A stretch of 64,000 bases of DNA from NCBI RefSeq assembly GCF_011045195.1, contig NZ_CP049199.1, positions 1,364,001-1,428,000 of the forward strand. The letters run 5' to 3'. The notes beneath the pieces are model-generated. The model had not been told where the DNA came from. It saw only the letters and a program-made list of their open reading frames with translations, and ran no database searches. Below, piece by piece: positions 1 through 64,000 of this stretch. The DNA is from Caulobacter soli (GTDB lineage Bacteria; Pseudomonadota; Alphaproteobacteria; Caulobacterales; Caulobacteraceae). A program made the position numbers and the translations under genes. Position 1 is the first letter of the stretch. Each line of letters opens with the position of its first letter.

Positions 1-919
1 GGGCCTCGGGGCTGTTGATCCGCGCCCAGCTGGCCTGCAGGGCCCAGTTCGGCGTCGGGTTCCACGAGACGCGGGTGGCGACGCTGTCCAGTTGGCCGGT
101 CTCGATGTCGTAGCGGTTCTGATCCGGCTCGCGACCTCGGAAGGCGCTGGCCTCGACCTTCCAGTTCTGGCGCGACACCCCGGCCGTCACCACGCCGAAG
201 GTGATGTGGGTCGAGTCGAACCAGTGGTGGGTGATCGGGGCCTCGGGACTGTCCATCGCCGCCTGGCGGTGCATGAAGGCGGGCGGACCGAACGCCGGCT
301 CGCCGGGCAGGCCGGCGTAGAGATAGCCGTCGAACCCGCCGCCCAGCGGGTGGCTGTAACTGGCCGACAACTCCATGAAGAGATCGTGCGGATGCTGGCG
401 ATCGACCAGCGGGGTCTTGCCATCGGCCGTCTCGCCGGTGGCCAGCAATAGCGGATAGCCGCTCTTGCCCATGAAGGGGTCGGGGCTGACCATGGCCTTG
501 AAGCCCAGCATGCCGTCGCCCACTTCGCGCTGGGCCATGCCCATCACCATGCCGGCCAGGAACGCCTTGTCGCCGCCGCGCGGTCCGCCCTGGCTGTCAT
601 AGACGCCGTTGAACACGGCGTGGCCCATCAGCATCCAGCCGCTGTCGGTGTGGAGCATGATCCCGTCGTGCGGCGAGGCGTCGGGCTGCCAACTGGTGCC
701 GGAGGCGTCGCGGGTCATGGCGTAGGCGCCCAGGGCGCTCTGCATGACGTGCCCGGTGGGATTGATGAGGGCCTCGAGGGGAACGTTGTCTTCGTCCGGC
801 ATCGGCATCGTCATGCCGGGATGATCGTGCTGCTGGGCGAGCACCGGCGCGGCGAGGCCAAGGCTCGCGGCGAGAGCGGCGCAGGCCAGAAGGCGCGCGT
901 GGAAAGTCTGGGTGGTCAT
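1..919 (-). CDS. Exported beta-barrel-like protein, unknown function (3' end cut by window edge)
   Basis: Reading leftward from an ATG at 919 the frame stays open to the window edge (306 codons), so the C-terminus lies outside. The N-terminus is a signal peptide ending in APVLAQ, followed by a short His/Met-rich stretch (QHDHPGMTMPMP). The remainder is rich in aromatic residues, Gly and alternating polar/hydrophobic segments, as in outer-membrane or periplasmic beta proteins. An AAAGG ribosome site lies upstream. It sits 59 nt downstream of a Cys/His/Met-rich exported gene in the same direction, so a metal-related (copper) role is possible, but this is inference from composition and neighbour only. 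I do not recognise a named family. Confidence 0.7.
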   Translation of the reverse strand, partial: MTTQTFHARLLACAALAASLGLAAPVLAQQHDHPGMTMPMPDEDNVPLEALINPTGHVMQSALGAYAMTRDASGTSWQPDASPHDGIMLHTDSGWMLMGHAVFNGVYDSQGGPRGGDKAFLAGMVMGMAQREVGDGMLGFKAMVSPDPFMGKSGYPLLLATGETADGKTPLVDRQHPHDLFMELSASYSHPLGGGFDGYLYAGLPGEPAFGPPAFMHRQAAMDSPEAPITHHWFDSTHITFGVVTAGVSRQNWKVEASAFRGREPDQNRYDIETGQLDSVATRVSWNPTPNWALQASWARINSPEA

Positions 920-978
920 GGGACCGACCTTTCTGAAGCGGGGGGAGGATGATCCGCGCGGCGGCCGCGCGGAAGGCT

Positions 979-1338
979 TCAGGCGACGGGTCTTGGAGGG
1001 CCGTGCTCGGGCGCGAGGCTCAGGCCGACGGCGGCCTGGCGGAGCGGCGTGAAGGCGATGCGGACGACGGCGCCGGGCGCGAGCACCGGCGCGACGTCGC
1101 GGACCGAGGCGGGCAGGCAGCCGGCGCAGCAACTGAGCGGCATGGCGTCGGAGCGCGACTTGTGGACGGGCGCCTTGTCGTGGGTCATGCCGGCCATGTC
1201 GCCCGTCATGTCCTGCATCATCTCGTGACAGGGCGGGGGAGCAGACGGTTCGGCGTGACACGGCAGGGCGCGCAGCGGTCCGCTCACGGCGAAGACCGCC
1301 GCCAGCAGGATCAGCATGAAGGTGCGAAGGCCGCGCAT
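979..1338 (-). CDS. Small exported Cys/His/Met-rich protein
   Basis: A 119-aa protein with an N-terminal hydrophobic signal segment (LILLAAVFAVSG), followed by a metal-ligand-rich centre (CHEMMQDMTGDMAGMTHDK) and a CCAGC-type cysteine cluster. Such composition suggests periplasmic copper or other soft-metal binding; the overall shape resembles small DUF2946-like exported proteins, though I cannot confirm membership. The start at 1338 was chosen because the signal peptide begins there; a longer frame upstream to 1560 overlaps the divergent sialidase-like gene. It is likely co-transcribed with the edge gene at 1-919. Confidence 0.6.
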   Translation of the reverse strand: MRGLRTFMLILLAAVFAVSGPLRALPCHAEPSAPPPCHEMMQDMTGDMAGMTHDKAPVHKSRSDAMPLSCCAGCLPASVRDVAPVLAPGAVVRIAFTPLRQAAVGLSLAPEHGPPRPVA

Positions 1339-1449
1339 GCCGTTAGGGTAGGGGGCGCGGTTCGCGTGAGCAAGCCGACGTTTCGGTCGCCGGGAGGACT
1401 TGCCCGCCGTATGGAAGCGCCAGTCAACAGGGCCCACGGGGAAGCGGCG

Positions 1450-2655
1450 ATGATCAAGAGGCTGGTGGCGGGCGTCGTGGTGCTGCTCCTGACAACGGGC
1501 GCCGCATCGGGGCTGGAAGGCGATGTGCCATACGACATCGCGCCAGGCCTCTTTCAGCAAGACCAGCCGGATCTGGGGCTCAAGCGGGCGCCGGGCACGG
1601 AGACGTTCACGATCTTCGCGCCCACGGCCAAGACCGATCGCTTCAGCAACGGCGTGGTGCTGATCCCCTTCAAGGGGCGGCTATATGCTCAGTGGCAGAG
1701 CTCGGCCCAGGACGAGGATTCCGCCGACACCTGGGTCGCCTACAGCGTCAGCGGCGACGGCCGAACCTGGAGCGCGCCCAGGGCGCTGGCGCCGGCCGGA
1801 GAGAACGGCGTGATGCGGTCCAGCGGCGGCTGGTGGACGGACGGGCGGGTCCTGGTCGCCTACGCCAATGTCTGGCCCGAGGGCTTCCAGTCGGGCGCGG
1901 GCGGTTATGCCGAGTACCGCACCAGCCGGGATGGCCGCACCTGGAGCGCGCCGCGTCGCGTGACCGGGGCGGACGGCCATCCCGTCGAGGGCGTGATCGA
2001 GCAGGATCCGCATCTGATCGACGGGCGGGTGATGACGGCCTTCCACCTGCGCCCGGGCATGGTCGCCAAACCCTTCTTCACCGACGATCCGCTGGGCGTC
2101 GCGGGCTGGACCGAGGGGCGGATGGCCAATCTGCCGCGCGACGTGGCCAGCGACACCGCCGCGCCGCATGAGCGCCGGCTAAGCCGCGAGATCGAGCCCA
2201 GCCTGTTCCGCCGCGCCGACGGCTGCGTCGTCATGGTGTTCCGCGACGAGGCGCTGAGCTTTCGCCAACTGGCGGCGCAAAGCTGCGATCGGGGCGTGAC
2301 CTGGACCACGCCCGCCCTGACGGCCATGCCCGACTCTCGCGCCAAGCAGAGCGCCGGCAACCTGCCGGACGGCGCGGCCTATCTGGTCAATGCGCCCAAC
2401 GGCGATCGCGTACGGATGCCGCTGGCCGTCACCGTCAGCGCGGACGGCCGGCTTTTCGATCGCAGCTGGCTGCTGCGCGGTCGCGACGACCTGCAGCCGC
2501 TGCGGTTCGAGGGGCGCTACAAGCGGCCGGGCTACCACTATCCCAAGAGCGTGGTCTGGAAGGACCATCTCTATGTCGGCTATTCGGCCAACAAGGAGGA
2601 CGTTCAGGTGACGCGTGTTCCTCTGACGTCGCTCGCCGCGCCGAGGCGGCCGTGA
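1450..2655 (+). CDS. Exported sialidase-like (BNR/Asp-box) protein
   Basis: A 401-aa protein with a Sec signal peptide (MIKRLVAGVVVLLLTTGAASG). Two Asp-box-type repeats with the core DGRTWSAPR occur near residues 100 and 160, with a related DRGVTW repeat further on, indicating a six-bladed beta-propeller of the exo-alpha-sialidase superfamily. The substrate cannot be read from the sequence; many environmental members act on other glycans. The frame is open upstream to 949, but that part overlaps the oppositely oriented gene at 979-1338 and has no signal-like start, so the ATG at 1450 is preferred (an ATG at 1411 is the alternative). It converges with the GNAT gene at 2666. Confidence 0.75.
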   Translation: MIKRLVAGVVVLLLTTGAASGLEGDVPYDIAPGLFQQDQPDLGLKRAPGTETFTIFAPTAKTDRFSNGVVLIPFKGRLYAQWQSSAQDEDSADTWVAYSVSGDGRTWSAPRALAPAGENGVMRSSGGWWTDGRVLVAYANVWPEGFQSGAGGYAEYRTSRDGRTWSAPRRVTGADGHPVEGVIEQDPHLIDGRVMTAFHLRPGMVAKPFFTDDPLGVAGWTEGRMANLPRDVASDTAAPHERRLSREIEPSLFRRADGCVVMVFRDEALSFRQLAAQSCDRGVTWTTPALTAMPDSRAKQSAGNLPDGAAYLVNAPNGDRVRMPLAVTVSADGRLFDRSWLLRGRDDLQPLRFEGRYKRPGYHYPKSVVWKDHLYVGYSANKEDVQVTRVPLTSLAAPRRP

Positions 2656-2665
2656 TCGTTCGGGC

Positions 2666-3217
2666 CTAGACCCCGCTCAGCTCCATCCCGGGCGCATCGG
2701 GTTCGCGCGCGCCGCCGCCGTTCAGCGGGCGCTGCATCCAGACCAGGTCGACCCAGCGGCCGAACTTGTAGCCCATGTCCGGGAAGACGCCCTTCTGCGT
2801 AAAGCCCAGCGACGCGTGCAGGCCGACGGAGGCGGCGTTGCCGCTGTCGCCGATCACCGCGCACATCTGGCGCAGGCCTAGGGCCTCGCAGGCCGCGATC
2901 AGGGCCGCCAGCAGGGCCTTGCCCACGCCCTTGCCGACCGCGTCGGGGCCGACATAGACGCTGTCCTCGACCGTGTAGCGATAGGCGGCCCTCAAGCGGA
3001 ACGGGCCGGCGTAGGCATAGCCCAGCACCGCGCCGTCCTGCTCGGCGACCAGATAGGGCAGGCCCTTGGCGAGGAAGGCCGCGCGGCGGCGGCCCATCTC
3101 GGCCTGGTCCGGGGGAATCTCCTCGAAGGTGCCCAGGCCGTTCAGGACGTTCCAGCCGTAGATGGCGGTGATCGCCGCGATGTCGGCGTCCGTCGAGGGA
3201 CGAATGGTCACGCTCAT
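2666..3217 (-). CDS. GNAT N-acetyltransferase, phosphinothricin acetyltransferase-like
   Basis: A 183-aa GNAT-fold enzyme. The N-terminus (IRPSTDADIAAITAIYGWNV), the substrate-loop segment around GTFEE, the acetyl-CoA pyrophosphate loop (GKGVGKALL, about residues 99-107) and the NAASVGLHASLGF segment are characteristic of the Pat/Bar or MnaT-like subgroup, which acetylates the amine of phosphinothricin, methionine sulfone or similar molecules. The ATG at 3217 immediately precedes the conserved IRP start; longer frames run into a palindromic repeat (3224-3353) and are rejected. The enzyme would be cytoplasmic. Its substrate is inferred from the family. Confidence 0.85.
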   Translation of the reverse strand: MSVTIRPSTDADIAAITAIYGWNVLNGLGTFEEIPPDQAEMGRRRAAFLAKGLPYLVAEQDGAVLGYAYAGPFRLRAAYRYTVEDSVYVGPDAVGKGVGKALLAALIAACEALGLRQMCAVIGDSGNAASVGLHASLGFTQKGVFPDMGYKFGRWVDLVWMQRPLNGGGAREPDAPGMELSGV

Positions 3218-3223
3218 GAAAAG

Positions 3224-3353
3224 CCTCCCCCCATGGGGGAGGTGTCGGCGTAGCCGACGGAGGGGGGAGTGGTCGGCAGGCGCCCACATCCCGGACCTTC
3301 GCCCCTAGAACTCCCCCTACCGGCCTTCGGCCGCCTCCCCCACAGGGGGAGGG
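3224..3353. repeat. Dispersed palindromic repeat doublet (family B)
   Basis: Two G/C-rich hairpins separated by about 50 nt: a CCTCCCCC/GGGGGAGG palindrome followed by GTCGGCG-TA-CGCCGAC-like arms, then a second unit with CGGCC-TTC-GGCCG and CTCCCCC/GGGGGAG arms. The same family recurs at 22832-22940. It lies between the GNAT and oligopeptidase genes and resembles REP/REPIN-type intergenic elements. Confidence 0.75.
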
Positions 3354-3371
3354 CCTTCTTCGTCGAACGCA

Positions 3372-5567
3372 TCACGCCTTGGCCCAACCCTTGTCGACCG
3401 CCCACACGGCGAACGCATAGTCCAGGGCGATCTCCTTGAGGAAGTCGAACCGTCCGGAAGCCCCGCCATGGCCGGCCTCCATGTTGATCTTGAGCAGGAT
3501 CGGGGCGCCGCTGGTCGTATGTTCGCGCAAGCGCGCGGTCCACTTCTCCGGCTCCCAATAGGTGACGCGCGGGTCCGACAGGCCGCCGGTGGCCAGCACG
3601 GCCGGATAGGCCTTGGCCGTGACGTTGTCGTACGGCGAATAGCTGGCGATGTAGTCGTAGGCCTCCTTGTCCTCCAGCGGATTGCCCCATTCGGGCCATT
3701 CCGGCGGAGTCAGGGGCAGGGAGGTGTCGCTCATGGTGTTGAGCACGTCGACGAACGGCACCGCCCCGATGATCCCGGACCACAGGTCGGGCCGCAGGTT
3801 GGCGATCGCCCCCATCAGCATGCCGCCGGCCGAGCCGCCATAGGCCACCGTGCGGTCCTTGGCGCCGTAGCCGGCCCCGTGCAGGTGCTCGGCGCAGGCG
3901 ATGAAGTCGGTAAAGGTGTTCTTCTTGGTGAACTTGCGGCCGTCCAGGAACCAGCCGTAGCCCTTTTCCGAGCCGCCGCGGATGTGGGCCGTGGCCCAGA
4001 CCCATCCGCGGTCGACCAGGCTGAGGTTGCGGATCGAGAACGACGGATCGATCGACATGCCGTAGCTGCCATAGCCGTACAGCAAGAGCGGCGCCTGGCC
4101 GTCGAGCGCCACGCCCTTCTTCATCACCACGGTGATCGGCACCTCCTGGCCATCGGCGGCCTTGGCGTAGAGGCGCTTGGTGACATAGGCGGCCGGGTCG
4201 TGGCCCGACGGGATCTCCTGGGTCTTGCGCAGGGTCTTGGCGCCCGTCGTCATGTCGTAGTCGAACCACTGCCGGGGCGTGGTCGGCGACTGGTAGACGT
4301 AGCGCATCACCGGGGTGTCGAACTCGTAGCCGCCCTCCAGGCTGAGGACATAGGCCTCCTCGTCGATCGTGATCGGCTTCTCGGCCTTGGTGGCGCGGTC
4401 GGTGATGACGATGCGGGTGTTGGCGTTGACCCGTTCGACGCGAACCAGATGGTTCTTGTAGGCGGCCAGGCCGGTGATGAAGTGCCCCGGCTTGTGCGGG
4501 ACGAAGTCCTTCCAGTGGGCGCGGCCGGGCGTGGCGACCGGGGCTTCCACCAGCTTGAAGTCGATGGCCCCGTCGGCGTTGGTCAGGATGACGAAGCGGC
4601 CGTCCCAGTGCTCGACCGAATAGCGCAGGCCCACGGTGCGGGGCTCGAAGACCTTGGGTTCGGCGGTCGCGTCGTCGGCCGGGATCAGCAGGGTCTCGGA
4701 CGTCTCGTGGTCGCCGGCGGTGATGGTGATGAAGGCGTCCGAACCGGTCACGCCCACGCTGACGAAGAAGCCATCGTCGGGCTCGTCATAGACCAGCACG
4801 TCGTCCTTCAGCCCGCCGCGCGCGGGGCGGCGGTAGATCTTGTCCGACCGGCCGTTGTCGTCGCGATGGGTCCAGAACAGCCACTTTGAGTCGGGCGACC
4901 AGGCGAAGTCGCCGGTGCTGCTCTCGACGGGCTCCTTCAGGATCTCGCCGGTGGCCAGGTCCTTCACATAGATGTGGTGGACTTCCGAGCCCTGGGCGTC
5001 CTCGGCGTAGGCCAGCAGCTTGTGGTCGGGGCTGTGGTCGGCGGCGCTGACCTGGCTGTAGGCCTTGCCCTTGGCCAGGGCGTCGCAGTCCAGCAGGATC
5101 TCCTCGCCCGTGGCTTGGTCTTTGGGGCGGCGCGCGAAGATCGGGTGCTGGCCGCCGATGTTGAAGCGCGAATAGTATTCGAACGGACCGTCGGGTGCGG
5201 GGACGGAGGCGTCGTCCTCCTTGATGCGGCCTTTCATCTCCTCGAACATCGCCGCCTGCAGGGCCTCGGTCGAGGCCAGCATGGCCTTGGTGTAGGCGTT
5301 CTCGGCGGTCAGGTGGTCCTTGACCTCCGGCTTGATCAGCGTCGGGTCGCGCAGGACCTTCTGCCAGTTGTCGTCCTTCATCCAGGCGTAGTCGTCGACG
5401 CGGACGCGGCCCAGCTGCTCGGTGCGCAGGGGAATCTTGGTGGCGACAGGCGGGACAGGCTTGGACGACTCGGACATCATGCTCTCGGATCTGGCGTTCT
5501 CGGGGCGGACCACCGACACCGACGTAATGACCGCTGCCGCGCTCGTCATCATTTTGCGCCGGTTCAT
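3372..5567 (-). CDS. ptrB: Oligopeptidase B (S9A prolyl oligopeptidase family)
   Basis: A 731-aa serine peptidase that cleaves short peptides after basic residues. The C-terminal alpha/beta-hydrolase domain carries the nucleophile motif GGSAGG (Ser579), a GLSDPRV segment (Asp665) and EAGHGG (His700), forming the expected triad; the N-terminal half is the beta-propeller. The C-terminal region PEWPEWGNP is typical of oligopeptidase B. The N-terminus MNRRKMMTSAAAVITSVSVV looks like a short Tat or Sec-type leader, so export is possible, unlike the cytoplasmic enterobacterial enzyme; an internal ATG near the SESMMSES segment would give a cytoplasmic form. It is divergent from the trypsin-like gene at 5674. 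Confidence 0.9.
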   Translation of the reverse strand: MNRRKMMTSAAAVITSVSVVRPENARSESMMSESSKPVPPVATKIPLRTEQLGRVRVDDYAWMKDDNWQKVLRDPTLIKPEVKDHLTAENAYTKAMLASTEALQAAMFEEMKGRIKEDDASVPAPDGPFEYYSRFNIGGQHPIFARRPKDQATGEEILLDCDALAKGKAYSQVSAADHSPDHKLLAYAEDAQGSEVHHIYVKDLATGEILKEPVESSTGDFAWSPDSKWLFWTHRDDNGRSDKIYRRPARGGLKDDVLVYDEPDDGFFVSVGVTGSDAFITITAGDHETSETLLIPADDATAEPKVFEPRTVGLRYSVEHWDGRFVILTNADGAIDFKLVEAPVATPGRAHWKDFVPHKPGHFITGLAAYKNHLVRVERVNANTRIVITDRATKAEKPITIDEEAYVLSLEGGYEFDTPVMRYVYQSPTTPRQWFDYDMTTGAKTLRKTQEIPSGHDPAAYVTKRLYAKAADGQEVPITVVMKKGVALDGQAPLLLYGYGSYGMSIDPSFSIRNLSLVDRGWVWATAHIRGGSEKGYGWFLDGRKFTKKNTFTDFIACAEHLHGAGYGAKDRTVAYGGSAGGMLMGAIANLRPDLWSGIIGAVPFVDVLNTMSDTSLPLTPPEWPEWGNPLEDKEAYDYIASYSPYDNVTAKAYPAVLATGGLSDPRVTYWEPEKWTARLREHTTSGAPILLKINMEAGHGGASGRFDFLKEIALDYAFAVWAVDKGWAKA

Positions 5568-5673
5568 GGTCAGATTTTCCCCCGCGATGCGTCAGAACGC
5601 CAACTTGTGCGCCTAGACGGCGCTGGTCAAACTGACCCTCGTGTAGAGTGAATCCGGGGGCGTGAGGGTTTAG

Positions 5674-6540
5674 ATGGCTTGGGACCTGTCGGTCGATCTG
5701 ATCCAGGCGACCGTGCAGCTTGAACAGCCGCTCGGTGACGGATCGCGTACGGTCGGCACGGGCTTCCTGATCGAGGATCCCACCCCCGACGGTCGCCCCC
5801 GCACCATCCTGGTCACCGCCGGCCACGTCTTCGACAAGATGCCCGGCGCCTCGGCCAAGATCGGCTATCGCATCCAGAGCGCCGACGGCGTCTGGCGCTA
5901 CGACCCCCACACCCTGAAGATCCGCGACGGCGACCATCCGCTGTGGACCAAGCATCCCAGCCGCGACGTCGCGGCGATCGAGGTCGAGGCCCCGCCGGAA
6001 TTCGCCAAGGCGGCGATCCCCCTGGCCTGGCTGGCCCAGGACGACACCTTCAACAAGTACAGCCTGGGTCCGGGCGACGAGATGATGGCCCTGGGCTTCC
6101 CGCGCGGGCTGTCGGCCAATCCGGCGGGCTTTCCGATCCTGCGGTCGGGCCGGGTCGCCTCTTATCCGCTGGCCCCGGCCAGCGTGTTCCCCACGTTCCT
6201 GATGGACTTCTCGGTGTTCCCCGGCAATTCGGGCGGGCCGGTGTTCATGGCCGAGGGCGCGCGCCGTCGGCCGGGGTCGAGCGAGAGCCAGGAAGTGCAG
6301 TTCATCGCCGGCATGCTGACCCAGCAGGTCGAGCTGTCGGGCGAGCGCCTGGAGATCGGCATCGTCACCCACGCCAAGTATATCCGCGAGACGGTGGCCA
6401 TGCTCGACAAGACGGCCGGCCCGCCCGTGGTCCAGGCCAAACCCGCCAAGCCGGCCGAGCCCCAGACCCAGGCGGCGACCCAGGCCGCCGCCCAGAACGC
6501 CGTGGCCGTCTCGGCCGCCGCCATGGCCGTCGCTCGGTAA
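5674..6540 (+). CDS. Trypsin-like serine protease domain protein without signal peptide
   Basis: A 288-aa protein with a chymotrypsin-fold protease domain. The catalytic triad is visible: VTAGHV (His51), RDVAAIE (Asp98) and GNSGGP (Ser186), with GTGFLI before the His as in HtrA/trypsin families. There is no PDZ domain; the last 45 residues are an Ala/Gln/Pro-rich tail. The ATG at 5674 starts directly with MAWDLSVDL and no signal peptide is apparent, so the product looks cytoplasmic, unusual for this fold. It is transcribed divergently from oligopeptidase B. Natural substrate unknown. Confidence 0.8.
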   Translation: MAWDLSVDLIQATVQLEQPLGDGSRTVGTGFLIEDPTPDGRPRTILVTAGHVFDKMPGASAKIGYRIQSADGVWRYDPHTLKIRDGDHPLWTKHPSRDVAAIEVEAPPEFAKAAIPLAWLAQDDTFNKYSLGPGDEMMALGFPRGLSANPAGFPILRSGRVASYPLAPASVFPTFLMDFSVFPGNSGGPVFMAEGARRRPGSSESQEVQFIAGMLTQQVELSGERLEIGIVTHAKYIRETVAMLDKTAGPPVVQAKPAKPAEPQTQAATQAAAQNAVAVSAAAMAVAR

Positions 6541-6628
6541 GTCATCCCACTGTAGGATAGGCGACACAGGAACCTCGCTCCTCGCCCCCCGTTTCTAGGG
6601 GGAGTTCAAATCCAGCAGGAGCGAAGTC

Positions 6629-6811
6629 ATGAGCACCAATCGTGTTGAAGGCGCTGTCGACAAGGGTGTCGGCGCCGTGAAGGAAGCCGCCGGCAAGGCC
6701 GTGGGCAACGAACGTCTCGAAGCCGAAGGCGCCGCCCAGAAGACCAAGGGCGATGTCCAGAACAAGGTCGGCCAGGCCCAGGACAAGATCGGCGACGCGA
6801 TCAAGCACTAG
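6629..6811 (+). CDS. CsbD family stress-response protein
   Basis: A 60-aa, highly charged, Gly/Ala-rich protein with the CsbD pattern: N-terminal NRVEGAVDKG, repeated AxGKAxG/ K.KGDVQNKVGQAQDKIGDA motifs and near-absence of aromatic residues. CsbD proteins are abundant under general stress in many bacteria; biochemical role unknown. A strong ribosome site (AGGAGCGAAG) precedes the ATG. A clean intrinsic terminator follows 27 nt after the stop, so it is probably a single-gene transcript. Confidence 0.9.
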   Translation: MSTNRVEGAVDKGVGAVKEAAGKAVGNERLEAEGAAQKTKGDVQNKVGQAQDKIGDAIKH

Positions 6812-6837
6812 GCTTGGTCATTCGCTAGACAAGCAAA

Positions 6838-6870
6838 CGGCCGCGGAGCGATCCGCGGCCGTTTTCTTTT
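6838..6870 (+). terminator. Intrinsic terminator after csbD-like gene
   Basis: A perfect 10-bp stem (CGGCCGCGGA / TCCGCGGCCG) with a GCGA tetraloop, followed by TTTTCTTTT and preceded by AAA. It can also serve the converging maoC-like gene because of the A-run on its left. Confidence 0.9.
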
Positions 6871-6893
6871 GGGGACGAGGGCGGGCCCGCTGC

Positions 6894-7340
6894 TTAGCCG
6901 TAGATGATCGAGATCGTCTCGGCCACGCAGGCCGGGCGCTCCTCGCCCTCGATCTCGATCGTGCATTCGTTCTTCAGTTGCAGGCCGCCAGCCTTGGGTT
7001 CGACGCCCAGCAGCTTCTGGCGCATGCGCACCTTCTTGCCGACCCGGACCATGCCGGTGAAACGCACCTTGTCGCAGCCGTAGTTGATGCCGCGCGTCAC
7101 GCCGGTGACCCGCAGGATGTCGGCGCCCAGCATCGGGATCAGCGACAGCGTCAGGAAGCCATGGGCGATCGGGCCGCCGATCTCGCGGGTCGCGCGCTCG
7201 ACGTCGACATGGATCCACTGGTGGTCGCCGGTCGCTTGGGCGAACTGGTTGACCCGCTCCTGGCTGATCTCGACCCAGTCGGAGACCCCGATCTCCTGGC
7301 CGACCAGGCTGGCGACGTCGGCATAGGCGACTTCCTTCAT
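6894..7340 (-). CDS. MaoC-like (R)-specific enoyl-CoA hydratase
   Basis: A 148-aa hot-dog-fold protein. The hydratase 2 motif FAQATGDHQWIHVD (about residues 34-47) supplies the catalytic Asp/His pair, followed by GPIAHGFLTLS. Members hydrate trans-2-enoyl-CoA to (R)-3-hydroxyacyl-CoA, linking beta-oxidation to polyhydroxyalkanoate or other acyl pathways. The ATG at 7340 is at the usual family start; a start 18 nt upstream is possible. It is the first gene leftward of mntH with 76 nt between them and converges on the csbD terminator. Confidence 0.9.
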   Translation of the reverse strand: MKEVAYADVASLVGQEIGVSDWVEISQERVNQFAQATGDHQWIHVDVERATREIGGPIAHGFLTLSLIPMLGADILRVTGVTRGINYGCDKVRFTGMVRVGKKVRMRQKLLGVEPKAGGLQLKNECTIEIEGEERPACVAETISIIYG

Positions 7341-7416
7341 GGCGTGTTTCTCCCGCATGTTCTTGCAAACAGTTGTTTGATTGGTCGCACGGGAGGCGAC
7401 GGCGGGCAAGGTCCCG

Positions 7417-8736
7417 TCAGCCGGCCAGGGTCTGGAAGACCAGCCAGGCGTTGGCCGCCGAGATCACCATGAACAGCCCCCAGGCCACCGCCTTGGTCAG
7501 CAGGCCGTTGGCGAACACGCCCATCAGCGCCTTGTCGTCGGTGAAGCGCAGCAGCGGGAAGATCGCGAACGGCAGCTGGGCGCTCAGCACCACCTGGGTC
7601 AGGACCAGCAGCTTGCCCACCGAATGCTCGCCCAGGGTCAGCACCCCGACCAGGGCCGGCACGATGGCCAGGCCGCGGGTGATCAGTCGCCGTTGCCAGC
7701 AGGGGATCTTCAGGTTCAGGAACCCCTCCAGGATCACCTGGCCGGCGATGGTGCCGGTGAAGGTCGAGCTCTGGCCCGAGGCGAACAGGGCGATCCCGAA
7801 CAGCAGGCCGGCGACGGCCGCGCCGGTCAGGGGCTCGAGCAGGCGATGGGCCTCCTCGATGCCGGCCACGTCGGTGATCCCCGCGCGGTGAAAGGCCGAG
7901 GCCGCCAGGATCAGGATGGCGGCGTTGATGAACAGGGCCACGGCCAGGGAGGCGACGGTGTCCAGCGTCGCCAGCCGCAGGGCCGAACGCTTGCCGGGCT
8001 CGTCGGCGGGCACGACCCGGGTCTGGACGATCGAGGAGTGCAGATAGAGGTTATGCGGCATGATCGTCGCGCCGACGATGCCGATAGCCAGGTACAGGGC
8101 GTTGCCTTGCTTCAGCGCGTCCAGCGACGGGATCAGGCCGCGCGCCACCGCGCCGGCGTCGGGCCTGACCAGGATCAGCTGGACCAGGAAGCAGATCCCG
8201 ATGGTGCCGACCAGGCCCAGGATGATCGCTTCCAGCTGCCGGAAGCCCTTGCCCTTCAGGCCCAGCACGATGACCGTGTCCAGCGCGGTCAGCAGCACGC
8301 CGGCCCACAGGGGTATGCCCAGCAGCAGCTTGAAGGCCAGGGCGCTGCCCAGCACCTCGGCGATGTCGCAGGCGATGATGGCGATCTCGGCCAGCGCCCA
8401 CTGGATCTTGACCGTGCGCGGCCCGTAGCGCTCGCGCGACATCTGGGCGAGATCCCGGCCGGTGACCAGGCCCAGCCGCAGGCTCAGGGTCTGCAGGACG
8501 ATGGCCGCCAGGCTGGACAGCGCCACCACGAACAGCAGCGCCGTGCCGTAGCGCGAGCCGGCTTCGATGTCGGTCGCCCAGTTGCCGGGGTCCATGTAGC
8601 CGACGCTGACCAGCAGGCCGGGGCCGGCGAAGCGCAGCACCCTCTGCCAGGTCGACAGGCCGTCGGGAACGGCCACGGCGCCGCGCACCTCGGCGGGGCA
8701 GAAGGGGGCGGTGGCGGTCTTGGGAAGGGCGAACAT
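7417..8736 (-). CDS. mntH: Nramp-family Mn2+/Fe2+ transporter MntH
   Basis: A 439-aa inner-membrane protein with about eleven transmembrane helices. The two Nramp signatures are intact: DPGNW in TM1 (Asp49) and MPHNLYLHSS in TM6 (Met226, His228), the Met favouring soft transition metals such as Mn2+ in a proton-coupled symport. The ATG at 8736 precedes a family-typical cytoplasmic tail. A 16-bp inverted repeat at 8752-8767, just upstream, is a likely operator for a manganese-responsive repressor. The upstream neighbour is the AT-rich TIR gene in the same direction. Confidence 0.93.
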   Translation of the reverse strand: MFALPKTATAPFCPAEVRGAVAVPDGLSTWQRVLRFAGPGLLVSVGYMDPGNWATDIEAGSRYGTALLFVVALSSLAAIVLQTLSLRLGLVTGRDLAQMSRERYGPRTVKIQWALAEIAIIACDIAEVLGSALAFKLLLGIPLWAGVLLTALDTVIVLGLKGKGFRQLEAIILGLVGTIGICFLVQLILVRPDAGAVARGLIPSLDALKQGNALYLAIGIVGATIMPHNLYLHSSIVQTRVVPADEPGKRSALRLATLDTVASLAVALFINAAILILAASAFHRAGITDVAGIEEAHRLLEPLTGAAVAGLLFGIALFASGQSSTFTGTIAGQVILEGFLNLKIPCWQRRLITRGLAIVPALVGVLTLGEHSVGKLLVLTQVVLSAQLPFAIFPLLRFTDDKALMGVFANGLLTKAVAWGLFMVISAANAWLVFQTLAG

Positions 8737-8751
8737 GGGCTACGCGTTAAC

Positions 8752-8767
8752 TTAGATTCGAAACTAA
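8752..8767 (-). promoter_or_regulatory. Palindromic operator candidate before mntH
   Basis: An inverted repeat TTAG-N2-TCGA-N2-CTAA, 16 nt upstream of the mntH start. Position and symmetry fit a metalloregulator site (DtxR/MntR-type boxes have comparable TTAG/CTAA arms). Which regulator binds is not shown by the sequence. Confidence 0.5.
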
Positions 8768-8795
8768 CCCCACTACTTCGATAGCGTTCATCTAC

Positions 8796-9584
8796 CTAGT
8801 TCACCCAGTTCAAATTCTGTCCTTCTATTTGCAGGAGTAGGCGCTCATCTTCTGACCCTGTGAGTAGCTTGTTCGGTAAATCTGTGAAAAATACGAATAG
8901 ACTATTTAAGCTATCAACGGGACTATTGACACGTTCGCCAACCCATAGATTGTCAATTCCGCTTGCGGACGTGTGAACAATACCTGATCCTGGGAGTGCA
9001 CCTGCCGGACCTACCAACGCAAAGCGAAGTAGATCTTTCTGATCTAGCGAAACCATTGCGAGAGCATTGCGCCAGCGACCCGCCCGAGGTCTGATTTCTA
9101 AGATGGGACCATTTTTGTGCCGATAAAAGCGCACAACATAAGGTGGAATGTCGGAAGGTTTGTAGAAGCTTCTTCCCGATACTCCGGATTGAACTTTTTT
9201 AACCCAATCTGGATCGCTCAAATTCACGTAAAGCCGTGTGGCAATAGCCGATGGGATGAGATCGTGATCGATTGGAGATGGAAATATTCCAATTAAAGGA
9301 AATTTACTTCCTCGATTTCTGAGCGCTCGGTCTAGAGCGTACGCTAATTCTTCCTGACAGGGCTCGCTGCGAAGGCTGTTTTCCGTCAAGTATATTGCCC
9401 ATCCGTCGATGTTGTTCGTATTTTTTATCGCGGCATCCAGTGCGGGCCAAATTCTTTGCCCGGAAATTAGTTTTTTTCGGTCGAATTCAACTTCTAAACC
9501 GGATTTTTCCATAGATTGTATTATATAGTCGACGTCGTTGTTCTCGTTATCTTTCCAGGCATATGTTAGCCAAATTCTGGACAT
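8796..9584 (-). CDS. TIR-domain protein, candidate NADase/defence effector
   Basis: A 262-aa protein in a stretch visibly richer in A+T than its neighbours, suggesting transfer. Residues 1-140 look like a TIR domain: the opening strand IWLTYAWKD, the FDRKKLISGQRIW segment, and a helix SEPCQEEL whose Glu79 is placed like the catalytic Glu of NAD-cleaving TIR domains. Residues 150-262 form a second, unrecognised domain with no transmembrane segment. TIR effectors in antiphage systems usually pair with a sensor; none is adjacent here, so the C-terminal domain may do the sensing. The start at 9584 has a GGAG ribosome site; an earlier frame to 9638 lacks one. Confidence 0.7.
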   Translation of the reverse strand: MSRIWLTYAWKDNENNDVDYIIQSMEKSGLEVEFDRKKLISGQRIWPALDAAIKNTNNIDGWAIYLTENSLRSEPCQEELAYALDRALRNRGSKFPLIGIFPSPIDHDLIPSAIATRLYVNLSDPDWVKKVQSGVSGRSFYKPSDIPPYVVRFYRHKNGPILEIRPRAGRWRNALAMVSLDQKDLLRFALVGPAGALPGSGIVHTSASGIDNLWVGERVNSPVDSLNSLFVFFTDLPNKLLTGSEDERLLLQIEGQNLNWVN

Positions 9585-9726
9585 TTGTAGTATTCTCCAG
9601 ATGCAAGTTCCTGCGGTATGGTCCGGGGTTGCGCACAAAATTTTCTACTACGGACCGGCTTGGGGCAGTCGTTCCTGGGACACAATGGGGTGCTGAGGCG
9701 CGGAAAGTCTCCCAGAGAAGTTCATC

Positions 9727-10407
9727 TCAGAACAGCCGCGCCTGCAGCCACAGGATCGCCGGGTAGACCGACAGCCAGATCCAGAAGAACCGGTTCAGAC
9801 CGAACAGGCAGGCGTTGGCCAGGTGGAAGGTCGCGGCGACCACCAGGCCGGCGACCAGGGTCTGGCGCGACACCAAGGTCAGCGGGAAGGCCAGCTCGAA
9901 CAGGATCACCGCCCAGGCCATGATCCGCATCACTTGCGGCCGGTCGGCCCAGCGCCGCAGGTCCTCGGCGACGGGGTAGGTCGAGAACTGGAAGACGTCG
10001 CGCAGCGCGCGGCCGGTGCGCCAGTCGGGGTTCAGGACCTTCACCCCGCCGGCGATGACATAGGACAGCACCAGTTGCGCGCCCAGATAGCCGAAGAACA
10101 GCTCCTTGCCTTGAGCCATCGGCGTCAGGCGCGACAGGGTCAGGCACCACAGCGCCAGCAGGCCCATGCGGTCGCTGCCGCCGTTGTAGGGGCCCTCGAA
10201 GCGCCGCAGGATCAGCAGCGACAGTCCCGCCAGCCCGACCAGCGGCCAGGGCGTGGCGACGCCGAGGATCACCAGCACGCACAGGACGGCGCGGGCCCCG
10301 AACAGCACGCGCTCCTCGCGAAAGCCGCGCAGGTGCTCGAAACCCTGTTGCAGCAGGGCCAGGGCCAGCAGGATCTCGGTCAGGCGGGCGGCGGCGTCCA
10401 GGCTCAT
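9727..10407 (-). CDS. HTTM-domain integral membrane protein
   Basis: A 226-aa protein of about six hydrophobic helices ending in FFWIWLSVYPAILWLQARLF. The layout and the NGGSDRM and NPDWRTG loops match the HTTM domain, related to the membrane part of vitamin K-dependent gamma-carboxylase; biochemical activity of bacterial members is unknown. Its start overlaps the stop of the upstream gene by 4 nt (ATGA, 10404-10407), so the two are translationally coupled. Tryptophan/tyrosine-rich ends suggest interfacial anchoring. Confidence 0.75.
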   Translation of the reverse strand: MSLDAAARLTEILLALALLQQGFEHLRGFREERVLFGARAVLCVLVILGVATPWPLVGLAGLSLLILRRFEGPYNGGSDRMGLLALWCLTLSRLTPMAQGKELFFGYLGAQLVLSYVIAGGVKVLNPDWRTGRALRDVFQFSTYPVAEDLRRWADRPQVMRIMAWAVILFELAFPLTLVSRQTLVAGLVVAATFHLANACLFGLNRFFWIWLSVYPAILWLQARLF

Positions 10408-10844
10408 AGGACGTCGATCCGCTCGCGACGGCGGGGCGCGGACTGGAACAGCACCTCGCTGTCGACCACCTCGCCCTCGCGGCTGAGAAAGACCAGGCGG
10501 AAGCTGAGCCAGGGCTCCAGCGCGGCGGCGTCGGGCTGGCGGGCCAGGTCGGCGGCGATGCGCCGGAAGATCTCGTCCTGGCTATGGTCGGTGGGCTCGT
10601 CGATCAGCCGCTCGGCGCAACTGACGATGAATAGGGTCTCGTTCCAGCGCGGGTTCCAGACCAGGCGGCGCAGCATGGCCGGGACAGAAACGTGCGGGGG
10701 ACGCGGTCGAAACTCGCGCCAGTCGCCGACCGCGCCGGGCGTGGCCGACAGGGCGTATTCGACGCGCGGCGAGGGCGCGATCACGTCGAAGAAGTTCCAC
10801 GACGGGATCAGCGCCGGCAGCAGCAGGCGGAGAGGGTTCGACAT
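10404..10844 (-). CDS. Conserved partner of HTTM protein, unknown function
   Basis: A 146-aa soluble protein beginning MSNPLRLLLPALIPSWNFFD. It contains several Arg-rich segments (PRPPHVSVPAMLRRLVWNPRWNE) and ends RRRERIDVL. No catalytic motif is recognised. It is the first gene of a two-gene unit with the HTTM membrane protein, overlapping by 4 nt, which implies a shared function at the membrane. Cys/His ligands are few. Low-confidence assignment; the reading frame itself is supported by codon bias, start position and operon overlap. Confidence 0.6.
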   Translation of the reverse strand: MSNPLRLLLPALIPSWNFFDVIAPSPRVEYALSATPGAVGDWREFRPRPPHVSVPAMLRRLVWNPRWNETLFIVSCAERLIDEPTDHSQDEIFRRIAADLARQPDAAALEPWLSFRLVFLSREGEVVDSEVLFQSAPRRRERIDVL

Positions 10845-10921
10845 GGAGCCTTCTTGGGAGGGGGAATCGACGGCTATGCGAACAGCTTACGCGATTTTCC
10901 ACTACGGGTTCGGACCCCGGC

Positions 10922-11044
10922 CCTTGCCCCCACCTGGCGGCTTAGCCGCCTGTCCGTCCCCGTAGGGGGCGGAGGCTTCATGCGCGGCGCGCCTCTTCCC
11001 CCTCCGGGGGAAGACGATCGCGAAGCGATCCGTAGGGGGCAAGT
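10922..11044. repeat. Dispersed palindromic repeat doublet (family A)
   Basis: Two half-elements in inverted arrangement with the CTTGCCCCC / GGGGGCAAG ends facing outward. The left half carries GGCGGCTTAGCCGCC and TCCGTCCCCGTAGGGGGCGGA hairpins, the right half CTTCCCCCTCCGGGGGAAG and GATCGCGAAGCGATC hairpins. Near-identical copies lie at 41868-41996 and 49722-49830, and a single unit at 56116-56169. Confidence 0.8.
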
Positions 11045-11054
11045 GTCAGCCGCC

Positions 11055-12593
11055 TCAGACGACCCCGCCATCACCCTTATCCCAGTACGCATCCCGGATC
11101 AGCCGCTTGTAGAGCTTGCCGGTGGGGTGCCTTGGCAGCTCCGCCATGAAGTCGATGCGCCTGGGCGCCTTCACGTGGCTGAGGTTCTCGCGGGCGAAGG
11201 CCATCAGTTCCTCGGCCAGGGCGGCTTGATCAGCGGCGCCGTCCAAGGGCTGGATCACCGCCACCACCTGCTCGCCCATCTCTTCGTGCGGCGCGCCGAC
11301 CACGGCGGCGTCGGCGACCTTGGGGTGGGTGATGAGCAGGTTCTCGATCTCCTGCGGATAGATGTTCACCCCGCCCGAGATGATCATGAAGCTCTTGCGG
11401 TCGGTGAGGTAGAGGTAGCCCTCCTCGTCGACCCAGCCCACGTCGCCCAGGGTGGTCCAGCCATGCTGGTTGTAGCTCTCGGCGGTCTTGTCCGGGGCGT
11501 TGTGATAGTTCACCGCCGGACCGTTGGCGAAATAGACCGCGCCCTCGGTGCGGGGCGGAACGGGCTCGCCGGCCTCGTCGCAGATCCGCAACTCGCCCAG
11601 CACCGCCTGGCCGACGCTGCCCTTGTGGGCCAGCCAGTTCTCCGAATTGATCCAGCAGAAGCCGTTGCCCTCGGTGCCGGCGTAGTATTCGAAGATCACC
11701 GGGCCCCACCAGTCGATCATCTGCGCCTTGACCGGCACGGGGCAGGGGGCGGCGGCGTGGACGGCCGAGCGCATCGACGACACGTCATACCTGGCGCGCA
11801 CGGCCTCCGGCAGTTTCAGCATCCGCACGAAGTGGGTCGGCGCGAATTGGCCGCAGGTGACGCCGTGCTTCTCGATCAGGGCCAGGGCGGCCTCGGGATC
11901 GAACTTCTCCATCACGATCACCGTGCCGCCCAGCTTCTGCACGGTCATGCACCAGCGCAGCGGGGCGGCGTGATAGAGCGGCGCGGGCGAGAGGTAGAGG
12001 CTGTCGCCGGAAAAGCCAAACAGCCCCATGGCCATCATCTGCAAGGCGTGGGGCGCGTCGATCGGCCCGCCGCTCAGGGGCGGCTTGACGCCCTTGGGGC
12101 GGCCGGTGGTGCCCGACGAATAGAGCATGTCCGATCCCGCCGTCTCGTCGGCGATCGGCGTCTCGGGCATGACGGCCCGGGCCGCCTCGAAGTCCGCGAA
12201 CGCGCCCTTGGCCCCGCCCACCCGTAGCAGGCGAACACCCGGGATCAGCGGCGCGACCGCTTCGGCCACGGCGTCCAGCGTGGGGCTGACGATCAGCGCC
12301 TTGGCCCCGCAGTCGGTGACGATGTACTCGACCTCGGCCGCCGTCAACTTGGTCGAGACGCAGGTGTAGTAGAGCCCCGCGCGCTGAGCCGCCCAGGCGA
12401 TCTCGAAGAAGCGGGCGTTGTTGTCCATCAGGATGGCGATCACGTCGCCGGCCCGCAGGCCCCAGGACCGGAACAGCTGCGCCCCCTGGTTCGAGCGGGC
12501 GTCGAGCTCTTGGTAGGACACCGTCTCGCCTGAGCCGGCCATGATGTAGGCGGGCTTGTCCGGTTGGCTCTGGGCGTGGTGGAACGGGTGCAT
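11055..12593 (-). CDS. Acyl-CoA synthetase (AMP-binding, FadD/long-chain type)
   Basis: A 512-aa ANL-superfamily ligase that activates a carboxylic acid as acyl-AMP and transfers it to CoA. The phosphate-binding motif YSSGTTGRPKGV, the YYAGTEGNG motif, the hinge region TLGDVGWVDEEGYLYLTDRK and the C-terminal Lys in PTGKLYKR are all present. The ATG at 12593 matches the family start (MHPFHHAQ). It overlaps by TGATG the stop of a 14-codon leader frame that owns the strong ribosome site, so translation may be coupled. It is divergent from the enoyl-CoA hydratase at 12814; together they suggest a fatty-acid or aromatic-acid degradation unit. Confidence 0.88.
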   Translation of the reverse strand: MHPFHHAQSQPDKPAYIMAGSGETVSYQELDARSNQGAQLFRSWGLRAGDVIAILMDNNARFFEIAWAAQRAGLYYTCVSTKLTAAEVEYIVTDCGAKALIVSPTLDAVAEAVAPLIPGVRLLRVGGAKGAFADFEAARAVMPETPIADETAGSDMLYSSGTTGRPKGVKPPLSGGPIDAPHALQMMAMGLFGFSGDSLYLSPAPLYHAAPLRWCMTVQKLGGTVIVMEKFDPEAALALIEKHGVTCGQFAPTHFVRMLKLPEAVRARYDVSSMRSAVHAAAPCPVPVKAQMIDWWGPVIFEYYAGTEGNGFCWINSENWLAHKGSVGQAVLGELRICDEAGEPVPPRTEGAVYFANGPAVNYHNAPDKTAESYNQHGWTTLGDVGWVDEEGYLYLTDRKSFMIISGGVNIYPQEIENLLITHPKVADAAVVGAPHEEMGEQVVAVIQPLDGAADQAALAEELMAFARENLSHVKAPRRIDFMAELPRHPTGKLYKRLIRDAYWDKGDGGVV

Positions 12594-12637
12594 CAGGCGA
12601 CCGCCATGACGTCGCCGGCCTCGATGATCGTCGTCAT
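12594..12637 (-). CDS. Possible 14-aa leader peptide upstream of acyl-CoA synthetase
   Basis: A short frame from ATG at 12637 encodes MTTIIEAGDVMAVA and stops in TGA, overlapping the synthetase ATG as TGATG. A GGGAGGAT ribosome site stands before this mini-frame, whereas the synthetase ATG itself has none as good. It may be a translational coupling leader, or the remnant of an older start. Confidence 0.4.
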
Positions 12638-12813
12638 CGGATCCTCCCTCGTTTCGGTCCCTGGCCGTCCGCGTGTCTCCGCGTGATCGGCGTTCACGAG
12701 AGAATGCGCGGGTCTGGCCAGGAGGCAAGGGTGTCGTCGGGGAAGGTGGCGCGGGACGGTTGCCCGGCGTTCATACGCGTGTTTGAGTGCGCCAAGATCC
12801 GGAGGATACCCCC

Positions 12814-13698
12814 ATGGCCGCGCCCAGCTTCGAGACCCTGCTCTACGCCGTCGAGGACGGGATCGCGACGATCACCCTGAACCGTCCGGAGAAGCTGAAC
12901 GCCTTCACCGCCCGGATGATGAAGGAGCTGATCGAGGTGTTCGACCTCACCGACGGCGACGACGCCGTGCGCGTGGTGATCGTCACCGGCGCGGGGCGGG
13001 CGTTCTGCGCCGGGGCGGACCTGTCGGGCGGCGGGGCCACCTTCGATCGCACCAATCCCCAGGCCCTGGAGCGCGAGGAGGGCAAGGTCGGCGACATCTA
13101 TCGCGACGGCGGCGGCCGCGTGGTGCTGCGCATGTACGACAGCCTCAAGCCGATCATCGCCGCCGTGAACGGCCCCGCGGTGGGCGTGGGCGTGACCATG
13201 CAGTTGCCGATGGACATCCGCCTGGCCTCGACCGACGCCAAGTTCGGCTTCGTGTTCGCGCGGCGCGGCATCACGCCCGAGGCCTGCTCGTCCTGGTTCC
13301 TGCCGCGTCTGGTCGGCATGCAGACGGCGCTGGAATGGGTGTTCAGCGGCCGGGTGTTCGGCGCCCAGGAGGCGTTGGACCGCGGCCTGGTCCGTTCGCT
13401 GCACGCGCCCGAGGACCTGCTGCCCGCCGCCCGGGCTTTGGCCCGCGAGATCGCCGACAACACCGCCCCGGTCTCGGTGGCCCTGTCGCGCCAGCTGCTG
13501 TGGCGCATGGCCGGCGCCGATCATCCTATGGAGGCCCACAAGGCCGACAGCCGGGCCATCCAGTCGCGCGGCGCGGCCGGCGACGCCAAGGAAGGCGTCA
13601 GCTCGTTCCTGGAAAAGCGCCACCCGGCCTATCCGGACAAGGTGTCGGCCGATCTTCCGGACATCTGGCCGGAGTGGGGCGAGCATCCGTTCAAGTAG
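12814..13698 (+). CDS. Enoyl-CoA hydratase/isomerase (crotonase family)
   Basis: A 294-aa crotonase-fold enzyme. The oxyanion-hole segment GAGRAFCAGADLSGG and the second active-site region RRGITPEACSSWFLPRLVG, with the hydratase-type Glu, are intact; the C-terminus ends in a WPEWGEHPF tail typical of longer alphaproteobacterial members. It hydrates 2-enoyl-CoA in fatty-acid breakdown. The ATG at 12814 has GGAGG at a good distance; a GTG 27 nt earlier is less likely. It is divergent from the acyl-CoA synthetase and lies 42 nt before the GAF-type reductase. Confidence 0.88.
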   Translation: MAAPSFETLLYAVEDGIATITLNRPEKLNAFTARMMKELIEVFDLTDGDDAVRVVIVTGAGRAFCAGADLSGGGATFDRTNPQALEREEGKVGDIYRDGGGRVVLRMYDSLKPIIAAVNGPAVGVGVTMQLPMDIRLASTDAKFGFVFARRGITPEACSSWFLPRLVGMQTALEWVFSGRVFGAQEALDRGLVRSLHAPEDLLPAARALAREIADNTAPVSVALSRQLLWRMAGADHPMEAHKADSRAIQSRGAAGDAKEGVSSFLEKRHPAYPDKVSADLPDIWPEWGEHPFK

Positions 13699-13740
13699 CG
13701 GCCTCTGGCGCGTGGCGGGGAACGCGCTATATCCCCGCCC

Positions 13741-14235
13741 ATGGCCGAAGCTTTCAACGACAAGACCCTGACCGCCGACAAGTCGGCCCGCTACGCCGAG
13801 GTGGCCGAGGAGATCGCCTCGGTGCTGGACGGCGAGACCAACCTGACCGCGCGCATGGCGACCGTGGCCTCGATGCTGGCCTCCAGCTTCGACCACTATT
13901 TCTGGACCGGCTTCTACGTGGTCGATCCGCTCAAGGCGCGCGAGCTGGTGGTCGGGCCCTACCAGGGCACCCTGGGCTGCCTGCGGATCGCCTACGGCCG
14001 CGGCGTGTGCGGCGCGGCGGCGGAAACCGGCCAGACCCAGCTGGTCGAGGACGTCCACGCCTTTCCGGGACACATCGCCTGCGACAGCCGGTCCCAAAGC
14101 GAGATCGTCGCGCCGGTGTTCGACGCTGCGGGCCAGCTTCTGGCGGTGTTTGACGTCGATTCCGACAAGCCCGCGGCCTTCGATTCCGTTGACCAGCAAG
14201 GGATCGAGGCGATCCTGAAGGCGACTTTCGCCTAA
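13741..14235 (+). CDS. msrC: Free methionine-(R)-sulfoxide reductase (GAF domain)
   Basis: A 164-aa single GAF-domain protein. The three redox cysteines of fRMsr enzymes are present at Cys80 (LGCLRIAYG), Cys90 (RGVCG) and Cys114 (HIACDSRS), with the same 10- and 24-residue spacings as the Escherichia coli protein. It reduces free Met-R-sulfoxide and is cytoplasmic. The ATG lies 42 nt after the hydratase gene, and a hydrophilic N-terminal helix precedes the GAF fold as in the family. Confidence 0.9.
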   Translation: MAEAFNDKTLTADKSARYAEVAEEIASVLDGETNLTARMATVASMLASSFDHYFWTGFYVVDPLKARELVVGPYQGTLGCLRIAYGRGVCGAAAETGQTQLVEDVHAFPGHIACDSRSQSEIVAPVFDAAGQLLAVFDVDSDKPAAFDSVDQQGIEAILKATFA

Positions 14236-14317
14236 ACGGCGGCTCAGATCGCCTGATCGGCGAAACTGGTCCGGCCGTTGCAACCATGAACCCATCTCTG
14301 CCCCCCAAGGGACCGGA

Positions 14318-15463
14318 ATGGGACACATGGCCATGCTGGACGTCGAAACGCTTCACCCCCGCGATCTTTCGCCCGCGGACCTGCGCCTGTGGCGCGAGAT
14401 GCAGGCGGCCGAACCCGCCTTCAGCAATCCGTTGCTGGGTCCGGACTTCGCGCGCGCGGTGGGGGCCGTGCGCGACGACGCCCGGGTGGCGGTGATCCGC
14501 CGCGACGGCGAGACCCTGGGCTTCCTGCCGCACCATCGCCGTCCGGGCGCGATGGCCCGGCCGATCGGCTCGCCGCTGTCGGACTATCACGGCCTGGTGT
14601 CGCGCCGCTTCGCCGGCCTGAACGGCGCCGAGGTGCTGCGCGCCGCCGACCTGACCTCGTTCCGCTATACCGGCCTGGTCGACCCCTACAACGTGTTCGG
14701 CCCGACCGAGCAGAAGCTGGCCCACGTGATCGCCCTGGGCAACACCGACGCCGAGACCTATCTGGAGGCCGTTCGCGCGGCCAGCCCCAAGAAGATCAAG
14801 AACTGGCGCCGGCTGGACAACAAGCTGGAGCGCGAGATGGGGACCATCGAACTGGTCGCCGGCGACCGCTCGCCCGAGGCCTTCGACCAGTTGATCGCCT
14901 GGAAGCGCGAACAGCTGGAGCGCACCGGCGTCCACGACTTCCTGCGTCCCGAATGGACCCGCAACCTGATGCTGGACATGTTCCAGAAGCAGGAAGGTCC
15001 GTTCCAGGGGCTGATGATCTGCCTCTATGCCGGCGGCGAGCTGGTGGCGGGCCACTTCGGCGTGCGGCTGGACGGCGTCTACCACCCGTGGATCGCCTCG
15101 ACCAACCCGGCCTATGGCGAGTGGTCGCCGGGCCAGATCTTCTTCATGCGCGCCATCGCGGCGATGCCGGAGCTGGGCCTGCACCGCTACGACCTCGGCC
15201 CCGGCCACGACCACTACAAGGGCGCCTATGCGCTGAGCCAAACCTCGATCGGCGAGGGCACGTCCACGGCCGCGACCATGGCCGGCCGCGTCGCCCACTC
15301 GCTGGACGGGGTGATGGCGATGGCCGGTTCGCGGGGCGCGGGTCCGGTCGGCCGGCTCAGCCGCCGCATGGACGCCATCGCCAGCGTCGAGCTGACGGTG
15401 GGCGGCCGGATGCGCGGTCTGGTCGGCGCGTTCGCTAACCAAGCGCAAAGGCGTCACGGCTAG
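14318..15463 (+). CDS. GNAT-type acyltransferase of CelD/BcsL-like family
   Basis: A 381-aa protein composed of two GNAT-like halves, as in the CelD/FemAB-like acetyltransferases that modify exopolysaccharides. Recognisable segments are NPLLGPDFARAVG near the N-terminus, IKNWRRLDNKLERE in the centre, and the C-terminal AYGEWSPGQIFFMRAIAAM and YDLGPGHDHYKGAYA. Caulobacter uses such an enzyme (HfsK) in holdfast modification; I infer relatedness, not identity. The start at 14318 has alternatives at 14327 and 14333. It leads a run with a GT2 glycosyltransferase and a JmjC-cupin protein, suggesting joint work on a surface glycan. Confidence 0.75.
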   Translation: MGHMAMLDVETLHPRDLSPADLRLWREMQAAEPAFSNPLLGPDFARAVGAVRDDARVAVIRRDGETLGFLPHHRRPGAMARPIGSPLSDYHGLVSRRFAGLNGAEVLRAADLTSFRYTGLVDPYNVFGPTEQKLAHVIALGNTDAETYLEAVRAASPKKIKNWRRLDNKLEREMGTIELVAGDRSPEAFDQLIAWKREQLERTGVHDFLRPEWTRNLMLDMFQKQEGPFQGLMICLYAGGELVAGHFGVRLDGVYHPWIASTNPAYGEWSPGQIFFMRAIAAMPELGLHRYDLGPGHDHYKGAYALSQTSIGEGTSTAATMAGRVAHSLDGVMAMAGSRGAGPVGRLSRRMDAIASVELTVGGRMRGLVGAFANQAQRRHG

Positions 15464-15489
15464 GATCTTCGGCGAAAGTCGGAGCTCCC

Positions 15490-16410
15490 ATGCGCGTCAC
15501 GGTCATGATCCCCACCCAACGGCGTCTCGATGGCCTGGCCGTCGCGGCCCGTTCGGTGTTCGCCCAGGCGGGGGTGGATTTCGCCGCCCTGGAGCTGGTG
15601 GTCGTCGACAACGACCAGGCGCCGTCGGCCCAGACCACGACGGCCGACCTGGCCCGCCAGGCGCCGTTTCCGGTCCATTACGTCCACGAGCCGCGGCCCG
15701 GTGTGGCCCACGCCCGCAACGCCGGCATGGCCAAGGCGTCCGGCGAGCTGATCGCCTTCCTCGACGACGACGAAGAGGCGCCGACCGGCTGGCTGGCCGC
15801 GCTGCTGGCCGCCCAGGCGCGCTACGAGGCCGACGTGGTGTTCGGCCCGGTCCGGGCCCGCGCCCCGGCCAGCGTCACCCGGCATCGCGACTATCTGGAG
15901 CGTTTCTTCTCGCGCGAAGGCCCCGCCGAGGCCGGCGTCATCGACCACTATTACGGCTGCGGCGACAGCCTGCTGCGCCGCGCCGCCTTGCCCGACCCGG
16001 TCGCGCCCTTCGCCGTGGAGCGCAACCATATCGGTGGCGAGGACGACATGCTGTTTGGTCATATGCAGGCGAGCGGCGCGCGTTTCGCCTGGGAGCCGGC
16101 GGCCTGGGTCTGGGAAGACCCCGTGCCCGACCGCCTCAGCCTGGACTACACGATCCGCCGCGCCTTCGCCTACGGCCAGGGCCCGACCTCGCACTGCGCC
16201 GCCGCCAGTCCGCCCGACCGCGTGGGCGTGGCCCGCTGGATGGTCGTGGGCCTGGCCCAGAGCGCGCTGTTTGGCCTGGTGGCCGGCTTCAAGTGGCTGA
16301 CCCGCGCGGGCGACCGCGCCGACTGGCTGGACCGCGCCGCCCGCGGCCTGGGCAAGACCCTGTGGTGGGACCCGTTCAAGATCCATTTCTACGGAAGGAC
16401 CGCGTCGTGA
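15490..16410 (+). CDS. Family 2 glycosyltransferase
   Basis: A 306-aa GT-A-fold glycosyltransferase. The N-terminus VTVMIPTQRR begins the nucleotide-sugar domain, VVVDNDQ supplies the first Asp, and FLDDDEEAP is the metal-binding DxD region; GGEDDMLFGHM carries the catalytic ED. A hydrophobic segment near residues 250-270 (VGLAQSALFGLVAGFKWL) suggests membrane association. It starts 26 nt after the GNAT gene and its stop overlaps the GTG start of the next gene (GTGA, 16407-16410), so the three are one operon. Sugar donor and acceptor are unknown. Confidence 0.85.
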   Translation: MRVTVMIPTQRRLDGLAVAARSVFAQAGVDFAALELVVVDNDQAPSAQTTTADLARQAPFPVHYVHEPRPGVAHARNAGMAKASGELIAFLDDDEEAPTGWLAALLAAQARYEADVVFGPVRARAPASVTRHRDYLERFFSREGPAEAGVIDHYYGCGDSLLRRAALPDPVAPFAVERNHIGGEDDMLFGHMQASGARFAWEPAAWVWEDPVPDRLSLDYTIRRAFAYGQGPTSHCAAASPPDRVGVARWMVVGLAQSALFGLVAGFKWLTRAGDRADWLDRAARGLGKTLWWDPFKIHFYGRTAS

Positions 16411-17324
16411 GCATCATCACCGACTGGACCGACGACAAGGCCAAGGCGTTCGGCCGCGAGAACCTGGTGTTCCAGCACGGCCTGCACGAGCGGCCGATGT
16501 TCGACGACGAGGGTCTGGCGCGCCTGCTGGACCAGTACCCGCGCGATCAGCTGGGCGTCTTCACCATGGGCGAGGACCCCAAGGCCTGGACCACCTGGCG
16601 CAAGGGCGCGGCGGGCAATCTGACCGGCGACCAGCTGCTGGAGGCCGCCCAGGCCGGCCGCATCTGGCTGAACCTGCGCAAGACCAACGACTTCGTGCCG
16701 GAATACGCCGCCCTGTGCGACGAGATCTTCGCCGAGAAGGAGGCCCGCGCCCCGGGCCTGAAGACCTTCAAGCGCGATCTGGGCATGCTGATCAGCAGCG
16801 CCAACGCCCAGGTGTTCTATCACCTGGACGTGCCGCTGGTGTCGCTGTGGCAGATCCGGGGCCAGAAGAAGGTCTGGGTCTATCCGGTCGCCGATCCTTA
16901 TGTGGGCGAGCTGGCGCTGGAGAAGATCGTCCTGAAGGAGACGGCCGAGCAGTTCGCCTTCGATCCCGCCTGGGACGCCGGCGCCACCTGTGTCGACATG
17001 ACCCCGGGGACCATGGTCACCTGGAAGCAGAACGCGCCGCACCGGATCGAGAACGGCCCGATGCTGAACGTCTCGATCTCGATCGAATTCATGACCCCGC
17101 CGGCCCTGATGCGCGCCAACGTCATCTACGCCAACGGCGTGCTGCGCCGTCGGCTGGGCGCCAAGCCGCGCATCCAGAACGGTTTCGGCCCCACGGCCCT
17201 GGGCAAGCTGGCCGTGGCGCGCGGGGCCAAGGCCCTGAACCTGCAGACCCCGCACGTGCGTCACCTGCCGGTGACCTTCGGGCTGGATGCGGGGCGTCCG
17301 GGCGTGCTGGTCGAGCGGGCCTGA
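16407..17324 (+). CDS. JmjC/cupin-like Fe(II)-dependent dioxygenase-type protein
   Basis: A 305-aa protein whose central region has the double-stranded beta-helix signature of JmjC/cupin_8 proteins: FYHLDVPLVSLWQIRG with His139-X-Asp141, followed by TWKQNAPHRIENG with His212, forming the facial triad for iron. Relatives hydroxylate proteins or small molecules with 2-oxoglutarate; no substrate can be assigned. The start is a GTG at 16407, with GGAAGGA upstream, overlapping the glycosyltransferase stop; earlier in-frame positions fall inside that gene. It closes the operon beginning at 14318. Confidence 0.7.
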   Translation: MSIITDWTDDKAKAFGRENLVFQHGLHERPMFDDEGLARLLDQYPRDQLGVFTMGEDPKAWTTWRKGAAGNLTGDQLLEAAQAGRIWLNLRKTNDFVPEYAALCDEIFAEKEARAPGLKTFKRDLGMLISSANAQVFYHLDVPLVSLWQIRGQKKVWVYPVADPYVGELALEKIVLKETAEQFAFDPAWDAGATCVDMTPGTMVTWKQNAPHRIENGPMLNVSISIEFMTPPALMRANVIYANGVLRRRLGAKPRIQNGFGPTALGKLAVARGAKALNLQTPHVRHLPVTFGLDAGRPGVLVERA

Positions 17325-17409
17325 GCCGAGCGCCGCAACCGACAGGTCGGCGCCCACCTCGTATCGAGATGATCCCGATCCCAGCCAAAACGTCGCTGCG
17401 GCATCATGG

Positions 17410-17424
17410 TTAATGCGCCATTAG
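17410..17424 (+). promoter_or_regulatory. Near-consensus CtrA box before chemoreceptor gene
   Basis: TTAA-N7-TTAG, one mismatch from the CtrA consensus TTAA-N7-TTAA, placed 52 nt upstream of the methyl-accepting chemotaxis gene. Binding is inferred from the motif. Confidence 0.45.
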
Positions 17425-17475
17425 GAATCAGCCGCCATTGCTGGGGCATCCCCTGCACGGGGCGGAGATTCGTAG

Positions 17476-18960
17476 ATGAGCGGGTTCAATCGGCTGCCTC
17501 TCGGCTGGAGGCTGATCGTCGTCCTCGGCCTGCTGGCGGGCCTGGGCCAGCTGGGTTGGGCGGCGTTCGGCGGGCCGGGCTTGGTGTCGCCGTTCAGCAT
17601 GGCCGGCATGGCCACCCTTGTGGCGACCCTGGTCATCGGCCTGGTCGCCTGGGCCGAGGCCACGCGCCGCGCCTTCGACGGCCTGACCCGCTCGGTCGAC
17701 GCCCTGGGCGCGGGCCAGTACGACCGCCCGCAGACCTTGCTCGACGCCGACGACCAACAGGTTCGCGCCCTGGCCAAGGGGCTGGACGGCGTGCAGCGCA
17801 AGCTGGCCGGCGAGCAGGCCGCCCGCGCCGTCGAGGACGCCGAGCGCGTCGCCGCCGAGGCCGAGCAGCGCCGCCACCTGCAAGACGTCGAGACCTATGC
17901 CCGCACCCAGCTGACCGCCGTCAACACCCTGGGGCAGGGCGTCGAGAAGCTGGCCGAGGGCGACCTGATCTGGCGCATGCGCGAGGACGCCTTCCCGGCC
18001 GAGGCCCGCAAGATCCCCGGCGACTTCAACGCCGCCGTCGAAAACCTGCAGCACACCCTGGCCGGCATCCTGGGCGCGGCGCAAAGCATCCGCGCCGGCT
18101 GCGGCGACCTCTCGGCCGCCGCCGAGGACCTGGCCCAGCGCACCGATCGCCAGGTCTCGGGCGTCGAGCGCACGGCCGCCGCGCTCGACCAGATCACCGC
18201 CACGGTCAAGAAGAGCTCCGACAACGCCGAGAAGGCGCGGGGCGTGACCCAGAGCGCCAAGTCCAACGCCGAGAAGAGCGGCCTGGTGGTGCGCGAGGCC
18301 GTCGAGGCCATGGGCGGCATCGAGAAGTCCTCGCAATCGATCACCCAGATCATCGGGGTGATCGACGAGATCGCCTTCCAGACCAACCTGCTGGCCCTGA
18401 ACGCCGGTGTCGAGGCCGCGCGAGCGGGCGACGCCGGTCGCGGCTTCGCGGTGGTCGCCCAGGAAGTTCGAGCCCTGGCCCAGCGCTCGGCCGACGCCGC
18501 CAAGGAGATCAAGGGCCTGATCCGCGCCTCCAGCGAACAGGTCGGCAAGGGCGTCAAGCTGGTCGGCGAGACCGGCCAGACCCTGGACCAGATCCTGGGC
18601 CAGGTGATCGAGATCAACGACTTGGTCGGCGAGATCGCCGCCTCGTCCAAGGAACAGGCCGGGGGCCTGGCCGAGGTCAACGCCGCCGTGAACCAGATGG
18701 GCCAGGTGATCCACCAGAACGGCGCCATGGTCGAGCAGTCGGCCGCCGCCACCAGCGCCCTGGCCGCCGAGGCCGAGGAACTGGAGCGCCTGCTGGGCGG
18801 CTTCCAGATCGGGGCCGAGATCCACGAATATCGCCCGCGCCACGACGCGCGCCGCGAGGTTCCCGCCGCGCCGCGCCGCGAAGCCTTCCGCGAGCGTTAC
18901 GTGCAGGGCGCCAACGCGCTGAAGATCGAACCGCGCTCGCGTCCCGGCGAGTGGCGCTGA
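17476..18960 (+). CDS. Methyl-accepting chemotaxis protein
   Basis: A 494-aa chemoreceptor. Two hydrophobic helices (about residues 12-30 and 42-60) are separated by only a few residues, so there is almost no periplasmic sensor domain. A linker/HAMP-like region follows, then the long coiled-coil signalling domain with the highly conserved hairpin tip IDEIAFQTNLLALNAGVEAARAG split across residues 300-323 and RGFAVVAQEVRALAQRS after it. The tip binds CheA/CheW. The short sensor suggests sensing of cytoplasmic or membrane state. A CtrA-like box upstream would place it in the cell-cycle-regulated motility regulon. Confidence 0.93.
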   Translation: MSGFNRLPLGWRLIVVLGLLAGLGQLGWAAFGGPGLVSPFSMAGMATLVATLVIGLVAWAEATRRAFDGLTRSVDALGAGQYDRPQTLLDADDQQVRALAKGLDGVQRKLAGEQAARAVEDAERVAAEAEQRRHLQDVETYARTQLTAVNTLGQGVEKLAEGDLIWRMREDAFPAEARKIPGDFNAAVENLQHTLAGILGAAQSIRAGCGDLSAAAEDLAQRTDRQVSGVERTAAALDQITATVKKSSDNAEKARGVTQSAKSNAEKSGLVVREAVEAMGGIEKSSQSITQIIGVIDEIAFQTNLLALNAGVEAARAGDAGRGFAVVAQEVRALAQRSADAAKEIKGLIRASSEQVGKGVKLVGETGQTLDQILGQVIEINDLVGEIAASSKEQAGGLAEVNAAVNQMGQVIHQNGAMVEQSAAATSALAAEAEELERLLGGFQIGAEIHEYRPRHDARREVPAAPRREAFRERYVQGANALKIEPRSRPGEWR

Positions 18961-19073
18961 GCCCGGGTGGCGGAGCCAGCCGAAGCGGCCCACATTCGTG
19001 TCAGGACCGCTCATCCGACGTTAAGGGCGTTCCGGTCTAGGCTAGAGCACGACGGGTTTCCGTCAGGACGACC

Positions 19074-20294
19074 ATGAACGATTTCGCCGCGCCTTTCGCC
19101 AGTCCCCAGCCCGAACCGGCCGCCACGCCGCGCTCGCGCGCCGCCCTGCTCAAGCGGCTGGCCGACGTGGTCTGCCTGCCGGCCAGCCGCATCAACGCCT
19201 TCGAGCGCGCCATGACCGCCGACCTGCTGGTCGAGATGCTACGCGACGCGGTGGTGGGCGAGCGCGAGAAGGTGGCTCGCCGCCTCGCCAACCTGACCGA
19301 GATGCCCGGCGTGCTGGTGCGCCTGCTGCTGCGCGACGAACTGCCGGTGGCCCGGGCCCTGCTGGAGAATTCGCCCAGCCTTAGCGACGCCGACCTGATC
19401 AGCTGCCTCTACCACAGCACCCAGGACCATCGCCGGCTGATCGCCCTGCGGCGCGGGGTCAGCGAGGTGGTGGCTGACGCCCTGGTCGACATGGACGAGA
19501 CGGCGGTGGTCGAGACGCTGCTGAAGAACGAGCTGGTGCGTTTCAGCCACCAGGGCCTGGAGAACATCGTCGCCGCCTCGCGCGACAATCCGCAACTGAT
19601 CCCGCTGCTGCTCAAGCGGCCCGAGCTGCGTCCCAGCCACGCCTATGTGATGTTCTGGTGGTCGGACGACGAGGCGCGGCGCACGATCCTGCAGCGTTTC
19701 GCCGTGTCGCGCGAAATTCTGCAAGACGCGGTCGGCGACGTTTTTCCCTTGGCTTCGGCCGAGGGCTGGCAGGATCCGCTGTCGCGAAAGGCGCTTCAGT
19801 TCATCGAACGTCGTCAACGAAATCGCGCCGCCATCGCCAAGAGCCCCTACGACAGTCTCGAGGACGCGATAGCCGCCGCCCAGAACGGCATGACCCGCGA
19901 AACGGCCGAGGAGATCTCCTACCTGTCGGGTCTGAAGCCGATGACGGGGGCCAAGATCTTCACCGATCCCGGCGGCGAGCCCCTGGCGATCCTGTGCAAG
20001 GCCACCGGCCTGCCGCGCGGCGCCGTGAGGGCCTTGTGGCGTGGCCTGCGCCGTCCCGAGACCGACGCGTCCGGCGCGCCGTCGCCGGGGTTGGAGCGTG
20101 TGTTGCGGGCCTTCGACGCCATCGCCGTCGACCGGGCCCAAACCATGCTGCGCTATTGGAACTGGTCGCTGTCATCGGCCATGACGCCGGCCTTGTTGAA
20201 GGCCATCCGCGAGGGCGACGAGGCCGCCGTGGACGAATACTCGGTGCCGCAACGCGCCGCCATGCTGGCGCTTTCCCGGGACTTCGCACGCTAG
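19074..20294 (+). CDS. DUF2336 domain protein
   Basis: A 406-aa, mostly helical, Leu/Ala-rich protein of the DUF2336 family, recognisable by repeated helical hairpins (VRLLLRDELPVARALLENSPSL, DADLISCLY, HRRLIALRRGVSEVVADALV) resembling HEAT-like repeats in the first half, and a C-terminal block with the LPRGAVRALWRGLRRP segment. Function is unknown; the family is common in alphaproteobacteria. It follows the chemoreceptor in the same direction with 113 nt between them, leaving co-transcription possible. No signal peptide or membrane segment. Confidence 0.75.
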   Translation: MNDFAAPFASPQPEPAATPRSRAALLKRLADVVCLPASRINAFERAMTADLLVEMLRDAVVGEREKVARRLANLTEMPGVLVRLLLRDELPVARALLENSPSLSDADLISCLYHSTQDHRRLIALRRGVSEVVADALVDMDETAVVETLLKNELVRFSHQGLENIVAASRDNPQLIPLLLKRPELRPSHAYVMFWWSDDEARRTILQRFAVSREILQDAVGDVFPLASAEGWQDPLSRKALQFIERRQRNRAAIAKSPYDSLEDAIAAAQNGMTRETAEEISYLSGLKPMTGAKIFTDPGGEPLAILCKATGLPRGAVRALWRGLRRPETDASGAPSPGLERVLRAFDAIAVDRAQTMLRYWNWSLSSAMTPALLKAIREGDEAAVDEYSVPQRAAMLALSRDFAR

Positions 20295-20372
20295 TCGACC
20301 TGGGTCGCCGAGTTTGTTCAGCGAATACTGTGTTTCTGAAATTGAGATTTCTATCAACTGAAGGGTGTATTT

Positions 20373-20393
20373 TTGATTGGTCAGACCAGTCAA
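20373..20393. promoter_or_regulatory. 21-bp palindrome in mucR promoter region
   Basis: Arms TTGATTGGTC and GACCAGTCAA flank a single central A, with one mismatched pair. It lies in the unusually AT-rich 215-nt region between the DUF2336 and mucR genes, 3 nt before a GANTC (CcrM) site at 20396-20400, and 47 nt upstream of a TATAAT hexamer at 20440-20445. Likely an operator; binding protein unknown. Confidence 0.45.
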
Positions 20394-20509
20394 AAGACTC
20401 CGGCCAATGGTAGATACCCACACGTCTATGTTGCCCGCCTATAATAATCTGCTATCCAAAACAGAATTGGTTCCCGTTGAGCCAGTCGAGTCGGGGGAGC
20501 GGCAAGAGA

Positions 20510-20932
20510 ATGGACGATCAGTCCGACCTTATTGAAGTCACGGCCGGCCTTGTCGCCGCCTATGTGGGCGGTAACACCATCGCGGCGGCCGACGTGCCGG
20601 CGCTGATCCGCAGCGTGCACCAGGCCCTGTCGACCGTGGGCGGCTCGGCCGACGCGATCGAGGTCGGCCGCGAACCGGCCGTGTCGGTTCGTCGCTCGAT
20701 CACGCCGGACTATCTGATCTGTCTGGAGGACGGTCGGAAGTTCAAGTCGCTGAAGCGCCACCTGCGCACCAAGTACGATCTGAGCCCCGAGCAGTACCGC
20801 GCCCGCTGGGACCTGCCGAAGGACTATCCGATGGTCGCGCCGAACTACGCCCAGGCGCGCTCGGAACTGGCCAAGCAGATGGGCCTGGGGCAGGGCGGCC
20901 GCAAGCCGGCGCGCCGGACGCGCGGCGGCTGA
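20510..20932 (+). CDS. mucR: MucR/Ros family transcriptional regulator
   Basis: A 140-aa DNA-binding protein. The C-terminal Ros/MucR domain is clear: TPDYLICLEDGRKFKSLKRH, then LSPEQYRARWDLPKDYPMVAPNYA; the zinc-binding Cys and His residues sit in CLED and KRHLRTKY. In Caulobacter, MucR proteins repress CtrA-activated S-phase genes, making this gene part of the same cell-cycle logic as cckA and the flagellar genes in the window. The ATG at 20510 has GGGGGAGC upstream and is preferred to a TTG 33 nt earlier. The promoter region carries a palindrome and a CcrM site. Confidence 0.88.
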   Translation: MDDQSDLIEVTAGLVAAYVGGNTIAAADVPALIRSVHQALSTVGGSADAIEVGREPAVSVRRSITPDYLICLEDGRKFKSLKRHLRTKYDLSPEQYRARWDLPKDYPMVAPNYAQARSELAKQMGLGQGGRKPARRTRGG

Positions 20933-21958
20933 TCAAGCCTGGCGCGGGTCGCCTCGCACCTGACGCATCGTGACCTGACAGGTCAGCGGCCTGCCGGCCT
21001 CGGCGTCGGCCAGGCTGGTCAGGGTGATCTCGGCGATCGCCGACAGGGCTTCCTCGGTGAGGAAGGCCTGGTGTCCGGTGATCAGCACGTTGGGAAACGT
21101 CAGCAGGCGCTGGAACACGTCGTCCTGGACGATCTGGTTGGAGAGGTCCTCGAAGAACAGGTCCGCCTCCTGCTCGTAGACGTCCAGCGCGACGCTGCCG
21201 ACCTTCCCGGATTTCAGGCCCTCGATCAGGGCGGCGGTGTCGATCAGCGCGCCCCGACTGGTGTTGACGATCATCACGCCGGGCCGCGCGGCGGCCAGCC
21301 TGTCATTGTCGATCAGGTGGTGGGTCTGGGGCGTCAGCGGGCAGTGCAGGGTGATCAGGTCGACCTCGCGCAGCAGCGTGTCGACGGGGGCGTAGCGCAC
21401 GCCGATCGCCGTCAGCTCGGGATCCTCGACCAGATCATGAGCCAGCACCTGGCAGCCGAAGCCCAGGCGCAGGCTCCTGGCGACCAGGGCGCCGATACGG
21501 CCCGTGCCGACCACGCCCACCGTCCGACCCGACAGGTTGCGGCCGATCAGGCCGTCCAGGGCGAAGTTGTTGTCGCGGACCCGGGCCCAGGCGCGCGGGA
21601 TGTTGCGGTCCAGCGCCAGCATCAACCCGACGGTGAACTCGGCCACCGCCTCGGGCGAATAGGCCGGAACGCGGACCACGGCGACGCCCAGGCGCTCGGC
21701 GGCCTCCAGGTCGACATTGTTGTAGCCCGCGCAACGCAGGGCCACGAGTTTGGTCCCACCCTTGGCCAAGGTCTCCAAGACCGCGGCGTCCACCCGGTCG
21801 TTCACGAACACGCAGACGGCGGGGTAGCCTTCGGCCAGGGCGGTCGTGCTGGCGTCGAGCCGGGCCTCGAAATAGTCGATCTGGTGACCGAAGGCGCGAT
21901 TGGCCGCATCCAGGAAGCGACGGTCGTAGGCCTTGGTCGAGAAGACGGCGATCCGCAT
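20933..21958 (-). CDS. D-2-hydroxyacid dehydrogenase, D-lactate dehydrogenase-like
   Basis: A 341-aa NAD-dependent enzyme. The Rossmann motif VGVVGTGRIGALVA is central, and the catalytic Arg (NTSRGALID), Glu (YEQEADLFFED) and His (ITGHQAFLTEEAL) are present; the last two segments are characteristic of D-lactate dehydrogenases of the LdhA type, reducing pyruvate to D-lactate or the reverse. It begins MRIAVFSTKAYDRR at 21958, the usual family start. It meets the mucR gene tail to tail with no gap. Cytoplasmic. Confidence 0.88.
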   Translation of the reverse strand: MRIAVFSTKAYDRRFLDAANRAFGHQIDYFEARLDASTTALAEGYPAVCVFVNDRVDAAVLETLAKGGTKLVALRCAGYNNVDLEAAERLGVAVVRVPAYSPEAVAEFTVGLMLALDRNIPRAWARVRDNNFALDGLIGRNLSGRTVGVVGTGRIGALVARSLRLGFGCQVLAHDLVEDPELTAIGVRYAPVDTLLREVDLITLHCPLTPQTHHLIDNDRLAAARPGVMIVNTSRGALIDTAALIEGLKSGKVGSVALDVYEQEADLFFEDLSNQIVQDDVFQRLLTFPNVLITGHQAFLTEEALSAIAEITLTSLADAEAGRPLTCQVTMRQVRGDPRQA

Positions 21959-22326
21959 TCGGTCCCTCGGTTGCCCCGGTCGGGACCCTAACATGCGGCT
22001 CCGCGGCGCATAGGCGATTCCGTCCGCGCCAAAAACGCGTCGCGCGCCTGTCGCGGCGTCGGGGCGGGCGGTGGCGGGGCGGGCGGCCCAAGGGCTCCAA
22101 AAGTCTGAGTCTGAGCGTTCATTAACCTTAATCCAAACAATCGCTTGCGGTTTCGTCCGGATTTTCAGCGCCCGTTTCGCATCCTCATTTTCACCCAGAC
22201 GTTTCGCTTGCGGATTGACTCATCTCAACAAACTTAGCTGTGGGGCGCGATTTTCGCTGGCGGCGATTCGGTCCTTAAGACATAGTGAATCGTCGTGATT
22301 CCAACGGCTTGTTAAGGAATCTGAAG
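21959..22326. other. 368-nt intergenic region, promoter of PAS_5 gene presumed
   Basis: No gene is visible. The part from 22110 to 22326 is relatively AT-rich, with TTAACCTTAA at 22124-22133 and several A/T-rich runs, and probably contains the promoters of the divergent dehydrogenase and PAS genes. No box with correct CtrA spacing was found. Confidence 0.5.
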
Positions 22327-22827
22327 ATGAACGCGCAGCTGAGCGCATCGGCCACGGCGGCCCGCGCTCACCAGGAGATGTTCGCCTACTGGGCGTCCCT
22401 CCGCCGGGGGGCGAGCCTCCCGTCGCGCGTCGACCTGCATCCTTCGGGCATCAAGCGGATGCTGCCGACCGTCAGCCTGATCGACGTCCGGCGCGACCTG
22501 GACGGCGCGATCGATTACCGCCTGCGCCTGGCCGGCACCGGCCTCTATTCGGTCTATGGCCGCGAGATCACCGGCCGCACCCTGGAAGACGTCTACAACA
22601 CCGCCGCCGTCGACTACTGGCGCAACGAGCTGGGCAAGGTCGTCACCGAGCGCCGCCCGGGCGTGGGCGTTCACAGCCTGGCCTGGAAGGGCTCGCCGCA
22701 CATGTCGATCCTGTGGCTGCGTCTGCCCCTGGCCAGCAACGGCAAGGACGTCGACATGATCCTGGGCTACGACGCCGTGGTCGGCTCGCAGGTCGGCGAC
22801 CAGCACAGCGGCATCCGCGCCGCCTAG
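22327..22827 (+). CDS. PAS domain protein (PAS_5 type)
   Basis: A 166-aa single-domain protein. The pattern MFAYWASLRRGASLPSRVDL, HPSGIKRMLPTVSLIDV, then FRLRLAGT-like (YRLRLAGTGLYSVYGREITG) and a C-terminal strand WLRLPLASNGKDVDMILGY is typical of the alphaproteobacterial PAS_5 family. Such stand-alone domains are thought to bind small ligands or partner proteins; no output domain is attached. The ATG at 22327 follows AAGGAATCTGAAG; a GTG at 22285 is less likely. A palindromic repeat (family B) follows the stop directly. Confidence 0.82.
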   Translation: MNAQLSASATAARAHQEMFAYWASLRRGASLPSRVDLHPSGIKRMLPTVSLIDVRRDLDGAIDYRLRLAGTGLYSVYGREITGRTLEDVYNTAAVDYWRNELGKVVTERRPGVGVHSLAWKGSPHMSILWLRLPLASNGKDVDMILGYDAVVGSQVGDQHSGIRAA

Positions 22828-22831
22828 AGAA

Positions 22832-22940
22832 CCTCCCCCCGTGGGGGAGGCGGCGCGAAGGCGCTGGTGGGGGGAGCGGACCACCTCAGCCAACTTCCCC
22901 CTCCGTCGGCTGCGCCGACACCTCCCCCACAGGGGGAGGA
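22832..22940. repeat. Dispersed palindromic repeat doublet (family B)
   Basis: Two units like those at 3224-3353: CCTCCCCC-CGT-GGGGGAGG with a GGCGCGAAGGCGC arm, then GTCGGCTGCGCCGAC with CCTCCCCCACAGGGGGAGG. The right end contains AGGGGGAGGAG, which lies in Shine-Dalgarno position before an ATG at 22951. Confidence 0.75.
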
Positions 22941-23022
22941 GAAGTTCTCCATGGCTCAGCTTGCTCTCACCTCTTCACCGCCTATTGTCCGCCGCCTAGG
23001 GGAATCTGGGGGAAGGGCCGGG

Positions 23023-23397
23023 GTGACCGCCGATCGCGACGTCTTTCAGTTCATCCGCGAGCACGTGCGTTCGGTCTGGGCGCTGGAGCTGCTGCTGCGG
23101 CTCAAGCACGATCCCGAGCGCTGCTGGTCGATCGAGGATCTGGTGGGCGACCTGCGCGCCAGCCACAGCCTGGTGACCGACAACCTGGCGGCGCTGGAGG
23201 CGGCGGAGCTGGTGATCGCGGATGACCGTGGCTGCTTTCGCTATCAGCCGGCCGCCCCAGCCCTGGCCAAGGTCTGCGACGACCTGGAAGCGGCCTACGC
23301 CAAGAAGCCCGTCACGGTGATCCGCTGGATCTCGGCCCCGACCGAGCGGCTGCAATCGCTGGCCGACGCCTTCAAGTTCAAGGGGGGCGACCGATGA
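23023..23397 (+). CDS. Predicted winged-helix regulator
   Basis: A 124-aa protein beginning at a GTG (TADRDVFQFIREHVRSVW). Helical segments ALELLLRLKHDPERCWSIEDLVGDL and SHSLVTDNLAALEAAELVI followed by a beta wing (DDRGCFRYQP) resemble a winged helix-turn-helix. GGGGGAAGG lies before the GTG. An ATG at 22951 would add 24 residues encoded in repeat-like sequence and is an alternative. Its stop overlaps the next start by ATGA (23394-23397), so it heads a three-gene operon with two tiny membrane proteins. It may sense a signal and control its own operon; this is inference. Confidence 0.6.
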   Translation: MTADRDVFQFIREHVRSVWALELLLRLKHDPERCWSIEDLVGDLRASHSLVTDNLAALEAAELVIADDRGCFRYQPAAPALAKVCDDLEAAYAKKPVTVIRWISAPTERLQSLADAFKFKGGDR

Positions 23398-23663
23398 GCG
23401 GGCCCACGGTCGTCTACATCCTCTGCATGCTGGCCAGCATGACCTGCGCCGGGCTGCTGACCCGGGCCTGGCTGCGCAGCCGTTCGCGCCTCTTGCTATG
23501 GACCGCGATCAGCTTCGGCTTCCTGGCGCTGAACAACCTGCTGCTGGTGGCCGACCTGGTGATCTTCATCACCCAGGTGAACCTGCTGCCCTATCGCCAG
23601 GCCACCGCCGGCCTGGCCATCGCCACGCTGCTGTACGGCTTCATCTGGGAGGTGGACGAATGA
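23394..23663 (+). CDS. Small membrane protein, DUF5985-like
   Basis: An 89-aa protein with three hydrophobic helices (VVYILCMLASMTCAGLL, LLWTAISFGFLALNNLLLV, and the C-terminal TAGLAIATLLYGFIW). The layout matches small paired DUF5985-type proteins: short inner-membrane proteins with a conserved NNLLL segment. Its start and stop overlap the genes on either side by ATGA, so stoichiometric co-translation with the winged-helix protein and the second membrane protein is likely. No known activity. Confidence 0.65.
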   Translation: MSGPTVVYILCMLASMTCAGLLTRAWLRSRSRLLLWTAISFGFLALNNLLLVADLVIFITQVNLLPYRQATAGLAIATLLYGFIWEVDE

Positions 23664-23944
23664 GCTTCCCGATCACCCCGGTCGAGGGCCTGATCGCCGG
23701 CGCCCTGGCCATGGGCTTCCTGATCGCCGGCCTGTTTTTCCTGAAGTTCTGGAGCCGCACGCGCGACGGCCTGTTCCTGGCCTTCTCGGGGGCCTTTGGC
23801 CTGCTGGCCCTGGGCAGCGCCCTGCCGGTGCTGCTGGGCGCGCCGCACGAGGAGCGCAGCGGCCTCTACCTGCTGCGCCTGGCCGCCTTCGTGCTGATCA
23901 TCGTGGCGGTGCTGGCCAAGAACCTGCGGCGAGGCGAGCGGTAG
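23660..23944 (+). CDS. Small membrane protein, second DUF5985-like member
   Basis: A 94-aa protein with three predicted helices (LIAGALAMGFLIAGLFFLKFW, DGLFLAFSGAFGLLALGSALPVL, and LAAFVLIIVAVLAKN). It appears related to the preceding protein: both have a central helix starting with L..AFSGAFGLLAL/LLWTAISFGFLAL. The ATG overlaps the preceding stop (ATGA, 23660-23663). It closes the operon; a palindromic repeat follows. The two may form a heteromeric membrane complex, which is inference from the pairing. Confidence 0.62.
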   Translation: MSFPITPVEGLIAGALAMGFLIAGLFFLKFWSRTRDGLFLAFSGAFGLLALGSALPVLLGAPHEERSGLYLLRLAAFVLIIVAVLAKNLRRGER

Positions 23945-23951
23945 AAAACAA

Positions 23952-24035
23952 TCCGCTCATCCCGGCGAAGGCCGGGACCCAGATTCATCCTGAGCGTCTC
24001 GTGGGTTTCATCTGGGCCCCGGCCTTCGCCGGGGA
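23952..24035. repeat. Inverted palindromic repeat (family C)
   Basis: A left arm TCCGCTCATCCCGGCGAAGG... with CCGGGACCCAGAT is answered 25 nt later by ATCTGGG-CCCCGGCCTTCGCCGGGGA on the other strand, forming a long imperfect hairpin. It could act as a terminator between the converging operons. Related copies: 33121-33249 and 41284-41316. Confidence 0.75.
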
Positions 24036-24076
24036 GACGGGGAACTTGAGCGCGCGCCTCGACGCGCTCTAGAGAC

Positions 24077-24988
24077 TCACCCCGCCAGGAACGCCTCCAC
24101 CTCGCGCCGGCTGGGCATGGACGGCGCGGCGCCGGCCTTCTGGACCGAGAGCGCCGCGGCGGCGTTGGCGTGTTCGACGGCCTCGCGCAGGTCCATGCCG
24201 GCGGCGAGGCACGCGGCCAGGGCGCCGCAGAAGCAGTCGCCGGCCCCCGTGGTGTCGACCGCCTTGACCTTGCGGCCCTCGACCAGGAACGCCTCGTCGC
24301 GGCGCACGGTGGCCACGCCGGCCGAGCCGAGGGTGACGATCACTGTCTGGTCCGGACGGCTCATCAGCTTGCGCGAAACGCGCGAAACCTCTTCCAGCCG
24401 CGTCGGCTCATGGTCGAGCCGGGCGTAGGTGGCCAGTTCGGTCTGGTTGAGGATCAGGATGTCGGTCAGCGGGAACAGCGCCGCGCCCTGGGGCAGGGCG
24501 GGGGCGGCGTTCAGAATCCGCAGGGCGCCCTTGGCGACGCCGGCCCGGAACAGGGCCTCGATGGCCGGGGCGGGGGTCTCCAGCTGGCACAGCAGCACGC
24601 GCTGGCCCTCCAGCGCCGTGACGGCCACGTGCTGGGGCGTCAGGGTGGCGTTGGCGCCGCTGGTGACGACGATCATGTTCTCGCCGCTGGACGACACCCA
24701 GACATGGGCTTGGCCCGTCGGGATCGACGGCAGCTCGCTGACGTCGGAGACCTGCACGCCATAGCCGGCCAGCTTGGCCTTCAGGCTGGGGCCGCTGTCC
24801 TCCTTGCCGACCGCGCCCATCAGGCGGGTGGGCGCGCCGAAGCGGGCGGCGGCGACCGCCTGGTTGGCGCCCTTGCCGCCGGGAAACAGCTCCAGCGAGA
24901 TGCCGGCCACGGTCTCGCCCGGCCGCGGCAGGTCGTCGACCCGCGCCACGGCGTCCAGATTGATCGACCCCAGTACGAAAACGCCCAT
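24077..24988 (-). CDS. rbsK: Ribokinase (PfkB family)
   Basis: A 303-aa sugar kinase that phosphorylates D-ribose at O5. The PfkB signatures are present: the N-terminal GSINLDAVARVDDLPRPGET and GGKGANQAVAAARFG, and the C-terminal DTTGAGDCFCGALAA with the catalytic Asp in GAGD. The start at 24988 (MGVFVLGSINLD) is 12 nt downstream of the fliP stop, with AGAAGAAGAG as the ribosome site inside that gap, so it appears to be the last gene of the fliO-fliP transcript, an unexpected metabolic passenger in a flagellar operon. Cytoplasmic. Confidence 0.88.
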   Translation of the reverse strand: MGVFVLGSINLDAVARVDDLPRPGETVAGISLELFPGGKGANQAVAAARFGAPTRLMGAVGKEDSGPSLKAKLAGYGVQVSDVSELPSIPTGQAHVWVSSSGENMIVVTSGANATLTPQHVAVTALEGQRVLLCQLETPAPAIEALFRAGVAKGALRILNAAPALPQGAALFPLTDILILNQTELATYARLDHEPTRLEEVSRVSRKLMSRPDQTVIVTLGSAGVATVRRDEAFLVEGRKVKAVDTTGAGDCFCGALAACLAAGMDLREAVEHANAAAALSVQKAGAAPSMPSRREVEAFLAG

Positions 24989-25000
24989 GACTCTTCTTCT

Positions 25001-25801
25001 TTACCCGCCCCCAGACCCACGCTGGAAGCTTTCGACCAGACTGCCGGCGACGAGTCGCCAGCCGTCCACTAGCACGAAGAAGATCAGCTTGAACGGCAGG
25101 CTGACCGTCGCGGGCGGCAACATCATCATACCCATGCTCATCAGCACGCTGGCGACCACCAGGTCGATGACCAGGAACGGGATGAACAGCAGGAAGCCGA
25201 TCTCGAAGGCGCGCTTCAGCTCCGAGATCATGAAGGCCGGCGTCACCACCTTCAGCGGCGTGTCGACGGCGGTCTTGGGCTTTTCGATCTTCGACAGGCG
25301 GATGAACAGGGCCAGGTCGTCCTGGTCGACCTGGCGCAGCATGAACACCTTGACCGGGGCGGTGGCGGCGTCGAACGCCTCGGGCATCTCGATCTGCTTG
25401 TCCAGCAGCGGCTTGACGCCATCGGCATACGACTTCTCGAAGGTCGGGCCCATGACGATGGCGGTCAGGAACAGCGCCAGGCTGATGAGCACCGGGTTGG
25501 GCGGGCTCTGCTGGATGCCGATGGCGGTGCGCAGCAGGCCCAGCACCACCACGATTCGCACGAACGAGGTGGTCATGACCACGATCGACGGCGCCAGGCT
25601 TAGCACGGTCAGCAGGCCCACCATCTGCACGACGCGCTCGGACAGGCCCGCGCCGGTGCCCAGGTCGACATTGATCGCCGACTGGGCCGTGGCCACGGCG
25701 GGGCCGAGCACGGTGATCAGTCCGGCCAGCACCGAGATGATCGCGGCCTGGCGAAGGTCCTTGGGGTCGGCGCCCGTGACGAGCTTGATCAAACGGCGCA
25801 T
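25001..25801 (-). CDS. fliP: Flagellar type III export gate protein FliP
   Basis: A 266-aa membrane protein of the flagellar export gate core (FliP5-FliQ4-FliR1). It has a cleavable N-terminal signal sequence typical of FliP, and the signature segments MTTSFVRIVVVLGLLRTAIG, PPNPVLISLALFLT and ELKRAFEIGFLLFIPFLVIDLVVASVLMSMGMMMLPP. The ATG at 25801 overlaps the fliO stop by one base (TGATG), indicating coupling. fliQ and fliR are encoded 17 kb away in the same window. Confidence 0.96.
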   Translation of the reverse strand: MRRLIKLVTGADPKDLRQAAIISVLAGLITVLGPAVATAQSAINVDLGTGAGLSERVVQMVGLLTVLSLAPSIVVMTTSFVRIVVVLGLLRTAIGIQQSPPNPVLISLALFLTAIVMGPTFEKSYADGVKPLLDKQIEMPEAFDAATAPVKVFMLRQVDQDDLALFIRLSKIEKPKTAVDTPLKVVTPAFMISELKRAFEIGFLLFIPFLVIDLVVASVLMSMGMMMLPPATVSLPFKLIFFVLVDGWRLVAGSLVESFQRGSGGG

Positions 25802-26124
25802 CAGACCACGATCTCCCCAGAAGACTTCGGCGAGGCTTTGGGCGGGGCGGGGGCCTTCTTGGGCCTCTTCGGACCCCAGTCCAGCAGTTGGCCCTCGCCG
25901 AGCATCAGCAGGCGCTCCTCGCCGTCCAGGGTGAACAGCACCAGGCGGCGGGTGGGGTCCAGGACCAGGGTCTCGACCACCTGCAGGCGGCGGTCCCTGC
26001 GCAGGGTGGTGATGCGCGCCAGGGCGTCGGGCCCGAACTTGCGCAGGGCCACCCCGGCCAGCCCGACCAGGCCCAGGGTGACGGCCAGGGCGGCGACGGC
26101 GCGGATCAGTTCGAAGATGTCCAT
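25801..26124 (-). CDS. fliO: Flagellar biosynthesis protein FliO
   Basis: A 107-aa protein with a single N-terminal transmembrane helix (about residues 6-27, LIRAVAALAVTLGLVGLAGVA) followed by the cytoplasmic FliO domain (RRLQVVETLVLDPTRRLVLFTLDGEERLLMLGEG) and a Lys/Pro-rich tail. FliO assists assembly of the FliP ring. The ATG at 26124 was chosen because the helix begins at residue 4 or 5. It is first in the leftward fliO-fliP-rbsK unit and divergent from flgB across a CtrA box. Confidence 0.88.
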   Translation of the reverse strand: MDIFELIRAVAALAVTLGLVGLAGVALRKFGPDALARITTLRRDRRLQVVETLVLDPTRRLVLFTLDGEERLLMLGEGQLLDWGPKRPKKAPAPPKASPKSSGEIVV

Positions 26125-26215
26125 GGCGCCTAGTCGAAAGGAGCGAAGATGAGTCGCGAAGGAGAATAGCGCAGGGCGCGACGCGGAGCCGCACCCCTGA
26201 TGTGCAGCAGGGTTC

Positions 26216-26230
26216 TTAATGCCCAATTAA
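26216..26230. promoter_or_regulatory. Perfect CtrA box between fliO and flgB
   Basis: TTAA-TGCCCAA-TTAA, an exact match to the CtrA consensus TTAA-N7-TTAA, followed by CC. It lies 16 nt before the flgB start and 92 nt before the fliO start in the divergent promoter region. Confidence 0.8.
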
Positions 26231-26245
26231 CCCTGTTTCTTCACC

Positions 26246-26704
26246 ATGAGCGACATGGGTCCCGATGACATTCCCCTCTTTGCGATGCTCAAGAGCCGCA
26301 TGGGCTATCTGTCCCAGCGGCAGAAGGTCATCGCCCAGAACGTGGCCAACGCCGACACGCCCGAGTACCAGCCGCGCGACCTGAAGGCCTACAGCTTCAA
26401 GGCGACGCTGGACCAGCAGTCCGAGGGCCAGCCCTATCGCGGCGGCGTGGTGTCGCCGACGGCGACCAACGGCGTGCAGATGATGGCCACCAGCGCCGCC
26501 CACATGGCGCCGGCCAAGACGATCAGCCCGTGGCGCTCGCCCGAACAGGCCGACAGCGAGACCACGCTGGACGGCAATTCGGTGACCCTCGAGGACCAGA
26601 TGCTGAAGATGACCGACGCGCGCATGAACTACGACGCGGCGGTCGGCTTCTACCAGAAGTCCATGGCGCTGCTGAAGACGTCCACGCGCCGGCCCGGCGG
26701 CTAA
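26246..26704 (+). CDS. flgB: Flagellar proximal rod protein FlgB
   Basis: A 152-aa rod component. The N-terminal flagellar rod signature is present (LKSRMGYLSQRQKVIAQNVANADTP split over residues 13-37), with the C-terminal amphipathic helix DQMLKMTDARMNYDAAVGFYQKSMALLKT. Exported through the type III apparatus and assembled above the MS ring. It opens the flgB-flgC-fliE operon, whose genes are 12 nt apart, directly downstream of the CtrA box. Confidence 0.95.
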   Translation: MSDMGPDDIPLFAMLKSRMGYLSQRQKVIAQNVANADTPEYQPRDLKAYSFKATLDQQSEGQPYRGGVVSPTATNGVQMMATSAAHMAPAKTISPWRSPEQADSETTLDGNSVTLEDQMLKMTDARMNYDAAVGFYQKSMALLKTSTRRPGG

Positions 26705-26716
26705 GGAGTAGTCTAG

Positions 26717-27136
26717 ATGACCGAGATCCGCTCCCAGTCCATGGCCACCATGGCCATCGCCGCCAGCGCCCTGAAGGCCCAGCAGGGCCGCATGCGGGTG
26801 ATCGCCGAGAACATCGCCAACGCCAACTCCACCGCCCGCACGGCCGGCGGCGACCCCTATCGCCGCCAGGTGCCGGTGTTCAAGCCGACCCAGGTGGCCG
26901 GCGGCGAGGGGGTGTCGATGGCCAAGGTCGATCCCGACCGCAGCGACTTCCGCACCGAATACGATCCCGGCAACCCGGCCGCCGACGCCAAGGGCTACGT
27001 CAAGCTGCCGAACGTCGACACCCTGGTCGAGGCGCTGGACATGAAGGAGGCGCAACGCGCCTACGAAGCTAACATGAACGTCATCGAGACGTCGCGCGCC
27101 ATGGAATCGCGCACGCTCGACATCCTGCGCAAGTAA
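26717..27136 (+). CDS. flgC: Flagellar proximal rod protein FlgC
   Basis: A 139-aa rod protein. It shows the rod/hook signature near the N-terminus (ASALKAQQGRMRVIAENIANANST) and the C-terminal heptad region DMKEAQRAYEANMNVIETSRAMESRTLDILRK. Forms the proximal rod with FlgB and FlgF. It starts 12 nt after flgB and is followed by fliE with the same spacing. Confidence 0.96.
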   Translation: MTEIRSQSMATMAIAASALKAQQGRMRVIAENIANANSTARTAGGDPYRRQVPVFKPTQVAGGEGVSMAKVDPDRSDFRTEYDPGNPAADAKGYVKLPNVDTLVEALDMKEAQRAYEANMNVIETSRAMESRTLDILRK

Positions 27137-27148
27137 GGGACCTAGGCG

Positions 27149-27457
27149 ATGATCACCGCGCTCGCGGCCGCCAAGGCCTATGCCGCCCAGGGTTCGATGG
27201 CGACGCCTTCGCTGGGCGGAGTCGGCGAGGCCAAGAAGGGCATGGACTTCGGCGCGATGGTGCGGTCGGCCATGACCGACACCCTGCACCAGACCCGCGC
27301 GGCCGAAACCAAGATGGCTCAGCAGGCGTCCGGCAAGGCCGAACTGATCGACGTCGTCACCGCCATCTCCTCGGCCGAGGCCAGCCTCGACACGGTGATG
27401 GCCGTGCGCGACCAGGTGATCTCGGCCTACCAGGAAATCATGCGGATGCCGATCTAG
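27149..27457 (+). CDS. fliE: Flagellar hook-basal body complex protein FliE
   Basis: A 102-aa protein connecting the MS ring to the proximal rod and one of the first substrates of the export gate. The C-terminal half has the family pattern [36 protein letters not shown], here distributed over residues 67-102. Last of the flgB-flgC-fliE unit; fliQ, which often follows fliE in this family, is instead at 42136. Confidence 0.95.
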
Positions 27458-27502
27458 CGGCGCGGCTAGGCGGAGTCTGGCGAGCTTGCTAGCAAACCCA
27501 CC

Positions 27503-28204
27503 ATGCGCATCCTTCTTGATCGGTTCTATGATTTGCACCGACGGCTTTGGGGCCGCTACAGCCTCGATGATCCGCGCCCTATCGCGCTCGCGGCCCCCTA
27601 CACGTTCCCCCTGCCATCCGAGGCCGAGGGGCAAGCCTTAACACCTGGCGAACTGGTCAAGCTGATGTTCCGCAGCGACCCACCTGGCCGCAAGTGGGAC
27701 GCGGAGCGGATGTGGGTGAAGGTGACCGAGGTGTCGCCGGATGGCCTGGTCGGCGTGTTGGACAACGATCCGTACGACATGCCGCAACTGAGGGCCGGCG
27801 CCCGTATCGCTTTTCAAGCCCATCATGTGATCGATATCGAGTGGGGCGACGCGGCCAAGGGCGCGATGTTTGTCGCGCCGCAAAGGCAGATATGGGACCG
27901 CTGCATGGTCGATCGCTGTGTGATCGAAGAAGGCGTCGCGGTATCCTACGTCTATCGCGAGACGCCTGACCTAGATCAGGAAGACGACAAGTTTCCGGAT
28001 AGCGGTTGGCGAGTGCGCGGTGACTGGCGAGGCCTCACTGACGATGAGATCGACGCGCGCGAAGTCGACTACGTGGCCATCGGCGTTGTCCTGAACAAGG
28101 ACGATAGCTGGCTGCACCTGTTGCATGAACCGGTTGGCTCTGCGTTCATCCGCGACTTCGAGACGGACCTTTTCGTTCGGGAAGAGGATAGGCCCGAAGG
28201 CTGA
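27503..28204 (+). CDS. DUF2314/DUF2185 protein
   Basis: A 233-aa soluble protein. The first half (KLMFRSDPPGRKWDAERMWVKV, then LVGVLDNDPYDMPQLRAG) matches the DUF2314 pattern; the second (CMVDRCVIEEGVAVSYVYRE, DSGWRVRGDW, YVAIGVVLNKDDSWL) matches DUF2185, a domain also found among predicted immunity proteins of polymorphic toxin systems. No partner toxin lies nearby. It starts 45 nt after fliE and could be read from the same transcript, though a flagellar role is unlikely. Function unknown. Confidence 0.7.
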   Translation: MRILLDRFYDLHRRLWGRYSLDDPRPIALAAPYTFPLPSEAEGQALTPGELVKLMFRSDPPGRKWDAERMWVKVTEVSPDGLVGVLDNDPYDMPQLRAGARIAFQAHHVIDIEWGDAAKGAMFVAPQRQIWDRCMVDRCVIEEGVAVSYVYRETPDLDQEDDKFPDSGWRVRGDWRGLTDDEIDAREVDYVAIGVVLNKDDSWLHLLHEPVGSAFIRDFETDLFVREEDRPEG

Positions 28205-28236
28205 TCATCCGCGCCGCCGCTATAAAGCCCGACGCC

Positions 28237-28566
28237 TCACGCGCCGCTGGCGTCCACGACGATGGCGACCGTCTTGCCGCGCGACAGCGGGTCCCATCCC
28301 GCCGCCATGGCCGAGGCGATGGCCTTGGCCACCAGTTCCGGGGCGATCTGCGAAGGCTTCAGCTGCGGCGCGCCGTAGCGGGGCTGCGGGCCGGGCGGAA
28401 ACTCCATCACCGCTTCGCGCTGGGCTTCCTTGTGACGGGCGGCGATCGCCATGCCGTGCCGCTCGTTGCCGTCGCTGGACCAGCCCGGCTGGCGATGAAG
28501 CCGCCAGACGAACGGTTCTCCACCGACTTCGATCTCAAATTCAGGAGTTTGCTTGGTTCGCGCCAT
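28237..28566 (-). CDS. Hypothetical protein
   Basis: A 109-aa soluble protein starting MARTKQTPEFEIEVGGEPFVWRL, with WSSDGNERHGMAIAARH in the middle and a C-terminal GKTVAIVVDA strand. No known family is recognised. Codon use is like the surrounding chromosome. It converges with the DUF2314/DUF2185 gene, leaving 32 nt between stops, and its promoter faces the AT-rich region that precedes the DUF6602 gene. Confidence 0.6.
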   Translation of the reverse strand: MARTKQTPEFEIEVGGEPFVWRLHRQPGWSSDGNERHGMAIAARHKEAQREAVMEFPPGPQPRYGAPQLKPSQIAPELVAKAIASAMAAGWDPLSRGKTVAIVVDASGA

Positions 28567-28851
28567 GCAAGGGGTTTAGCGCGGCGAGCACGTTCAGACC
28601 ATCCCGATGGCGAGTCTTGCCCTGATCGCGTCGATGAGTGGCGACTTGAGGGAGAGTCTTTCGTAGGGTGGTGGCAGTTCGGGTATATTTCAGGTGTAGA
28701 ATTTTTTAGGGCGATTTAGGCGGAAATTTCTCCATTTTTTGCAAAGTAAAGTGAGGGAAATTCTTAACGAAGCTAGGGAAAACTTCTTGTAACGTTCCCG
28801 TCTAATCACTTGGAACGCTCTATGATTATGGTCGCCTAGGGGTAATTTTCT

Positions 28852-29763
28852 ATGGCTAACAAAGTTGGCAAAATCGATTTGCCTGGCCTTTTCGAAGCCG
28901 AGCGCAAGCGTTTGATCAATGCGGTCAGTCAGGGCGACATTCTACACAAGACCAACAACCTTCGAGAGGCTGGCGCCAGGCTTGAGGCCGAGTTTCGGGA
29001 CTTCTTGGGGAGTCGTGTGCCGCCACGGTTTCAAGTTCAAGCTGGTTACCTATTCGACGCCCAATCGACTTGCACGCCTCAGATCGATGCTATCGTCATT
29101 GACGGCGATCAGGCGCATGAAGTCATGCGTTCCGAAGGTGCGGTCTACGTTCCCTATCCGAGCGGTGTTGTAGTTGTCGAAATTAAGAATTCAGCAGGGG
29201 CGATAAAATCTAGCCTCGGACAGCTATCGAAAACGCTTACCGCCATTAAGGCCATGCAGAAGCTCGGTGCGGCCGCCCTCCAGGCCGCTGGGCGGCGAGG
29301 GCGCGCGGTCGCGCCAAGCGCGGTGATCACCGTTGGCGACAAGGTTGCAGCAATCTCGAAACCTGACCTCGCTGGTGGGCCGTTGTCAGTTCTTGTTATC
29401 GGCTCGACCGGGAAAACATCCCCTGTGACCTTTCGTTCGGCTTATAATTCTGTGAATAACCCTCCAGATTATCTTATAATATTAGATAAAGGGGTCATCA
29501 TTACGCGCTATAGTCAGGATTTCAAATTTCCATCTCTTCAATTTCATCAATACGGTTTCGCTGGGCCTTGGGGAATATTTTCATCAAATGATGAATCTTA
29601 TCCGGAAGGTCGCGCACTCTTGTGGCTCTACGCGGCAATCGCCGATTACTTGAATCTCTTTGCACACGATGGCGAAGGCGGCATTGCGCCGTTTACGCAG
29701 CAAATAGCAAAGGATTTTCCGCTTACGCTGAAGTCTGATCTATCATCCGCTAAAACGTGGTGA
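28852..29763 (+). CDS. DUF6602 protein with PD-(D/E)XK nuclease-like motif
   Basis: A 303-aa protein in an AT-rich stretch, especially after residue 200, unlike the flanking chromosome and suggesting acquisition. Residues 47-112 hold a restriction-endonuclease-like core: Glu47 in LEAEFRDFL, QIDAIVID (Asp79) and VVVVEIKNS (Glu110, Lys112), the D-x(n)-ExK pattern of PD-(D/E)XK enzymes. This is the DUF6602 arrangement as I recall it. No methylase or helicase partner is adjacent, so it is a solitary candidate defence or mobile-element nuclease. The ATG follows a weak GGGGTAATTTTCT leader. Confidence 0.68.
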   Translation: MANKVGKIDLPGLFEAERKRLINAVSQGDILHKTNNLREAGARLEAEFRDFLGSRVPPRFQVQAGYLFDAQSTCTPQIDAIVIDGDQAHEVMRSEGAVYVPYPSGVVVVEIKNSAGAIKSSLGQLSKTLTAIKAMQKLGAAALQAAGRRGRAVAPSAVITVGDKVAAISKPDLAGGPLSVLVIGSTGKTSPVTFRSAYNSVNNPPDYLIILDKGVIITRYSQDFKFPSLQFHQYGFAGPWGIFSSNDESYPEGRALLWLYAAIADYLNLFAHDGEGGIAPFTQQIAKDFPLTLKSDLSSAKTW

Positions 29764-30403
29764 TCTGGCGACCATCTTGAATGAATATCTCAGCGTTAAC
29801 CGATGGCATCCAGCGTTGCTAAGGGTCGCTTAGAGACCTGCGTGCAGAATAGGGATGGTGGCTGGCGCTATAGGTACAAACTAACGCCCGTCGCTCCCGG
29901 GGTTTTTCTCCCGCAAAAACAACACCGAAAGTTCCCTTATCCTCCCCCTCTCGCGCCCACGGCATAATCACCGCACCACAAGGCGATGGGGAGGGCGCTA
30001 AGGCCTGCGACCTTCGCGGCCTTGGGGTGCGGTCGAGCGGGCGTGCTCGTCGGCGGTGGTTCCGAGAGGAGCCGCCAACCTCATCCATCTGGTGCCGGCC
30101 GGGCCTGGAACACAGATACGGCGTTGGATGAGGGCCGGCGAGGCGACAGGTTTGCGGTGACGCAGGCGTTCCGGGACCGGGCCACGCGAGCCCGGTCCGC
30201 CCGTCGGGGGCTAAGACTGGCGAGGTCCGAACAGGGCCGATCGCCGGGCGCTCCCGGATAACGATCGCGCGGAGCGTCGGTCCTGGTCGAAACGGTATTT
30301 CTTCAAACAGCTTCCGGGCCTGGCCCGGCGCTCCGCAGCCCTCCCCGAACTTCAGCGGCCCGCCGCGTGAGGCGGCTAGGCCATGTCCTTAAGAAAAGGC
30401 GTT
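29764..30403. other. 640-nt region without genes, possible structured RNA inside
   Basis: No convincing coding frame. From 29985 to about 30275 the sequence is GC-rich with a chain of possible hairpins: AAGGCC...GGCCTT (30000-30023), GGCGG...CCGCC near 30051-30075, CCTCATCCA...TGGATGAGG (30079-30132), GGACCGGGC...GCCCGGTCC (30174-30198), and GGCGAGGTCC...TCGCC (30219-30244). The ends GGGAG (29989-29993) and CTCCC (30251-30255) can close the whole. A CATAAT element at 29963-29968 could be a -10 box. It does not match RNase P, tmRNA or SRP consensus sequences I know. Confidence 0.35.
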
Positions 30404-30658
30404 TCAGCGCGTGATCGTGATGCTCAGCGTGGGCAGCGTCGCGACCCAGGCCGCGCCCCAGGCCCAGGCCTGGTCGACCATCTGGTGGACGTCGATCATG
30501 CCGCGCGCCGTGGCGATCATGCCGCCCCAGACCACGGTGTTCAGCAGCACCATGGCCACCACGGCCCAGCGCAGGCGGGCGAGGGCGCGCTTCTGGGCGA
30601 GCGGGACGCGGGCTTCGAAGGGGCGGCCGAGAGTGAGCGTGTTGTGGGCGAAGGTCAT
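30404..30658 (-). CDS. Small single-pass membrane protein
   Basis: An 84-aa protein beginning MTFAHNTLTLGRPFEARVP with one strong transmembrane helix (LRWAVVAMVLLNTVVWGGMIAT, about residues 27-48) and a second weaker hydrophobic stretch near the C-terminus. GGAGA precedes the ATG at 30658; a longer frame to 30730 has no ribosome site. No family recognised. It is divergent from the ABC transporter operon at 30808. Confidence 0.6.
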   Translation of the reverse strand: MTFAHNTLTLGRPFEARVPLAQKRALARLRWAVVAMVLLNTVVWGGMIATARGMIDVHQMVDQAWAWGAAWVATLPTLSITITR

Positions 30659-30807
30659 GATCGGTCTCCGTGAGCCGTCTCCCGTCGCGTCGAACGCGCC
30701 GGGAATCAGCTGAAGCATTAGGCTTCCCACGCCGCGCGTTCTGACTGACTGTGACAGGACGCCCCTGCGACAGCACGTCCCTGTTCCCCTTGGCCTTCCG
30801 GAGCCGC

Positions 30808-31572
30808 ATGACCGACGCCATCGTTCTGGACCAGGTGCGCAAGGCCTATGACGGCCAGGTGGTTCTCCAGCCCACCAGTCTCTCCATCGCTCAGGGCCAG
30901 TTCGTGGCCCTGGTCGGCGGATCGGGGGCGGGCAAGACCACCCTGCTCAAGACCATCAACGGCCTGGTCGCGCCCGACGGAGGTCGGGTGCTGATCGACG
31001 GGGCGTCGACCGCCGACCTGGACGGCCCGACCCTGCGCCGGCGGATCGGCTACGTGTTCCAGGAGGTGGGCCTGTTTCCGCACCTGACCGTGGCCGAGAA
31101 CATCGGCATCGGCCCGACTCTACTGGGTTGGGAGCCGGCCATGATCGCCGCGCGGACCGCCGAACTGCTCGACTTGGTGGCCTTGCCGCCGGCGGTGGCG
31201 ACGCGTCGTCCCGCCGCCCTGTCCGGCGGCCAGCGCCAGCGGGTGGGCGTGGCGCGGGCCCTGGCGGCCAAGCCATCGATCCTGCTGATGGACGAGCCGT
31301 TCGGAGCGCTGGACTCGGTGACCCGCGTGGCCCTGGCCGACGACGTGCGCCGCCTTCACGACCAACTGCGCCTGACCACCGTGATGGTCACCCACGACAT
31401 CGCCGAGGCCGTGCTGCTGGCCGACCGCATCGTGGTGATGAGCCAGGGAAGGGTGATCGCCGACGACACGCCCCGATCGCTGCTGGCCGGCCATCCCGAC
31501 CCGGCCGTCGAGGCCCTGATGCAGGCCCCGCGTCGCCAGGCCGTTCGCATGCGGGAGATCGCCGGTGAATAA
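30808..31572 (+). CDS. ABC transporter ATPase, glycine betaine/choline (OpuCA-like)
   Basis: A 254-aa ABC ATPase. The Walker A motif GGSGAGKTT (residues 37-45), signature LSGGQRQRVGVARAL, Walker B ILLMDEPFGALDS and the switch His in VMVTHD are complete; the tail is short and lacks the CBS pair of ProV/OpuA ATPases. With the fused permease/binding protein that follows it forms an importer for an osmoprotectant such as glycine betaine or choline. The ATG at 30808 is preferred over a frame extension to 30751. Its 3' end overlaps the next gene by 8 nt. Confidence 0.85.
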   Translation: MTDAIVLDQVRKAYDGQVVLQPTSLSIAQGQFVALVGGSGAGKTTLLKTINGLVAPDGGRVLIDGASTADLDGPTLRRRIGYVFQEVGLFPHLTVAENIGIGPTLLGWEPAMIAARTAELLDLVALPPAVATRRPAALSGGQRQRVGVARALAAKPSILLMDEPFGALDSVTRVALADDVRRLHDQLRLTTVMVTHDIAEAVLLADRIVVMSQGRVIADDTPRSLLAGHPDPAVEALMQAPRRQAVRMREIAGE

Positions 31573-33112
31573 CGGCCTGTTGTCCCTATTGCCCGAGCGC
31601 CTGGCCTGGCACGTCACCCTGTCGGCGGCGGCCCTGGTGCTCGGCCTGCTGATCGCCTTGCCGCTGGGCGTGCTGGCCGCCCGCAGTCCGCGCCTGCGCT
31701 GGCCGGCCCTGGCCCTGGCCGGGCTGGTGCAGACCATCCCCAGCCTGGCCCTGCTGGCCCTGTTCTATCCGCTGCTGCTGTTGCTCTCGAACCTGGCCAA
31801 GGGGGCGTTCGGTCACGGCTTCTCGGCCCTGGGCTTCCTGCCGTCGCTGCTGGCCCTGACCCTCTATTCGATGCTGCCGATCCTGCGGAACACCGTGGCC
31901 GGCCTGACGGGCGTCGACCCGGCGGTGGTCGAGGCGGCGCGGGGCGTGGGCATGACCGACCGCCAGCGGCTGTGGCGGGTGGAGCTGCCCCTGGCGGCGC
32001 CGGTGATCATGGCCGGGGTGCGCACGGCGGCGGTGTGGACCATCGGGGCGGCGACCCTGTCGACCCCCGTCGGCCAGACCTCGCTGGGCGACTACATCTT
32101 CTCGGGCCTGCAGACCGAGAACTGGGCGATGGTCCTGACCGGCTGCGTCGCCTCGGCCTTGCTGGCGCTGGTGGTCGATCAACTGCTGGGCCTGATCGAG
32201 CGCGGGACCGAGCGGCGGGACCGGCGACTGTGGGGCGCGGGCCTGGCCGGGCTGGCCGTGGGCCTGGCGGTCGCCGTCGCGCCGCTGGCGGCGGACCTGG
32301 CGCCGCATCCGATCCGTTACGTGATCGGGGCCAAGAACTTCTCCGAACAGTACATCCTGGCCGAGGTGATGGCCGACCGGCTGGAGGGGCGGGGGGCGCA
32401 GGTCACCCGCAAGATCAACCTGGGCTCGGCGGTCGCCTACCGCGCCTTGGCGGCCGGCGAGATCGACGCCTATGTCGACTATTCCGGCACCCTGTGGGCC
32501 AACGTCCTGGGCCGCAAGGACAACCCCGGTCGCGCCGCCGTTCTCGACGGTCTGCGCGCCGAGCTGAAGCGCCGCGACGGCGTGGTGCTGCTGTCGCCCC
32601 TGGGCTTCGAGAACGCCTACGCCCTGGCCATGCGCCGCGACCGCGCCCAGGCCCTGGGGATCCGCACCCTGGCCGATCTCGCCGCCAAGGCTCCGCAGCT
32701 GACCATGGGCGGCGACCTGGAGTTCTTCTCGCGCCCCGAATGGGCCAGCGTCGAGACGACCTACGGCCTGCGCTTCAAGGCCAAGCGTCAGTTCCAGCCG
32801 ACGTTCATGTACCGCGCCCTGGGCTCGGGCGAGGCCGACGTGATCTCGGCCTTCTCCAGCGACGGCCGCATCGCCGCCGACGACCTGGTGGTGCTGGGCG
32901 ACCCCAAGGGCGCGCTGCCGCCCTATGACGCGGTGCTGCTGATCGCGCCGGGTCGGGCGGACGACCGCAAGCTGCGCGACGCGCTGGCCGGGCTGGACGG
33001 GGCGATCACGGTGGAGGCCATGCAGAAGGCCAACTTCGCGGTCGACCGCGATACGGGCAAGGTTTCGCCGAGCGAGGCGGCGAGGGCGTTGGAGACAGGG
33101 CTGAAACGCTAG
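31565..33112 (+). CDS. Fused permease and substrate-binding protein, OpuCB-OpuCC type
   Basis: A 515-aa protein starting at a GTG within the end of the ATPase gene. Residues 1-245 form a permease of about six helices with the EAA loop EAARGVGMTDRQRLW (about 123-137), contacting the ATPase. From residue 249 (IRYVIGAKNFSEQYILAE) to the end it is a type II periplasmic binding protein of the QAT/OpuAC family, including YVDYSGTLWANVLGR. Fusion of the two in one chain fixes two binding domains per transporter. Substrate is inferred to be a quaternary amine. Confidence 0.88.
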   Translation: MNNGLLSLLPERLAWHVTLSAAALVLGLLIALPLGVLAARSPRLRWPALALAGLVQTIPSLALLALFYPLLLLLSNLAKGAFGHGFSALGFLPSLLALTLYSMLPILRNTVAGLTGVDPAVVEAARGVGMTDRQRLWRVELPLAAPVIMAGVRTAAVWTIGAATLSTPVGQTSLGDYIFSGLQTENWAMVLTGCVASALLALVVDQLLGLIERGTERRDRRLWGAGLAGLAVGLAVAVAPLAADLAPHPIRYVIGAKNFSEQYILAEVMADRLEGRGAQVTRKINLGSAVAYRALAAGEIDAYVDYSGTLWANVLGRKDNPGRAAVLDGLRAELKRRDGVVLLSPLGFENAYALAMRRDRAQALGIRTLADLAAKAPQLTMGGDLEFFSRPEWASVETTYGLRFKAKRQFQPTFMYRALGSGEADVISAFSSDGRIAADDLVVLGDPKGALPPYDAVLLIAPGRADDRKLRDALAGLDGAITVEAMQKANFAVDRDTGKVSPSEAARALETGLKR

Positions 33113-33120
33113 CCTTTTTA

Positions 33121-33249
33121 TCCGCTCATCCCGGCGAATGCCGGGACCCAGATCCCAAAACGGTGTGATTGGTCGGAAAAGCTCAGCACTGTTGGCGTCA
33201 GGCCCACCGCCATTCCATCTGGGTCCCGGCATTCGCCGGGATGAGCGGA
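33121..33249. repeat. Perfect 33-bp inverted repeat pair (family C)
   Basis: Positions 33121-33153 and 33217-33249 are exact reverse complements over 33 bp (TCCGCTCATCCCGGCGAATG... and its complement), separated by 63 nt. It lies between the converging ABC operon and lrp-like gene and could fold into a strong hairpin that terminates both. Confidence 0.85.
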
Positions 33250-33260
33250 TTTTGGAGCCC

Positions 33261-33734
33261 CTAGTCCTCGTCCAGCGAAACCGGGATCGTCAGCCCGCGC
33301 TTGACCACGCCCAGCGCCACATTGGTGGTGAACTTGCGCACGTTGGGGTTCTCGATGGTCAGGCGAGCCATCAGGGCGTCGTAGGTCTCGGTGTCGGGCG
33401 CGGTGACCACCAGGATGAAGTCGGCCTCGCCGGTGACGTAGAAGGCCTGCTGCACGTGCTCCTGGCCGGCCAGCCAGGCGCGCAGATGGTTCAGCAGTTC
33501 GGGCCGGTCGCGTTCGACCTCCAGCGAGACGATGAAGAAGGTCGGCCGCCCCACCTTGCGGGGTTCGAGGATGGCGGTCTGGCGGACGATGACCCCGGCC
33601 TCCCGCAGCTTGCGCAGACGGCGCTGGACGGCCGAGGGCGACAGGGCCACCCGCTGGGCCAGATCCTCGGAGGTGCGGCCCGCGTCCTCCTGGACGAGGT
33701 TCAGCAACTGGCGATCGAAGCGGTCGAGTTTCAT
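33261..33734 (-). CDS. Lrp/AsnC family transcriptional regulator
   Basis: A 157-aa regulator. The N-terminal helix-turn-helix is standard (LDRFDRQLLNLVQEDAGRTSEDLAQRVALSPSAVQRRLRKLREAGVI), followed by the RAM/AsnC ligand-binding domain with VTGEADFILVV and a strand LGVVKRGLTIPV. Family members respond to amino acids and form octamers. It is divergent from the VOC protein gene, with 135 nt between starts, a common layout for a regulator and its target. Confidence 0.92.
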   Translation of the reverse strand: MKLDRFDRQLLNLVQEDAGRTSEDLAQRVALSPSAVQRRLRKLREAGVIVRQTAILEPRKVGRPTFFIVSLEVERDRPELLNHLRAWLAGQEHVQQAFYVTGEADFILVVTAPDTETYDALMARLTIENPNVRKFTTNVALGVVKRGLTIPVSLDED

Positions 33735-33869
33735 GGGTCAAGCCTACGCCAAATCCACACGCGGAAACGCCGAATTTCCGCGTTTCGCGGGCCGTCTTCG
33801 CCGCCAAACGCCGGGCTGGCGCGGCTACACGTCACGGCGTCGTTTCCTCCCCTTTGAAAGGCCGCTCCC

Positions 33870-34232
33870 TTGCTCGATCACCTGGAAATCCGCACCCGCC
33901 GCCTCGACGACTGCGTGGCCTTCTATCGCCAGGTCCTGGAGCCGACCGGCTATCGCCTGGTGGTGGACGGTCCCAAGAAGGGCTTCGGCTCGAACGGCGG
34001 CCGGCTCGACTTCTGGATCGTCGAGGGCGCCCCCTCGGCCGACGTGCACTACGCCTTCGTGGCCGCCGACCGCGCCGCCGTCGACCGCGCCTATGGCCGC
34101 TCCGGCGAACACGGTGGGACGCAGGAGCGCCCCCCGGCGGTGCTGCCGCAGATCCATCCGCACTACTATGCCGGTTTCGCCCACGATCCGGATGGCCGGT
34201 TGATCGAATTCGTCAGCCACGTTCCCGTCTAA
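33870..34232 (+). CDS. VOC (glyoxalase/bleomycin resistance) family protein
   Basis: A 120-aa protein of paired beta-alpha-beta-beta-beta modules. The pattern LDHLEIRTRRLDDCVAFYRQVLEPTGY at the N-terminus and YYAGFAHDPDGRLIEFVSH at the C-terminus, with His3/4, His near residue 91 and Glu115-type ligands, is that of vicinal oxygen chelate proteins. Specific substrate unknown. The start is a TTG at 33870 (no nearer ATG retains the first strand). Divergent from the Lrp-type regulator, which may control it. Confidence 0.82.
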   Translation: MLDHLEIRTRRLDDCVAFYRQVLEPTGYRLVVDGPKKGFGSNGGRLDFWIVEGAPSADVHYAFVAADRAAVDRAYGRSGEHGGTQERPPAVLPQIHPHYYAGFAHDPDGRLIEFVSHVPV

Positions 34233-34289
34233 CGTCGATTGGTCAGTTCTGGCTTGCGACGGTTTTGTGACGATGCTTGTTGGATCCCC

Positions 34290-35972
34290 ATGTTCAGCTT
34301 GCCCAAAACCGTCGCGCTCGCGGCGTTGACCGCCGCCACCCTTTCGGCCCCGCTCGCTCCCGCCCTGGCCGCGCCCATCGAGACGCCCAAGCCCAAGCTG
34401 GTGGTGGTGATCTCGATCGACCAGTTCAGCGCCAGCCTGTTCGAGCAGTATCGCGCCGACTTCCACGGCGGCCTGGGCCGACTGGCGCGGCAGGGGACGG
34501 TCTATCCCAGCGGCTACCAGTCGCACGGCATGACCGAGACCTGCCCCGGCCACTCCACCCTGCTGACCGGCAAATATCCGAACAAGACCGGCATCGTCGC
34601 CAACGACTTCTACGACCTGGCGACCGGCCAGAAGACCTATTGCCTGGCCGATCCCTCGGTGACTCTGGCCAACGACCCGTCCGGCGGCGGTCGCCTGGTC
34701 AGCCCCAAGCTGCTGAAGGCGCAAACCTATGGCGACTGGCTGAAGGCCGTCTCGCCCCAGAGCCGGGTCTACGCCGTGTCGGGCAAGGATCGCGGGGCGA
34801 TCAACATGGCCGGGCACAAGGCCGACGGCGTGTTCTGGCTGGAGACGCGGTTCGGCATGACCACCTGGGTCGAGCCCGGCCAGGACGCCAAGGCCAGGCT
34901 GGCGCCGGTGGCGGCGTTCAACGCCAGGGTGGTGGCCGACCAGAAGAAGAAGCCCTTCACCTGGACCTATGCCGACAAGCGCTGCGCGGCGCTGGAGGGC
35001 GACTACGTCACCGGCGGCCGGGCCTGGCGGGCGGCCCTGCCTCGGCCTGTTCCCACCGATGCGGCGGGCGTCACCAACGATCTGTCGATCAGCCCCTACA
35101 CCGACCGCGTGACCCTGGACGCCGCCCAGGCCCTGCGCGAGGAATTCAAGCTGGGCGACGGCGGGGCGACCGACGTGCTGACCATCAGCCTGTCGGCCAC
35201 CGACTTCATCGGCCACCGCTACGGCACCAAGGGGCCGGAGATGTGCGACCACCTGCTGCGGCTGGACGACCGGCTGGGCGTGTTCCTCGACAGCCTGGAC
35301 AAGGTCAAGGGCCAGGTGCTGGTCGTGCTGGCCGCCGACCATGGCGGCTCCGACTTCCCCGAGCGCCTGGCCCAGCAGGGCTACGACGCCGGCCGCGTGC
35401 CGCCGGCCCAGTGGCTGAAGGACCTGAACGCCGCCGTCCGCGCGCAACTGGCCTTGGCCTATGACCCGCTGGTCCAGGCCGGCGGCGTCGAGTCGCTCTA
35501 TGTCGTCGGGGCCGACGGCAAGACGCCGAGCGTCGGCGACCATGCCCGGATCACCGCCGCGGCCTTGGCGATCCTGGCCAAGCGGCCCGAGGTGTTCGCG
35601 GCCTATGACGCCAACAGCCTGGTCACCGCCGCCCCGCCGCCCAAGGGAACGCCGCCCGACGAGATCAGCGTCGCCGAACGCATGCGCCGCAGCGCCTATC
35701 CCGGCCGGGTCGGCGACATCCTTGTGGCCTTCCAGCCCTACCAGACCCCGGCCTCGCCGGGTCCCAGCTACGTGGCCAGCCATGGCAGCCCCTGGAACTA
35801 CGATCGCCGGGTGCCGATCCTGTTCTGGTGGAAGGGCGGTCCGGCGCGTGAGCGGGTGCTGCCGATCGAGACGGTCGACATCGCCCCGACCCTCGCGGCG
35901 GTGACCGGCGTGCCGGTCCCGGCCGACGTCGACGGGCGGTGCCTGCCGCTCGGGGCCGGACCGGTCTGCTGA
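34290..35972 (+). CDS. Exported PafA-like alkaline phosphatase
   Basis: A 560-aa hydrolase with a Sec signal peptide ending ALAAPIE. It has the alkaline phosphatase superfamily metal sites: ISIDQF (Asp), the nucleophile Thr84 in TETCPGHSTLLTG, DFIGHRYG, ADHGGSD and the late His in ASHGSPW. A Thr nucleophile together with the SGKDRG motif (Lys166, Arg168) is characteristic of the PafA type, a calcium-independent phosphomonoesterase rather than PhoA or PhoX. Periplasmic. The start at 34290 gives the signal peptide at the very N-terminus; upstream frame to 34239 is rejected. Confidence 0.85.
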   Translation: MFSLPKTVALAALTAATLSAPLAPALAAPIETPKPKLVVVISIDQFSASLFEQYRADFHGGLGRLARQGTVYPSGYQSHGMTETCPGHSTLLTGKYPNKTGIVANDFYDLATGQKTYCLADPSVTLANDPSGGGRLVSPKLLKAQTYGDWLKAVSPQSRVYAVSGKDRGAINMAGHKADGVFWLETRFGMTTWVEPGQDAKARLAPVAAFNARVVADQKKKPFTWTYADKRCAALEGDYVTGGRAWRAALPRPVPTDAAGVTNDLSISPYTDRVTLDAAQALREEFKLGDGGATDVLTISLSATDFIGHRYGTKGPEMCDHLLRLDDRLGVFLDSLDKVKGQVLVVLAADHGGSDFPERLAQQGYDAGRVPPAQWLKDLNAAVRAQLALAYDPLVQAGGVESLYVVGADGKTPSVGDHARITAAALAILAKRPEVFAAYDANSLVTAAPPPKGTPPDEISVAERMRRSAYPGRVGDILVAFQPYQTPASPGPSYVASHGSPWNYDRRVPILFWWKGGPARERVLPIETVDIAPTLAAVTGVPVPADVDGRCLPLGAGPVC

Positions 35973-36372
35973 ACGCTAGAGCCTGACGCGCGATGGCCAG
36001 ATCGGTCGATTCTCGGCCTGGCCGTGAGCGCCCGTGCGCGGTCGGTGGAGCGCGCGCCTGGGACGGTCGGGCAAATCCCTGAGAGCGCCGAGCCGGCTCC
36101 AGCGCCATAAAGGCGCCCCAATCGTGATCATCGCGCTGCACAAAAATCATGGCGGGCGCCGTGCAAAGGGGCGCCGGAGGCCTTCAAGGGCTCCGTTACG
36201 ATCTGGTGACGGTCGCGGCGCTTGCAGAAATTTCAGGTCTGACGAACTGTTTCAATCGCGGCCATGGCCGTGAGTTGCGTCTGTATTCGCGTTGTACAAC
36301 AAGAACACGCTTACCCGGGAAACGCCGAAGAGGAGAAAACAATCGCGCTTAGATAGCGCACGAGGGGGTATT
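35973..36372. other. 400-nt intergenic region before TonB receptor
   Basis: No gene. It holds several short GC palindromes (for example GGCGCC-rich stretch at 36108-36175) and, from 36290 on, an A/G-rich leader (AAGAGGAGAAAACAA) immediately upstream of the receptor. No Fur box of the kind at 61254 was seen. Confidence 0.45.
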
Positions 36373-38934
36373 ATGAATAATCGTTCGCGGAACATCCTGT
36401 TCGCAGGGGTTTCTACCGCCAGCATCGCTTTTGCGTTTGCCGCCAATGCTTATGCGGCCGAGGCGCCGGAGCCTTCGCCGGACGTCGCCGAACTCGAAGC
36501 CGTCATCGTCACCGGCACGCGCACCACCGGCATGAAAGCCGTCGACAGCCCCGCGCCGATCACCGTGCTGGGCGCTGACATTCTCAAGAAAACCGGCCAG
36601 CCGGACATGATCCAGGCCCTGGCCCAGAACGTGCCGTCGTTCAACGCCCAGGCCTTCGGCGGCGACACCGCGGCCCTGACCCTGTCGGCCAAGCTGCGCG
36701 GCATCAGCCCCAACCACACCCTGGTCCTGCTGAACGGCAAGCGCCGTCACGGCACGGCCAACCTGGCCGTTCTGGGCGGAGCCTATCAGGGCGGCGCGGC
36801 CGCCGACCTCAACTTCATCCCGCTGGCCTCGGTCGACCACATCGAAGTGCTGCTGGAAGGCGCCGCCGCCCAGTACGGCACCGACGCCATCGCCGGCGTC
36901 ATCAACATCATCCAGAAGAAGGCCACGTCCGGCGGTGAAGTGATCATCAACGGCGGCGGCTATATCGACGGCGGCGGCACCACCGGCGACTTCACCGCCA
37001 ACATCGGCATCGCCCCGACCGAAAAGTCGTACCTGAACCTGACCGGCGAGACCAAGTACCACGGCTACAGCTTCCGCGGCGACTACGACCCGCGCGTGGT
37101 GGATTCGGTCTACAACGCCGGCGCCACCAACAGCCCGGCCAAGAGCTATCCGCAGGTCAAGGGCGCGCCGAACTGGCCCTATGTGAACCGCATCGCGGGC
37201 GACGCCCAGTACCGCCAGACGGTGCTGGCCTACAACGCCGGCTACGAGGTCACGCCCGACATCGAGATCTACAGCTTCGGCACCATCGGCCGGAAGTGGA
37301 GCGCCGCGCACGAGAACTATCGCCTGCCCAACGTCGTCAAGGGCAAGGGCGCGACCGACATCCCGTTCCCCCTGGGCTTCGATCCCAAGGAGTCGATCAC
37401 CGAGACCGACTACGCCGTCACCGGCGGGATCAGCGGTGTGACCAACGCCTGGAACTGGGACCTGAGCTCGACCTACGGAAAGGACGACGACTCGGTCAAC
37501 GTCCTGGATACGGCCAACGCCTCGCTCTACGCCGATAGCTCCACGCTGACGACCAAGGGCTATTCGCCCGTCGACATCCACGCGGGCGGCTTCGTCAACA
37601 CCCAGTGGAGCAACACCCTCGACGTCAGCCACGACTTCGACGTCGGCCTGGCCGGTCCGCTGACCTTCGCGGCGGGCGGCGAGTACCGCAAGGAGACGTA
37701 CGAGATCACGGCGGGCGAGCTGGCCACCTACTACGGCGGCGGTTCGCAATCGTACTTCGGCTTCGCCCCGGTCAACGCCGGCAAGCACAAGCGCAACAAC
37801 AAGGCGGTCTACGCCGACCTGGCCGTGAGCCCCATCGAGCCGTTGAAGCTGGACGCGGCCGTCCGCTACGAGGACTTCAGCGACTTTGGCGACACCACCG
37901 TCGCCAAGCTGACCGCGCGCTACGACTTCTCGCCGGCCATCGCCCTGCGCGGCACGGTCAGCACCGGCTTCCGGGCCCCGACCCTGGCGGAGTCGTATTA
38001 TTCGGGCATCAACGTCTCGCCCAGCTCGATCAGCGGCCAGCTGCCGCCGAACTCGCCGGGCGCGAGCCTGCTGGGCATCAACGGCCTCAAGCCCGAGAAG
38101 TCCGACAACTTCAGCATCGGCCTGGTCACCCACCTGGCCCCGAAGCTGACGATGACGCTCGACGCCTACGAGATCAAAATCAAGAACCGCATCGTCAGCT
38201 CGGGCACGCTGTACGGCGAGAACGTGGTGACGGTCGGCGGTACGAAGGTGACCAACGGCATCGTCTCGCCGGCGGTGATCGCGGCCCTGGCGGCGAACGG
38301 CGTCAATGTGGATCCCTCGATCCGCACCAACGCCACCTACAGCGTCGGCGCCAACATGTTCGTCAACGGTCTCGACACCAAGACCACGGGCGTCGATTTC
38401 GTCGGCACCTACTACAGCGACTTCGGCGACTGGGGTCGGGTCGATTGGTCGTTGAGCGCCAGCTACAACAAGACCGAGGTGACCAAGATCGCCGCCAACC
38501 CGCCGGGCCTGGACCCGACGCTGACGCTGTTCGACGCCATCGCGATCGCCAACCTGGAAGACACCTCGCCCAAGTACAAGATCATCGCGGGCGGGTACTG
38601 GACGCTGGGCAAGTTCACCCTGAACCTGAAGGAAAGCGTCTACGGCAAGTCTTCGAACCTGAGCACCGACAGCGGTTCGTCGGCGCTGATGAAGACCACC
38701 ATCAAGACCGCGCTGATCACCGACCTGGACGTGGGCTATCAGGTTCTGGACAGCGTGAAGGTGTCGGTCGGGGCCAACAACCTGCTCAACCGCTACCCCA
38801 ACCGGATCAACGGCCTGTTGCGCGAGCACTACCTGAAGAACAACAGCAACGGCTTCGTCACCCAGTTCCCGTCGTTCTCGCCCTTCGGCATCAACGGCGG
38901 CTACTACTACGGCAAGATCACCTACACCTTCTGA
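36373..38934 (+). CDS. TonB-dependent receptor
   Basis: An 853-aa outer-membrane receptor with a signal peptide (RNILFAGVSTASIAFAFAANAYAA). The TonB box region is VIVTGTRT, the plug domain contains ITVLGADILKKTGQPDMIQAL, LRGISPNHTLVLLNGKRRH and VEGAAAQYGTDAIAGVINII-like sequence, and the barrel ends in YYYGKITYTF with a terminal Phe. The ligand is unknown; the plug RRHGTANL segment is common in Caulobacter receptors for plant-derived or nitrogenous compounds. The ATG at 36373 has GAGGGGGT upstream. It precedes the amine oxidase module and ends at a strong terminator. Confidence 0.92.
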   Translation: MNNRSRNILFAGVSTASIAFAFAANAYAAEAPEPSPDVAELEAVIVTGTRTTGMKAVDSPAPITVLGADILKKTGQPDMIQALAQNVPSFNAQAFGGDTAALTLSAKLRGISPNHTLVLLNGKRRHGTANLAVLGGAYQGGAAADLNFIPLASVDHIEVLLEGAAAQYGTDAIAGVINIIQKKATSGGEVIINGGGYIDGGGTTGDFTANIGIAPTEKSYLNLTGETKYHGYSFRGDYDPRVVDSVYNAGATNSPAKSYPQVKGAPNWPYVNRIAGDAQYRQTVLAYNAGYEVTPDIEIYSFGTIGRKWSAAHENYRLPNVVKGKGATDIPFPLGFDPKESITETDYAVTGGISGVTNAWNWDLSSTYGKDDDSVNVLDTANASLYADSSTLTTKGYSPVDIHAGGFVNTQWSNTLDVSHDFDVGLAGPLTFAAGGEYRKETYEITAGELATYYGGGSQSYFGFAPVNAGKHKRNNKAVYADLAVSPIEPLKLDAAVRYEDFSDFGDTTVAKLTARYDFSPAIALRGTVSTGFRAPTLAESYYSGINVSPSSISGQLPPNSPGASLLGINGLKPEKSDNFSIGLVTHLAPKLTMTLDAYEIKIKNRIVSSGTLYGENVVTVGGTKVTNGIVSPAVIAALAANGVNVDPSIRTNATYSVGANMFVNGLDTKTTGVDFVGTYYSDFGDWGRVDWSLSASYNKTEVTKIAANPPGLDPTLTLFDAIAIANLEDTSPKYKIIAGGYWTLGKFTLNLKESVYGKSSNLSTDSGSSALMKTTIKTALITDLDVGYQVLDSVKVSVGANNLLNRYPNRINGLLREHYLKNNSNGFVTQFPSFSPFGINGGYYYGKITYTF

Positions 38935-38960
38935 TCGGCCAAACCCTTCAAGACCAAGGA

Positions 38961-38986
38961 AAAGCCGGGCCTCGCGCCCGGCTTTT
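38961..38986 (+). terminator. Intrinsic terminator after TonB receptor gene
   Basis: Stem AAAGCCGGGC / GCCCGGCTTT with a CTCGC loop and a run of T (TTTTCTGCGTTT). The stem is 24 nt downstream of the stop codon. It separates the receptor from the amine oxidase operon, which then has its own promoter in 38990-39236. Confidence 0.88.
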
Positions 38987-39236
38987 CTGCGTTTGCGTCA
39001 ACGCGTTTGGGCGGATCGGTTTTCCGTTGGTTCGATCGCGATTTTTGGGGTGAAATTTTACGTCGCACGCTCTCCGCACAAGCCTCGCCATGGGCGCCCA
39101 AGGGCGTGGCGCCGGGGGGCTTTCTCATAAGGCGTACGAGTTTTTCGCATTGTTGTTCAAAGCGCGTGGTCTGACATATCCGAGGCGATCGCCTGGTTCG
39201 CAGGCGGCCTTCGCGACAAGAAAAATCGGGGACGGT

Positions 39237-40841
39237 ATGGGTGATCAATCGACGGCGGTGTCGGGTGGCGTACTGACGCGGCGGCGGTTTTTCGAAGGCC
39301 TGGCGGCCTTCGGCGGGGTGTCTCTGGCCATGGCTGGCATGGACGCCCTGGGCTTTGGTTTCGCGTCGGCCCAGGCCGCGCCGCCCAAGCTGGAAGGCGA
39401 CGCCAAGGGGACCAAGATCGTGGTGCTGGGCGCGGGCCTTGCCGGCATGACCGCCGCGTACGAACTGACCAAGGCCGGCTACAGCGTCCAGATCATCGAG
39501 GCCCGGGCGTTCGCCGGCGGCCGCTGCCAGACGGCGCGCAAGGGCTTCCAGCACACCGACCTGAACGGCAACAGCCAGACCTGCGAGTTCGACGAGGGGC
39601 TGTACATCAACCACGGCCCGTGGCGGATTCCGTATCACCACCGCTCGACCCTGCACTACACCAAGCTATTCGGCGTGCAGCTGGAGAGCTTCGTCAACGA
39701 CAACGACGCGGCCTATGTCTATTTCGAGAAGGGCGACGGGCCGCTGGCCGGCAAGCCGATCCGCAAGGGCCAGATCGCGGCCGACGCGCGCGGCTACGCC
39801 GCCGAGATGATCGCCAAGGCCGCCTCGAAGGGCCAGCTCGACGCGCCGCTGACCCAGGCCGATCGCGACCTGTTCGTGGCCTACATGATCAACGAAGGCC
39901 GCCTGTCGCCGACCGATCTGGCCTATACGGGCACCGAAGGCCGCGGCTTCGACGTGCACCCCGGCGCGGGCGTCGACCCCGGCCCGGGCAAGCCTTCGAC
40001 GCCTTACAGCCTGTCGGACGTGCTGCACTCCAAGGCCTGGCGGGTGCTGAGCTCGGTGGCCGGCTATGAGCAGCAGCGCACCATGCTGCAGCCGATCGGC
40101 GGCATGGACCAGATCGCCAAGGGCTTTGAAAAGCACGTCGGCTCGATGATCCGCTACTCGTGCGTGGTCGAGAAGATCAAGCAGGGCCCCAAGGGCGTCA
40201 CCGTTACCTACACCGACAAGTTCGGCGAGCAGGATACGATCACCGCCGACTACTGCGTCTGCACCATCCCGCTCAGCGTGCTCAAGAACGTCGACGCCGA
40301 CTTCTCCAAGCCGTTCAAGGCGGCGATGTCGGGCGTGGCCTACGCGCCGGTCAACAAGATCGGCCTGCAGATGAAGACCCGGTTCTGGGAAGAGAACCAC
40401 TACATCTACGGCGGCCACATCTACAACGACATGCCCGGCATCGGCACGATCACCCTGCCGTCCACCGGCTGGCAGAGCCAGAAGGGCGTGCTGCTGGGCT
40501 ACTACGCGTTCGGCGGCGAGGCGGCCAAGATCAGCGCCAAGCCGCCGGCCGAGCGCGCGGCCTTCGCCGTGGCCGCCGGCCAGAAGGTGTTCCCCGAATA
40601 CGCCGAGAACTTCGAGAACGCCTTCTCGTTCAGCTGGCACCTGGCCGAGTTCAATCTGGGCGGCTGGGCCGAGTGGGGCGAGGAGGGGCGCAAGGCCGCC
40701 TATCCGGTGCTGTGCGAGCCCGACGGCCGCATCTACCTGGCCGGCGAGCACCTGACCTATCTGGGCGGCTGGCAGGCGGGCGCGATCGAGTCGGCCTGGC
40801 AGCAGATCGGCAAGCTCCACGCGCGGGTGATCAAGGCGTGA
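39237..40841 (+). CDS. Tat-exported flavin amine oxidase
   Basis: A 534-aa FAD enzyme. Residues 13-50 carry a Tat signal (TRRRFFEGLAAFGGVSLAMAG), so the folded flavoprotein is exported. The FAD-binding motif VVLGAGLAGMTAAYELTKAG and the RXGGR-type segment AFAGGRCQTA lie at the start of the mature protein; IYLAGEHLTYLGGWQAGAIESA at the C-terminus is the FAD-closing motif of monoamine/L-amino-acid oxidases. It would oxidise an amine or amino acid to an imine. Genes for an exported cytochrome c and exported RidA follow, suggesting electrons go to cytochrome c instead of oxygen. The longer frame to 39090 is rejected. Confidence 0.88.
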   Translation: MGDQSTAVSGGVLTRRRFFEGLAAFGGVSLAMAGMDALGFGFASAQAAPPKLEGDAKGTKIVVLGAGLAGMTAAYELTKAGYSVQIIEARAFAGGRCQTARKGFQHTDLNGNSQTCEFDEGLYINHGPWRIPYHHRSTLHYTKLFGVQLESFVNDNDAAYVYFEKGDGPLAGKPIRKGQIAADARGYAAEMIAKAASKGQLDAPLTQADRDLFVAYMINEGRLSPTDLAYTGTEGRGFDVHPGAGVDPGPGKPSTPYSLSDVLHSKAWRVLSSVAGYEQQRTMLQPIGGMDQIAKGFEKHVGSMIRYSCVVEKIKQGPKGVTVTYTDKFGEQDTITADYCVCTIPLSVLKNVDADFSKPFKAAMSGVAYAPVNKIGLQMKTRFWEENHYIYGGHIYNDMPGIGTITLPSTGWQSQKGVLLGYYAFGGEAAKISAKPPAERAAFAVAAGQKVFPEYAENFENAFSFSWHLAEFNLGGWAEWGEEGRKAAYPVLCEPDGRIYLAGEHLTYLGGWQAGAIESAWQQIGKLHARVIKA

Positions 40842-40882
40842 AGTCGCGCTATGCCTGGTTCGAGCTTTCTCGGGGAGTATCC

Positions 40883-41275
40883 ATGAGTCGTACGATCGCC
40901 TTCTTTAGCGGCTTGCTGGCCGCGTCCGCCGTCTCGGCCACGGCCTTCGCCGCCACGCCGTCGGCGCTGTTCAACGACAATTGCTCGGCCTGTCACCAGA
41001 CGACGGGCAAGGGCGTGAAGGGGGCGTTCCCGGCCTTGGCCGGCGACCCCTTCGTGCAGGGCGACTCCGCCCCGGTGATGGCCACCGTCCTGGCGGGCCG
41101 GGCCGGCATGCCGTCGTTCAAGGACGACCTCAGCGATCTGGAGCTGGCCTCGGTGCTGACCTATGTCCGCACCTCGTGGGGCAACAAGGGCAAGCCCGTC
41201 AGCGCCTCCGACGTGGCCGCCGCCCGCGCCAAGCTGAAGGCCGGCAAGAAGCCCGCGAGTTTGCAGGCGCACTAG
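40883..41275 (+). CDS. Exported monohaem cytochrome c
   Basis: A 130-aa periplasmic class I cytochrome c. The signal peptide (IAFFSGLLAASAVSATAFA) is followed by the haem motif CSACH (Cys34, Cys37, His38), and GRAGMPSF provides the axial Met. It starts 41 nt after the amine oxidase with CGGGGAGT as ribosome site. The likely role is accepting electrons from the amine oxidase and passing them to the respiratory chain; this is inferred from gene order. Confidence 0.9.
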   Translation: MSRTIAFFSGLLAASAVSATAFAATPSALFNDNCSACHQTTGKGVKGAFPALAGDPFVQGDSAPVMATVLAGRAGMPSFKDDLSDLELASVLTYVRTSWGNKGKPVSASDVAAARAKLKAGKKPASLQAH

Positions 41276-41283
41276 CGATAACA

Positions 41284-41316
41284 TCCGCTAATCCCGGCGA
41301 ATGTCGGGATGAGCGG
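41284..41316. repeat. Short palindromic repeat (family C, collapsed copy)
   Basis: CCGCTAATCCCGGCGAA followed directly by TGTCGGGATGAGCGG: the two arms of the family seen at 33121-33249 without the spacer. It sits between the cytochrome and RidA genes within the presumed operon. Confidence 0.65.
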
Positions 41317-41355
41317 TGAAGAAGAACGGTTTTGATCTTTCAACAGGAGACGACC

Positions 41356-41856
41356 ATGAAGCGCCTGATCCTCGCCGCCGCCGCTCTCGCCAGCTCGCTG
41401 GCCTTTGGGGGCACGGCCGCCAACGCCCAGATCGTCCGGGGCGGCGCGCCGGCCTCGCCGATCGCCAGCGTGGTGACCGTGCCGGCCGGCTACGACACCA
41501 TCTATGTCAGCGGCATGACTCCGCCGCCGCTCGACCCCAAGGGCGACCCGGCCCTGACCGCCACCTTCGGCGACACCAAGACCCAGACCCTGGGCGTGCT
41601 GAAGCGCATCGAGGAAGCGCTCAAGACCCAGGGCGCGACCATGGGCGACGTGGTGATGATGCGCGTGCTGCTGGTCGGCGACCCGGCCAAGGGCGGCAAG
41701 ATGGACTTCGCCGGCATGATGGAAAGCTACAAGACCTTCTTCGGCACCGCCGAACAGCCCAACAAGCCCTCGCGCATCACCAGCCAGATCACCTCGCTGG
41801 TCCAACCGGGCATGCTGGTCGAGATCGAAGTCCAGGCGGCGCGCAAGCCGAAGTAA
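41356..41856 (+). CDS. Exported RidA-family (imine deaminase) protein
   Basis: A 166-aa RidA/YjgF-fold protein with a Sec signal peptide (MKRLILAAAALASSLAFGGTAANA), unusual because most RidA proteins are cytoplasmic. The family elements YDTIYVSGMTPPP, TFGDTKTQTLGVLKRIEEAL and the C-terminal IEIEVQA-like strand (LVEIEVQA) are present, and Arg140 in KPSRITSQ is placed like the catalytic Arg of enteric RidA. RidA hydrolyses reactive enamines/imines, precisely what the preceding amine oxidase would form. Start ATG 41356 preceded by AGGAGACGACC. Confidence 0.85.
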   Translation: MKRLILAAAALASSLAFGGTAANAQIVRGGAPASPIASVVTVPAGYDTIYVSGMTPPPLDPKGDPALTATFGDTKTQTLGVLKRIEEALKTQGATMGDVVMMRVLLVGDPAKGGKMDFAGMMESYKTFFGTAEQPNKPSRITSQITSLVQPGMLVEIEVQAARKPK

Positions 41857-41867
41857 AAGCAACGTCC

Positions 41868-41996
41868 TCCGCCCCCTATGGGGGCGGACAGGCGGCGAAG
41901 CCGCCAGGTGGGGGCAAGTGGGTGAGCCACAGCGTTCTATGACCCACTTGCCCCCTACGGATCGCTTCGCAATCGTCTTCCCCCGCAGGGGGAAGA
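41868..41996. repeat. Dispersed palindromic repeat doublet (family A, ends inward)
   Basis: Left unit TCCGCCCCCTATGGGGGCGGA with GGCGGCGAAGCCGCC, ending CAAGTG; right unit CACTTGCCCCCTACGG with ATCGCTTCGC and CTTCCCCCGCAGGGGGAAG. The same two units as at 10922-11044 and 49722-49830, but with the CAAGTG ends facing each other. Confidence 0.8.
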
Positions 41997-42041
41997 GGCT
42001 CTCTTCCGGCGACCTTTCGCCACGCGCGAAACTGCCCTCTG

Positions 42042-42066
42042 TTAATTCTCCCTAACTGGCTGTTAA
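42042..42066 (+). promoter_or_regulatory. CtrA-like site of the fliQ promoter
   Basis: CTAA-N7-TTAA at 42052-42066 (one mismatch from consensus), overlapped on its left by another TTAA at 42042-42045, giving three half-sites. It lies 70-94 nt upstream of fliQ, as expected for this known CtrA-controlled class II operon in Caulobacter. Confidence 0.65.
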
Positions 42067-42135
42067 CCATGGCGGGCGATGGTGCGAGTCACCGTCAGTT
42101 CCCCGCGTGCGCGCGTACCTGTTAGAGGCTGTCCG

Positions 42136-42399
42136 ATGAGCGGAGCCGAAGTCCTGGATGTCGGCCGCGACGCGATCTGGCTGACCTTGCAGCTCTCCGC
42201 GCCGATCCTGATCGTCGGCCTGGTGGTCGGCGTGGCCATCGGCCTGTTCCAGGCCCTGACCCAGATCCAGGAAGCCACCCTGGTCTACGCCCCCAAGATC
42301 GTGGCGATCTTCGTCGCGCTGCTGCTGTTCCTGCCGCTGATGGGCGCGCTGATGTCCGGTTTCATGAAGGAAATCGCCGGCAAGATCGCCGGGATGTAG
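42136..42399 (+). CDS. fliQ: Flagellar export gate protein FliQ
   Basis: An 87-aa protein of two transmembrane helices with the FliQ signature GRDAIWLTLQLSAPILIVGLVVG and FQALTQIQEATLVYAPKIV. Part of the FliP/FliQ/FliR export gate. The ATG at 42136 follows GAGGCTGTCCG; the frame further upstream is not translated as FliQ. First gene of fliQ-fliR-flhB. Confidence 0.96.
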   Translation: MSGAEVLDVGRDAIWLTLQLSAPILIVGLVVGVAIGLFQALTQIQEATLVYAPKIVAIFVALLLFLPLMGALMSGFMKEIAGKIAGM

Positions 42400-42409
42400 G
42401 GGGCAGGGC

Positions 42410-43165
42410 TTGGACAGCTACGCCACCGTTCTGCAGGTCTATACCGGCGGCCTGGTCTTCGCCCGGATCGGGGCGATGGTCATGCTGATGCCCGGCATCG
42501 GCGAGACCGTGGTGCCGCAGCGCATTCGCCTGTCGTTCGCCGTGCTGATGGCCATGCTGCTGGCCCCGCTGGTGTCCAAGTCGATCGTCACGGTGCCCGG
42601 TAGCGTCGGCGCGATCGGCGGTGCGGTGCTGCACGAGGTGCTGATCGGCCTGATGATCGGCATGGTGCTGAAGCTGTTCGTCAGCTCGCTGACCACCGCG
42701 GGCGAGATCATCTCGATCCAGACCACCCTGTCCTTCGCCCAGACCGCCAACCCGGCCGGCGCGCCCAGCAGCACGGCGGTGGCCACCTTCCTATCGATGC
42801 TGGGCCTGGTGCTGATCATGGTCACCGACCTGCACCACCTGTTCATCGGCGCGATGGTCAAGTCCTACGACATCTTCCCGTTCACCCGCGCCGTGCCGGT
42901 CAACGACGCCGCCGCCCTGGCCGTGCGCACCGTGGCCGACAGTTTCAAGCTGGGCGTCCAGCTGTCGGCGCCGGTGCTGGTGTTTTCGATCGTCTTCAAC
43001 CTGGCCACCGGCCTGGTCGGCCGGGTGATGCCGTCCTTCCAGATCTTCTTCGTCACCTCGCCGCTCAGCGTCATCCTGGGCCTCTCCCTGCTGGGCCTCT
43101 CGCTCGGCGGCATCGCCATGGTCTGGGCCGATCGGTACCGGGACCTGCTGGCGGTGTTCAACTAG
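42410..43165 (+). CDS. fliR: Flagellar export gate protein FliR
   Basis: A 251-aa, strongly hydrophobic protein. It has the FliR N-terminus with RIGAMVMLMPGIGETVVPQRIRL, the central EVLIGLMIGMVLKLFVSSLTTAGE and the C-terminal PSFQIFFVTSPLSVILGLSLLGLSL. The start is a TTG at 42410, ten nt after fliQ, with AGGGGGCAGGG as ribosome site. It forms the single-copy component of the export gate and contacts FlhB. Confidence 0.95.
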   Translation: MDSYATVLQVYTGGLVFARIGAMVMLMPGIGETVVPQRIRLSFAVLMAMLLAPLVSKSIVTVPGSVGAIGGAVLHEVLIGLMIGMVLKLFVSSLTTAGEIISIQTTLSFAQTANPAGAPSSTAVATFLSMLGLVLIMVTDLHHLFIGAMVKSYDIFPFTRAVPVNDAAALAVRTVADSFKLGVQLSAPVLVFSIVFNLATGLVGRVMPSFQIFFVTSPLSVILGLSLLGLSLGGIAMVWADRYRDLLAVFN

Positions 43166-43174
43166 GGGGACGCC

Positions 43175-44257
43175 ATGGCCGACGATCAGGACGACGCGTC
43201 AAAGACAGAAGAACCAACAGCCAAGAAGCTGTCGGACGCTCGCGCCAAGGGCGACGTCCCGAAATCCGCCGACATCTCGCAGCTGGCGTCGCTCTCGGGC
43301 GCGTTCGGCGTCGTGGTCATCGCCGGCGGGTGGCTGACCCGCGACATGGTCAACACCCTGACCCCGTTCCTGGCCCACGCCGGCACCATGGACGTCGAGG
43401 GCGGCATCCGGATCATCGCCAAGACCGCCGTGATGGCGGCCCTGCCGGCGGTCGTTCTGGTGATGGTGGTCTCGGGTCTGCTGGGCGCGGCGGCCAACGT
43501 GGCCCAGACCGGCTTCATCCTGTCGGCCGACAAGATCAAGCCCGACCTGCAGAAGCTGGACTTGATCAAGGGCCTGGGGCGCCTCTTCGGCCCCGACGGC
43601 TTCGTGCAGTTCGCCAAATCGGCCCTGAAGTTCATCGTCACCGGGATCATCGCCTGGTTCGTGGTCAAGCCGGACGCGGCCCAGATCCCCAACCTGGTCG
43701 GCATGGACGTGGCGGCGATCATCCCGATGTCGCTGAAGCTGTCCGTGAAGCTGTTCTGGATGGTGCTGATCTTCCTGATCGCCACCGCCGGCTTCGACTG
43801 GTTCTGGCAGCGCCTGCGCTTCAACAAGCGCATGCGGATGAGCGTCCAGGACGTCAAGGACGAGATGAAGCAGTCCGAAGGCGACCCGCACATCAAGGGC
43901 AAGCAGAAGCAACTTCGCATGCAGCGCTCGCGCCAGCGGATGATGGCGGCCGTGCCCAAGGCGACCGTCGTCGTCATGAACCCGACCCACTACGCCGTGG
44001 CGCTGAAGTACGAGCAGGGCGAGACCGCCGCGCCGATCTGCGTGGCCAAGGGCGTCGACGACCTGGCCCTTCGGATCCGCGCCATCGCCGAGGAAAACGG
44101 CGTCTACGTGCTGGAAGACCCGCCCCTGGCCCGCGCCCTCTACGCCGCCATGGACGTGGACGAGCAGATTCCGGCCGAGCACTTCGAGGCCGTGGCCAAG
44201 GTCATCGGCTTCGTGATGAGCAACAAGCAGAGGAACAAGCGGGCCTGGGCGAGCTAG
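43175..44257 (+). CDS. flhB: Flagellar export switch protein FlhB
   Basis: A 360-aa protein with four transmembrane helices and a cytoplasmic autocleaving domain. The self-cleavage motif NPTHYAVAL is intact, with Asn269-Pro270 at the same residue number as in Salmonella. The N-terminus DDASKTEEPTAKKLSDARAKGDVPKS is the usual FlhB start. It controls the switch from rod/hook to filament export. Starts 9 nt after fliR. Its TAG stop shares a CTAG palindrome with the stop of the opposing GH28 gene. Confidence 0.96.
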   Translation: MADDQDDASKTEEPTAKKLSDARAKGDVPKSADISQLASLSGAFGVVVIAGGWLTRDMVNTLTPFLAHAGTMDVEGGIRIIAKTAVMAALPAVVLVMVVSGLLGAAANVAQTGFILSADKIKPDLQKLDLIKGLGRLFGPDGFVQFAKSALKFIVTGIIAWFVVKPDAAQIPNLVGMDVAAIIPMSLKLSVKLFWMVLIFLIATAGFDWFWQRLRFNKRMRMSVQDVKDEMKQSEGDPHIKGKQKQLRMQRSRQRMMAAVPKATVVVMNPTHYAVALKYEQGETAAPICVAKGVDDLALRIRAIAEENGVYVLEDPPLARALYAAMDVDEQIPAEHFEAVAKVIGFVMSNKQRNKRAWAS

Positions 44258-45684
44258 TTCGGCTTTCCCGACACCATCCCCAGCCGATACGCCGGATCCG
44301 CCGCCAACACCGGCGCCGGTTTCACCGTCGGCGGCAGCGTGGCCGCCCCCGCCAGACCCCGGCCGGTGACGGAGCTGATCGACAGCTTCGGCCCGCTGGC
44401 CACCGTCACGTCCACCTTGTCGAGCGTCACGTTGCGCATGTTGGCCAGGCTCATGCCCTTGCCCGCCGTGCCGGTGACGTTCCTCAGGGTGAACCCGTCC
44501 AGCGGCTTGTCGGGATGGATGTTCACCGCCTCGACCAGCACCGGCGCGTCGGTCACCTTGATGCGCTCGAAGGTGAAGTCGCGGACCGTCGGCACGCCCT
44601 CCAGCCCGGCGACGGGGAAGGGGTCCTGCTTGCCGCTGTCCAGGAAGTTCAGCCGCAGGAAGCCGCCCTGGGCGCCGGAGACCTCCAGGTCGCGCATGAC
44701 GATGTCTTCGATGAACGCCCCGCGCCCCGGCCGGCTCTTGATGTAGATGGCGAAGGTGTAGGCGGCCAGGCACTGGCAGCGCTCGACCAGCACCTTGCGG
44801 ATCCCGCCCGAGGTCTCGCTGCCGATGCCGATGCAGGCCCAGCGGTGGTCGCGGAACACGCAGTCGCTGATCCGCACGTCCTCGGTGGGGCGGCCGATGA
44901 CGTTCCCTTCCATGCCCCGGCCCGACTTCAGCGAGATGCAGTCGTCGACCGTGTCGAAGTCGCAGCGCTCGATCACCACGCGGCGGCAGGAGTCCACGTC
45001 GATCCCGTCGGCCCCGCCCTTGACGGTCACGCCCCGGAACAGGACGTCGTCGCAATAGACCGGGTGGATCGACCACATGTCGTTCTGCTCGGTGTAGACG
45101 TCGGTGACCGACAGGCCCTGGACGTCGACGAACTCCAGCAGGGCCGGATGACGCAGGCCGTTGACCTTGTCGACCCGGCCGGGAATGGCCTTGGAGCCCA
45201 GGATCCTGCCCTTGCCGGCGATGGCGACATCGCGCGCGCCCTGGGCCCAGATCAGGCCGACATAGCCGGGCGTCCAGCGACCTTCCCAGCGCACCTGCAC
45301 CACGGGATAGTCGGCCAGGTCCGGCGAGCCTTGCAGCGTCGCGCCCTCGTCCAGCACCAGGGCGGTGTTCGAGCCCAGGCGCAGCGCGCCGGTCAGGTAG
45401 ACGCCGGCCGAGACCACCACCTGACCGCCGCCCAGCACGGCGCAACGGTCCAGGGTGGTCTGCAAGGCCACGGTGTCCTTGGTCGTCCCGTCGCCCTTGG
45501 CGCCGAAGTCGCGCGGATCCAGGCGCAGGGTTTTTGCTAGCGGCTTCGTCGCCTTTGCAGCCTTGGCGGGCGGCGAGGCCGCGGAAGCGGCTGTCGCCAG
45601 GGCCGCGGCGCCGAGGCCGGCGGCCGAAAGCAGGGCGCGTCGACTGGGCGAGGCGGCGCTGTCGTCGCGCGGGGTCTTGGTCAT
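44254..45684 (-). CDS. Glycoside hydrolase family 28 (polygalacturonase-like)
   Basis: A 476-aa exported enzyme with a Tat-type leader (SRRALLSAAGLGAAALATAASA). The right-handed beta-helix of GH28 begins at FGAKGDGTTKDTVALQTTLDRC. Active-site regions are recognisable: GADGIDVDSCRRV in place of the classical NTDG, then DDCISLKSG, and YIKSRPGRG as the RIK equivalent. Family members hydrolyse pectic galacturonans and related plant polysaccharides, fitting a plant-polymer-using Caulobacter. It ends head-on with flhB and is divergent from cckA over 275 nt. Confidence 0.88.
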   Translation of the reverse strand: MTKTPRDDSAASPSRRALLSAAGLGAAALATAASAASPPAKAAKATKPLAKTLRLDPRDFGAKGDGTTKDTVALQTTLDRCAVLGGGQVVVSAGVYLTGALRLGSNTALVLDEGATLQGSPDLADYPVVQVRWEGRWTPGYVGLIWAQGARDVAIAGKGRILGSKAIPGRVDKVNGLRHPALLEFVDVQGLSVTDVYTEQNDMWSIHPVYCDDVLFRGVTVKGGADGIDVDSCRRVVIERCDFDTVDDCISLKSGRGMEGNVIGRPTEDVRISDCVFRDHRWACIGIGSETSGGIRKVLVERCQCLAAYTFAIYIKSRPGRGAFIEDIVMRDLEVSGAQGGFLRLNFLDSGKQDPFPVAGLEGVPTVRDFTFERIKVTDAPVLVEAVNIHPDKPLDGFTLRNVTGTAGKGMSLANMRNVTLDKVDVTVASGPKLSISSVTGRGLAGAATLPPTVKPAPVLAADPAYRLGMVSGKPN

Positions 45685-45848
45685 GGCGGCCTCCCAAGGG
45701 TTCGACGGTCGGTTTCTGACACCGGTGTCTTTATCCGGGGAGTGTTGGGCGATCAGCGCGCGCTGTAAATGCGCGCCGAGAAAAATGGGGCGCTGGGCCT
45801 GTGCCGAAGACGGGAGGAGGCGGTCGTACTCACCACATTTCCGTCATG

Positions 45849-45912
45849 GAATCAGGAATCGATCACGGATCGCGCTCGGAAGACGCGTAAGGAGTATCCT
45901 ACTCCCCGAATC
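45849..45912. promoter_or_regulatory. Cluster of three CcrM (GANTC) sites before cckA
   Basis: GAATC occurs at 45849-45853, 45856-45860 and 45908-45912, within 110 nt of the cckA start. GANTC is the CcrM methylation target in Caulobacter, and methylation there modulates GcrA-dependent promoters. Function here is inferred. Confidence 0.45.
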
Positions 45913-45959
45913 GGCGGGCTCTCTAAGTCCGCAAGGCTGAAGAAGGATTTCGGTCCCCC

Positions 45960-48047
45960 ATGACCGAGACGCCCGCAAGAGACCCCTACGGCGCCGGAAA
46001 GCGCCGCCCCGACCTCCTGATCTGGGGCGCGGCCATTTTCCTCGTCCTGGCTGCGGTGTTCGCCGCCGCCCCGGCCCTGCGCGCCGGTCCCGCCACCTTG
46101 GCGGGCCTGCTGCTGCTGGGCGGCGTCGCCGGCGTGGCGATCCTGGGCCTGGTGGCCATCCGCGCCTCGACCGCCGTGACCGATCCCGAGCCCGAGGGCG
46201 CCGAGGCTTTCGTCGAGGCGCTGTCCGAACCCGCCGCCCTGACCGCCGCCGATGGCCGCGTATTGGCCGCCAACGCCGCCTGGATCCAGGCCGTGGGCGA
46301 CGCCCGTCGCCTGCCCAAGGGCGCGGCCGGCGCCGGCCTGTTCGCCGCCCTGGTCAAGGCCCGCGACGGTCAGCGCGCCGAAGGGACGCTGCTCATCGCC
46401 GGCCAGGAGCGTCGCGCCGAGGCCGCTCGCCTGCGCGGCGGCCGCCTGCTGGTCCGCCTGCCGACGGTGGTCGAGAAGACGGTGGCGGTCGCCGCCGCCG
46501 CGCCGTCGCCGACGGTCGCCCAGTCCGCGCCGGCCCCGCGCACCCTGGACGCCTTCTCCGGCGCCTCGCCGTTCGGCGCGGCCCTGCTGGAAGGGCTGGA
46601 CCCGTTCAACTCGCGCATCCTCGAGGCCAATCCGGCCCTGGCCGCCATGACCGGCGCCGTGCCGGCCGGCACGCTGTTTGGCGCTCTGATCGATCCGCCC
46701 TCGCGCTCCGAAGCCGAGGGACGCCTGGCCGAAGGCAAGGCCGGTCCGTTCGAGGTGCGCCTGGCCCGCGATCCGACCCGCATCGCCCACCTCTATCTCT
46801 ACCGCGCCGACGGGCGCCTGGTGGCCTATCTGATCGACGTGTCCGAGCAGAAGCAGATGGAGCTGCAGCTCGCCCAGGCCCAGAAGATGCAGGCCATCGG
46901 CCAACTGGCCGGCGGCGTGGCCCACGACTTCAACAACCTGCTGACCGCCATCCAGCTGCGCCTGGACGAACTGCTGCACCGCCACCCGGTGGGCGACCCC
47001 TCGTACGAAGGCCTCAACGAGATCCGCCAGACGGGCGTCCGCGCCGCCGACCTGGTGCGCAAGCTGCTGGCCTTCAGCCGCAAGCAGACCGTGCAGCGCG
47101 AAGTGCTGGAGCTGGGCGAGCTGATCTCCGAGTTCGAGGTCCTTCTGCGCCGCCTGCTGCGCGAAGACGTCAAGCTGATCACCGACTACGGCCGCGACCT
47201 GCCGCAGGTGCGGGCCGACAAGAGCCAGCTGGAAACCGCCGTCATGAACCTGGCCGTCAACGCCCGCGACGCGGTGCGGGCGGCCAAGGGCGGCGGCGTG
47301 GTGCGCATCCGCACCGCCCGCCTGACCCAGGACGAGGCCCAGAGCCTGGGCTTCCCCGGCGCCGAGGGCGACCAGGCCTTCATCGAGGTCAGCGACGACG
47401 GCCCCGGCATTCCGCCCGAGGTGATGGGCAAGATCTTCGACCCGTTCTTCACCACCAAGCCGGTGGGCGAGGGCACGGGCCTGGGCCTGGCCACCGTCTA
47501 CGGCATCGTCAAGCAGAGCGACGGCTGGATCCACGTCCACAGCCGTCCGGGCGAGGGCGCGGCCTTCCGCATCTTCCTGCCGGTCTTCGAGGCCACCCCC
47601 GCCCAGCAGGCCGCCGCGGCGGCCGCCCTGACGGTCGCCGAGACCGCCAAGCCGCGTCCGCCGCGCGACCTGTCCGGCGCCGGCCGCATCCTGTTCGTCG
47701 AGGACGAAGACGCCGTGCGCGGCGTCGCCGCCCGCCTGCTGCGCGCCCGAGGTTACGAGGTGCTGGAGGCCAGCGACGGCGAAGAGGCCCTGATCATCGC
47801 CGAGGAGCACGCCGGCACGATCGACCTGCTGATCAGCGACGTGATCATGCCCGGCATCGACGGTCCGACCCTGCTGAAGAAGGCGCGCGGCTATCTGGGC
47901 AACGCGCCGGTGATGTTCATCAGCGGCTATGCCGAAGCCGAGTTCAGCGACCTGCTGGAAGGCGAGACCGGCGTGACCTTCCTGCCCAAGCCGATCGACA
48001 TCAAGACCCTGGCTGAGCGGGTGAAGCAGCAGCTGCAGGCGGCGTAG
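45960..48047 (+). CDS. cckA: Cell-cycle hybrid histidine kinase CckA
   Basis: A 695-aa hybrid kinase at the top of the CckA-ChpT-CtrA/CpdR phosphorelay that drives the Caulobacter cell cycle. Two N-terminal transmembrane helices (about residues 20-42 and 48-68) are followed by two PAS-like regions, the dimerisation domain [11 protein letters not shown] with His322, the ATPase domain ([28 protein letters not shown]) and a C-terminal receiver with phospho-acceptor Asp627 in LISDVIMPG. His322 has the same number as in Caulobacter crescentus. The ATG at 45960 is preceded by AAGGATTTCGG. Confidence 0.97.
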
Positions 48048-48086
48048 GCGAAGGTCGGCTTTCGATCCTAGTCGGACGTTCTGTAT

Positions 48087-48144
48087 CCCTCTCTCATAGA
48101 GAGAGGGAGGGGCCCGCGCCGAAGGCGTGGGAGGGTGAGAGGTT
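48087..48144 (+). repeat. Left 58-bp inverted repeat of DUF559 element
   Basis: Contains CCCTCTCTC-ATA-GAGAGAGGG and a hairpin GCGCC-GAA-GGCGT, ending GTGGGAGGGTGAGAGGTT. The reverse complement of 48549-48606 matches at 52 of 58 positions; four of the six differences are paired changes in the second hairpin stem, so pairing is conserved. Confidence 0.85.
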
Positions 48145-48480
48145 ACAATCTTTCAGGACGAAGCACGGCGAGGATGTCGCCGAAGCCGCCAGGGTCGGCC
48201 AACACCCTTTCGTTGGGAAGCCTCAAACCACATATCCGAACAGTTCCAGCGCCTGCGTGCGGCGCTCGTCATAGTCTTCCCGCCCCTCGTGCGCGAGGCC
48301 GTCCAGTTCGACGATCAGCTTGCCCGTCTCGCAGACGAAGTCAGCGAAGTAGCGGTCTATCGAGACCTGCCGCAGAAACCTGAACCCGCCCAGCTGCCGG
48401 TTGCGCACAAGCTTCCAGAGCGTCTTCTCGGCCAAGGTCTGGTTCTGACGAAGGCGGCGGGCGTTGGTGGTCTTGTCCAT
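48143..48480 (-). pseudogene. DUF559 endonuclease-like gene with a one-base frameshift
   Basis: From ATG 48480 the product reads MDKTTNARRLRQNQTLAEK, then LRNRQLGG-like (LVRNRQLGGFRFLRQ), IDRYFADFVC, KLIVELDG and ERRTQALELFGYVV, the DUF559 family related to Vsr/PD-(D/E)XK nucleases, but a stop follows at 48223 after 85 aa. Restoring one base in the AAA run at 48225-48227 (TTT to TTTT in the gene) reopens the frame with LRLPNERVLADPGGFGDILA and ends at 48143, the normal length. The gene fills the space between two 58-bp inverted repeats. A sequencing error could also explain the shift. Confidence 0.8.
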
Positions 48481-48548
48481 GCCCGGAGCATGACCTTGGC
48501 CCTTGGAGGCGCTCAACCTAAGAAATGGGGATTTTCGGCAAGCGGTGA

Positions 48549-48606
48549 AACCTCTCACCCTCCCACCGCTTCGCGGCGGGCCCCTCCCTCTCTCAAAGAG
48601 AGAGGG
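48549..48606 (-). repeat. Right 58-bp inverted repeat of DUF559 element
   Basis: AACCTCTCACCCTCCCACCGC... through CTCTCAAAGAGAGAGGG; mirror image of 48087-48144. Its inner hairpin is GCCGC-GAA-GCGGT when read on the complementary strand. Confidence 0.85.
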
Positions 48607-48677
48607 GTTCCGAGGGCCGCTACCCACCCTTAGCGGACCTTGTTGCTCTCCGCGCGCTGTTCGCTGAATGTGCGCTC

Positions 48678-49085
48678 ATGACTGATCAAGACGAAGAAGC
48701 GTGGTGCGACGAGCGGCGCAGCGAGGTGGTCGAATATCTGGATCGGGCCTCGCTCCACCACGGGGAAGTCGGCGAATGGCCTGCTTGGCACATCGCGCCA
48801 TATGTCTCTGTGTGGGCAATTGAGAGCGTAGTCACGCCCGGAAGCGTTGGGTGGTGGGCGCTCTGCGGCGACTTGCCTACGGACTATTGCGCCGCCAACG
48901 ACTGCCGTTCTCCTAGGGAGGCGGTCGCGAAAATAGCGCGCACGTGGCTTAAGTCCGTCGCCGAAACCCCGCCGGATGACACGACGCTTAAAGGTCTCGG
49001 CCTGGATGCCTCTCTCGGGCCGATGCTAACGAGTCGCGCGAACGCCCTGCTTGACTGGGAGCGAGATCCGGCGATTTGGGCATAA
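48678..49085 (+). CDS. DUF4826 family protein
   Basis: A 135-aa soluble acidic protein. The core PGSVGWWALCGDLPTDYCAAND followed by PREAVAKIARTWLKS matches the DUF4826 family, whose members share WW.ICGDLPTDY. Function unknown; the family is scattered among proteobacteria and may be carried horizontally. It lies just right of the DUF559 element. After the TAA the same frame is open for 68 codons to 49290, but there is no start or recognisable domain in it. Confidence 0.7.
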   Translation: MTDQDEEAWCDERRSEVVEYLDRASLHHGEVGEWPAWHIAPYVSVWAIESVVTPGSVGWWALCGDLPTDYCAANDCRSPREAVAKIARTWLKSVAETPPDDTTLKGLGLDASLGPMLTSRANALLDWERDPAIWA

Positions 49086-49721
49086 GACCGCCAACCACCT
49101 TCTCGGACGTCACCGGCGTCCGTTCGTGACGGCTTATCCGCCACGACGGATGAAGCCTCGCCGTTGCAGGCGGTTCGCGGGGATCGAGCGCTGTTTATCC
49201 CCGTCAACGCCACCAAGAACCCCAATCTCTTCAACGCCCTGAAGAAAAATCAGCGTCACCAATCCTCGGCGTTCAGAACCCTCCCATACTGAACAGGTCT
49301 CCATCACGGGGAGGGCTGTTGGTACCGGCCCGAGCAGGCGATGGAGATGGAACCGAGCGGGGCCGCCTGGGCCTTGGCGATCGGATCGCGTCGGCGGCGG
49401 GGCTCAGAAGGCTCCAAGGCCCGGCGGGGGCGATGGCGGGACAGGCGGGATGACGGGGCTGGAAAGTTCAAACCGGCCTGTTCGAGGATCAGTCGGAGTC
49501 GCCGACGGCCCCTTCCGGGCGACTTTGATCCTGCCCGCCTGAGGGGAAACGTCGATCGGGATGAAACAGGCCCTCAATCGCCGTCCCTTGAGAAGAACGG
49601 TTTCGCGGAGCGGACTGGTCTAGCCGAAACGCACTTTCAAACTCACGGTCATCCGGGCTGGGCCCGGACCGCTTCGCGCCTCCCCACCTCGCTCACAGCC
49701 AGATTGGCGTGAGATCACACC
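49086..49721. other. 636-nt region without a recognised gene
   Basis: No convincing coding sequence. The segment 49284-49320 can form a hairpin (ACCCTCCC / GGGAGGGCT). From 49320 to 49700 there are many G/C-rich short palindromes but no consensus RNA that I recognise. It may contain decayed genes or an unknown RNA. Confidence 0.4.
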
Positions 49722-49830
49722 CACTTGCCCCCACCTGGCGACTTCGTCGCCTGTCCGCCCCCGTAGGGGGCGGAGCGCTCTTCCCCCTCCGGGGGAAGAC
49801 GACCGCGAAGCGGTCCGTAGGGGGCAAGTG
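49722..49830. repeat. Dispersed palindromic repeat doublet (family A)
   Basis: Same architecture as 10922-11044: outer CACTTGCCCCC / GGGGGCAAGTG ends, GGCGACTTCGTCGCC hairpin, CCGCCCCCGTAGGGGGCGG hairpin, CTTCCCCCTCCGGGGGAAG and GACCGCGAAGCGGTC hairpins, in 109 bp. Confidence 0.82.
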
Positions 49831-49864
49831 ATCGCCGCACCAAACCCTGCAAGGGAGCCTTCCC

Positions 49865-49966
49865 ATGCCCAAATCCAAGCCGCCGCGTCGCCGCAAGATC
49901 CGCCGAGGTAACGACCTCCGTGTTCTGATGATTGAAGGCGTCCAGGCCGACGCGATGAGGCCCTAA
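49865..49966 (+). CDS. Possible 33-aa basic peptide
   Basis: An ATG preceded by AAGGGAGCC opens a frame for MPKSKPPRRRKIRRGNDL and 15 further residues, ending TAA. The N-terminal half is strongly basic, the C-terminal half neutral. It lies between a palindromic repeat and the GNAT gene, which it converges on with 10 nt to spare. No family is recognised; a good ribosome site is the main support. Confidence 0.35.
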   Translation: MPKSKPPRRRKIRRGNDLRVLMIEGVQADAMRP

Positions 49967-49976
49967 TTTGAAGGCC

Positions 49977-50495
49977 TCACCCCCGCTGCAACAACACCGT
50001 CGGCGCTTCGCGATAGGTCGTGCGAGCCACCTCCAGGAAGCCCATCTTCCAGGCCAGCTTGAGGGAGGGCGCGTTGTCGGGGTCGATGATGCAGACCACG
50101 GGCGCGTCGCCCCAGACGCTCTTGCCCCAGGAGAGGGCGCCGACGATGGCCTCGCTGGCGAAGCCCTGGCCGTGGGCCCAGCTGGCCAGGGCCCAGCCCA
50201 TTTCCGGGACGCCGTCGATGGAGGGCTCGATCCCCCGGTGAAAGTCGGCGAAGCCGATCTCGCCCACATAACGGCCGGTCGCCGTCTCGCGCGCCGCCCA
50301 GTAGCCGTAGCCCAGCACCGCCCAAAGGCCTCGGGCCCGCAGCAACCGGTGCCAGCTCTCCTCGGGCGTCGAGGTGCGGCCGCCGATGTACTGGGTGACG
50401 ATGGGATCGCTCCACATCGCGGCGCTGTCCTCGAAGTCGGAGGCTTGCGGCGGGCTCAGCGTCAGGCGGGCGGTGGTCAAGGTGGGCGGAATCAT
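49977..50495 (-). CDS. GNAT acetyltransferase, RimJ/RimL-like
   Basis: A 172-aa acetyltransferase. It begins with the RimJ-type strand TLTTARLTLSPPQASDFE, and shows YWAARETATGRYVGEIGF, PEMGWALASWAHGQGFASEA (acetyl-CoA loop) and the C-terminal NAPSLKLAWKMGF with the conserved Asn. Such enzymes acetylate N-termini of ribosomal proteins or small amines; the target is not deducible. Divergent from the NTF2-like gene at 50563. Confidence 0.88.
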   Translation of the reverse strand: MIPPTLTTARLTLSPPQASDFEDSAAMWSDPIVTQYIGGRTSTPEESWHRLLRARGLWAVLGYGYWAARETATGRYVGEIGFADFHRGIEPSIDGVPEMGWALASWAHGQGFASEAIVGALSWGKSVWGDAPVVCIIDPDNAPSLKLAWKMGFLEVARTTYREAPTVLLQRG

Positions 50496-50562
50496 CGAGG
50501 TCCTGTTCGGCTCTGCGCGGCCAGCCTATATCGGCGGCGCCCGTTGGCCAGGACCCGATCTG

Positions 50563-50940
50563 ATGACAGCCCCGCAAGACGCCATCGCCGCCCGCCGCAA
50601 GCTGACCAACAAGCTGATCGCCGGCAAGGACGCCCGCCGCCTGGCGCCGTTCTTCGCGCCGGAGATCAAGGTGATCGTCGGCGACGGCTCGCTGATCCTG
50701 GGCGCCCGCGACGTGCTGGAGGCCTTCGCCAGCCAGTTCGCCGACCCGGCCTTCGTCGCCTATGTCCGCACGACCGAACGCATCGACCTGGACGCGGCCG
50801 GCGATCGCGCGGCCGAGCAAGGGACGTGGGTGGGCGTGACGCGTGGCGTTCCCGACACGCGCGGAACCTACCTAGCCACCTGGCGCAAGGTCACCGGCCA
50901 GTGGGTGATCGAGAACGAGCTGTTCGTGACGCTGAGCTGA
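50563..50940 (+). CDS. NTF2-like (SnoaL/DUF4440) domain protein
   Basis: A 125-aa protein with the cone-shaped NTF2 fold: an N-terminal helix AIAARRKLTNKLIAGKDARRLAPFFAPEI, GSLILGARDVLEAFASQFADP, and C-terminal strands TYLATWRKVTGQWVIENELFVTL. Members bind small hydrophobic ligands or act as isomerases; no catalytic residues are clear. The ATG at 50563 is preferred; the frame remains open upstream into the opposing GNAT gene. Confidence 0.75.
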   Translation: MTAPQDAIAARRKLTNKLIAGKDARRLAPFFAPEIKVIVGDGSLILGARDVLEAFASQFADPAFVAYVRTTERIDLDAAGDRAAEQGTWVGVTRGVPDTRGTYLATWRKVTGQWVIENELFVTLS

Positions 50941-51080
50941 GTGACTGGGCGCCAGGCGGGCCGCCGCACGAAACGTGCGCTCCGTCGCAAGATGACGGGA
51001 AATTAATACCGCCGCCGTTGCCGCGCCCGGCAAGGCCCTCTACCCCTTTGCGTTCAAAATCGAGGGAAGGGGACCCCGCC

Positions 51081-52919
51081 TTGCAAAACCGTCGTCAAAT
51101 CCTGCTGTCCACCGTCGCCGTCGGCCTGGCCGCCGCGACCCCGGGCCTGGCCCTGGCCGACGTGCCGGCCGCCTCGGGCGAGGCCGCCAAGCTCAACGCC
51201 CTGTTCGACGCCATCATGGCCAAGCAGTTGCGCCAGTCGCCCGAAACGACCACGGGCCTGGGCATGGACGTCGGCGACCTGGCCTGGACCAAGTCTTTGC
51301 TGGGCGACCGCTCGTTCGCCGCCATCGCCGCCGGTGTCGTCCAGACCAAGCAGCAGTTGGCAGACCTGCGCGCCATCGACCGCAAGGCCCTGACCGGCAT
51401 GGACGTCGTCAACTACGACACCGTCGAGTTCACCCTGGCGGTGCAGGACGAGGGCAACGAGAAGTTCACGTACGCCGGCGGTGGTTCGGGCGCGCCCTAT
51501 ATCCTCAGCCAGCTGACGGGTGCGTACCAGTCCTATCCCGACTTCCTCGACACCCAGCATTCGATCGAGACCAAGGAAGACGCCGACGCCTATCTGTCGC
51601 GGATGGAGGCCTTCGCCCGGCTGATGGACCAGGAAACGGCGATCGCGGCCCGCGACTACGCCGACGGCGTGATCCCGCCCGACTTCATCATCGACAAGGC
51701 CCTGACCCAGATGAAGGCCTTCGCCGACACCCCGACGGCGCAGGCGCCGCTGGTCCTGTCGGTGGCGCGCCGCACCAAGGCCAAGACCATCCCGGGCGAC
51801 TGGGCCGGCGAGGCGGGCAAGATCTACGAAGGCTCGGTGGTCCCCGCCCTCCGTCGCCAGATCGCCCTGCTGGAGGGCGTCCGCCCGAAGGCCACGCACG
51901 ACGCCGGCGTCTGGCGCCTGAAGGACGGCGGCGACTACTACGCCGTGTCGCTGAAGAACTACACGACCTCGACCATCACCCCCGACGAGATCCACCAACT
52001 GGGCCTGGACCTGGTGAAGTCGCTGTCGGCCGAGATCGATGCCCTGTTCAAGAGCCGCGGGATCACCAAGGGCACGGCCGGCGAGAAGATGCGCGCCCTG
52101 GCCACCGATCCCTCGCAGGTCTACGCCAACACCGACGCGGCCAAGGAACAGCTGATCGCCGACCTGAACGCCAAGGCCCAGTGGATCGAAAAGCAGCTGC
52201 CGGCCTATTTCGGCCAGCTGCCCAAGGCCCCGCTGGAGATCCGCCGCGTGCCCAAGGCCATCGAGGTCGGCGCGCCGGGCGGCTACTACAATTCGCCGTC
52301 GCTGGATGGGAAGCGTCCGGGCATCTACTGGATCAACCTGCGCGACACGGCCGAGCAGCCCAAGTACCTGCTGACCACCCTGACCGTCCACGAGGGCGTG
52401 CCGGGCCACCACCTGCAGCTGTCGATCTCCAACGAGGCCCAGGGCCTGCCGCTGATCCGCAAGACCATCGGCAATTCGGGCTACACCGAGGGCTGGGCGC
52501 TCTATACCGAGCAGCTGGCCGTCGAGATGGGCATCTACAAGGACGACCCGTTCGGCCACATCGGCATGCTGCACGACGCCCTGTTCCGGGCCGTGCGCCT
52601 CGTGGTCGACAGCGGCATGCACTACAAGAAGTGGAGCCGCGAGCAGGCGGTGAAGTACATGGCCGAGACCATGGGCGACGAGGAAAGCGGCACGATCACC
52701 GAGATCGAACGCTACGTCGTCTGGCCGGGCCAGGCCTGCAGCTACATGGTCGGCAAGATCACCTGGCTGCGGGCGCGCGAGCGGGCCAAGAAGGCTCTCG
52801 GCAAGAAGTTCGACATCCGCAAGTTCCACGACGCCGGCCTGCTGGCGGGCATGACCCCGCTGACCGTGCTGGACAAGGTGGTGGACGACTACGTGGCCAA
52901 GGCCAAGGCCGGGAAGTAG
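51081..52919 (+). CDS. DUF885 family exported metallopeptidase-like protein
   Basis: A 612-aa protein beginning at a TTG (MQNRRQILLSTVAVGLAAATPGLALA), with a signal peptide of Tat or Sec type. The DUF885 signature includes the metal-binding HEGVPGHH (His437, Glu438, His442, His443), similar to gluzincin HExxH, and RTIGNSGYTEGWALYTEQLA-like sequence (IGNSGYTEGWALYTEQL) containing the third-ligand Glu. Members are probably zinc peptidases of the periplasm. AAGGGGA lies before the TTG. A very long open frame upstream (to 49968) crosses other genes and is not translated. Confidence 0.82.
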   Translation: MQNRRQILLSTVAVGLAAATPGLALADVPAASGEAAKLNALFDAIMAKQLRQSPETTTGLGMDVGDLAWTKSLLGDRSFAAIAAGVVQTKQQLADLRAIDRKALTGMDVVNYDTVEFTLAVQDEGNEKFTYAGGGSGAPYILSQLTGAYQSYPDFLDTQHSIETKEDADAYLSRMEAFARLMDQETAIAARDYADGVIPPDFIIDKALTQMKAFADTPTAQAPLVLSVARRTKAKTIPGDWAGEAGKIYEGSVVPALRRQIALLEGVRPKATHDAGVWRLKDGGDYYAVSLKNYTTSTITPDEIHQLGLDLVKSLSAEIDALFKSRGITKGTAGEKMRALATDPSQVYANTDAAKEQLIADLNAKAQWIEKQLPAYFGQLPKAPLEIRRVPKAIEVGAPGGYYNSPSLDGKRPGIYWINLRDTAEQPKYLLTTLTVHEGVPGHHLQLSISNEAQGLPLIRKTIGNSGYTEGWALYTEQLAVEMGIYKDDPFGHIGMLHDALFRAVRLVVDSGMHYKKWSREQAVKYMAETMGDEESGTITEIERYVVWPGQACSYMVGKITWLRARERAKKALGKKFDIRKFHDAGLLAGMTPLTVLDKVVDDYVAKAKAGK

Positions 52920-52931
52920 GGAAGAGGAGGG

Positions 52932-54536
52932 CTAGCCCCAGCCCTCCGAAACCCCCGCCCGCCGCGCCGCCGGCGTCACCGGGGCCAGCTTCAGCGCCGG
53001 CTGGGGCTGGTCGGCGGGTTTGCCGAACAGCCAGCCCTGGGCGAAGTCGACGCCGGCCTTGCGCACGACCTCCTCGACCTCGGCGGTCTCGACCATCTCG
53101 GCCACGGTGCGGATCTTCAGGTCGCGGCACAGCTCGACCAGCCGCCGGACCATCGCCCCGTCGCGGCCGTTGCCGGCCAGTTCGCGCACGTAGCGGCCGT
53201 CGATCTTGACGATGTCCAGGCTCAGTTCCTGCAGATAGGCGAACGACGAGGCCCCGGCCCCGAAGTCGTCCAGGCAGACCAGCGAACCCAGGCCGCGCAG
53301 GCCCTGGATGTGCAGGTTGGCGCGCGGCAGGTCGTCGATGGCGCTGGTCTCGGTGATCTCGAAGATCAGCCGCCCCTTGGCCGCCGCGTGCTTGGTCAGC
53401 AGGCCGGCGATGTGGTTGACGAAGGTCTCGCTGACGATCGTGCGGCCCGAGACGTTGACCGCCAGCTTGATCGCGCCGGTACGGTCGCTGGCCAGGCGCT
53501 TGACCGCCATGTCGGCGATGGCGTGGTCCAGCTCCTCGATCAGGTCGAACTCCTCGGCCATGCGGATCAGTTGGAACGGGCTGCCGCCGTCCTCGAAGCG
53601 CACCAGGGCCTCGTGGTGATGGGCCAGGCCGGTCCGCAGGTCGACCACCGGCTGGTAGGCCAGGGTGAAGCGCCGCTGGCTGACCGCCACGCCCAGGGCG
53701 CCGGCCCGCGACAGGGTGCGCTTGACCGAGCGGTTCATGGCTTCCGACAGGCTCAGCGGCGGGGTGTCCTTCAGACCTTCGCGCAGGAAGTCGTCGAGGG
53801 CGTAGCGCAGGGCCTTCAGGCCACGCGACGGGGCGACGCCGCCGTCGATCGGCACGACGTGGGCGGTGGCCTGCATCGCCGTCGTGCGGGTCAGGCGCTG
53901 GGCCATCTCGTCGGGATTCTCGGCCTTGGCGCGCACCAGGGCGAAGCGTTCGGACGACAGCTGGGTGGCCATGGCGCCGGCGTGGGACTCGGCCCGCACC
54001 GCGCCGGCCAGTTTCAGGTCCAGGGCGTGGGCCTCAGGCTTGGACAGCTGCTGGCGCACCGAATCCAGGCCCGAGAAGTCGACCATGGCCAGTTCCAGCT
54101 CCAGGCCGGTGACGCGGGCGGCCTCGAACAGGCCGCGGGCGATGTCCTCGAAGCTTTCGCGGCTGCGCAGGCCCATCGCGTCCATGTCGCCCGACGGCGC
54201 CGTGCCGGGGGTGACCGAGACCGAGATCCGGCCGCCGTTGTCGGGCAGGGCGCGCATGGTCAGGTTGACGTAGCGGGCCGGTTCGCCGGCCATGCGGATG
54301 GTCACGGGACCGCGTCGCAGGCCATCGCTCATCACGCCGGTCACGGCGTCGATCAGCGGACGGTCGGCGGCGGTGAACAGGTCGCGCCAGGCGCGGCCCA
54401 TCAGGGTCCGCTCGTCCTGGCCCATGATCCGTTGCGCCGCGCCCAGCGCCAGGATCACCCGGCCGTTCTCGACTTCCAAAAGCAGGTCGGCGCTGGCGAA
54501 GGCCAGGCCCAAAAGGCGGCGTGGATCGATCGACAA
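52932..54536 (-). CDS. PAS-EAL cyclic-di-GMP phosphodiesterase
   Basis: A 534-aa cytoplasmic protein. Residues 8-110 resemble a PAS domain; 120-260 is a middle region reminiscent of a GGDEF domain with no GGDEF motif; 285-520 is an EAL domain. All EAL active-site elements are seen: EALVRF (Glu309), NVSGRT, FEITET, DDFGAGASSF, KIDGRYV, AEMVET and QGWLFG, so hydrolysis of cyclic-di-GMP is likely. C-di-GMP controls motility, holdfast and cell cycle in Caulobacter. It is divergent from recA. Confidence 0.9.
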   Translation of the reverse strand: MSIDPRRLLGLAFASADLLLEVENGRVILALGAAQRIMGQDERTLMGRAWRDLFTAADRPLIDAVTGVMSDGLRRGPVTIRMAGEPARYVNLTMRALPDNGGRISVSVTPGTAPSGDMDAMGLRSRESFEDIARGLFEAARVTGLELELAMVDFSGLDSVRQQLSKPEAHALDLKLAGAVRAESHAGAMATQLSSERFALVRAKAENPDEMAQRLTRTTAMQATAHVVPIDGGVAPSRGLKALRYALDDFLREGLKDTPPLSLSEAMNRSVKRTLSRAGALGVAVSQRRFTLAYQPVVDLRTGLAHHHEALVRFEDGGSPFQLIRMAEEFDLIEELDHAIADMAVKRLASDRTGAIKLAVNVSGRTIVSETFVNHIAGLLTKHAAAKGRLIFEITETSAIDDLPRANLHIQGLRGLGSLVCLDDFGAGASSFAYLQELSLDIVKIDGRYVRELAGNGRDGAMVRRLVELCRDLKIRTVAEMVETAEVEEVVRKAGVDFAQGWLFGKPADQPQPALKLAPVTPAARRAGVSEGWG

Positions 54537-54755
54537 GACGGTAGTCCCCCGGAAGAGGGGCAGGATCGCCGGGCCGTTGTTAAAGACCGGTTGCGCTTGA
54601 GCTTATTCGGGGGGCCGCAAACGTGGGGAAATGTCGCACCCGGGCGATCCAAGGCTGTATGGGGCCTGGGTTTGCGCGCCTGGCTTGTTTTCAGGATTCG
54701 ACTCGCGTGTCCGGTCTGATGCGACCGTTCCTGACGCATGAGCCCTTTAGAGTAA

Positions 54756-54770
54756 GAACATGTTGCGAAC
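54756..54770 (+). promoter_or_regulatory. LexA (SOS) box before recA
   Basis: GAAC-N7-GAAC, the reverse complement of the alphaproteobacterial SOS box GTTC-N7-GTTC, 108 nt upstream of the recA start. A third GAAC follows at 54774-54777. Confidence 0.85.
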
Positions 54771-54877
54771 ATGGAACAAACCATGTACGCATTAATCATT
54801 CCACAGGCGGGTGGGCGCGGCGGTCGCGAACCTCCGATCCGGTTGCTGGAATCATGGAATAAGGGCGGACCTCTCCA

Positions 54878-55948
54878 ATGAGCAATCAGGCGGCTTTGAA
54901 ACTCGTGGGCAAAGAAGACGGCGACAAGCAGCGCGCTCTTGAAGCGGCGCTGGCGCAGATCGACCGGGCGTTCGGCAAGGGCTCGGTGATGAAGCTGGGC
55001 GAAAAGGGCAAGGTCGAGATGGAGTCCATCTCCACCGGTTCGCTCGGCCTGGACATCGCGCTCGGCATCGGCGGCCTGCCCAAGGGGCGGGTGATCGAGA
55101 TCTACGGTCCGGAAAGCTCGGGCAAGACCACCCTGGCCCTGCACGTGGTGGCCGAGTGCCAGAAGGCCGGCGGCACCGCCGCCTTCGTCGACGCCGAGCA
55201 CGCCCTGGATCCGGGCTACGCCTTCAAGCTGGGCGTCAATCTCGACAACCTGCTGGTCTCCCAGCCGGACAACGGCGAACAGGCCCTGGAGATCACCGAC
55301 ACCCTGGTGCGCTCGGGCGCGGTCGACATCGTGGTCGTCGACTCGGTCGCGGCCCTGACCCCCAAGGCCGAAATCGAAGGCGAGATGGGCGACAGCCTGC
55401 CGGGCCTGCAAGCGCGTCTGATGAGCCAGGCCCTGCGCAAGCTGACCGCCTCGATCAACAAGGCCAACACCATCGTCATCTTCATCAACCAGATCCGCCA
55501 CAAGATCGGGGTGATGTACGGCAGCCCGGAAACCACCACCGGCGGCAACGCCCTGAAGTTCTACGCCTCGGTCCGCCTGGACATCCGCCGCACCGGTTCG
55601 ATCAAGAACCGCGACGAGATCGTCGGCAACAACGTCCGGGTCAAGGTGGTCAAGAACAAGGTGGCCCCGCCGTTCCGCGAGGTCGAGTTCGACATCATGT
55701 ACGGCGAGGGCATCTCCAAGCTGGGCGAGATCATCGACCTGGGCGTCAAGGCCGGGATCATCGACAAGGCCGGTTCCTGGTTCTCGTATAACAGCCAGCG
55801 CATCGGCCAGGGCCGCGACAATGTCCGCGAGTTCCTTAAGGCCAACAAGGATCTGGCCGCCGAGATCGAGGTCGCCGTGCGCAAGTCTTCCCGCAAGATC
55901 GAGGAAGAACTGCTGGTCGGCGGTCCCGAGGACGACGGCGACGAATAG
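54878..55948 (+). CDS. recA: Recombinase RecA
   Basis: A 356-aa recombinase. It contains the Walker A motif GPESSGKTT (residues 77-85), VVVDSVAAL as Walker B, the MAW-like loop, [20 protein letters not shown] (loop 2) and the C-terminal acidic tail GPEDDGDE. The sequence agrees with the Caulobacter RecA I know almost throughout. It catalyses strand exchange and stimulates LexA self-cleavage. Its LexA box gives SOS induction. The ATG is preceded by a short AT-rich leader. Confidence 0.98.
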
Positions 55949-56072
55949 GACTTCCCCGGTCCGGGCCGCTTTCGAGCGTCTGGACCGGCCGAAGGTTTCG
56001 CGGCCGCCGCCCGCTGCGGGCGACCCCGCCTTATAGCCCGCCGCGCTCACCGCCCGGTCGGCCGCGATCCCC

Positions 56073-56106
56073 GGACGCCTGGACCCCATGCCAGGCGTCC
56101 GATTTC
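56073..56106 (+). terminator. Probable terminator downstream of recA
   Basis: Perfect 10-bp stem GGACGCCTGG / CCAGGCGTCC with an 8-nt loop, followed by GATTTCG; the T-tract is short. It lies 125 nt after the recA stop. Confidence 0.6.
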
Positions 56107-56115
56107 GTTTCGGGC

Positions 56116-56169
56116 CTCCGCCCCCTACGGGGGCGGACAGACCGCGAAGCGGTCAGGTGGGGGCAAGTG
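56116..56169. repeat. Single palindromic repeat unit (family A)
   Basis: CCTCCGCCCCCTACGGGGGCGGA followed by GACCGCGAAGCGGTC and GTGGGGGCAAGTG, a single unit of the family A element without its partner. It lies between recA and alaS. Confidence 0.75.
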
Positions 56170-56325
56170 GGGGTGTCACTGTGCCGGCGGTCCAAGTCCT
56201 CAACCCCGTGGGAGAGGCTCTCGGTGGGGCCAACCACCAACGCGATTTCCTCTCCGCTTGAAACCGCGCTATGCAGCGCCGACTTCCGGTTAGACCGGAC
56301 TCAGTACCGAAGCCCCGAGACGCCG

Positions 56326-58986
<2,661 letters not shown>

Positions 58987-59008
58987 CCGCCTCGGCGGCT
59001 CTCGTTCC

Positions 59009-59037
59009 GGACGGTTCGGCACGTCGCCGAACCGTCC
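59009..59037. terminator. Strong hairpin between alaS and TonB receptor genes
   Basis: Twelve-bp perfect stem GGACGGTTCGGC / GCCGAACCGTCC with an ACGTC loop, between converging stops. There is no T-run on either side, so termination efficiency is uncertain. Confidence 0.55.
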
Positions 59038-59044
59038 GTTCCCG

Positions 59045-61219
59045 TCAGAACGCGTGGCGCAGCGTCACGCGTGCGTTGCGCGGTTCGCCGTAGACGAAGC
59101 CGGCGAACCAGACGTTGTTGCTGTAGTAGGTCTTGTCGAACACGTTATCGACGTTGACCTGGACCGAGGTGCGGTCCGTCAGCTTGAACTGTCCCATCAG
59201 GTTCACCAGCACATAGGCCGGCTGGCCGACGGGTTCGGTCAAGCCCGTGCCAGGGTTCACCGCCGTCTGCGGCGGCCGGCTCTCCCAACGCAGGGACCCA
59301 CCCAAGCTGATCCGGTCCAAGGCGCCGCGCAGCGCATACTTGGTGGACAGCCGGAAGACGCGCCGGGGGTGGTGGGCCTGGACGTTCACGCCGTCGCCGT
59401 CCTTGGCCGTGAACTGGCTCCAGCCCATGCTGACGTCCCAGCCTTCCGTGACCTGGCCCTGGACCTCGGCCTCGTAGCCCTTGGATACGGTGCCTTGGGC
59501 GGCGCGATAGGCCGGGTCGATCGTGCCTGGAACGAAGAAGCCGTCGTCGGCGACCGCGAAGTTGTTCTGTTCGACGCGGAAGATGGCGGTGGACGCCCGC
59601 AGCCGTCCGCCCATCAGATCGGCCTTCAGCCCGGCCTCGTAGTTGTCGCCCTCGAGCGGGTCGAGGTACTTGCCGTTGCGATCCTTGTAGCTCTGCGGAT
59701 CGAAGATGCTGGTGTAGCTGGCGTAGGCCGACAGGGTGTCCGTGAAGTCGTAGATCAGCCCGGCATAGGGCGTGAAGACGTTGGTCTGCTTGAGCGTGAA
59801 GGCCACGGGCGTATAGGTCGCGACCTCTTCGTCTCGCCGCCAATAGCTGAGGCGGGCGCCCGCGATCAGCTTGAGGCGGTCCAAGAGCTGGAAACGGGTC
59901 GCGCCGTAGACGGCGGCCTGCTTGGTAGTTCCCAGGCCAGACATGTCATAGCGCGGGCCCCAGGTCGGTTCCGGATAGCTGCCGTCCCAGAGACGGAAGT
60001 CGCCCGAGTCCGGCACGGCCGAAACGGGATCCTGGTTGGTCCAGCCGGTCGACAGGCGGTTGTACATGGCGCCCAGGACCAGCTCGTGTTCACGGCCGAA
60101 CAGGCTGTAGCCGCCCTTGACCGTGAGGTTGAGGTTCCACTGATGGGGCGCGGTCTTGTACCAGTAGGGCCAGGCGCTCATCCCTTGGCCGGTCTGGGAA
60201 TCCAGATCGCCCCACATCCACAGCAGCTTGGAATCTTCCTTCTGGCGGTGATAGGCGGCGTCGCCTCGGATGGACCAGCGGTCGTTCAGGGAATGCTCCA
60301 GGGTGACGAACGCGGCCTGCTCGGTGGTGTCCCACTGGTTCCACTTGGCGGCGCTGGTCTGCGAGCGCGGCCAGTGGGTGCGCGTGCCGTCGCTGTACCA
60401 GTACGGAAGCTGGCCCCACAGGGTGCCGCTGCGCTCGTCACGCTGATGGCTGGCGCCGAAGCTCAGCCGCGTCCTGTCGCCTAGGTCGGCGTCGATCACG
60501 CCGTACAGGGTGAAGCCTTTGTTGGCCTCCAGGTCGACGAAGGCCTTCTCGTCATAGACCTCGGCGACGAAGCGGCCGCGCACGGCGCCGTCGCGGGCGA
60601 GGGGCGCCGACACGTCCGCCGTGCCCGAGAAGTGGTCCCACGACCCCGCTTCCAGGGTCAGCTCGCCCGAGAGCTCCCGAGCAGTCGCATGCTTGCGCAC
60701 CAGATTGATGGAAGCCGAAGGCTCGCCGGCGCCCTGCATCAGGCCGGTCGCGCCGCGCACCACCTCGACCCGCTCGTAGATCGCCGTGCTGGTTTCCTCC
60801 AGCCCGATGTTGCCGGTCTCGAACGGCACGCCGTCGAGCTGGAAGTTGGTGATCTCGAAGCCCCGCGCCGACAGGCCGTTGCGCCCCCGGTCCACGGCTT
60901 TCACCGACACGCCGGTCGTGTAGGCCAGCACGTCGGTCACCTTGGACGCGGCCTGATCCTGGATCTGCTCGCGGGTGATGATGCTGAGGGACTGGGGCGT
61001 CTCGCGCGGCGTCAGGTCCAGACCCGTTGCCGTCGTGTTCTTGGCCGCGCCCCGCCCGTAGACCAACAGCTCGTCCACCGCGACCTTGTCCTCGGCGGCG
61101 ATTTCCTGCGCCGAGGCCATGGCGGGCAGCAGGAGCATCACCGGCGCCAGGGCGAAGAGAGACGCCGATCGCGCCCATTTGAGCCGACGCGCGACCGTTG
61201 ATGATGGTGTTCCGTGCAT
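59045..61219 (-). CDS. TonB-dependent siderophore receptor
   Basis: A 724-aa outer-membrane receptor with a signal peptide ending AMASAQE. It has the siderophore-receptor plug pattern (TPRETPQSLSIITREQIQDQ, LAYTTGVSV, ARGFEITNFQLDGVP, VEVVRGATGLMQGAGEPSASINLVRK) typical of FpvA/FoxA/FhuE types, and the barrel ends in ARVTLRHAF with terminal Phe. It imports a ferric siderophore using TonB energy. The upstream region has a Fur-like box, consistent with iron repression. It converges with alaS. Confidence 0.92.
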   Translation of the reverse strand: MHGTPSSTVARRLKWARSASLFALAPVMLLLPAMASAQEIAAEDKVAVDELLVYGRGAAKNTTATGLDLTPRETPQSLSIITREQIQDQAASKVTDVLAYTTGVSVKAVDRGRNGLSARGFEITNFQLDGVPFETGNIGLEETSTAIYERVEVVRGATGLMQGAGEPSASINLVRKHATARELSGELTLEAGSWDHFSGTADVSAPLARDGAVRGRFVAEVYDEKAFVDLEANKGFTLYGVIDADLGDRTRLSFGASHQRDERSGTLWGQLPYWYSDGTRTHWPRSQTSAAKWNQWDTTEQAAFVTLEHSLNDRWSIRGDAAYHRQKEDSKLLWMWGDLDSQTGQGMSAWPYWYKTAPHQWNLNLTVKGGYSLFGREHELVLGAMYNRLSTGWTNQDPVSAVPDSGDFRLWDGSYPEPTWGPRYDMSGLGTTKQAAVYGATRFQLLDRLKLIAGARLSYWRRDEEVATYTPVAFTLKQTNVFTPYAGLIYDFTDTLSAYASYTSIFDPQSYKDRNGKYLDPLEGDNYEAGLKADLMGGRLRASTAIFRVEQNNFAVADDGFFVPGTIDPAYRAAQGTVSKGYEAEVQGQVTEGWDVSMGWSQFTAKDGDGVNVQAHHPRRVFRLSTKYALRGALDRISLGGSLRWESRPPQTAVNPGTGLTEPVGQPAYVLVNLMGQFKLTDRTSVQVNVDNVFDKTYYSNNVWFAGFVYGEPRNARVTLRHAF

Positions 61220-61253
61220 TCGACGCTCCTCCCGATTTCAGGGCGTCTGCGTA

Positions 61254-61276
61254 TTGCATATGATATTCACTTGCAA
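61254..61276 (-). promoter_or_regulatory. Fur box candidate before siderophore receptor
   Basis: A 23-bp imperfect palindrome with arms TTGCA and TGCAA and the core ATGATA near its centre, 35 nt upstream of the receptor start. It resembles the alphaproteobacterial Fur/iron-box pattern TTGCAAATGATAATCA... with few mismatches. Confidence 0.6.
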
Positions 61277-61318
61277 GTTGTCGCCATAATTGCGCGCCAA
61301 TTACCCGGCCGGCGATGC

Positions 61319-62938
61319 CTACCGCCGATCTTCCAGGATCATCGCCGCGCCCTTTTCGGCGATCATCACCGTGGGGGCGTTGGTGTTGCCCGAGGTGATG
61401 GCCGGCATTACCGAGGCGTCCACCACCCGCAGGCCCTTGAGGCCGCGCACCCGCAAGCGTGCGTCGACGACCGCCCGCGCATCGTCGGCGGGGCCCATGG
61501 CCGCCGTGCCGACGGGGTGGAAGATCGTGGTGGCCAACGCCTTGGCCGCCGCCAGCAGGTCGGCGTCCGTCTCGGCCGCCGCGCCGGGACGGAACTCCTC
61601 GGGGGTGTAGCGCGCCAGGGCGGGTTGCCCGACGATCCGGCGCGTCCAGCGTAGCGAGGCGACCGCGACGTCGCGGTCCTCCGGCGTGGCCAGGTAGTTG
61701 GGATCGATCCGGGGCGGGTCGGCGAGGCCAGGACCCGACAGGCCGACGCCGCCCCGGCTGGTGGGCCGCAGGTTGCAGACGCTGGCGGTGAAGGCCCCGA
61801 ACCGGTGCAGGCCGTCGCCCCACTTATCCAGGCTCAGCGGCTGGAAGTGGAACTGCAGGTTCGGCGTGGCGCGGCTGGAGTCCGAGCGACAGAACATCCC
61901 CAGTTGCGAAGGGGCCATGGTCAGGGGACCGGAGCGCCGCAGCGCGTAGTCGACGCCCATGCCCACGCGCCGGACCAGGTTCGCGTAGTCGGTGTTGAGC
62001 GTGCGCACGCCGCTGACCCTGTAGACCGGCCGGATCTGCAGGTGGTCATGCAGGTTGGCGCCGACGCCCGGCAGGTCGTGGCGGACGACGACGCCGGCTC
62101 GCCGCAGGGCCTCGGCGTCGCCGATGCCCGAGCGCTGCAGGATCAGCGGCGAGCCGATCGCTCCGGCCGCCAGGATCAGCTCGCCGGTGATCCGAGCGGT
62201 CAGGACCTGGCCGCCGCGCACGGCGCGCAGGCCCGTGACGCGCCGCCCGTCCAGCACGATCCGTTCGACCTCGACCCCAGTCTCCAGGCGCAGATTGCCG
62301 CGCGCCAGCACGGGCTTGAGGAAGGCCGAGGCGGTGCTCCACCGCCGGCCGGCCCGCTGGTTGACCTGGAAATAGGACGAGCCGAAATTGTCGCCGCCGT
62401 TGAAGTCGTCGATCGCGGGCACGCCGGCCTGCTCTCCGGCCTGGCGGATGGCGTCCAGGATGTCCCAGCGCACGCGGGGATGCTCCACCCGGTATTCGCC
62501 GCCCGCTCGGTGGTGATCACCCATCGGGGCGATGTGGTCTTCGTGGCGCAGGAAGTAGGGTAGGACGTCGGACCAGCCCCAGCCCACGAGCCCTTTCTGT
62601 CGCCAATTGTCGTAGTCCTGCGCCTGGCCGCGCATGTAGATCATCGCGTTGATCGACGAGGAGCCGCCGATCACCTTGCCGCGCGGATAGGCCAGGACCC
62701 GGCCGTCCAGGCCCGGCTGGGCGGTCGTCTCCAGCCGCCAGTCGGCGCGCGGATGGCCGATGGCGAACAGGTAGCCGACGGGGATGTGGAACCAGATCCA
62801 GTTGTCGCGGCCGCCGGCCTCGAGCAGCAGCACCTTGATCGCGGGATCGGCCGACAGGCGGTTGGCCAGCACGCAGCCCGCCGAGCCGGCGCCCACCACC
62901 ACATAGTCGAACTCACCGAGGTCGATCTCGTCCGTCAT
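61319..62938 (-). CDS. GMC family oxidoreductase (choline dehydrogenase-like)
   Basis: A 539-aa FAD enzyme. The dinucleotide motif VVVGAGSAGCVLANRLS, GMC signature 1 (GGSSSINAMIYMRGQ), signature 2 (GAIGSPLILQRSGIG) and the active-site HPVGTAAMG and GNTNAPTVMIAEKGA are intact, giving the His/Asn pair that oxidises a primary alcohol. Alcohol substrate unknown; family includes choline and alkanol dehydrogenases. Cytoplasmic, no signal peptide. It is upstream of the siderophore receptor but separated by the Fur box region; its start at 62938 faces the TIGR01777 gene 47 nt away. Confidence 0.9.
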   Translation of the reverse strand: MTDEIDLGEFDYVVVGAGSAGCVLANRLSADPAIKVLLLEAGGRDNWIWFHIPVGYLFAIGHPRADWRLETTAQPGLDGRVLAYPRGKVIGGSSSINAMIYMRGQAQDYDNWRQKGLVGWGWSDVLPYFLRHEDHIAPMGDHHRAGGEYRVEHPRVRWDILDAIRQAGEQAGVPAIDDFNGGDNFGSSYFQVNQRAGRRWSTASAFLKPVLARGNLRLETGVEVERIVLDGRRVTGLRAVRGGQVLTARITGELILAAGAIGSPLILQRSGIGDAEALRRAGVVVRHDLPGVGANLHDHLQIRPVYRVSGVRTLNTDYANLVRRVGMGVDYALRRSGPLTMAPSQLGMFCRSDSSRATPNLQFHFQPLSLDKWGDGLHRFGAFTASVCNLRPTSRGGVGLSGPGLADPPRIDPNYLATPEDRDVAVASLRWTRRIVGQPALARYTPEEFRPGAAAETDADLLAAAKALATTIFHPVGTAAMGPADDARAVVDARLRVRGLKGLRVVDASVMPAITSGNTNAPTVMIAEKGAAMILEDRR

Positions 62939-62985
62939 TCCGCCGAATCCTCCGCCGCCGCGCCTCGTCGGGACGGTCGATGGGC

Positions 62986-64000
62986 TCAGGCTGGGCCAAG
63001 CGCGCGGCGTTGGGAAGCTCGGGCGCTAACCGAGGGCGCGACGGGCGCCGGCCGCGCGGCTCTTACCGCCCCGACGATGTCGCCCAGCGCCGCGTCGAGC
63101 GTGGGGTAGGTGAAGGCGAAGCCGCTGGCGAGGGCCGCCTTGGGCGCGATCCTTTGACCTTGCAGCAACAGCTCGTCGGCGAAGGCGCCCAGGGCCAGCC
63201 GCAAGGGCGCGGCCGGGGCGGGCAGCAGGGCGGGGCGGTTCAGGGCTCGGCCCAGGGCCCGGGCGAAGGCGGCGTTGCGCGCCGGCTCCGGCGCCGTGCC
63301 GTTGACCGCGCCTTCGAGATCGGGCGTGGCGATGGCGTGGGCGATCAGGCGCACCAGGTCGTCGAGATGGATCCAGCTCATCCAGTGACAGCCGGCGCCG
63401 AAAGGCCCGCCCAGGCAGAACTCGAACGGCGTCAGCATGCGCGACAGGGCCCCGCCGTCAATGGCCAGGACGATGCCGATGCGCAGGCGCACCACGCGCA
63501 CGCCCAGGTCTTGCGCGACCATGGCCGCCCGTTCCCAGCGCCGGCAGACGGTGCGCGAGAAGCAGTCGTGGCCGTCGGCGGTCTCGTCCAGCACCTCGTC
63601 GCCGCGCAGGCCGTACCAGCCGATGGCCGAGCCGCTGACCAGCACCTTGGGGCGATGGTCCAGCCGCGCGATCAGCCGGACGACGGCGCGGGTCACCTCC
63701 AGGCGCGAGGCGATGATCCGCCGACGCTTGGCGGGGGTCCACAGGCCATCGGAGATCGGCTCGCCGGCCAGGTTGACGACGGCGTCCAGGCGCGTGTCGT
63801 CGGCGATTTGGTCGAGAGCGGTGACGATCCGGATCGGGGCGGGCAGGTCGGCGGCGGTGGCGCGGCTGCGGGTCAGGGCGGTGACCTCGTGGCCGGCGGC
63901 GACCAGGGCGGCGACCAGGCGGCGGCCGATCAGGCCGGTGGCGCCGGTGACCAGGATGGACTGGCGGGGCGGCAACGCCGCGACCAGGGGCGCGGGCGCT
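62986..64000 (-). CDS. TIGR01777 family NAD(P)-dependent epimerase/oxidoreductase (5' part beyond window)
   Basis: At least 338 residues, reading leftward from the window edge. The Rossmann motif VTGATGLIGRRL, then VNLAGEPISDGLW, SGSAIGWYGLRGDE and the family-typical MSWIHLDDLVRLI and NGTAPEP place it in TIGR01777 (with DUF1731 at the C-terminus, PLRLALGAFADELLLQGQR). A TTG at 63975 could start it, but the frame stays open to the edge with a linker-like sequence, so an extra N-terminal domain is possible, as in relatives with an SRPBCC domain. Function unknown. Confidence 0.8.
   Translation of the reverse strand, partial: APAPLVAALPPRQSILVTGATGLIGRRLVAALVAAGHEVTALTRSRATAADLPAPIRIVTALDQIADDTRLDAVVNLAGEPISDGLWTPAKRRRIIASRLEVTRAVVRLIARLDHRPKVLVSGSAIGWYGLRGDEVLDETADGHDCFSRTVCRRWERAAMVAQDLGVRVVRLRIGIVLAIDGGALSRMLTPFEFCLGGPFGAGCHWMSWIHLDDLVRLIAHAIATPDLEGAVNGTAPEPARNAAFARALGRALNRPALLPAPAAPLRLALGAFADELLLQGQRIAPKAALASGFAFTYPTLDAALGDIVGAVRAARPAPVAPSVSARASQRRALGPA

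Follow-up and report, generated by a model that had tools for sequence, protein, structure and literature searches.

In a 64,000-nucleotide stretch of the Caulobacter soli genome (referred to here as the window, and the source of the coordinates below), a gene of the DUF559 family lies between two inverted hairpin-forming repeats. This arrangement raises the question of whether nuclease-like gene and repeats belong to one unit and, if they do, what such a unit might be doing. The element is laid out as follows.

48087..48606, no strand assigned: whole element of 520 bp (repeat, DUF559 pseudogene, inverted repeat)
48087..48144, plus strand: left terminal repeat, type I
48087..48107, plus strand: hairpin A of the left repeat (CCCTCTCTC/GAGAGAGGG), from folding, covariation and the core-motif count
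48113..48131, plus strand: hairpin B of the left repeat, covarying and with a G-T pair, from folding and covariation
48132..48144, plus strand: purine-rich inner tail of the left repeat, unpaired in the fold
48143..48222, minus strand: remainder of the DUF559 gene, out of frame (frame read by eye)
48226..48480, minus strand: DUF559 (PF04480) reading frame, cut short by a frameshift to its N-terminal 85 residues
48549..48606, minus strand: right terminal repeat, type I, inverted
48562..48580, minus strand: hairpin B of the right repeat, from folding and covariation
48586..48606, minus strand: hairpin A of the right repeat, from folding and the core-motif count

An earlier, sequence-only reading of this DNA had described the repeats as inverted copies with compensating differences in one hairpin, and our count on the sequence agrees. 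Between 48087-48144 (+) and 48549-48606 (-), 52 of 58 positions agree. Of the six that differ, four make up two compensating pairs in the second hairpin, and two fall within the loop of hairpin A. Using DNA folding parameters, both repeats form two perfect hairpins with a purine-rich tail behind them, at -16.7 kcal/mol each (z of -4.70 and -4.45), and equal stability was reached in 0 of 200 shuffles. The core CCCTCTCTC-N-GAGAGAGGG was found twice within the window, compared with 0 in 100 shuffles, and a repeat finder extended the inverted arms of the element to 68 nt at 85%. By eye, the inner tail at 48132..48144 nearly mirrors the purine arm of hairpin A, and, following the motif description in the accessible part of PMC4666352, a possible role for it is that of a triplex strand.

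Twenty-eight distinct repeat copies of equal length, drawn from the same genome and from the DUF559 loci of relatives, were aligned, and none of the 17 pairs was lost in any copy (476 of 476 pair cells paired), where the pattern that selected the copies fixed most of hairpin A and left the middle of hairpin B free. Both sides of a pair had changed in 13 cells, where 500 shuffles gave 1.3 on average; sliding the structure by 1 to 3 columns left only 47-70% of the pairing. It is therefore the pairing, rather than the sequence, that has been preserved across the copies, as had been proposed from the two window repeats alone, and the accompanying proposal that the hairpin is under selection is supported. 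The G-T pair of hairpin B is partly common by descent, and the type III repeats (below) have none, which counts against the nuclease reading proposed below.

The window reading frame at 48226-48480 (-) matches positions 2-85 of the 109 positions of PF04480 (E value of 1.8e-33, profile search). The DUF559 gene that had been predicted between the repeats is thus present, but it is not intact: since a frameshift ends the reading frame early, the window copy is a pseudogene. An intact sister gene lies at C1:4851631-4851951 within its own repeat pair, in an element of 527 bp (G000:C1:4851555-4852081 in locus L001, where G000 is the C. soli genome), and the interiors of the two elements are 83.5% identical over 425 aligned positions. 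Across 23 DUF559 reading frames (223 pairs), the median dN/dS was 0.18 at a median dS of 0.76, indicating purifying selection. Beyond the DUF559 structure itself, the nearest solved folds are those of a homing endonuclease and of Vsr, with a profile match to 3r3p at an E value of 3.9e-4. No match to the Vsr family PF03852 was obtained at E<=1 for L001, L004, L199 or the window reading frame, while L003 scored 16.7 bits, under the curated cut-off of 27. Neither of the two proteins queried against PADLOC had a match.

The left repeat occurs in at least 45 places in the genome, a lower bound since 40 of 85 candidates were scored; judged by position and strand, 42 of these form 21 inward-facing pairs and three are singles. 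An 11-mer of the left repeat occurs 58 times in the genome and its reversed form once. Two of the 21 pairs enclose DUF559, 18 span only 165-304 bp, and one holds a longer, unrelated stretch, which argues that the repeats are not equally common beside unrelated genes. Comparing the 19 interiors that lack DUF559 with the DUF559 elements, after trimming 50 bp from each end (the first 8-10 bp or so of the matches are still repeat), we found that 18 match an inner end of those elements, several of them weakly (E <= 0.02 in a two-sequence database), and that the interior of L036 has no such match. The best inner-end matches of the short elements cover 14-58 bp, and L010 is alone in matching over a long stretch at each end (58 bp at 83% and 47 bp at 81%). 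In their sequence organization the short pairs appear to be like REPINs or MITEs. The flanks of the elements differ from each other, except that those at 206579 and 4830820 are alike.

All four DUF559 genes of the genome are flanked by inverted repeats (scores of 46, 40, 28 and 33), which fall into three sequence types with one common two-hairpin anatomy. Type II repeats were found in 39 places and type III repeats, which flank the DUF559 gene at C1:4147662, in at least 43. Three nuclease-repeat families thus coexist in one genome, with one or two nuclease genes each. The window also carries a type III copy with an inverted partner at 41865-41970, a second type III copy at 56115-56167 and, about 1.1 kb from the DUF559 element, a palindromic pair at 49722-49830 that resembles type III by eye.

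In order to see these elements against related genomes, 20 stretches from congeners, orthologous to six element sites of the C. soli genome, were compared. Six had no element (L131, L136, L137, L138, L139 and L141), with 6-35 bp between the aligned flanks and flank alignments ending 0-47 bp from the C. soli element; two retained a single hairpin (L130, L140); and six carried a family element (L132, L133, L134, L135, L142 and L149). At C1:434870, a 235-bp element without a gene in C. soli corresponds to a DUF559 element in L142, whose gene translates without a stop and is identical to that of L203 (Caulobacter sp. UNC358MFTsu5.1). The remaining six stretches (L143-L148) held other sequence, mostly palindromic by eye, as if such intergenic sites were common insertion spots. 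The comparison is between species, with no isogenic pair; it leaves gain, loss and replacement without an order, and the lack of such a pair counts against taking the nuclease for the mover.

It had been suggested that aligning empty with occupied sites would define a target. Empty, solo-hairpin and filled sites were indeed found, but there was no target site duplication: direct similarity between flanks equalled that of permutations in 21 elements of C. soli and 38 from other genomes. The outer 12 nt match inversely beyond permuted flanks, at 5.57 versus 4.14 for the 21 C. soli elements and 4.58 versus 3.56 for the 38 others (0 of 5000 permutations in each case). Flank palindromes were considered as a target rule and rejected, as the right TTCA of the site of the 649-bp pair (described below) is absent from its empty relative L131; with TTCA missing there, target preference and templated addition are inseparable.

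PF04480 is present in 114 of 149 Caulobacteraceae genomes. We scored the 400 bp on each side of DUF559 genes for inverted repeats (score >= 18) and found them flanking 72 of 88 Caulobacteraceae loci, in contrast to none of 106 control windows taken from 53 of those loci at a distance of 1.4 kb or more. In a phylum-wide sample the counts were 26 of 48 loci and one of 94 controls, and among named loci, nearly all from Caulobacter, 38 of 42 passed. DUF559 genes elsewhere are therefore repeat-flanked in the main, as the sequence-only reading required, with 16 of the 88 Caulobacteraceae loci and 22 of the 48 phylum loci below the threshold and counting against DUF559 as the mover. The repeat sequences vary widely among lineages (CCCTCTCTC, CCTTCTCCCC, CCTCCCC and others), and the anatomy recurs. 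Protein identity tracks repeat similarity (rho of 0.75 over 66 loci, 0 of 999 permutations) and does so inside single genomes as well (rho of 0.81 for 57 pairs from 14 genomes), so that shared host ancestry fails as the cause of the co-divergence. Mere co-travel of nuclease and repeat would equally produce it. Taken from sequence, each DUF559 lineage appears to have a terminal repeat of its own, built from hairpins A and B and a purine tail.

Two repeat-rich genomes, with 63 copies (G081) and 20 copies (G013), had no detected DUF559, which again counts against the nuclease as mover; several of the G081 copies listed are located 40-140 bp from the start of a contig, and DUF559 may have been lost where the assembly breaks at elements. 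In three Caulobacteraceae loci (L110, L112 and L127) the DUF559 frame continues into a protein that is presumably RibD-like. The joining stretch (PSPQPSPRLRGEG-like) resembles translated repeat, so these may be cases of fusion between an element and a host gene.

A repeat of related anatomy has been described in E. coli. According to the accessible part of PMC4666352, the triplex motif TM_ECO (also boxC or PIT) consists of a hairpin CCCTCNCCC..GGGNGAGGG and, after it, a GGGNGAGGG strand (consensus CCCTCNCCCN3-6GGGNGAGGGN3GGGNGAGGG), five cases in E. coli K-12 form inverted pairs, and no remnants of a transposase or integrase are reported around the sites. Fifteen of the 48 phylum loci have the strict consensus no more than 600 bp from DUF559, as do two of the 88 Caulobacteraceae loci, where the two-hairpin form of the repeat prevails. 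In the 48 phylum loci there were 27 such motifs in 72.7 kb near DUF559 versus two in 107.1 kb farther away, a roughly 20-fold higher density. DUF559 lies between two inward-facing TM_ECO copies in L172 and L193, and has triplex motifs on one side only in L156, L158 and L165, among others. Eight of the 22 phylum loci that fell below the inverted-repeat threshold have a triplex motif on one side or nearby.

In E. coli K-12 the annotated DUF559 gene is ycjD, a name with no occurrence in the text of PMC4666352. Between ycjD and fabI, at 1356058 of the K-12 assembly, lies CCCTCGCCCCTCTGGGGAGAGGGTTAGGGTGAGGGG, and a degenerate triplex motif overlaps the 3' end of ycjD. We take the ycjD-fabI motif for TM_ECO no. 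9 (1351239-1351204 in the accessible part of PMC4666352), the letters of which are identical; nos. 16, 19 and 22 have the same letters at distant map positions. By simple arithmetic from 18 TM loci in 4.64 Mb, the chance of a motif within 200 bp of a gene the size of ycjD is about 0.3%. No triplex motif was found on the left side of ycjD, where a different hairpin lies, so the E. coli copy is one-sided. That hairpin, in the sapF-ycjD-fabI regions of L244, L245 and L251, has a long stem and is unrelated to the triplex motif (letters in L244, by eye: CACCTCATTCTGACAAGA). In L253 (E. coli ETEC6) an IS1 lies inside ycjD. DNA like ycjD was found in 3365 of 5426 genomes. Its presence or absence was rejected as evidence of mobility: Nissle has a different gene set beside fabI (eefRABCD, in the accessible part of PMC12817139) and thus offers no clean empty site. 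Two E. coli entries labeled as plasmids in PLSDB, NZ_CP141089.1 and NZ_OL790696.1, look like chromosomes from their size (4.8-4.9 Mb) and their sapF-fabI region.

We consider it probable that the window copy is a degenerate nuclease-repeat element in which DUF559 takes the role of a RAYT and acts on its cognate repeats. Comparison of sequences establishes the unit, its short derivatives, the co-divergence, the purifying selection and the site polymorphism between species; from these we infer DUF559 cleavage and element transposition. During replication, the Vsr-like protein would recognize its repeat in extruded or single-stranded form, with the G-T mismatch of hairpin B as a possible cue, and would nick it. 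It could then move or maintain its own element in cis and do the same in trans for the short derivatives; a strand that had been excised or copied would be put back into intergenic DNA by host repair, with no target duplication. Host repair must be invoked because a lone hydrolytic nuclease has no strand-transfer activity. A broader and more tentative proposal, which seems to us possible but short of probable, is that this is an unrecognized kind of self-spreading DNA, in which a Vsr-like nuclease of about 113 residues, with no recombinase, would move itself and its REPIN-like derivatives through double-hairpin ends with a G-T mismatch, and would be the source of boxC, PIT and triplex repeats in many bacteria, E. 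coli included.

A lone hydrolytic nuclease would be an unusual mover, and another enzyme might move the repeat pairs and carry DUF559 as cargo. The one pair around an unrelated stretch, L034 (G000:C1:1101245-1101893, 649 bp, with a 117-residue open frame), speaks for this, as do a congener with a 510-bp family element lacking DUF559 at the same site, the two repeat-rich genomes with no DUF559 detected and a transposase search of the C. soli genome that covered the Y1 family only. Against it, that genome has no Y1 transposase, DUF559 keeps recurring as the enclosed gene across the phylum, and within one genome the repeat type tracks the nuclease type, which cargo need not do; we regard DUF559 as a mere passenger as unlikely. 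At the orthologous site shared by L034 and L135, in two species, family pairs surround other sequence (117- and 66-residue frames among others), possibly captured cargo.

The homing endonuclease and Vsr folds also bring to mind a nuclease that cuts empty or damaged alleles, leading to allelic copying or repair clean-up with no ectopic insertion. The SOS induction linked to VsrA when a cytosine methyltransferase is missing (accessible part of PMC12907096) would suit such a role. Allelic copying leaves some 20 dispersed short-repeat sites unexplained, however, and the flanks differ among elements apart from the like pair named above, making this model improbable in our view. Were DUF559 instead an ordinary mismatch-repair gene, next to repeats through common variable intergenic DNA, the 16 Caulobacteraceae loci below threshold and the several repeat families in the same intergenic sites would be easy to understand; control windows at least 1.4 kb off never reach the score, though, and the repeats come as inverted pairs whose type depends on the protein lineage, so that this explanation is already strongly disfavored and is very improbable. 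A nuclease acting on its own repeats remains the reading that we prefer.

The boxC, PIT and TM repeats have been known since the 1990s with no enzyme, and the DUF559 link offers both a candidate and a named E. coli gene, ycjD. It suggests, on the strength of sequence comparison, that a nuclease and hairpin unit with shorter, gene-less copies across many bacteria may be an unrecognized kind of mobile DNA. If this is true, the RAYT/REPIN lifestyle evolved twice, once on a nuclease fold unrelated to that of the RAYTs. The link would also offer an alternative reading of the Caulobacter DNA damage caused by the DUF559 protein VsrA under some conditions (accessible part of PMC12907096). Among the papers listed from the open literature, with subscription journals mostly outside, no title or abstract opening tied DUF559 to such repeats.

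Vsr acts at T-G mismatches beside dcm. This action is told in part in the accessible text of PMC12907096, which also describes the SOS induction by C. crescentus VsrA (CCNA_02930), a DUF559 protein; scanning 80 reading frames for the LexA-box pattern given for vsrA did not place this protein among them, as the one occurrence was at position 3 instead of around 133. DUF559 differs from Vsr in scoring under the Pfam Vsr cut-off and in being encoded inside a hairpin-ended element, and it has its catalytic fold in common with the EDxHD homing endonucleases. The CIR repeats, known to us from the accessible parts of citing papers (PMC2229807, PMC10969869), are likewise palindromic intergenic repeats in Caulobacter, but they carry GANTC, which is found in 0 of 42 type I copies, and identity with CIR was rejected. 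MITEs resemble the short elements in having terminal inverted repeats and in deriving from a larger coding element; they differ in the target site duplication, absent here. The window repeat did not match the strict TM_ECO consensus, from which it differs by CCCTCTCTC, by a 25-nt block, containing hairpin B, where the consensus has N3, and by a slightly different tail.

The closest comparison is with REPINs and their RAYTs. Y1 transposase PF01797 had no match in the C. soli genome and was positive in 5 of 14 control genomes, and a RAYT as the mover in C. soli was rejected on this absence, in a transposase search restricted to Y1. A GTAG or CGTC tag lay within the outer 24 nt of only one of 42 termini. 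With neither Y1 nor tag, the window system is not a member of REPIN-RAYT, yet from its sequence organization it would work like one. It differs in having a Vsr-like nuclease instead of a Y1/HUH transposase, and in a repeat made of two hairpins and a purine tail. The RAYT-like layout with a different nuclease that had been claimed for this locus is borne out by the inverted flanking repeats, the short doublets and a PF04480 rather than a Y1 protein. As in the accessible descriptions of RAYTs and REPINs (PMC2817692, PMC3116915), a small nuclease gene is enclosed by a pair of palindromic repeats in inverted orientation, there are many short inverted doublets that carry no such gene (here 19 of the 21 pairs lack DUF559), and enzyme and repeat diverge together.
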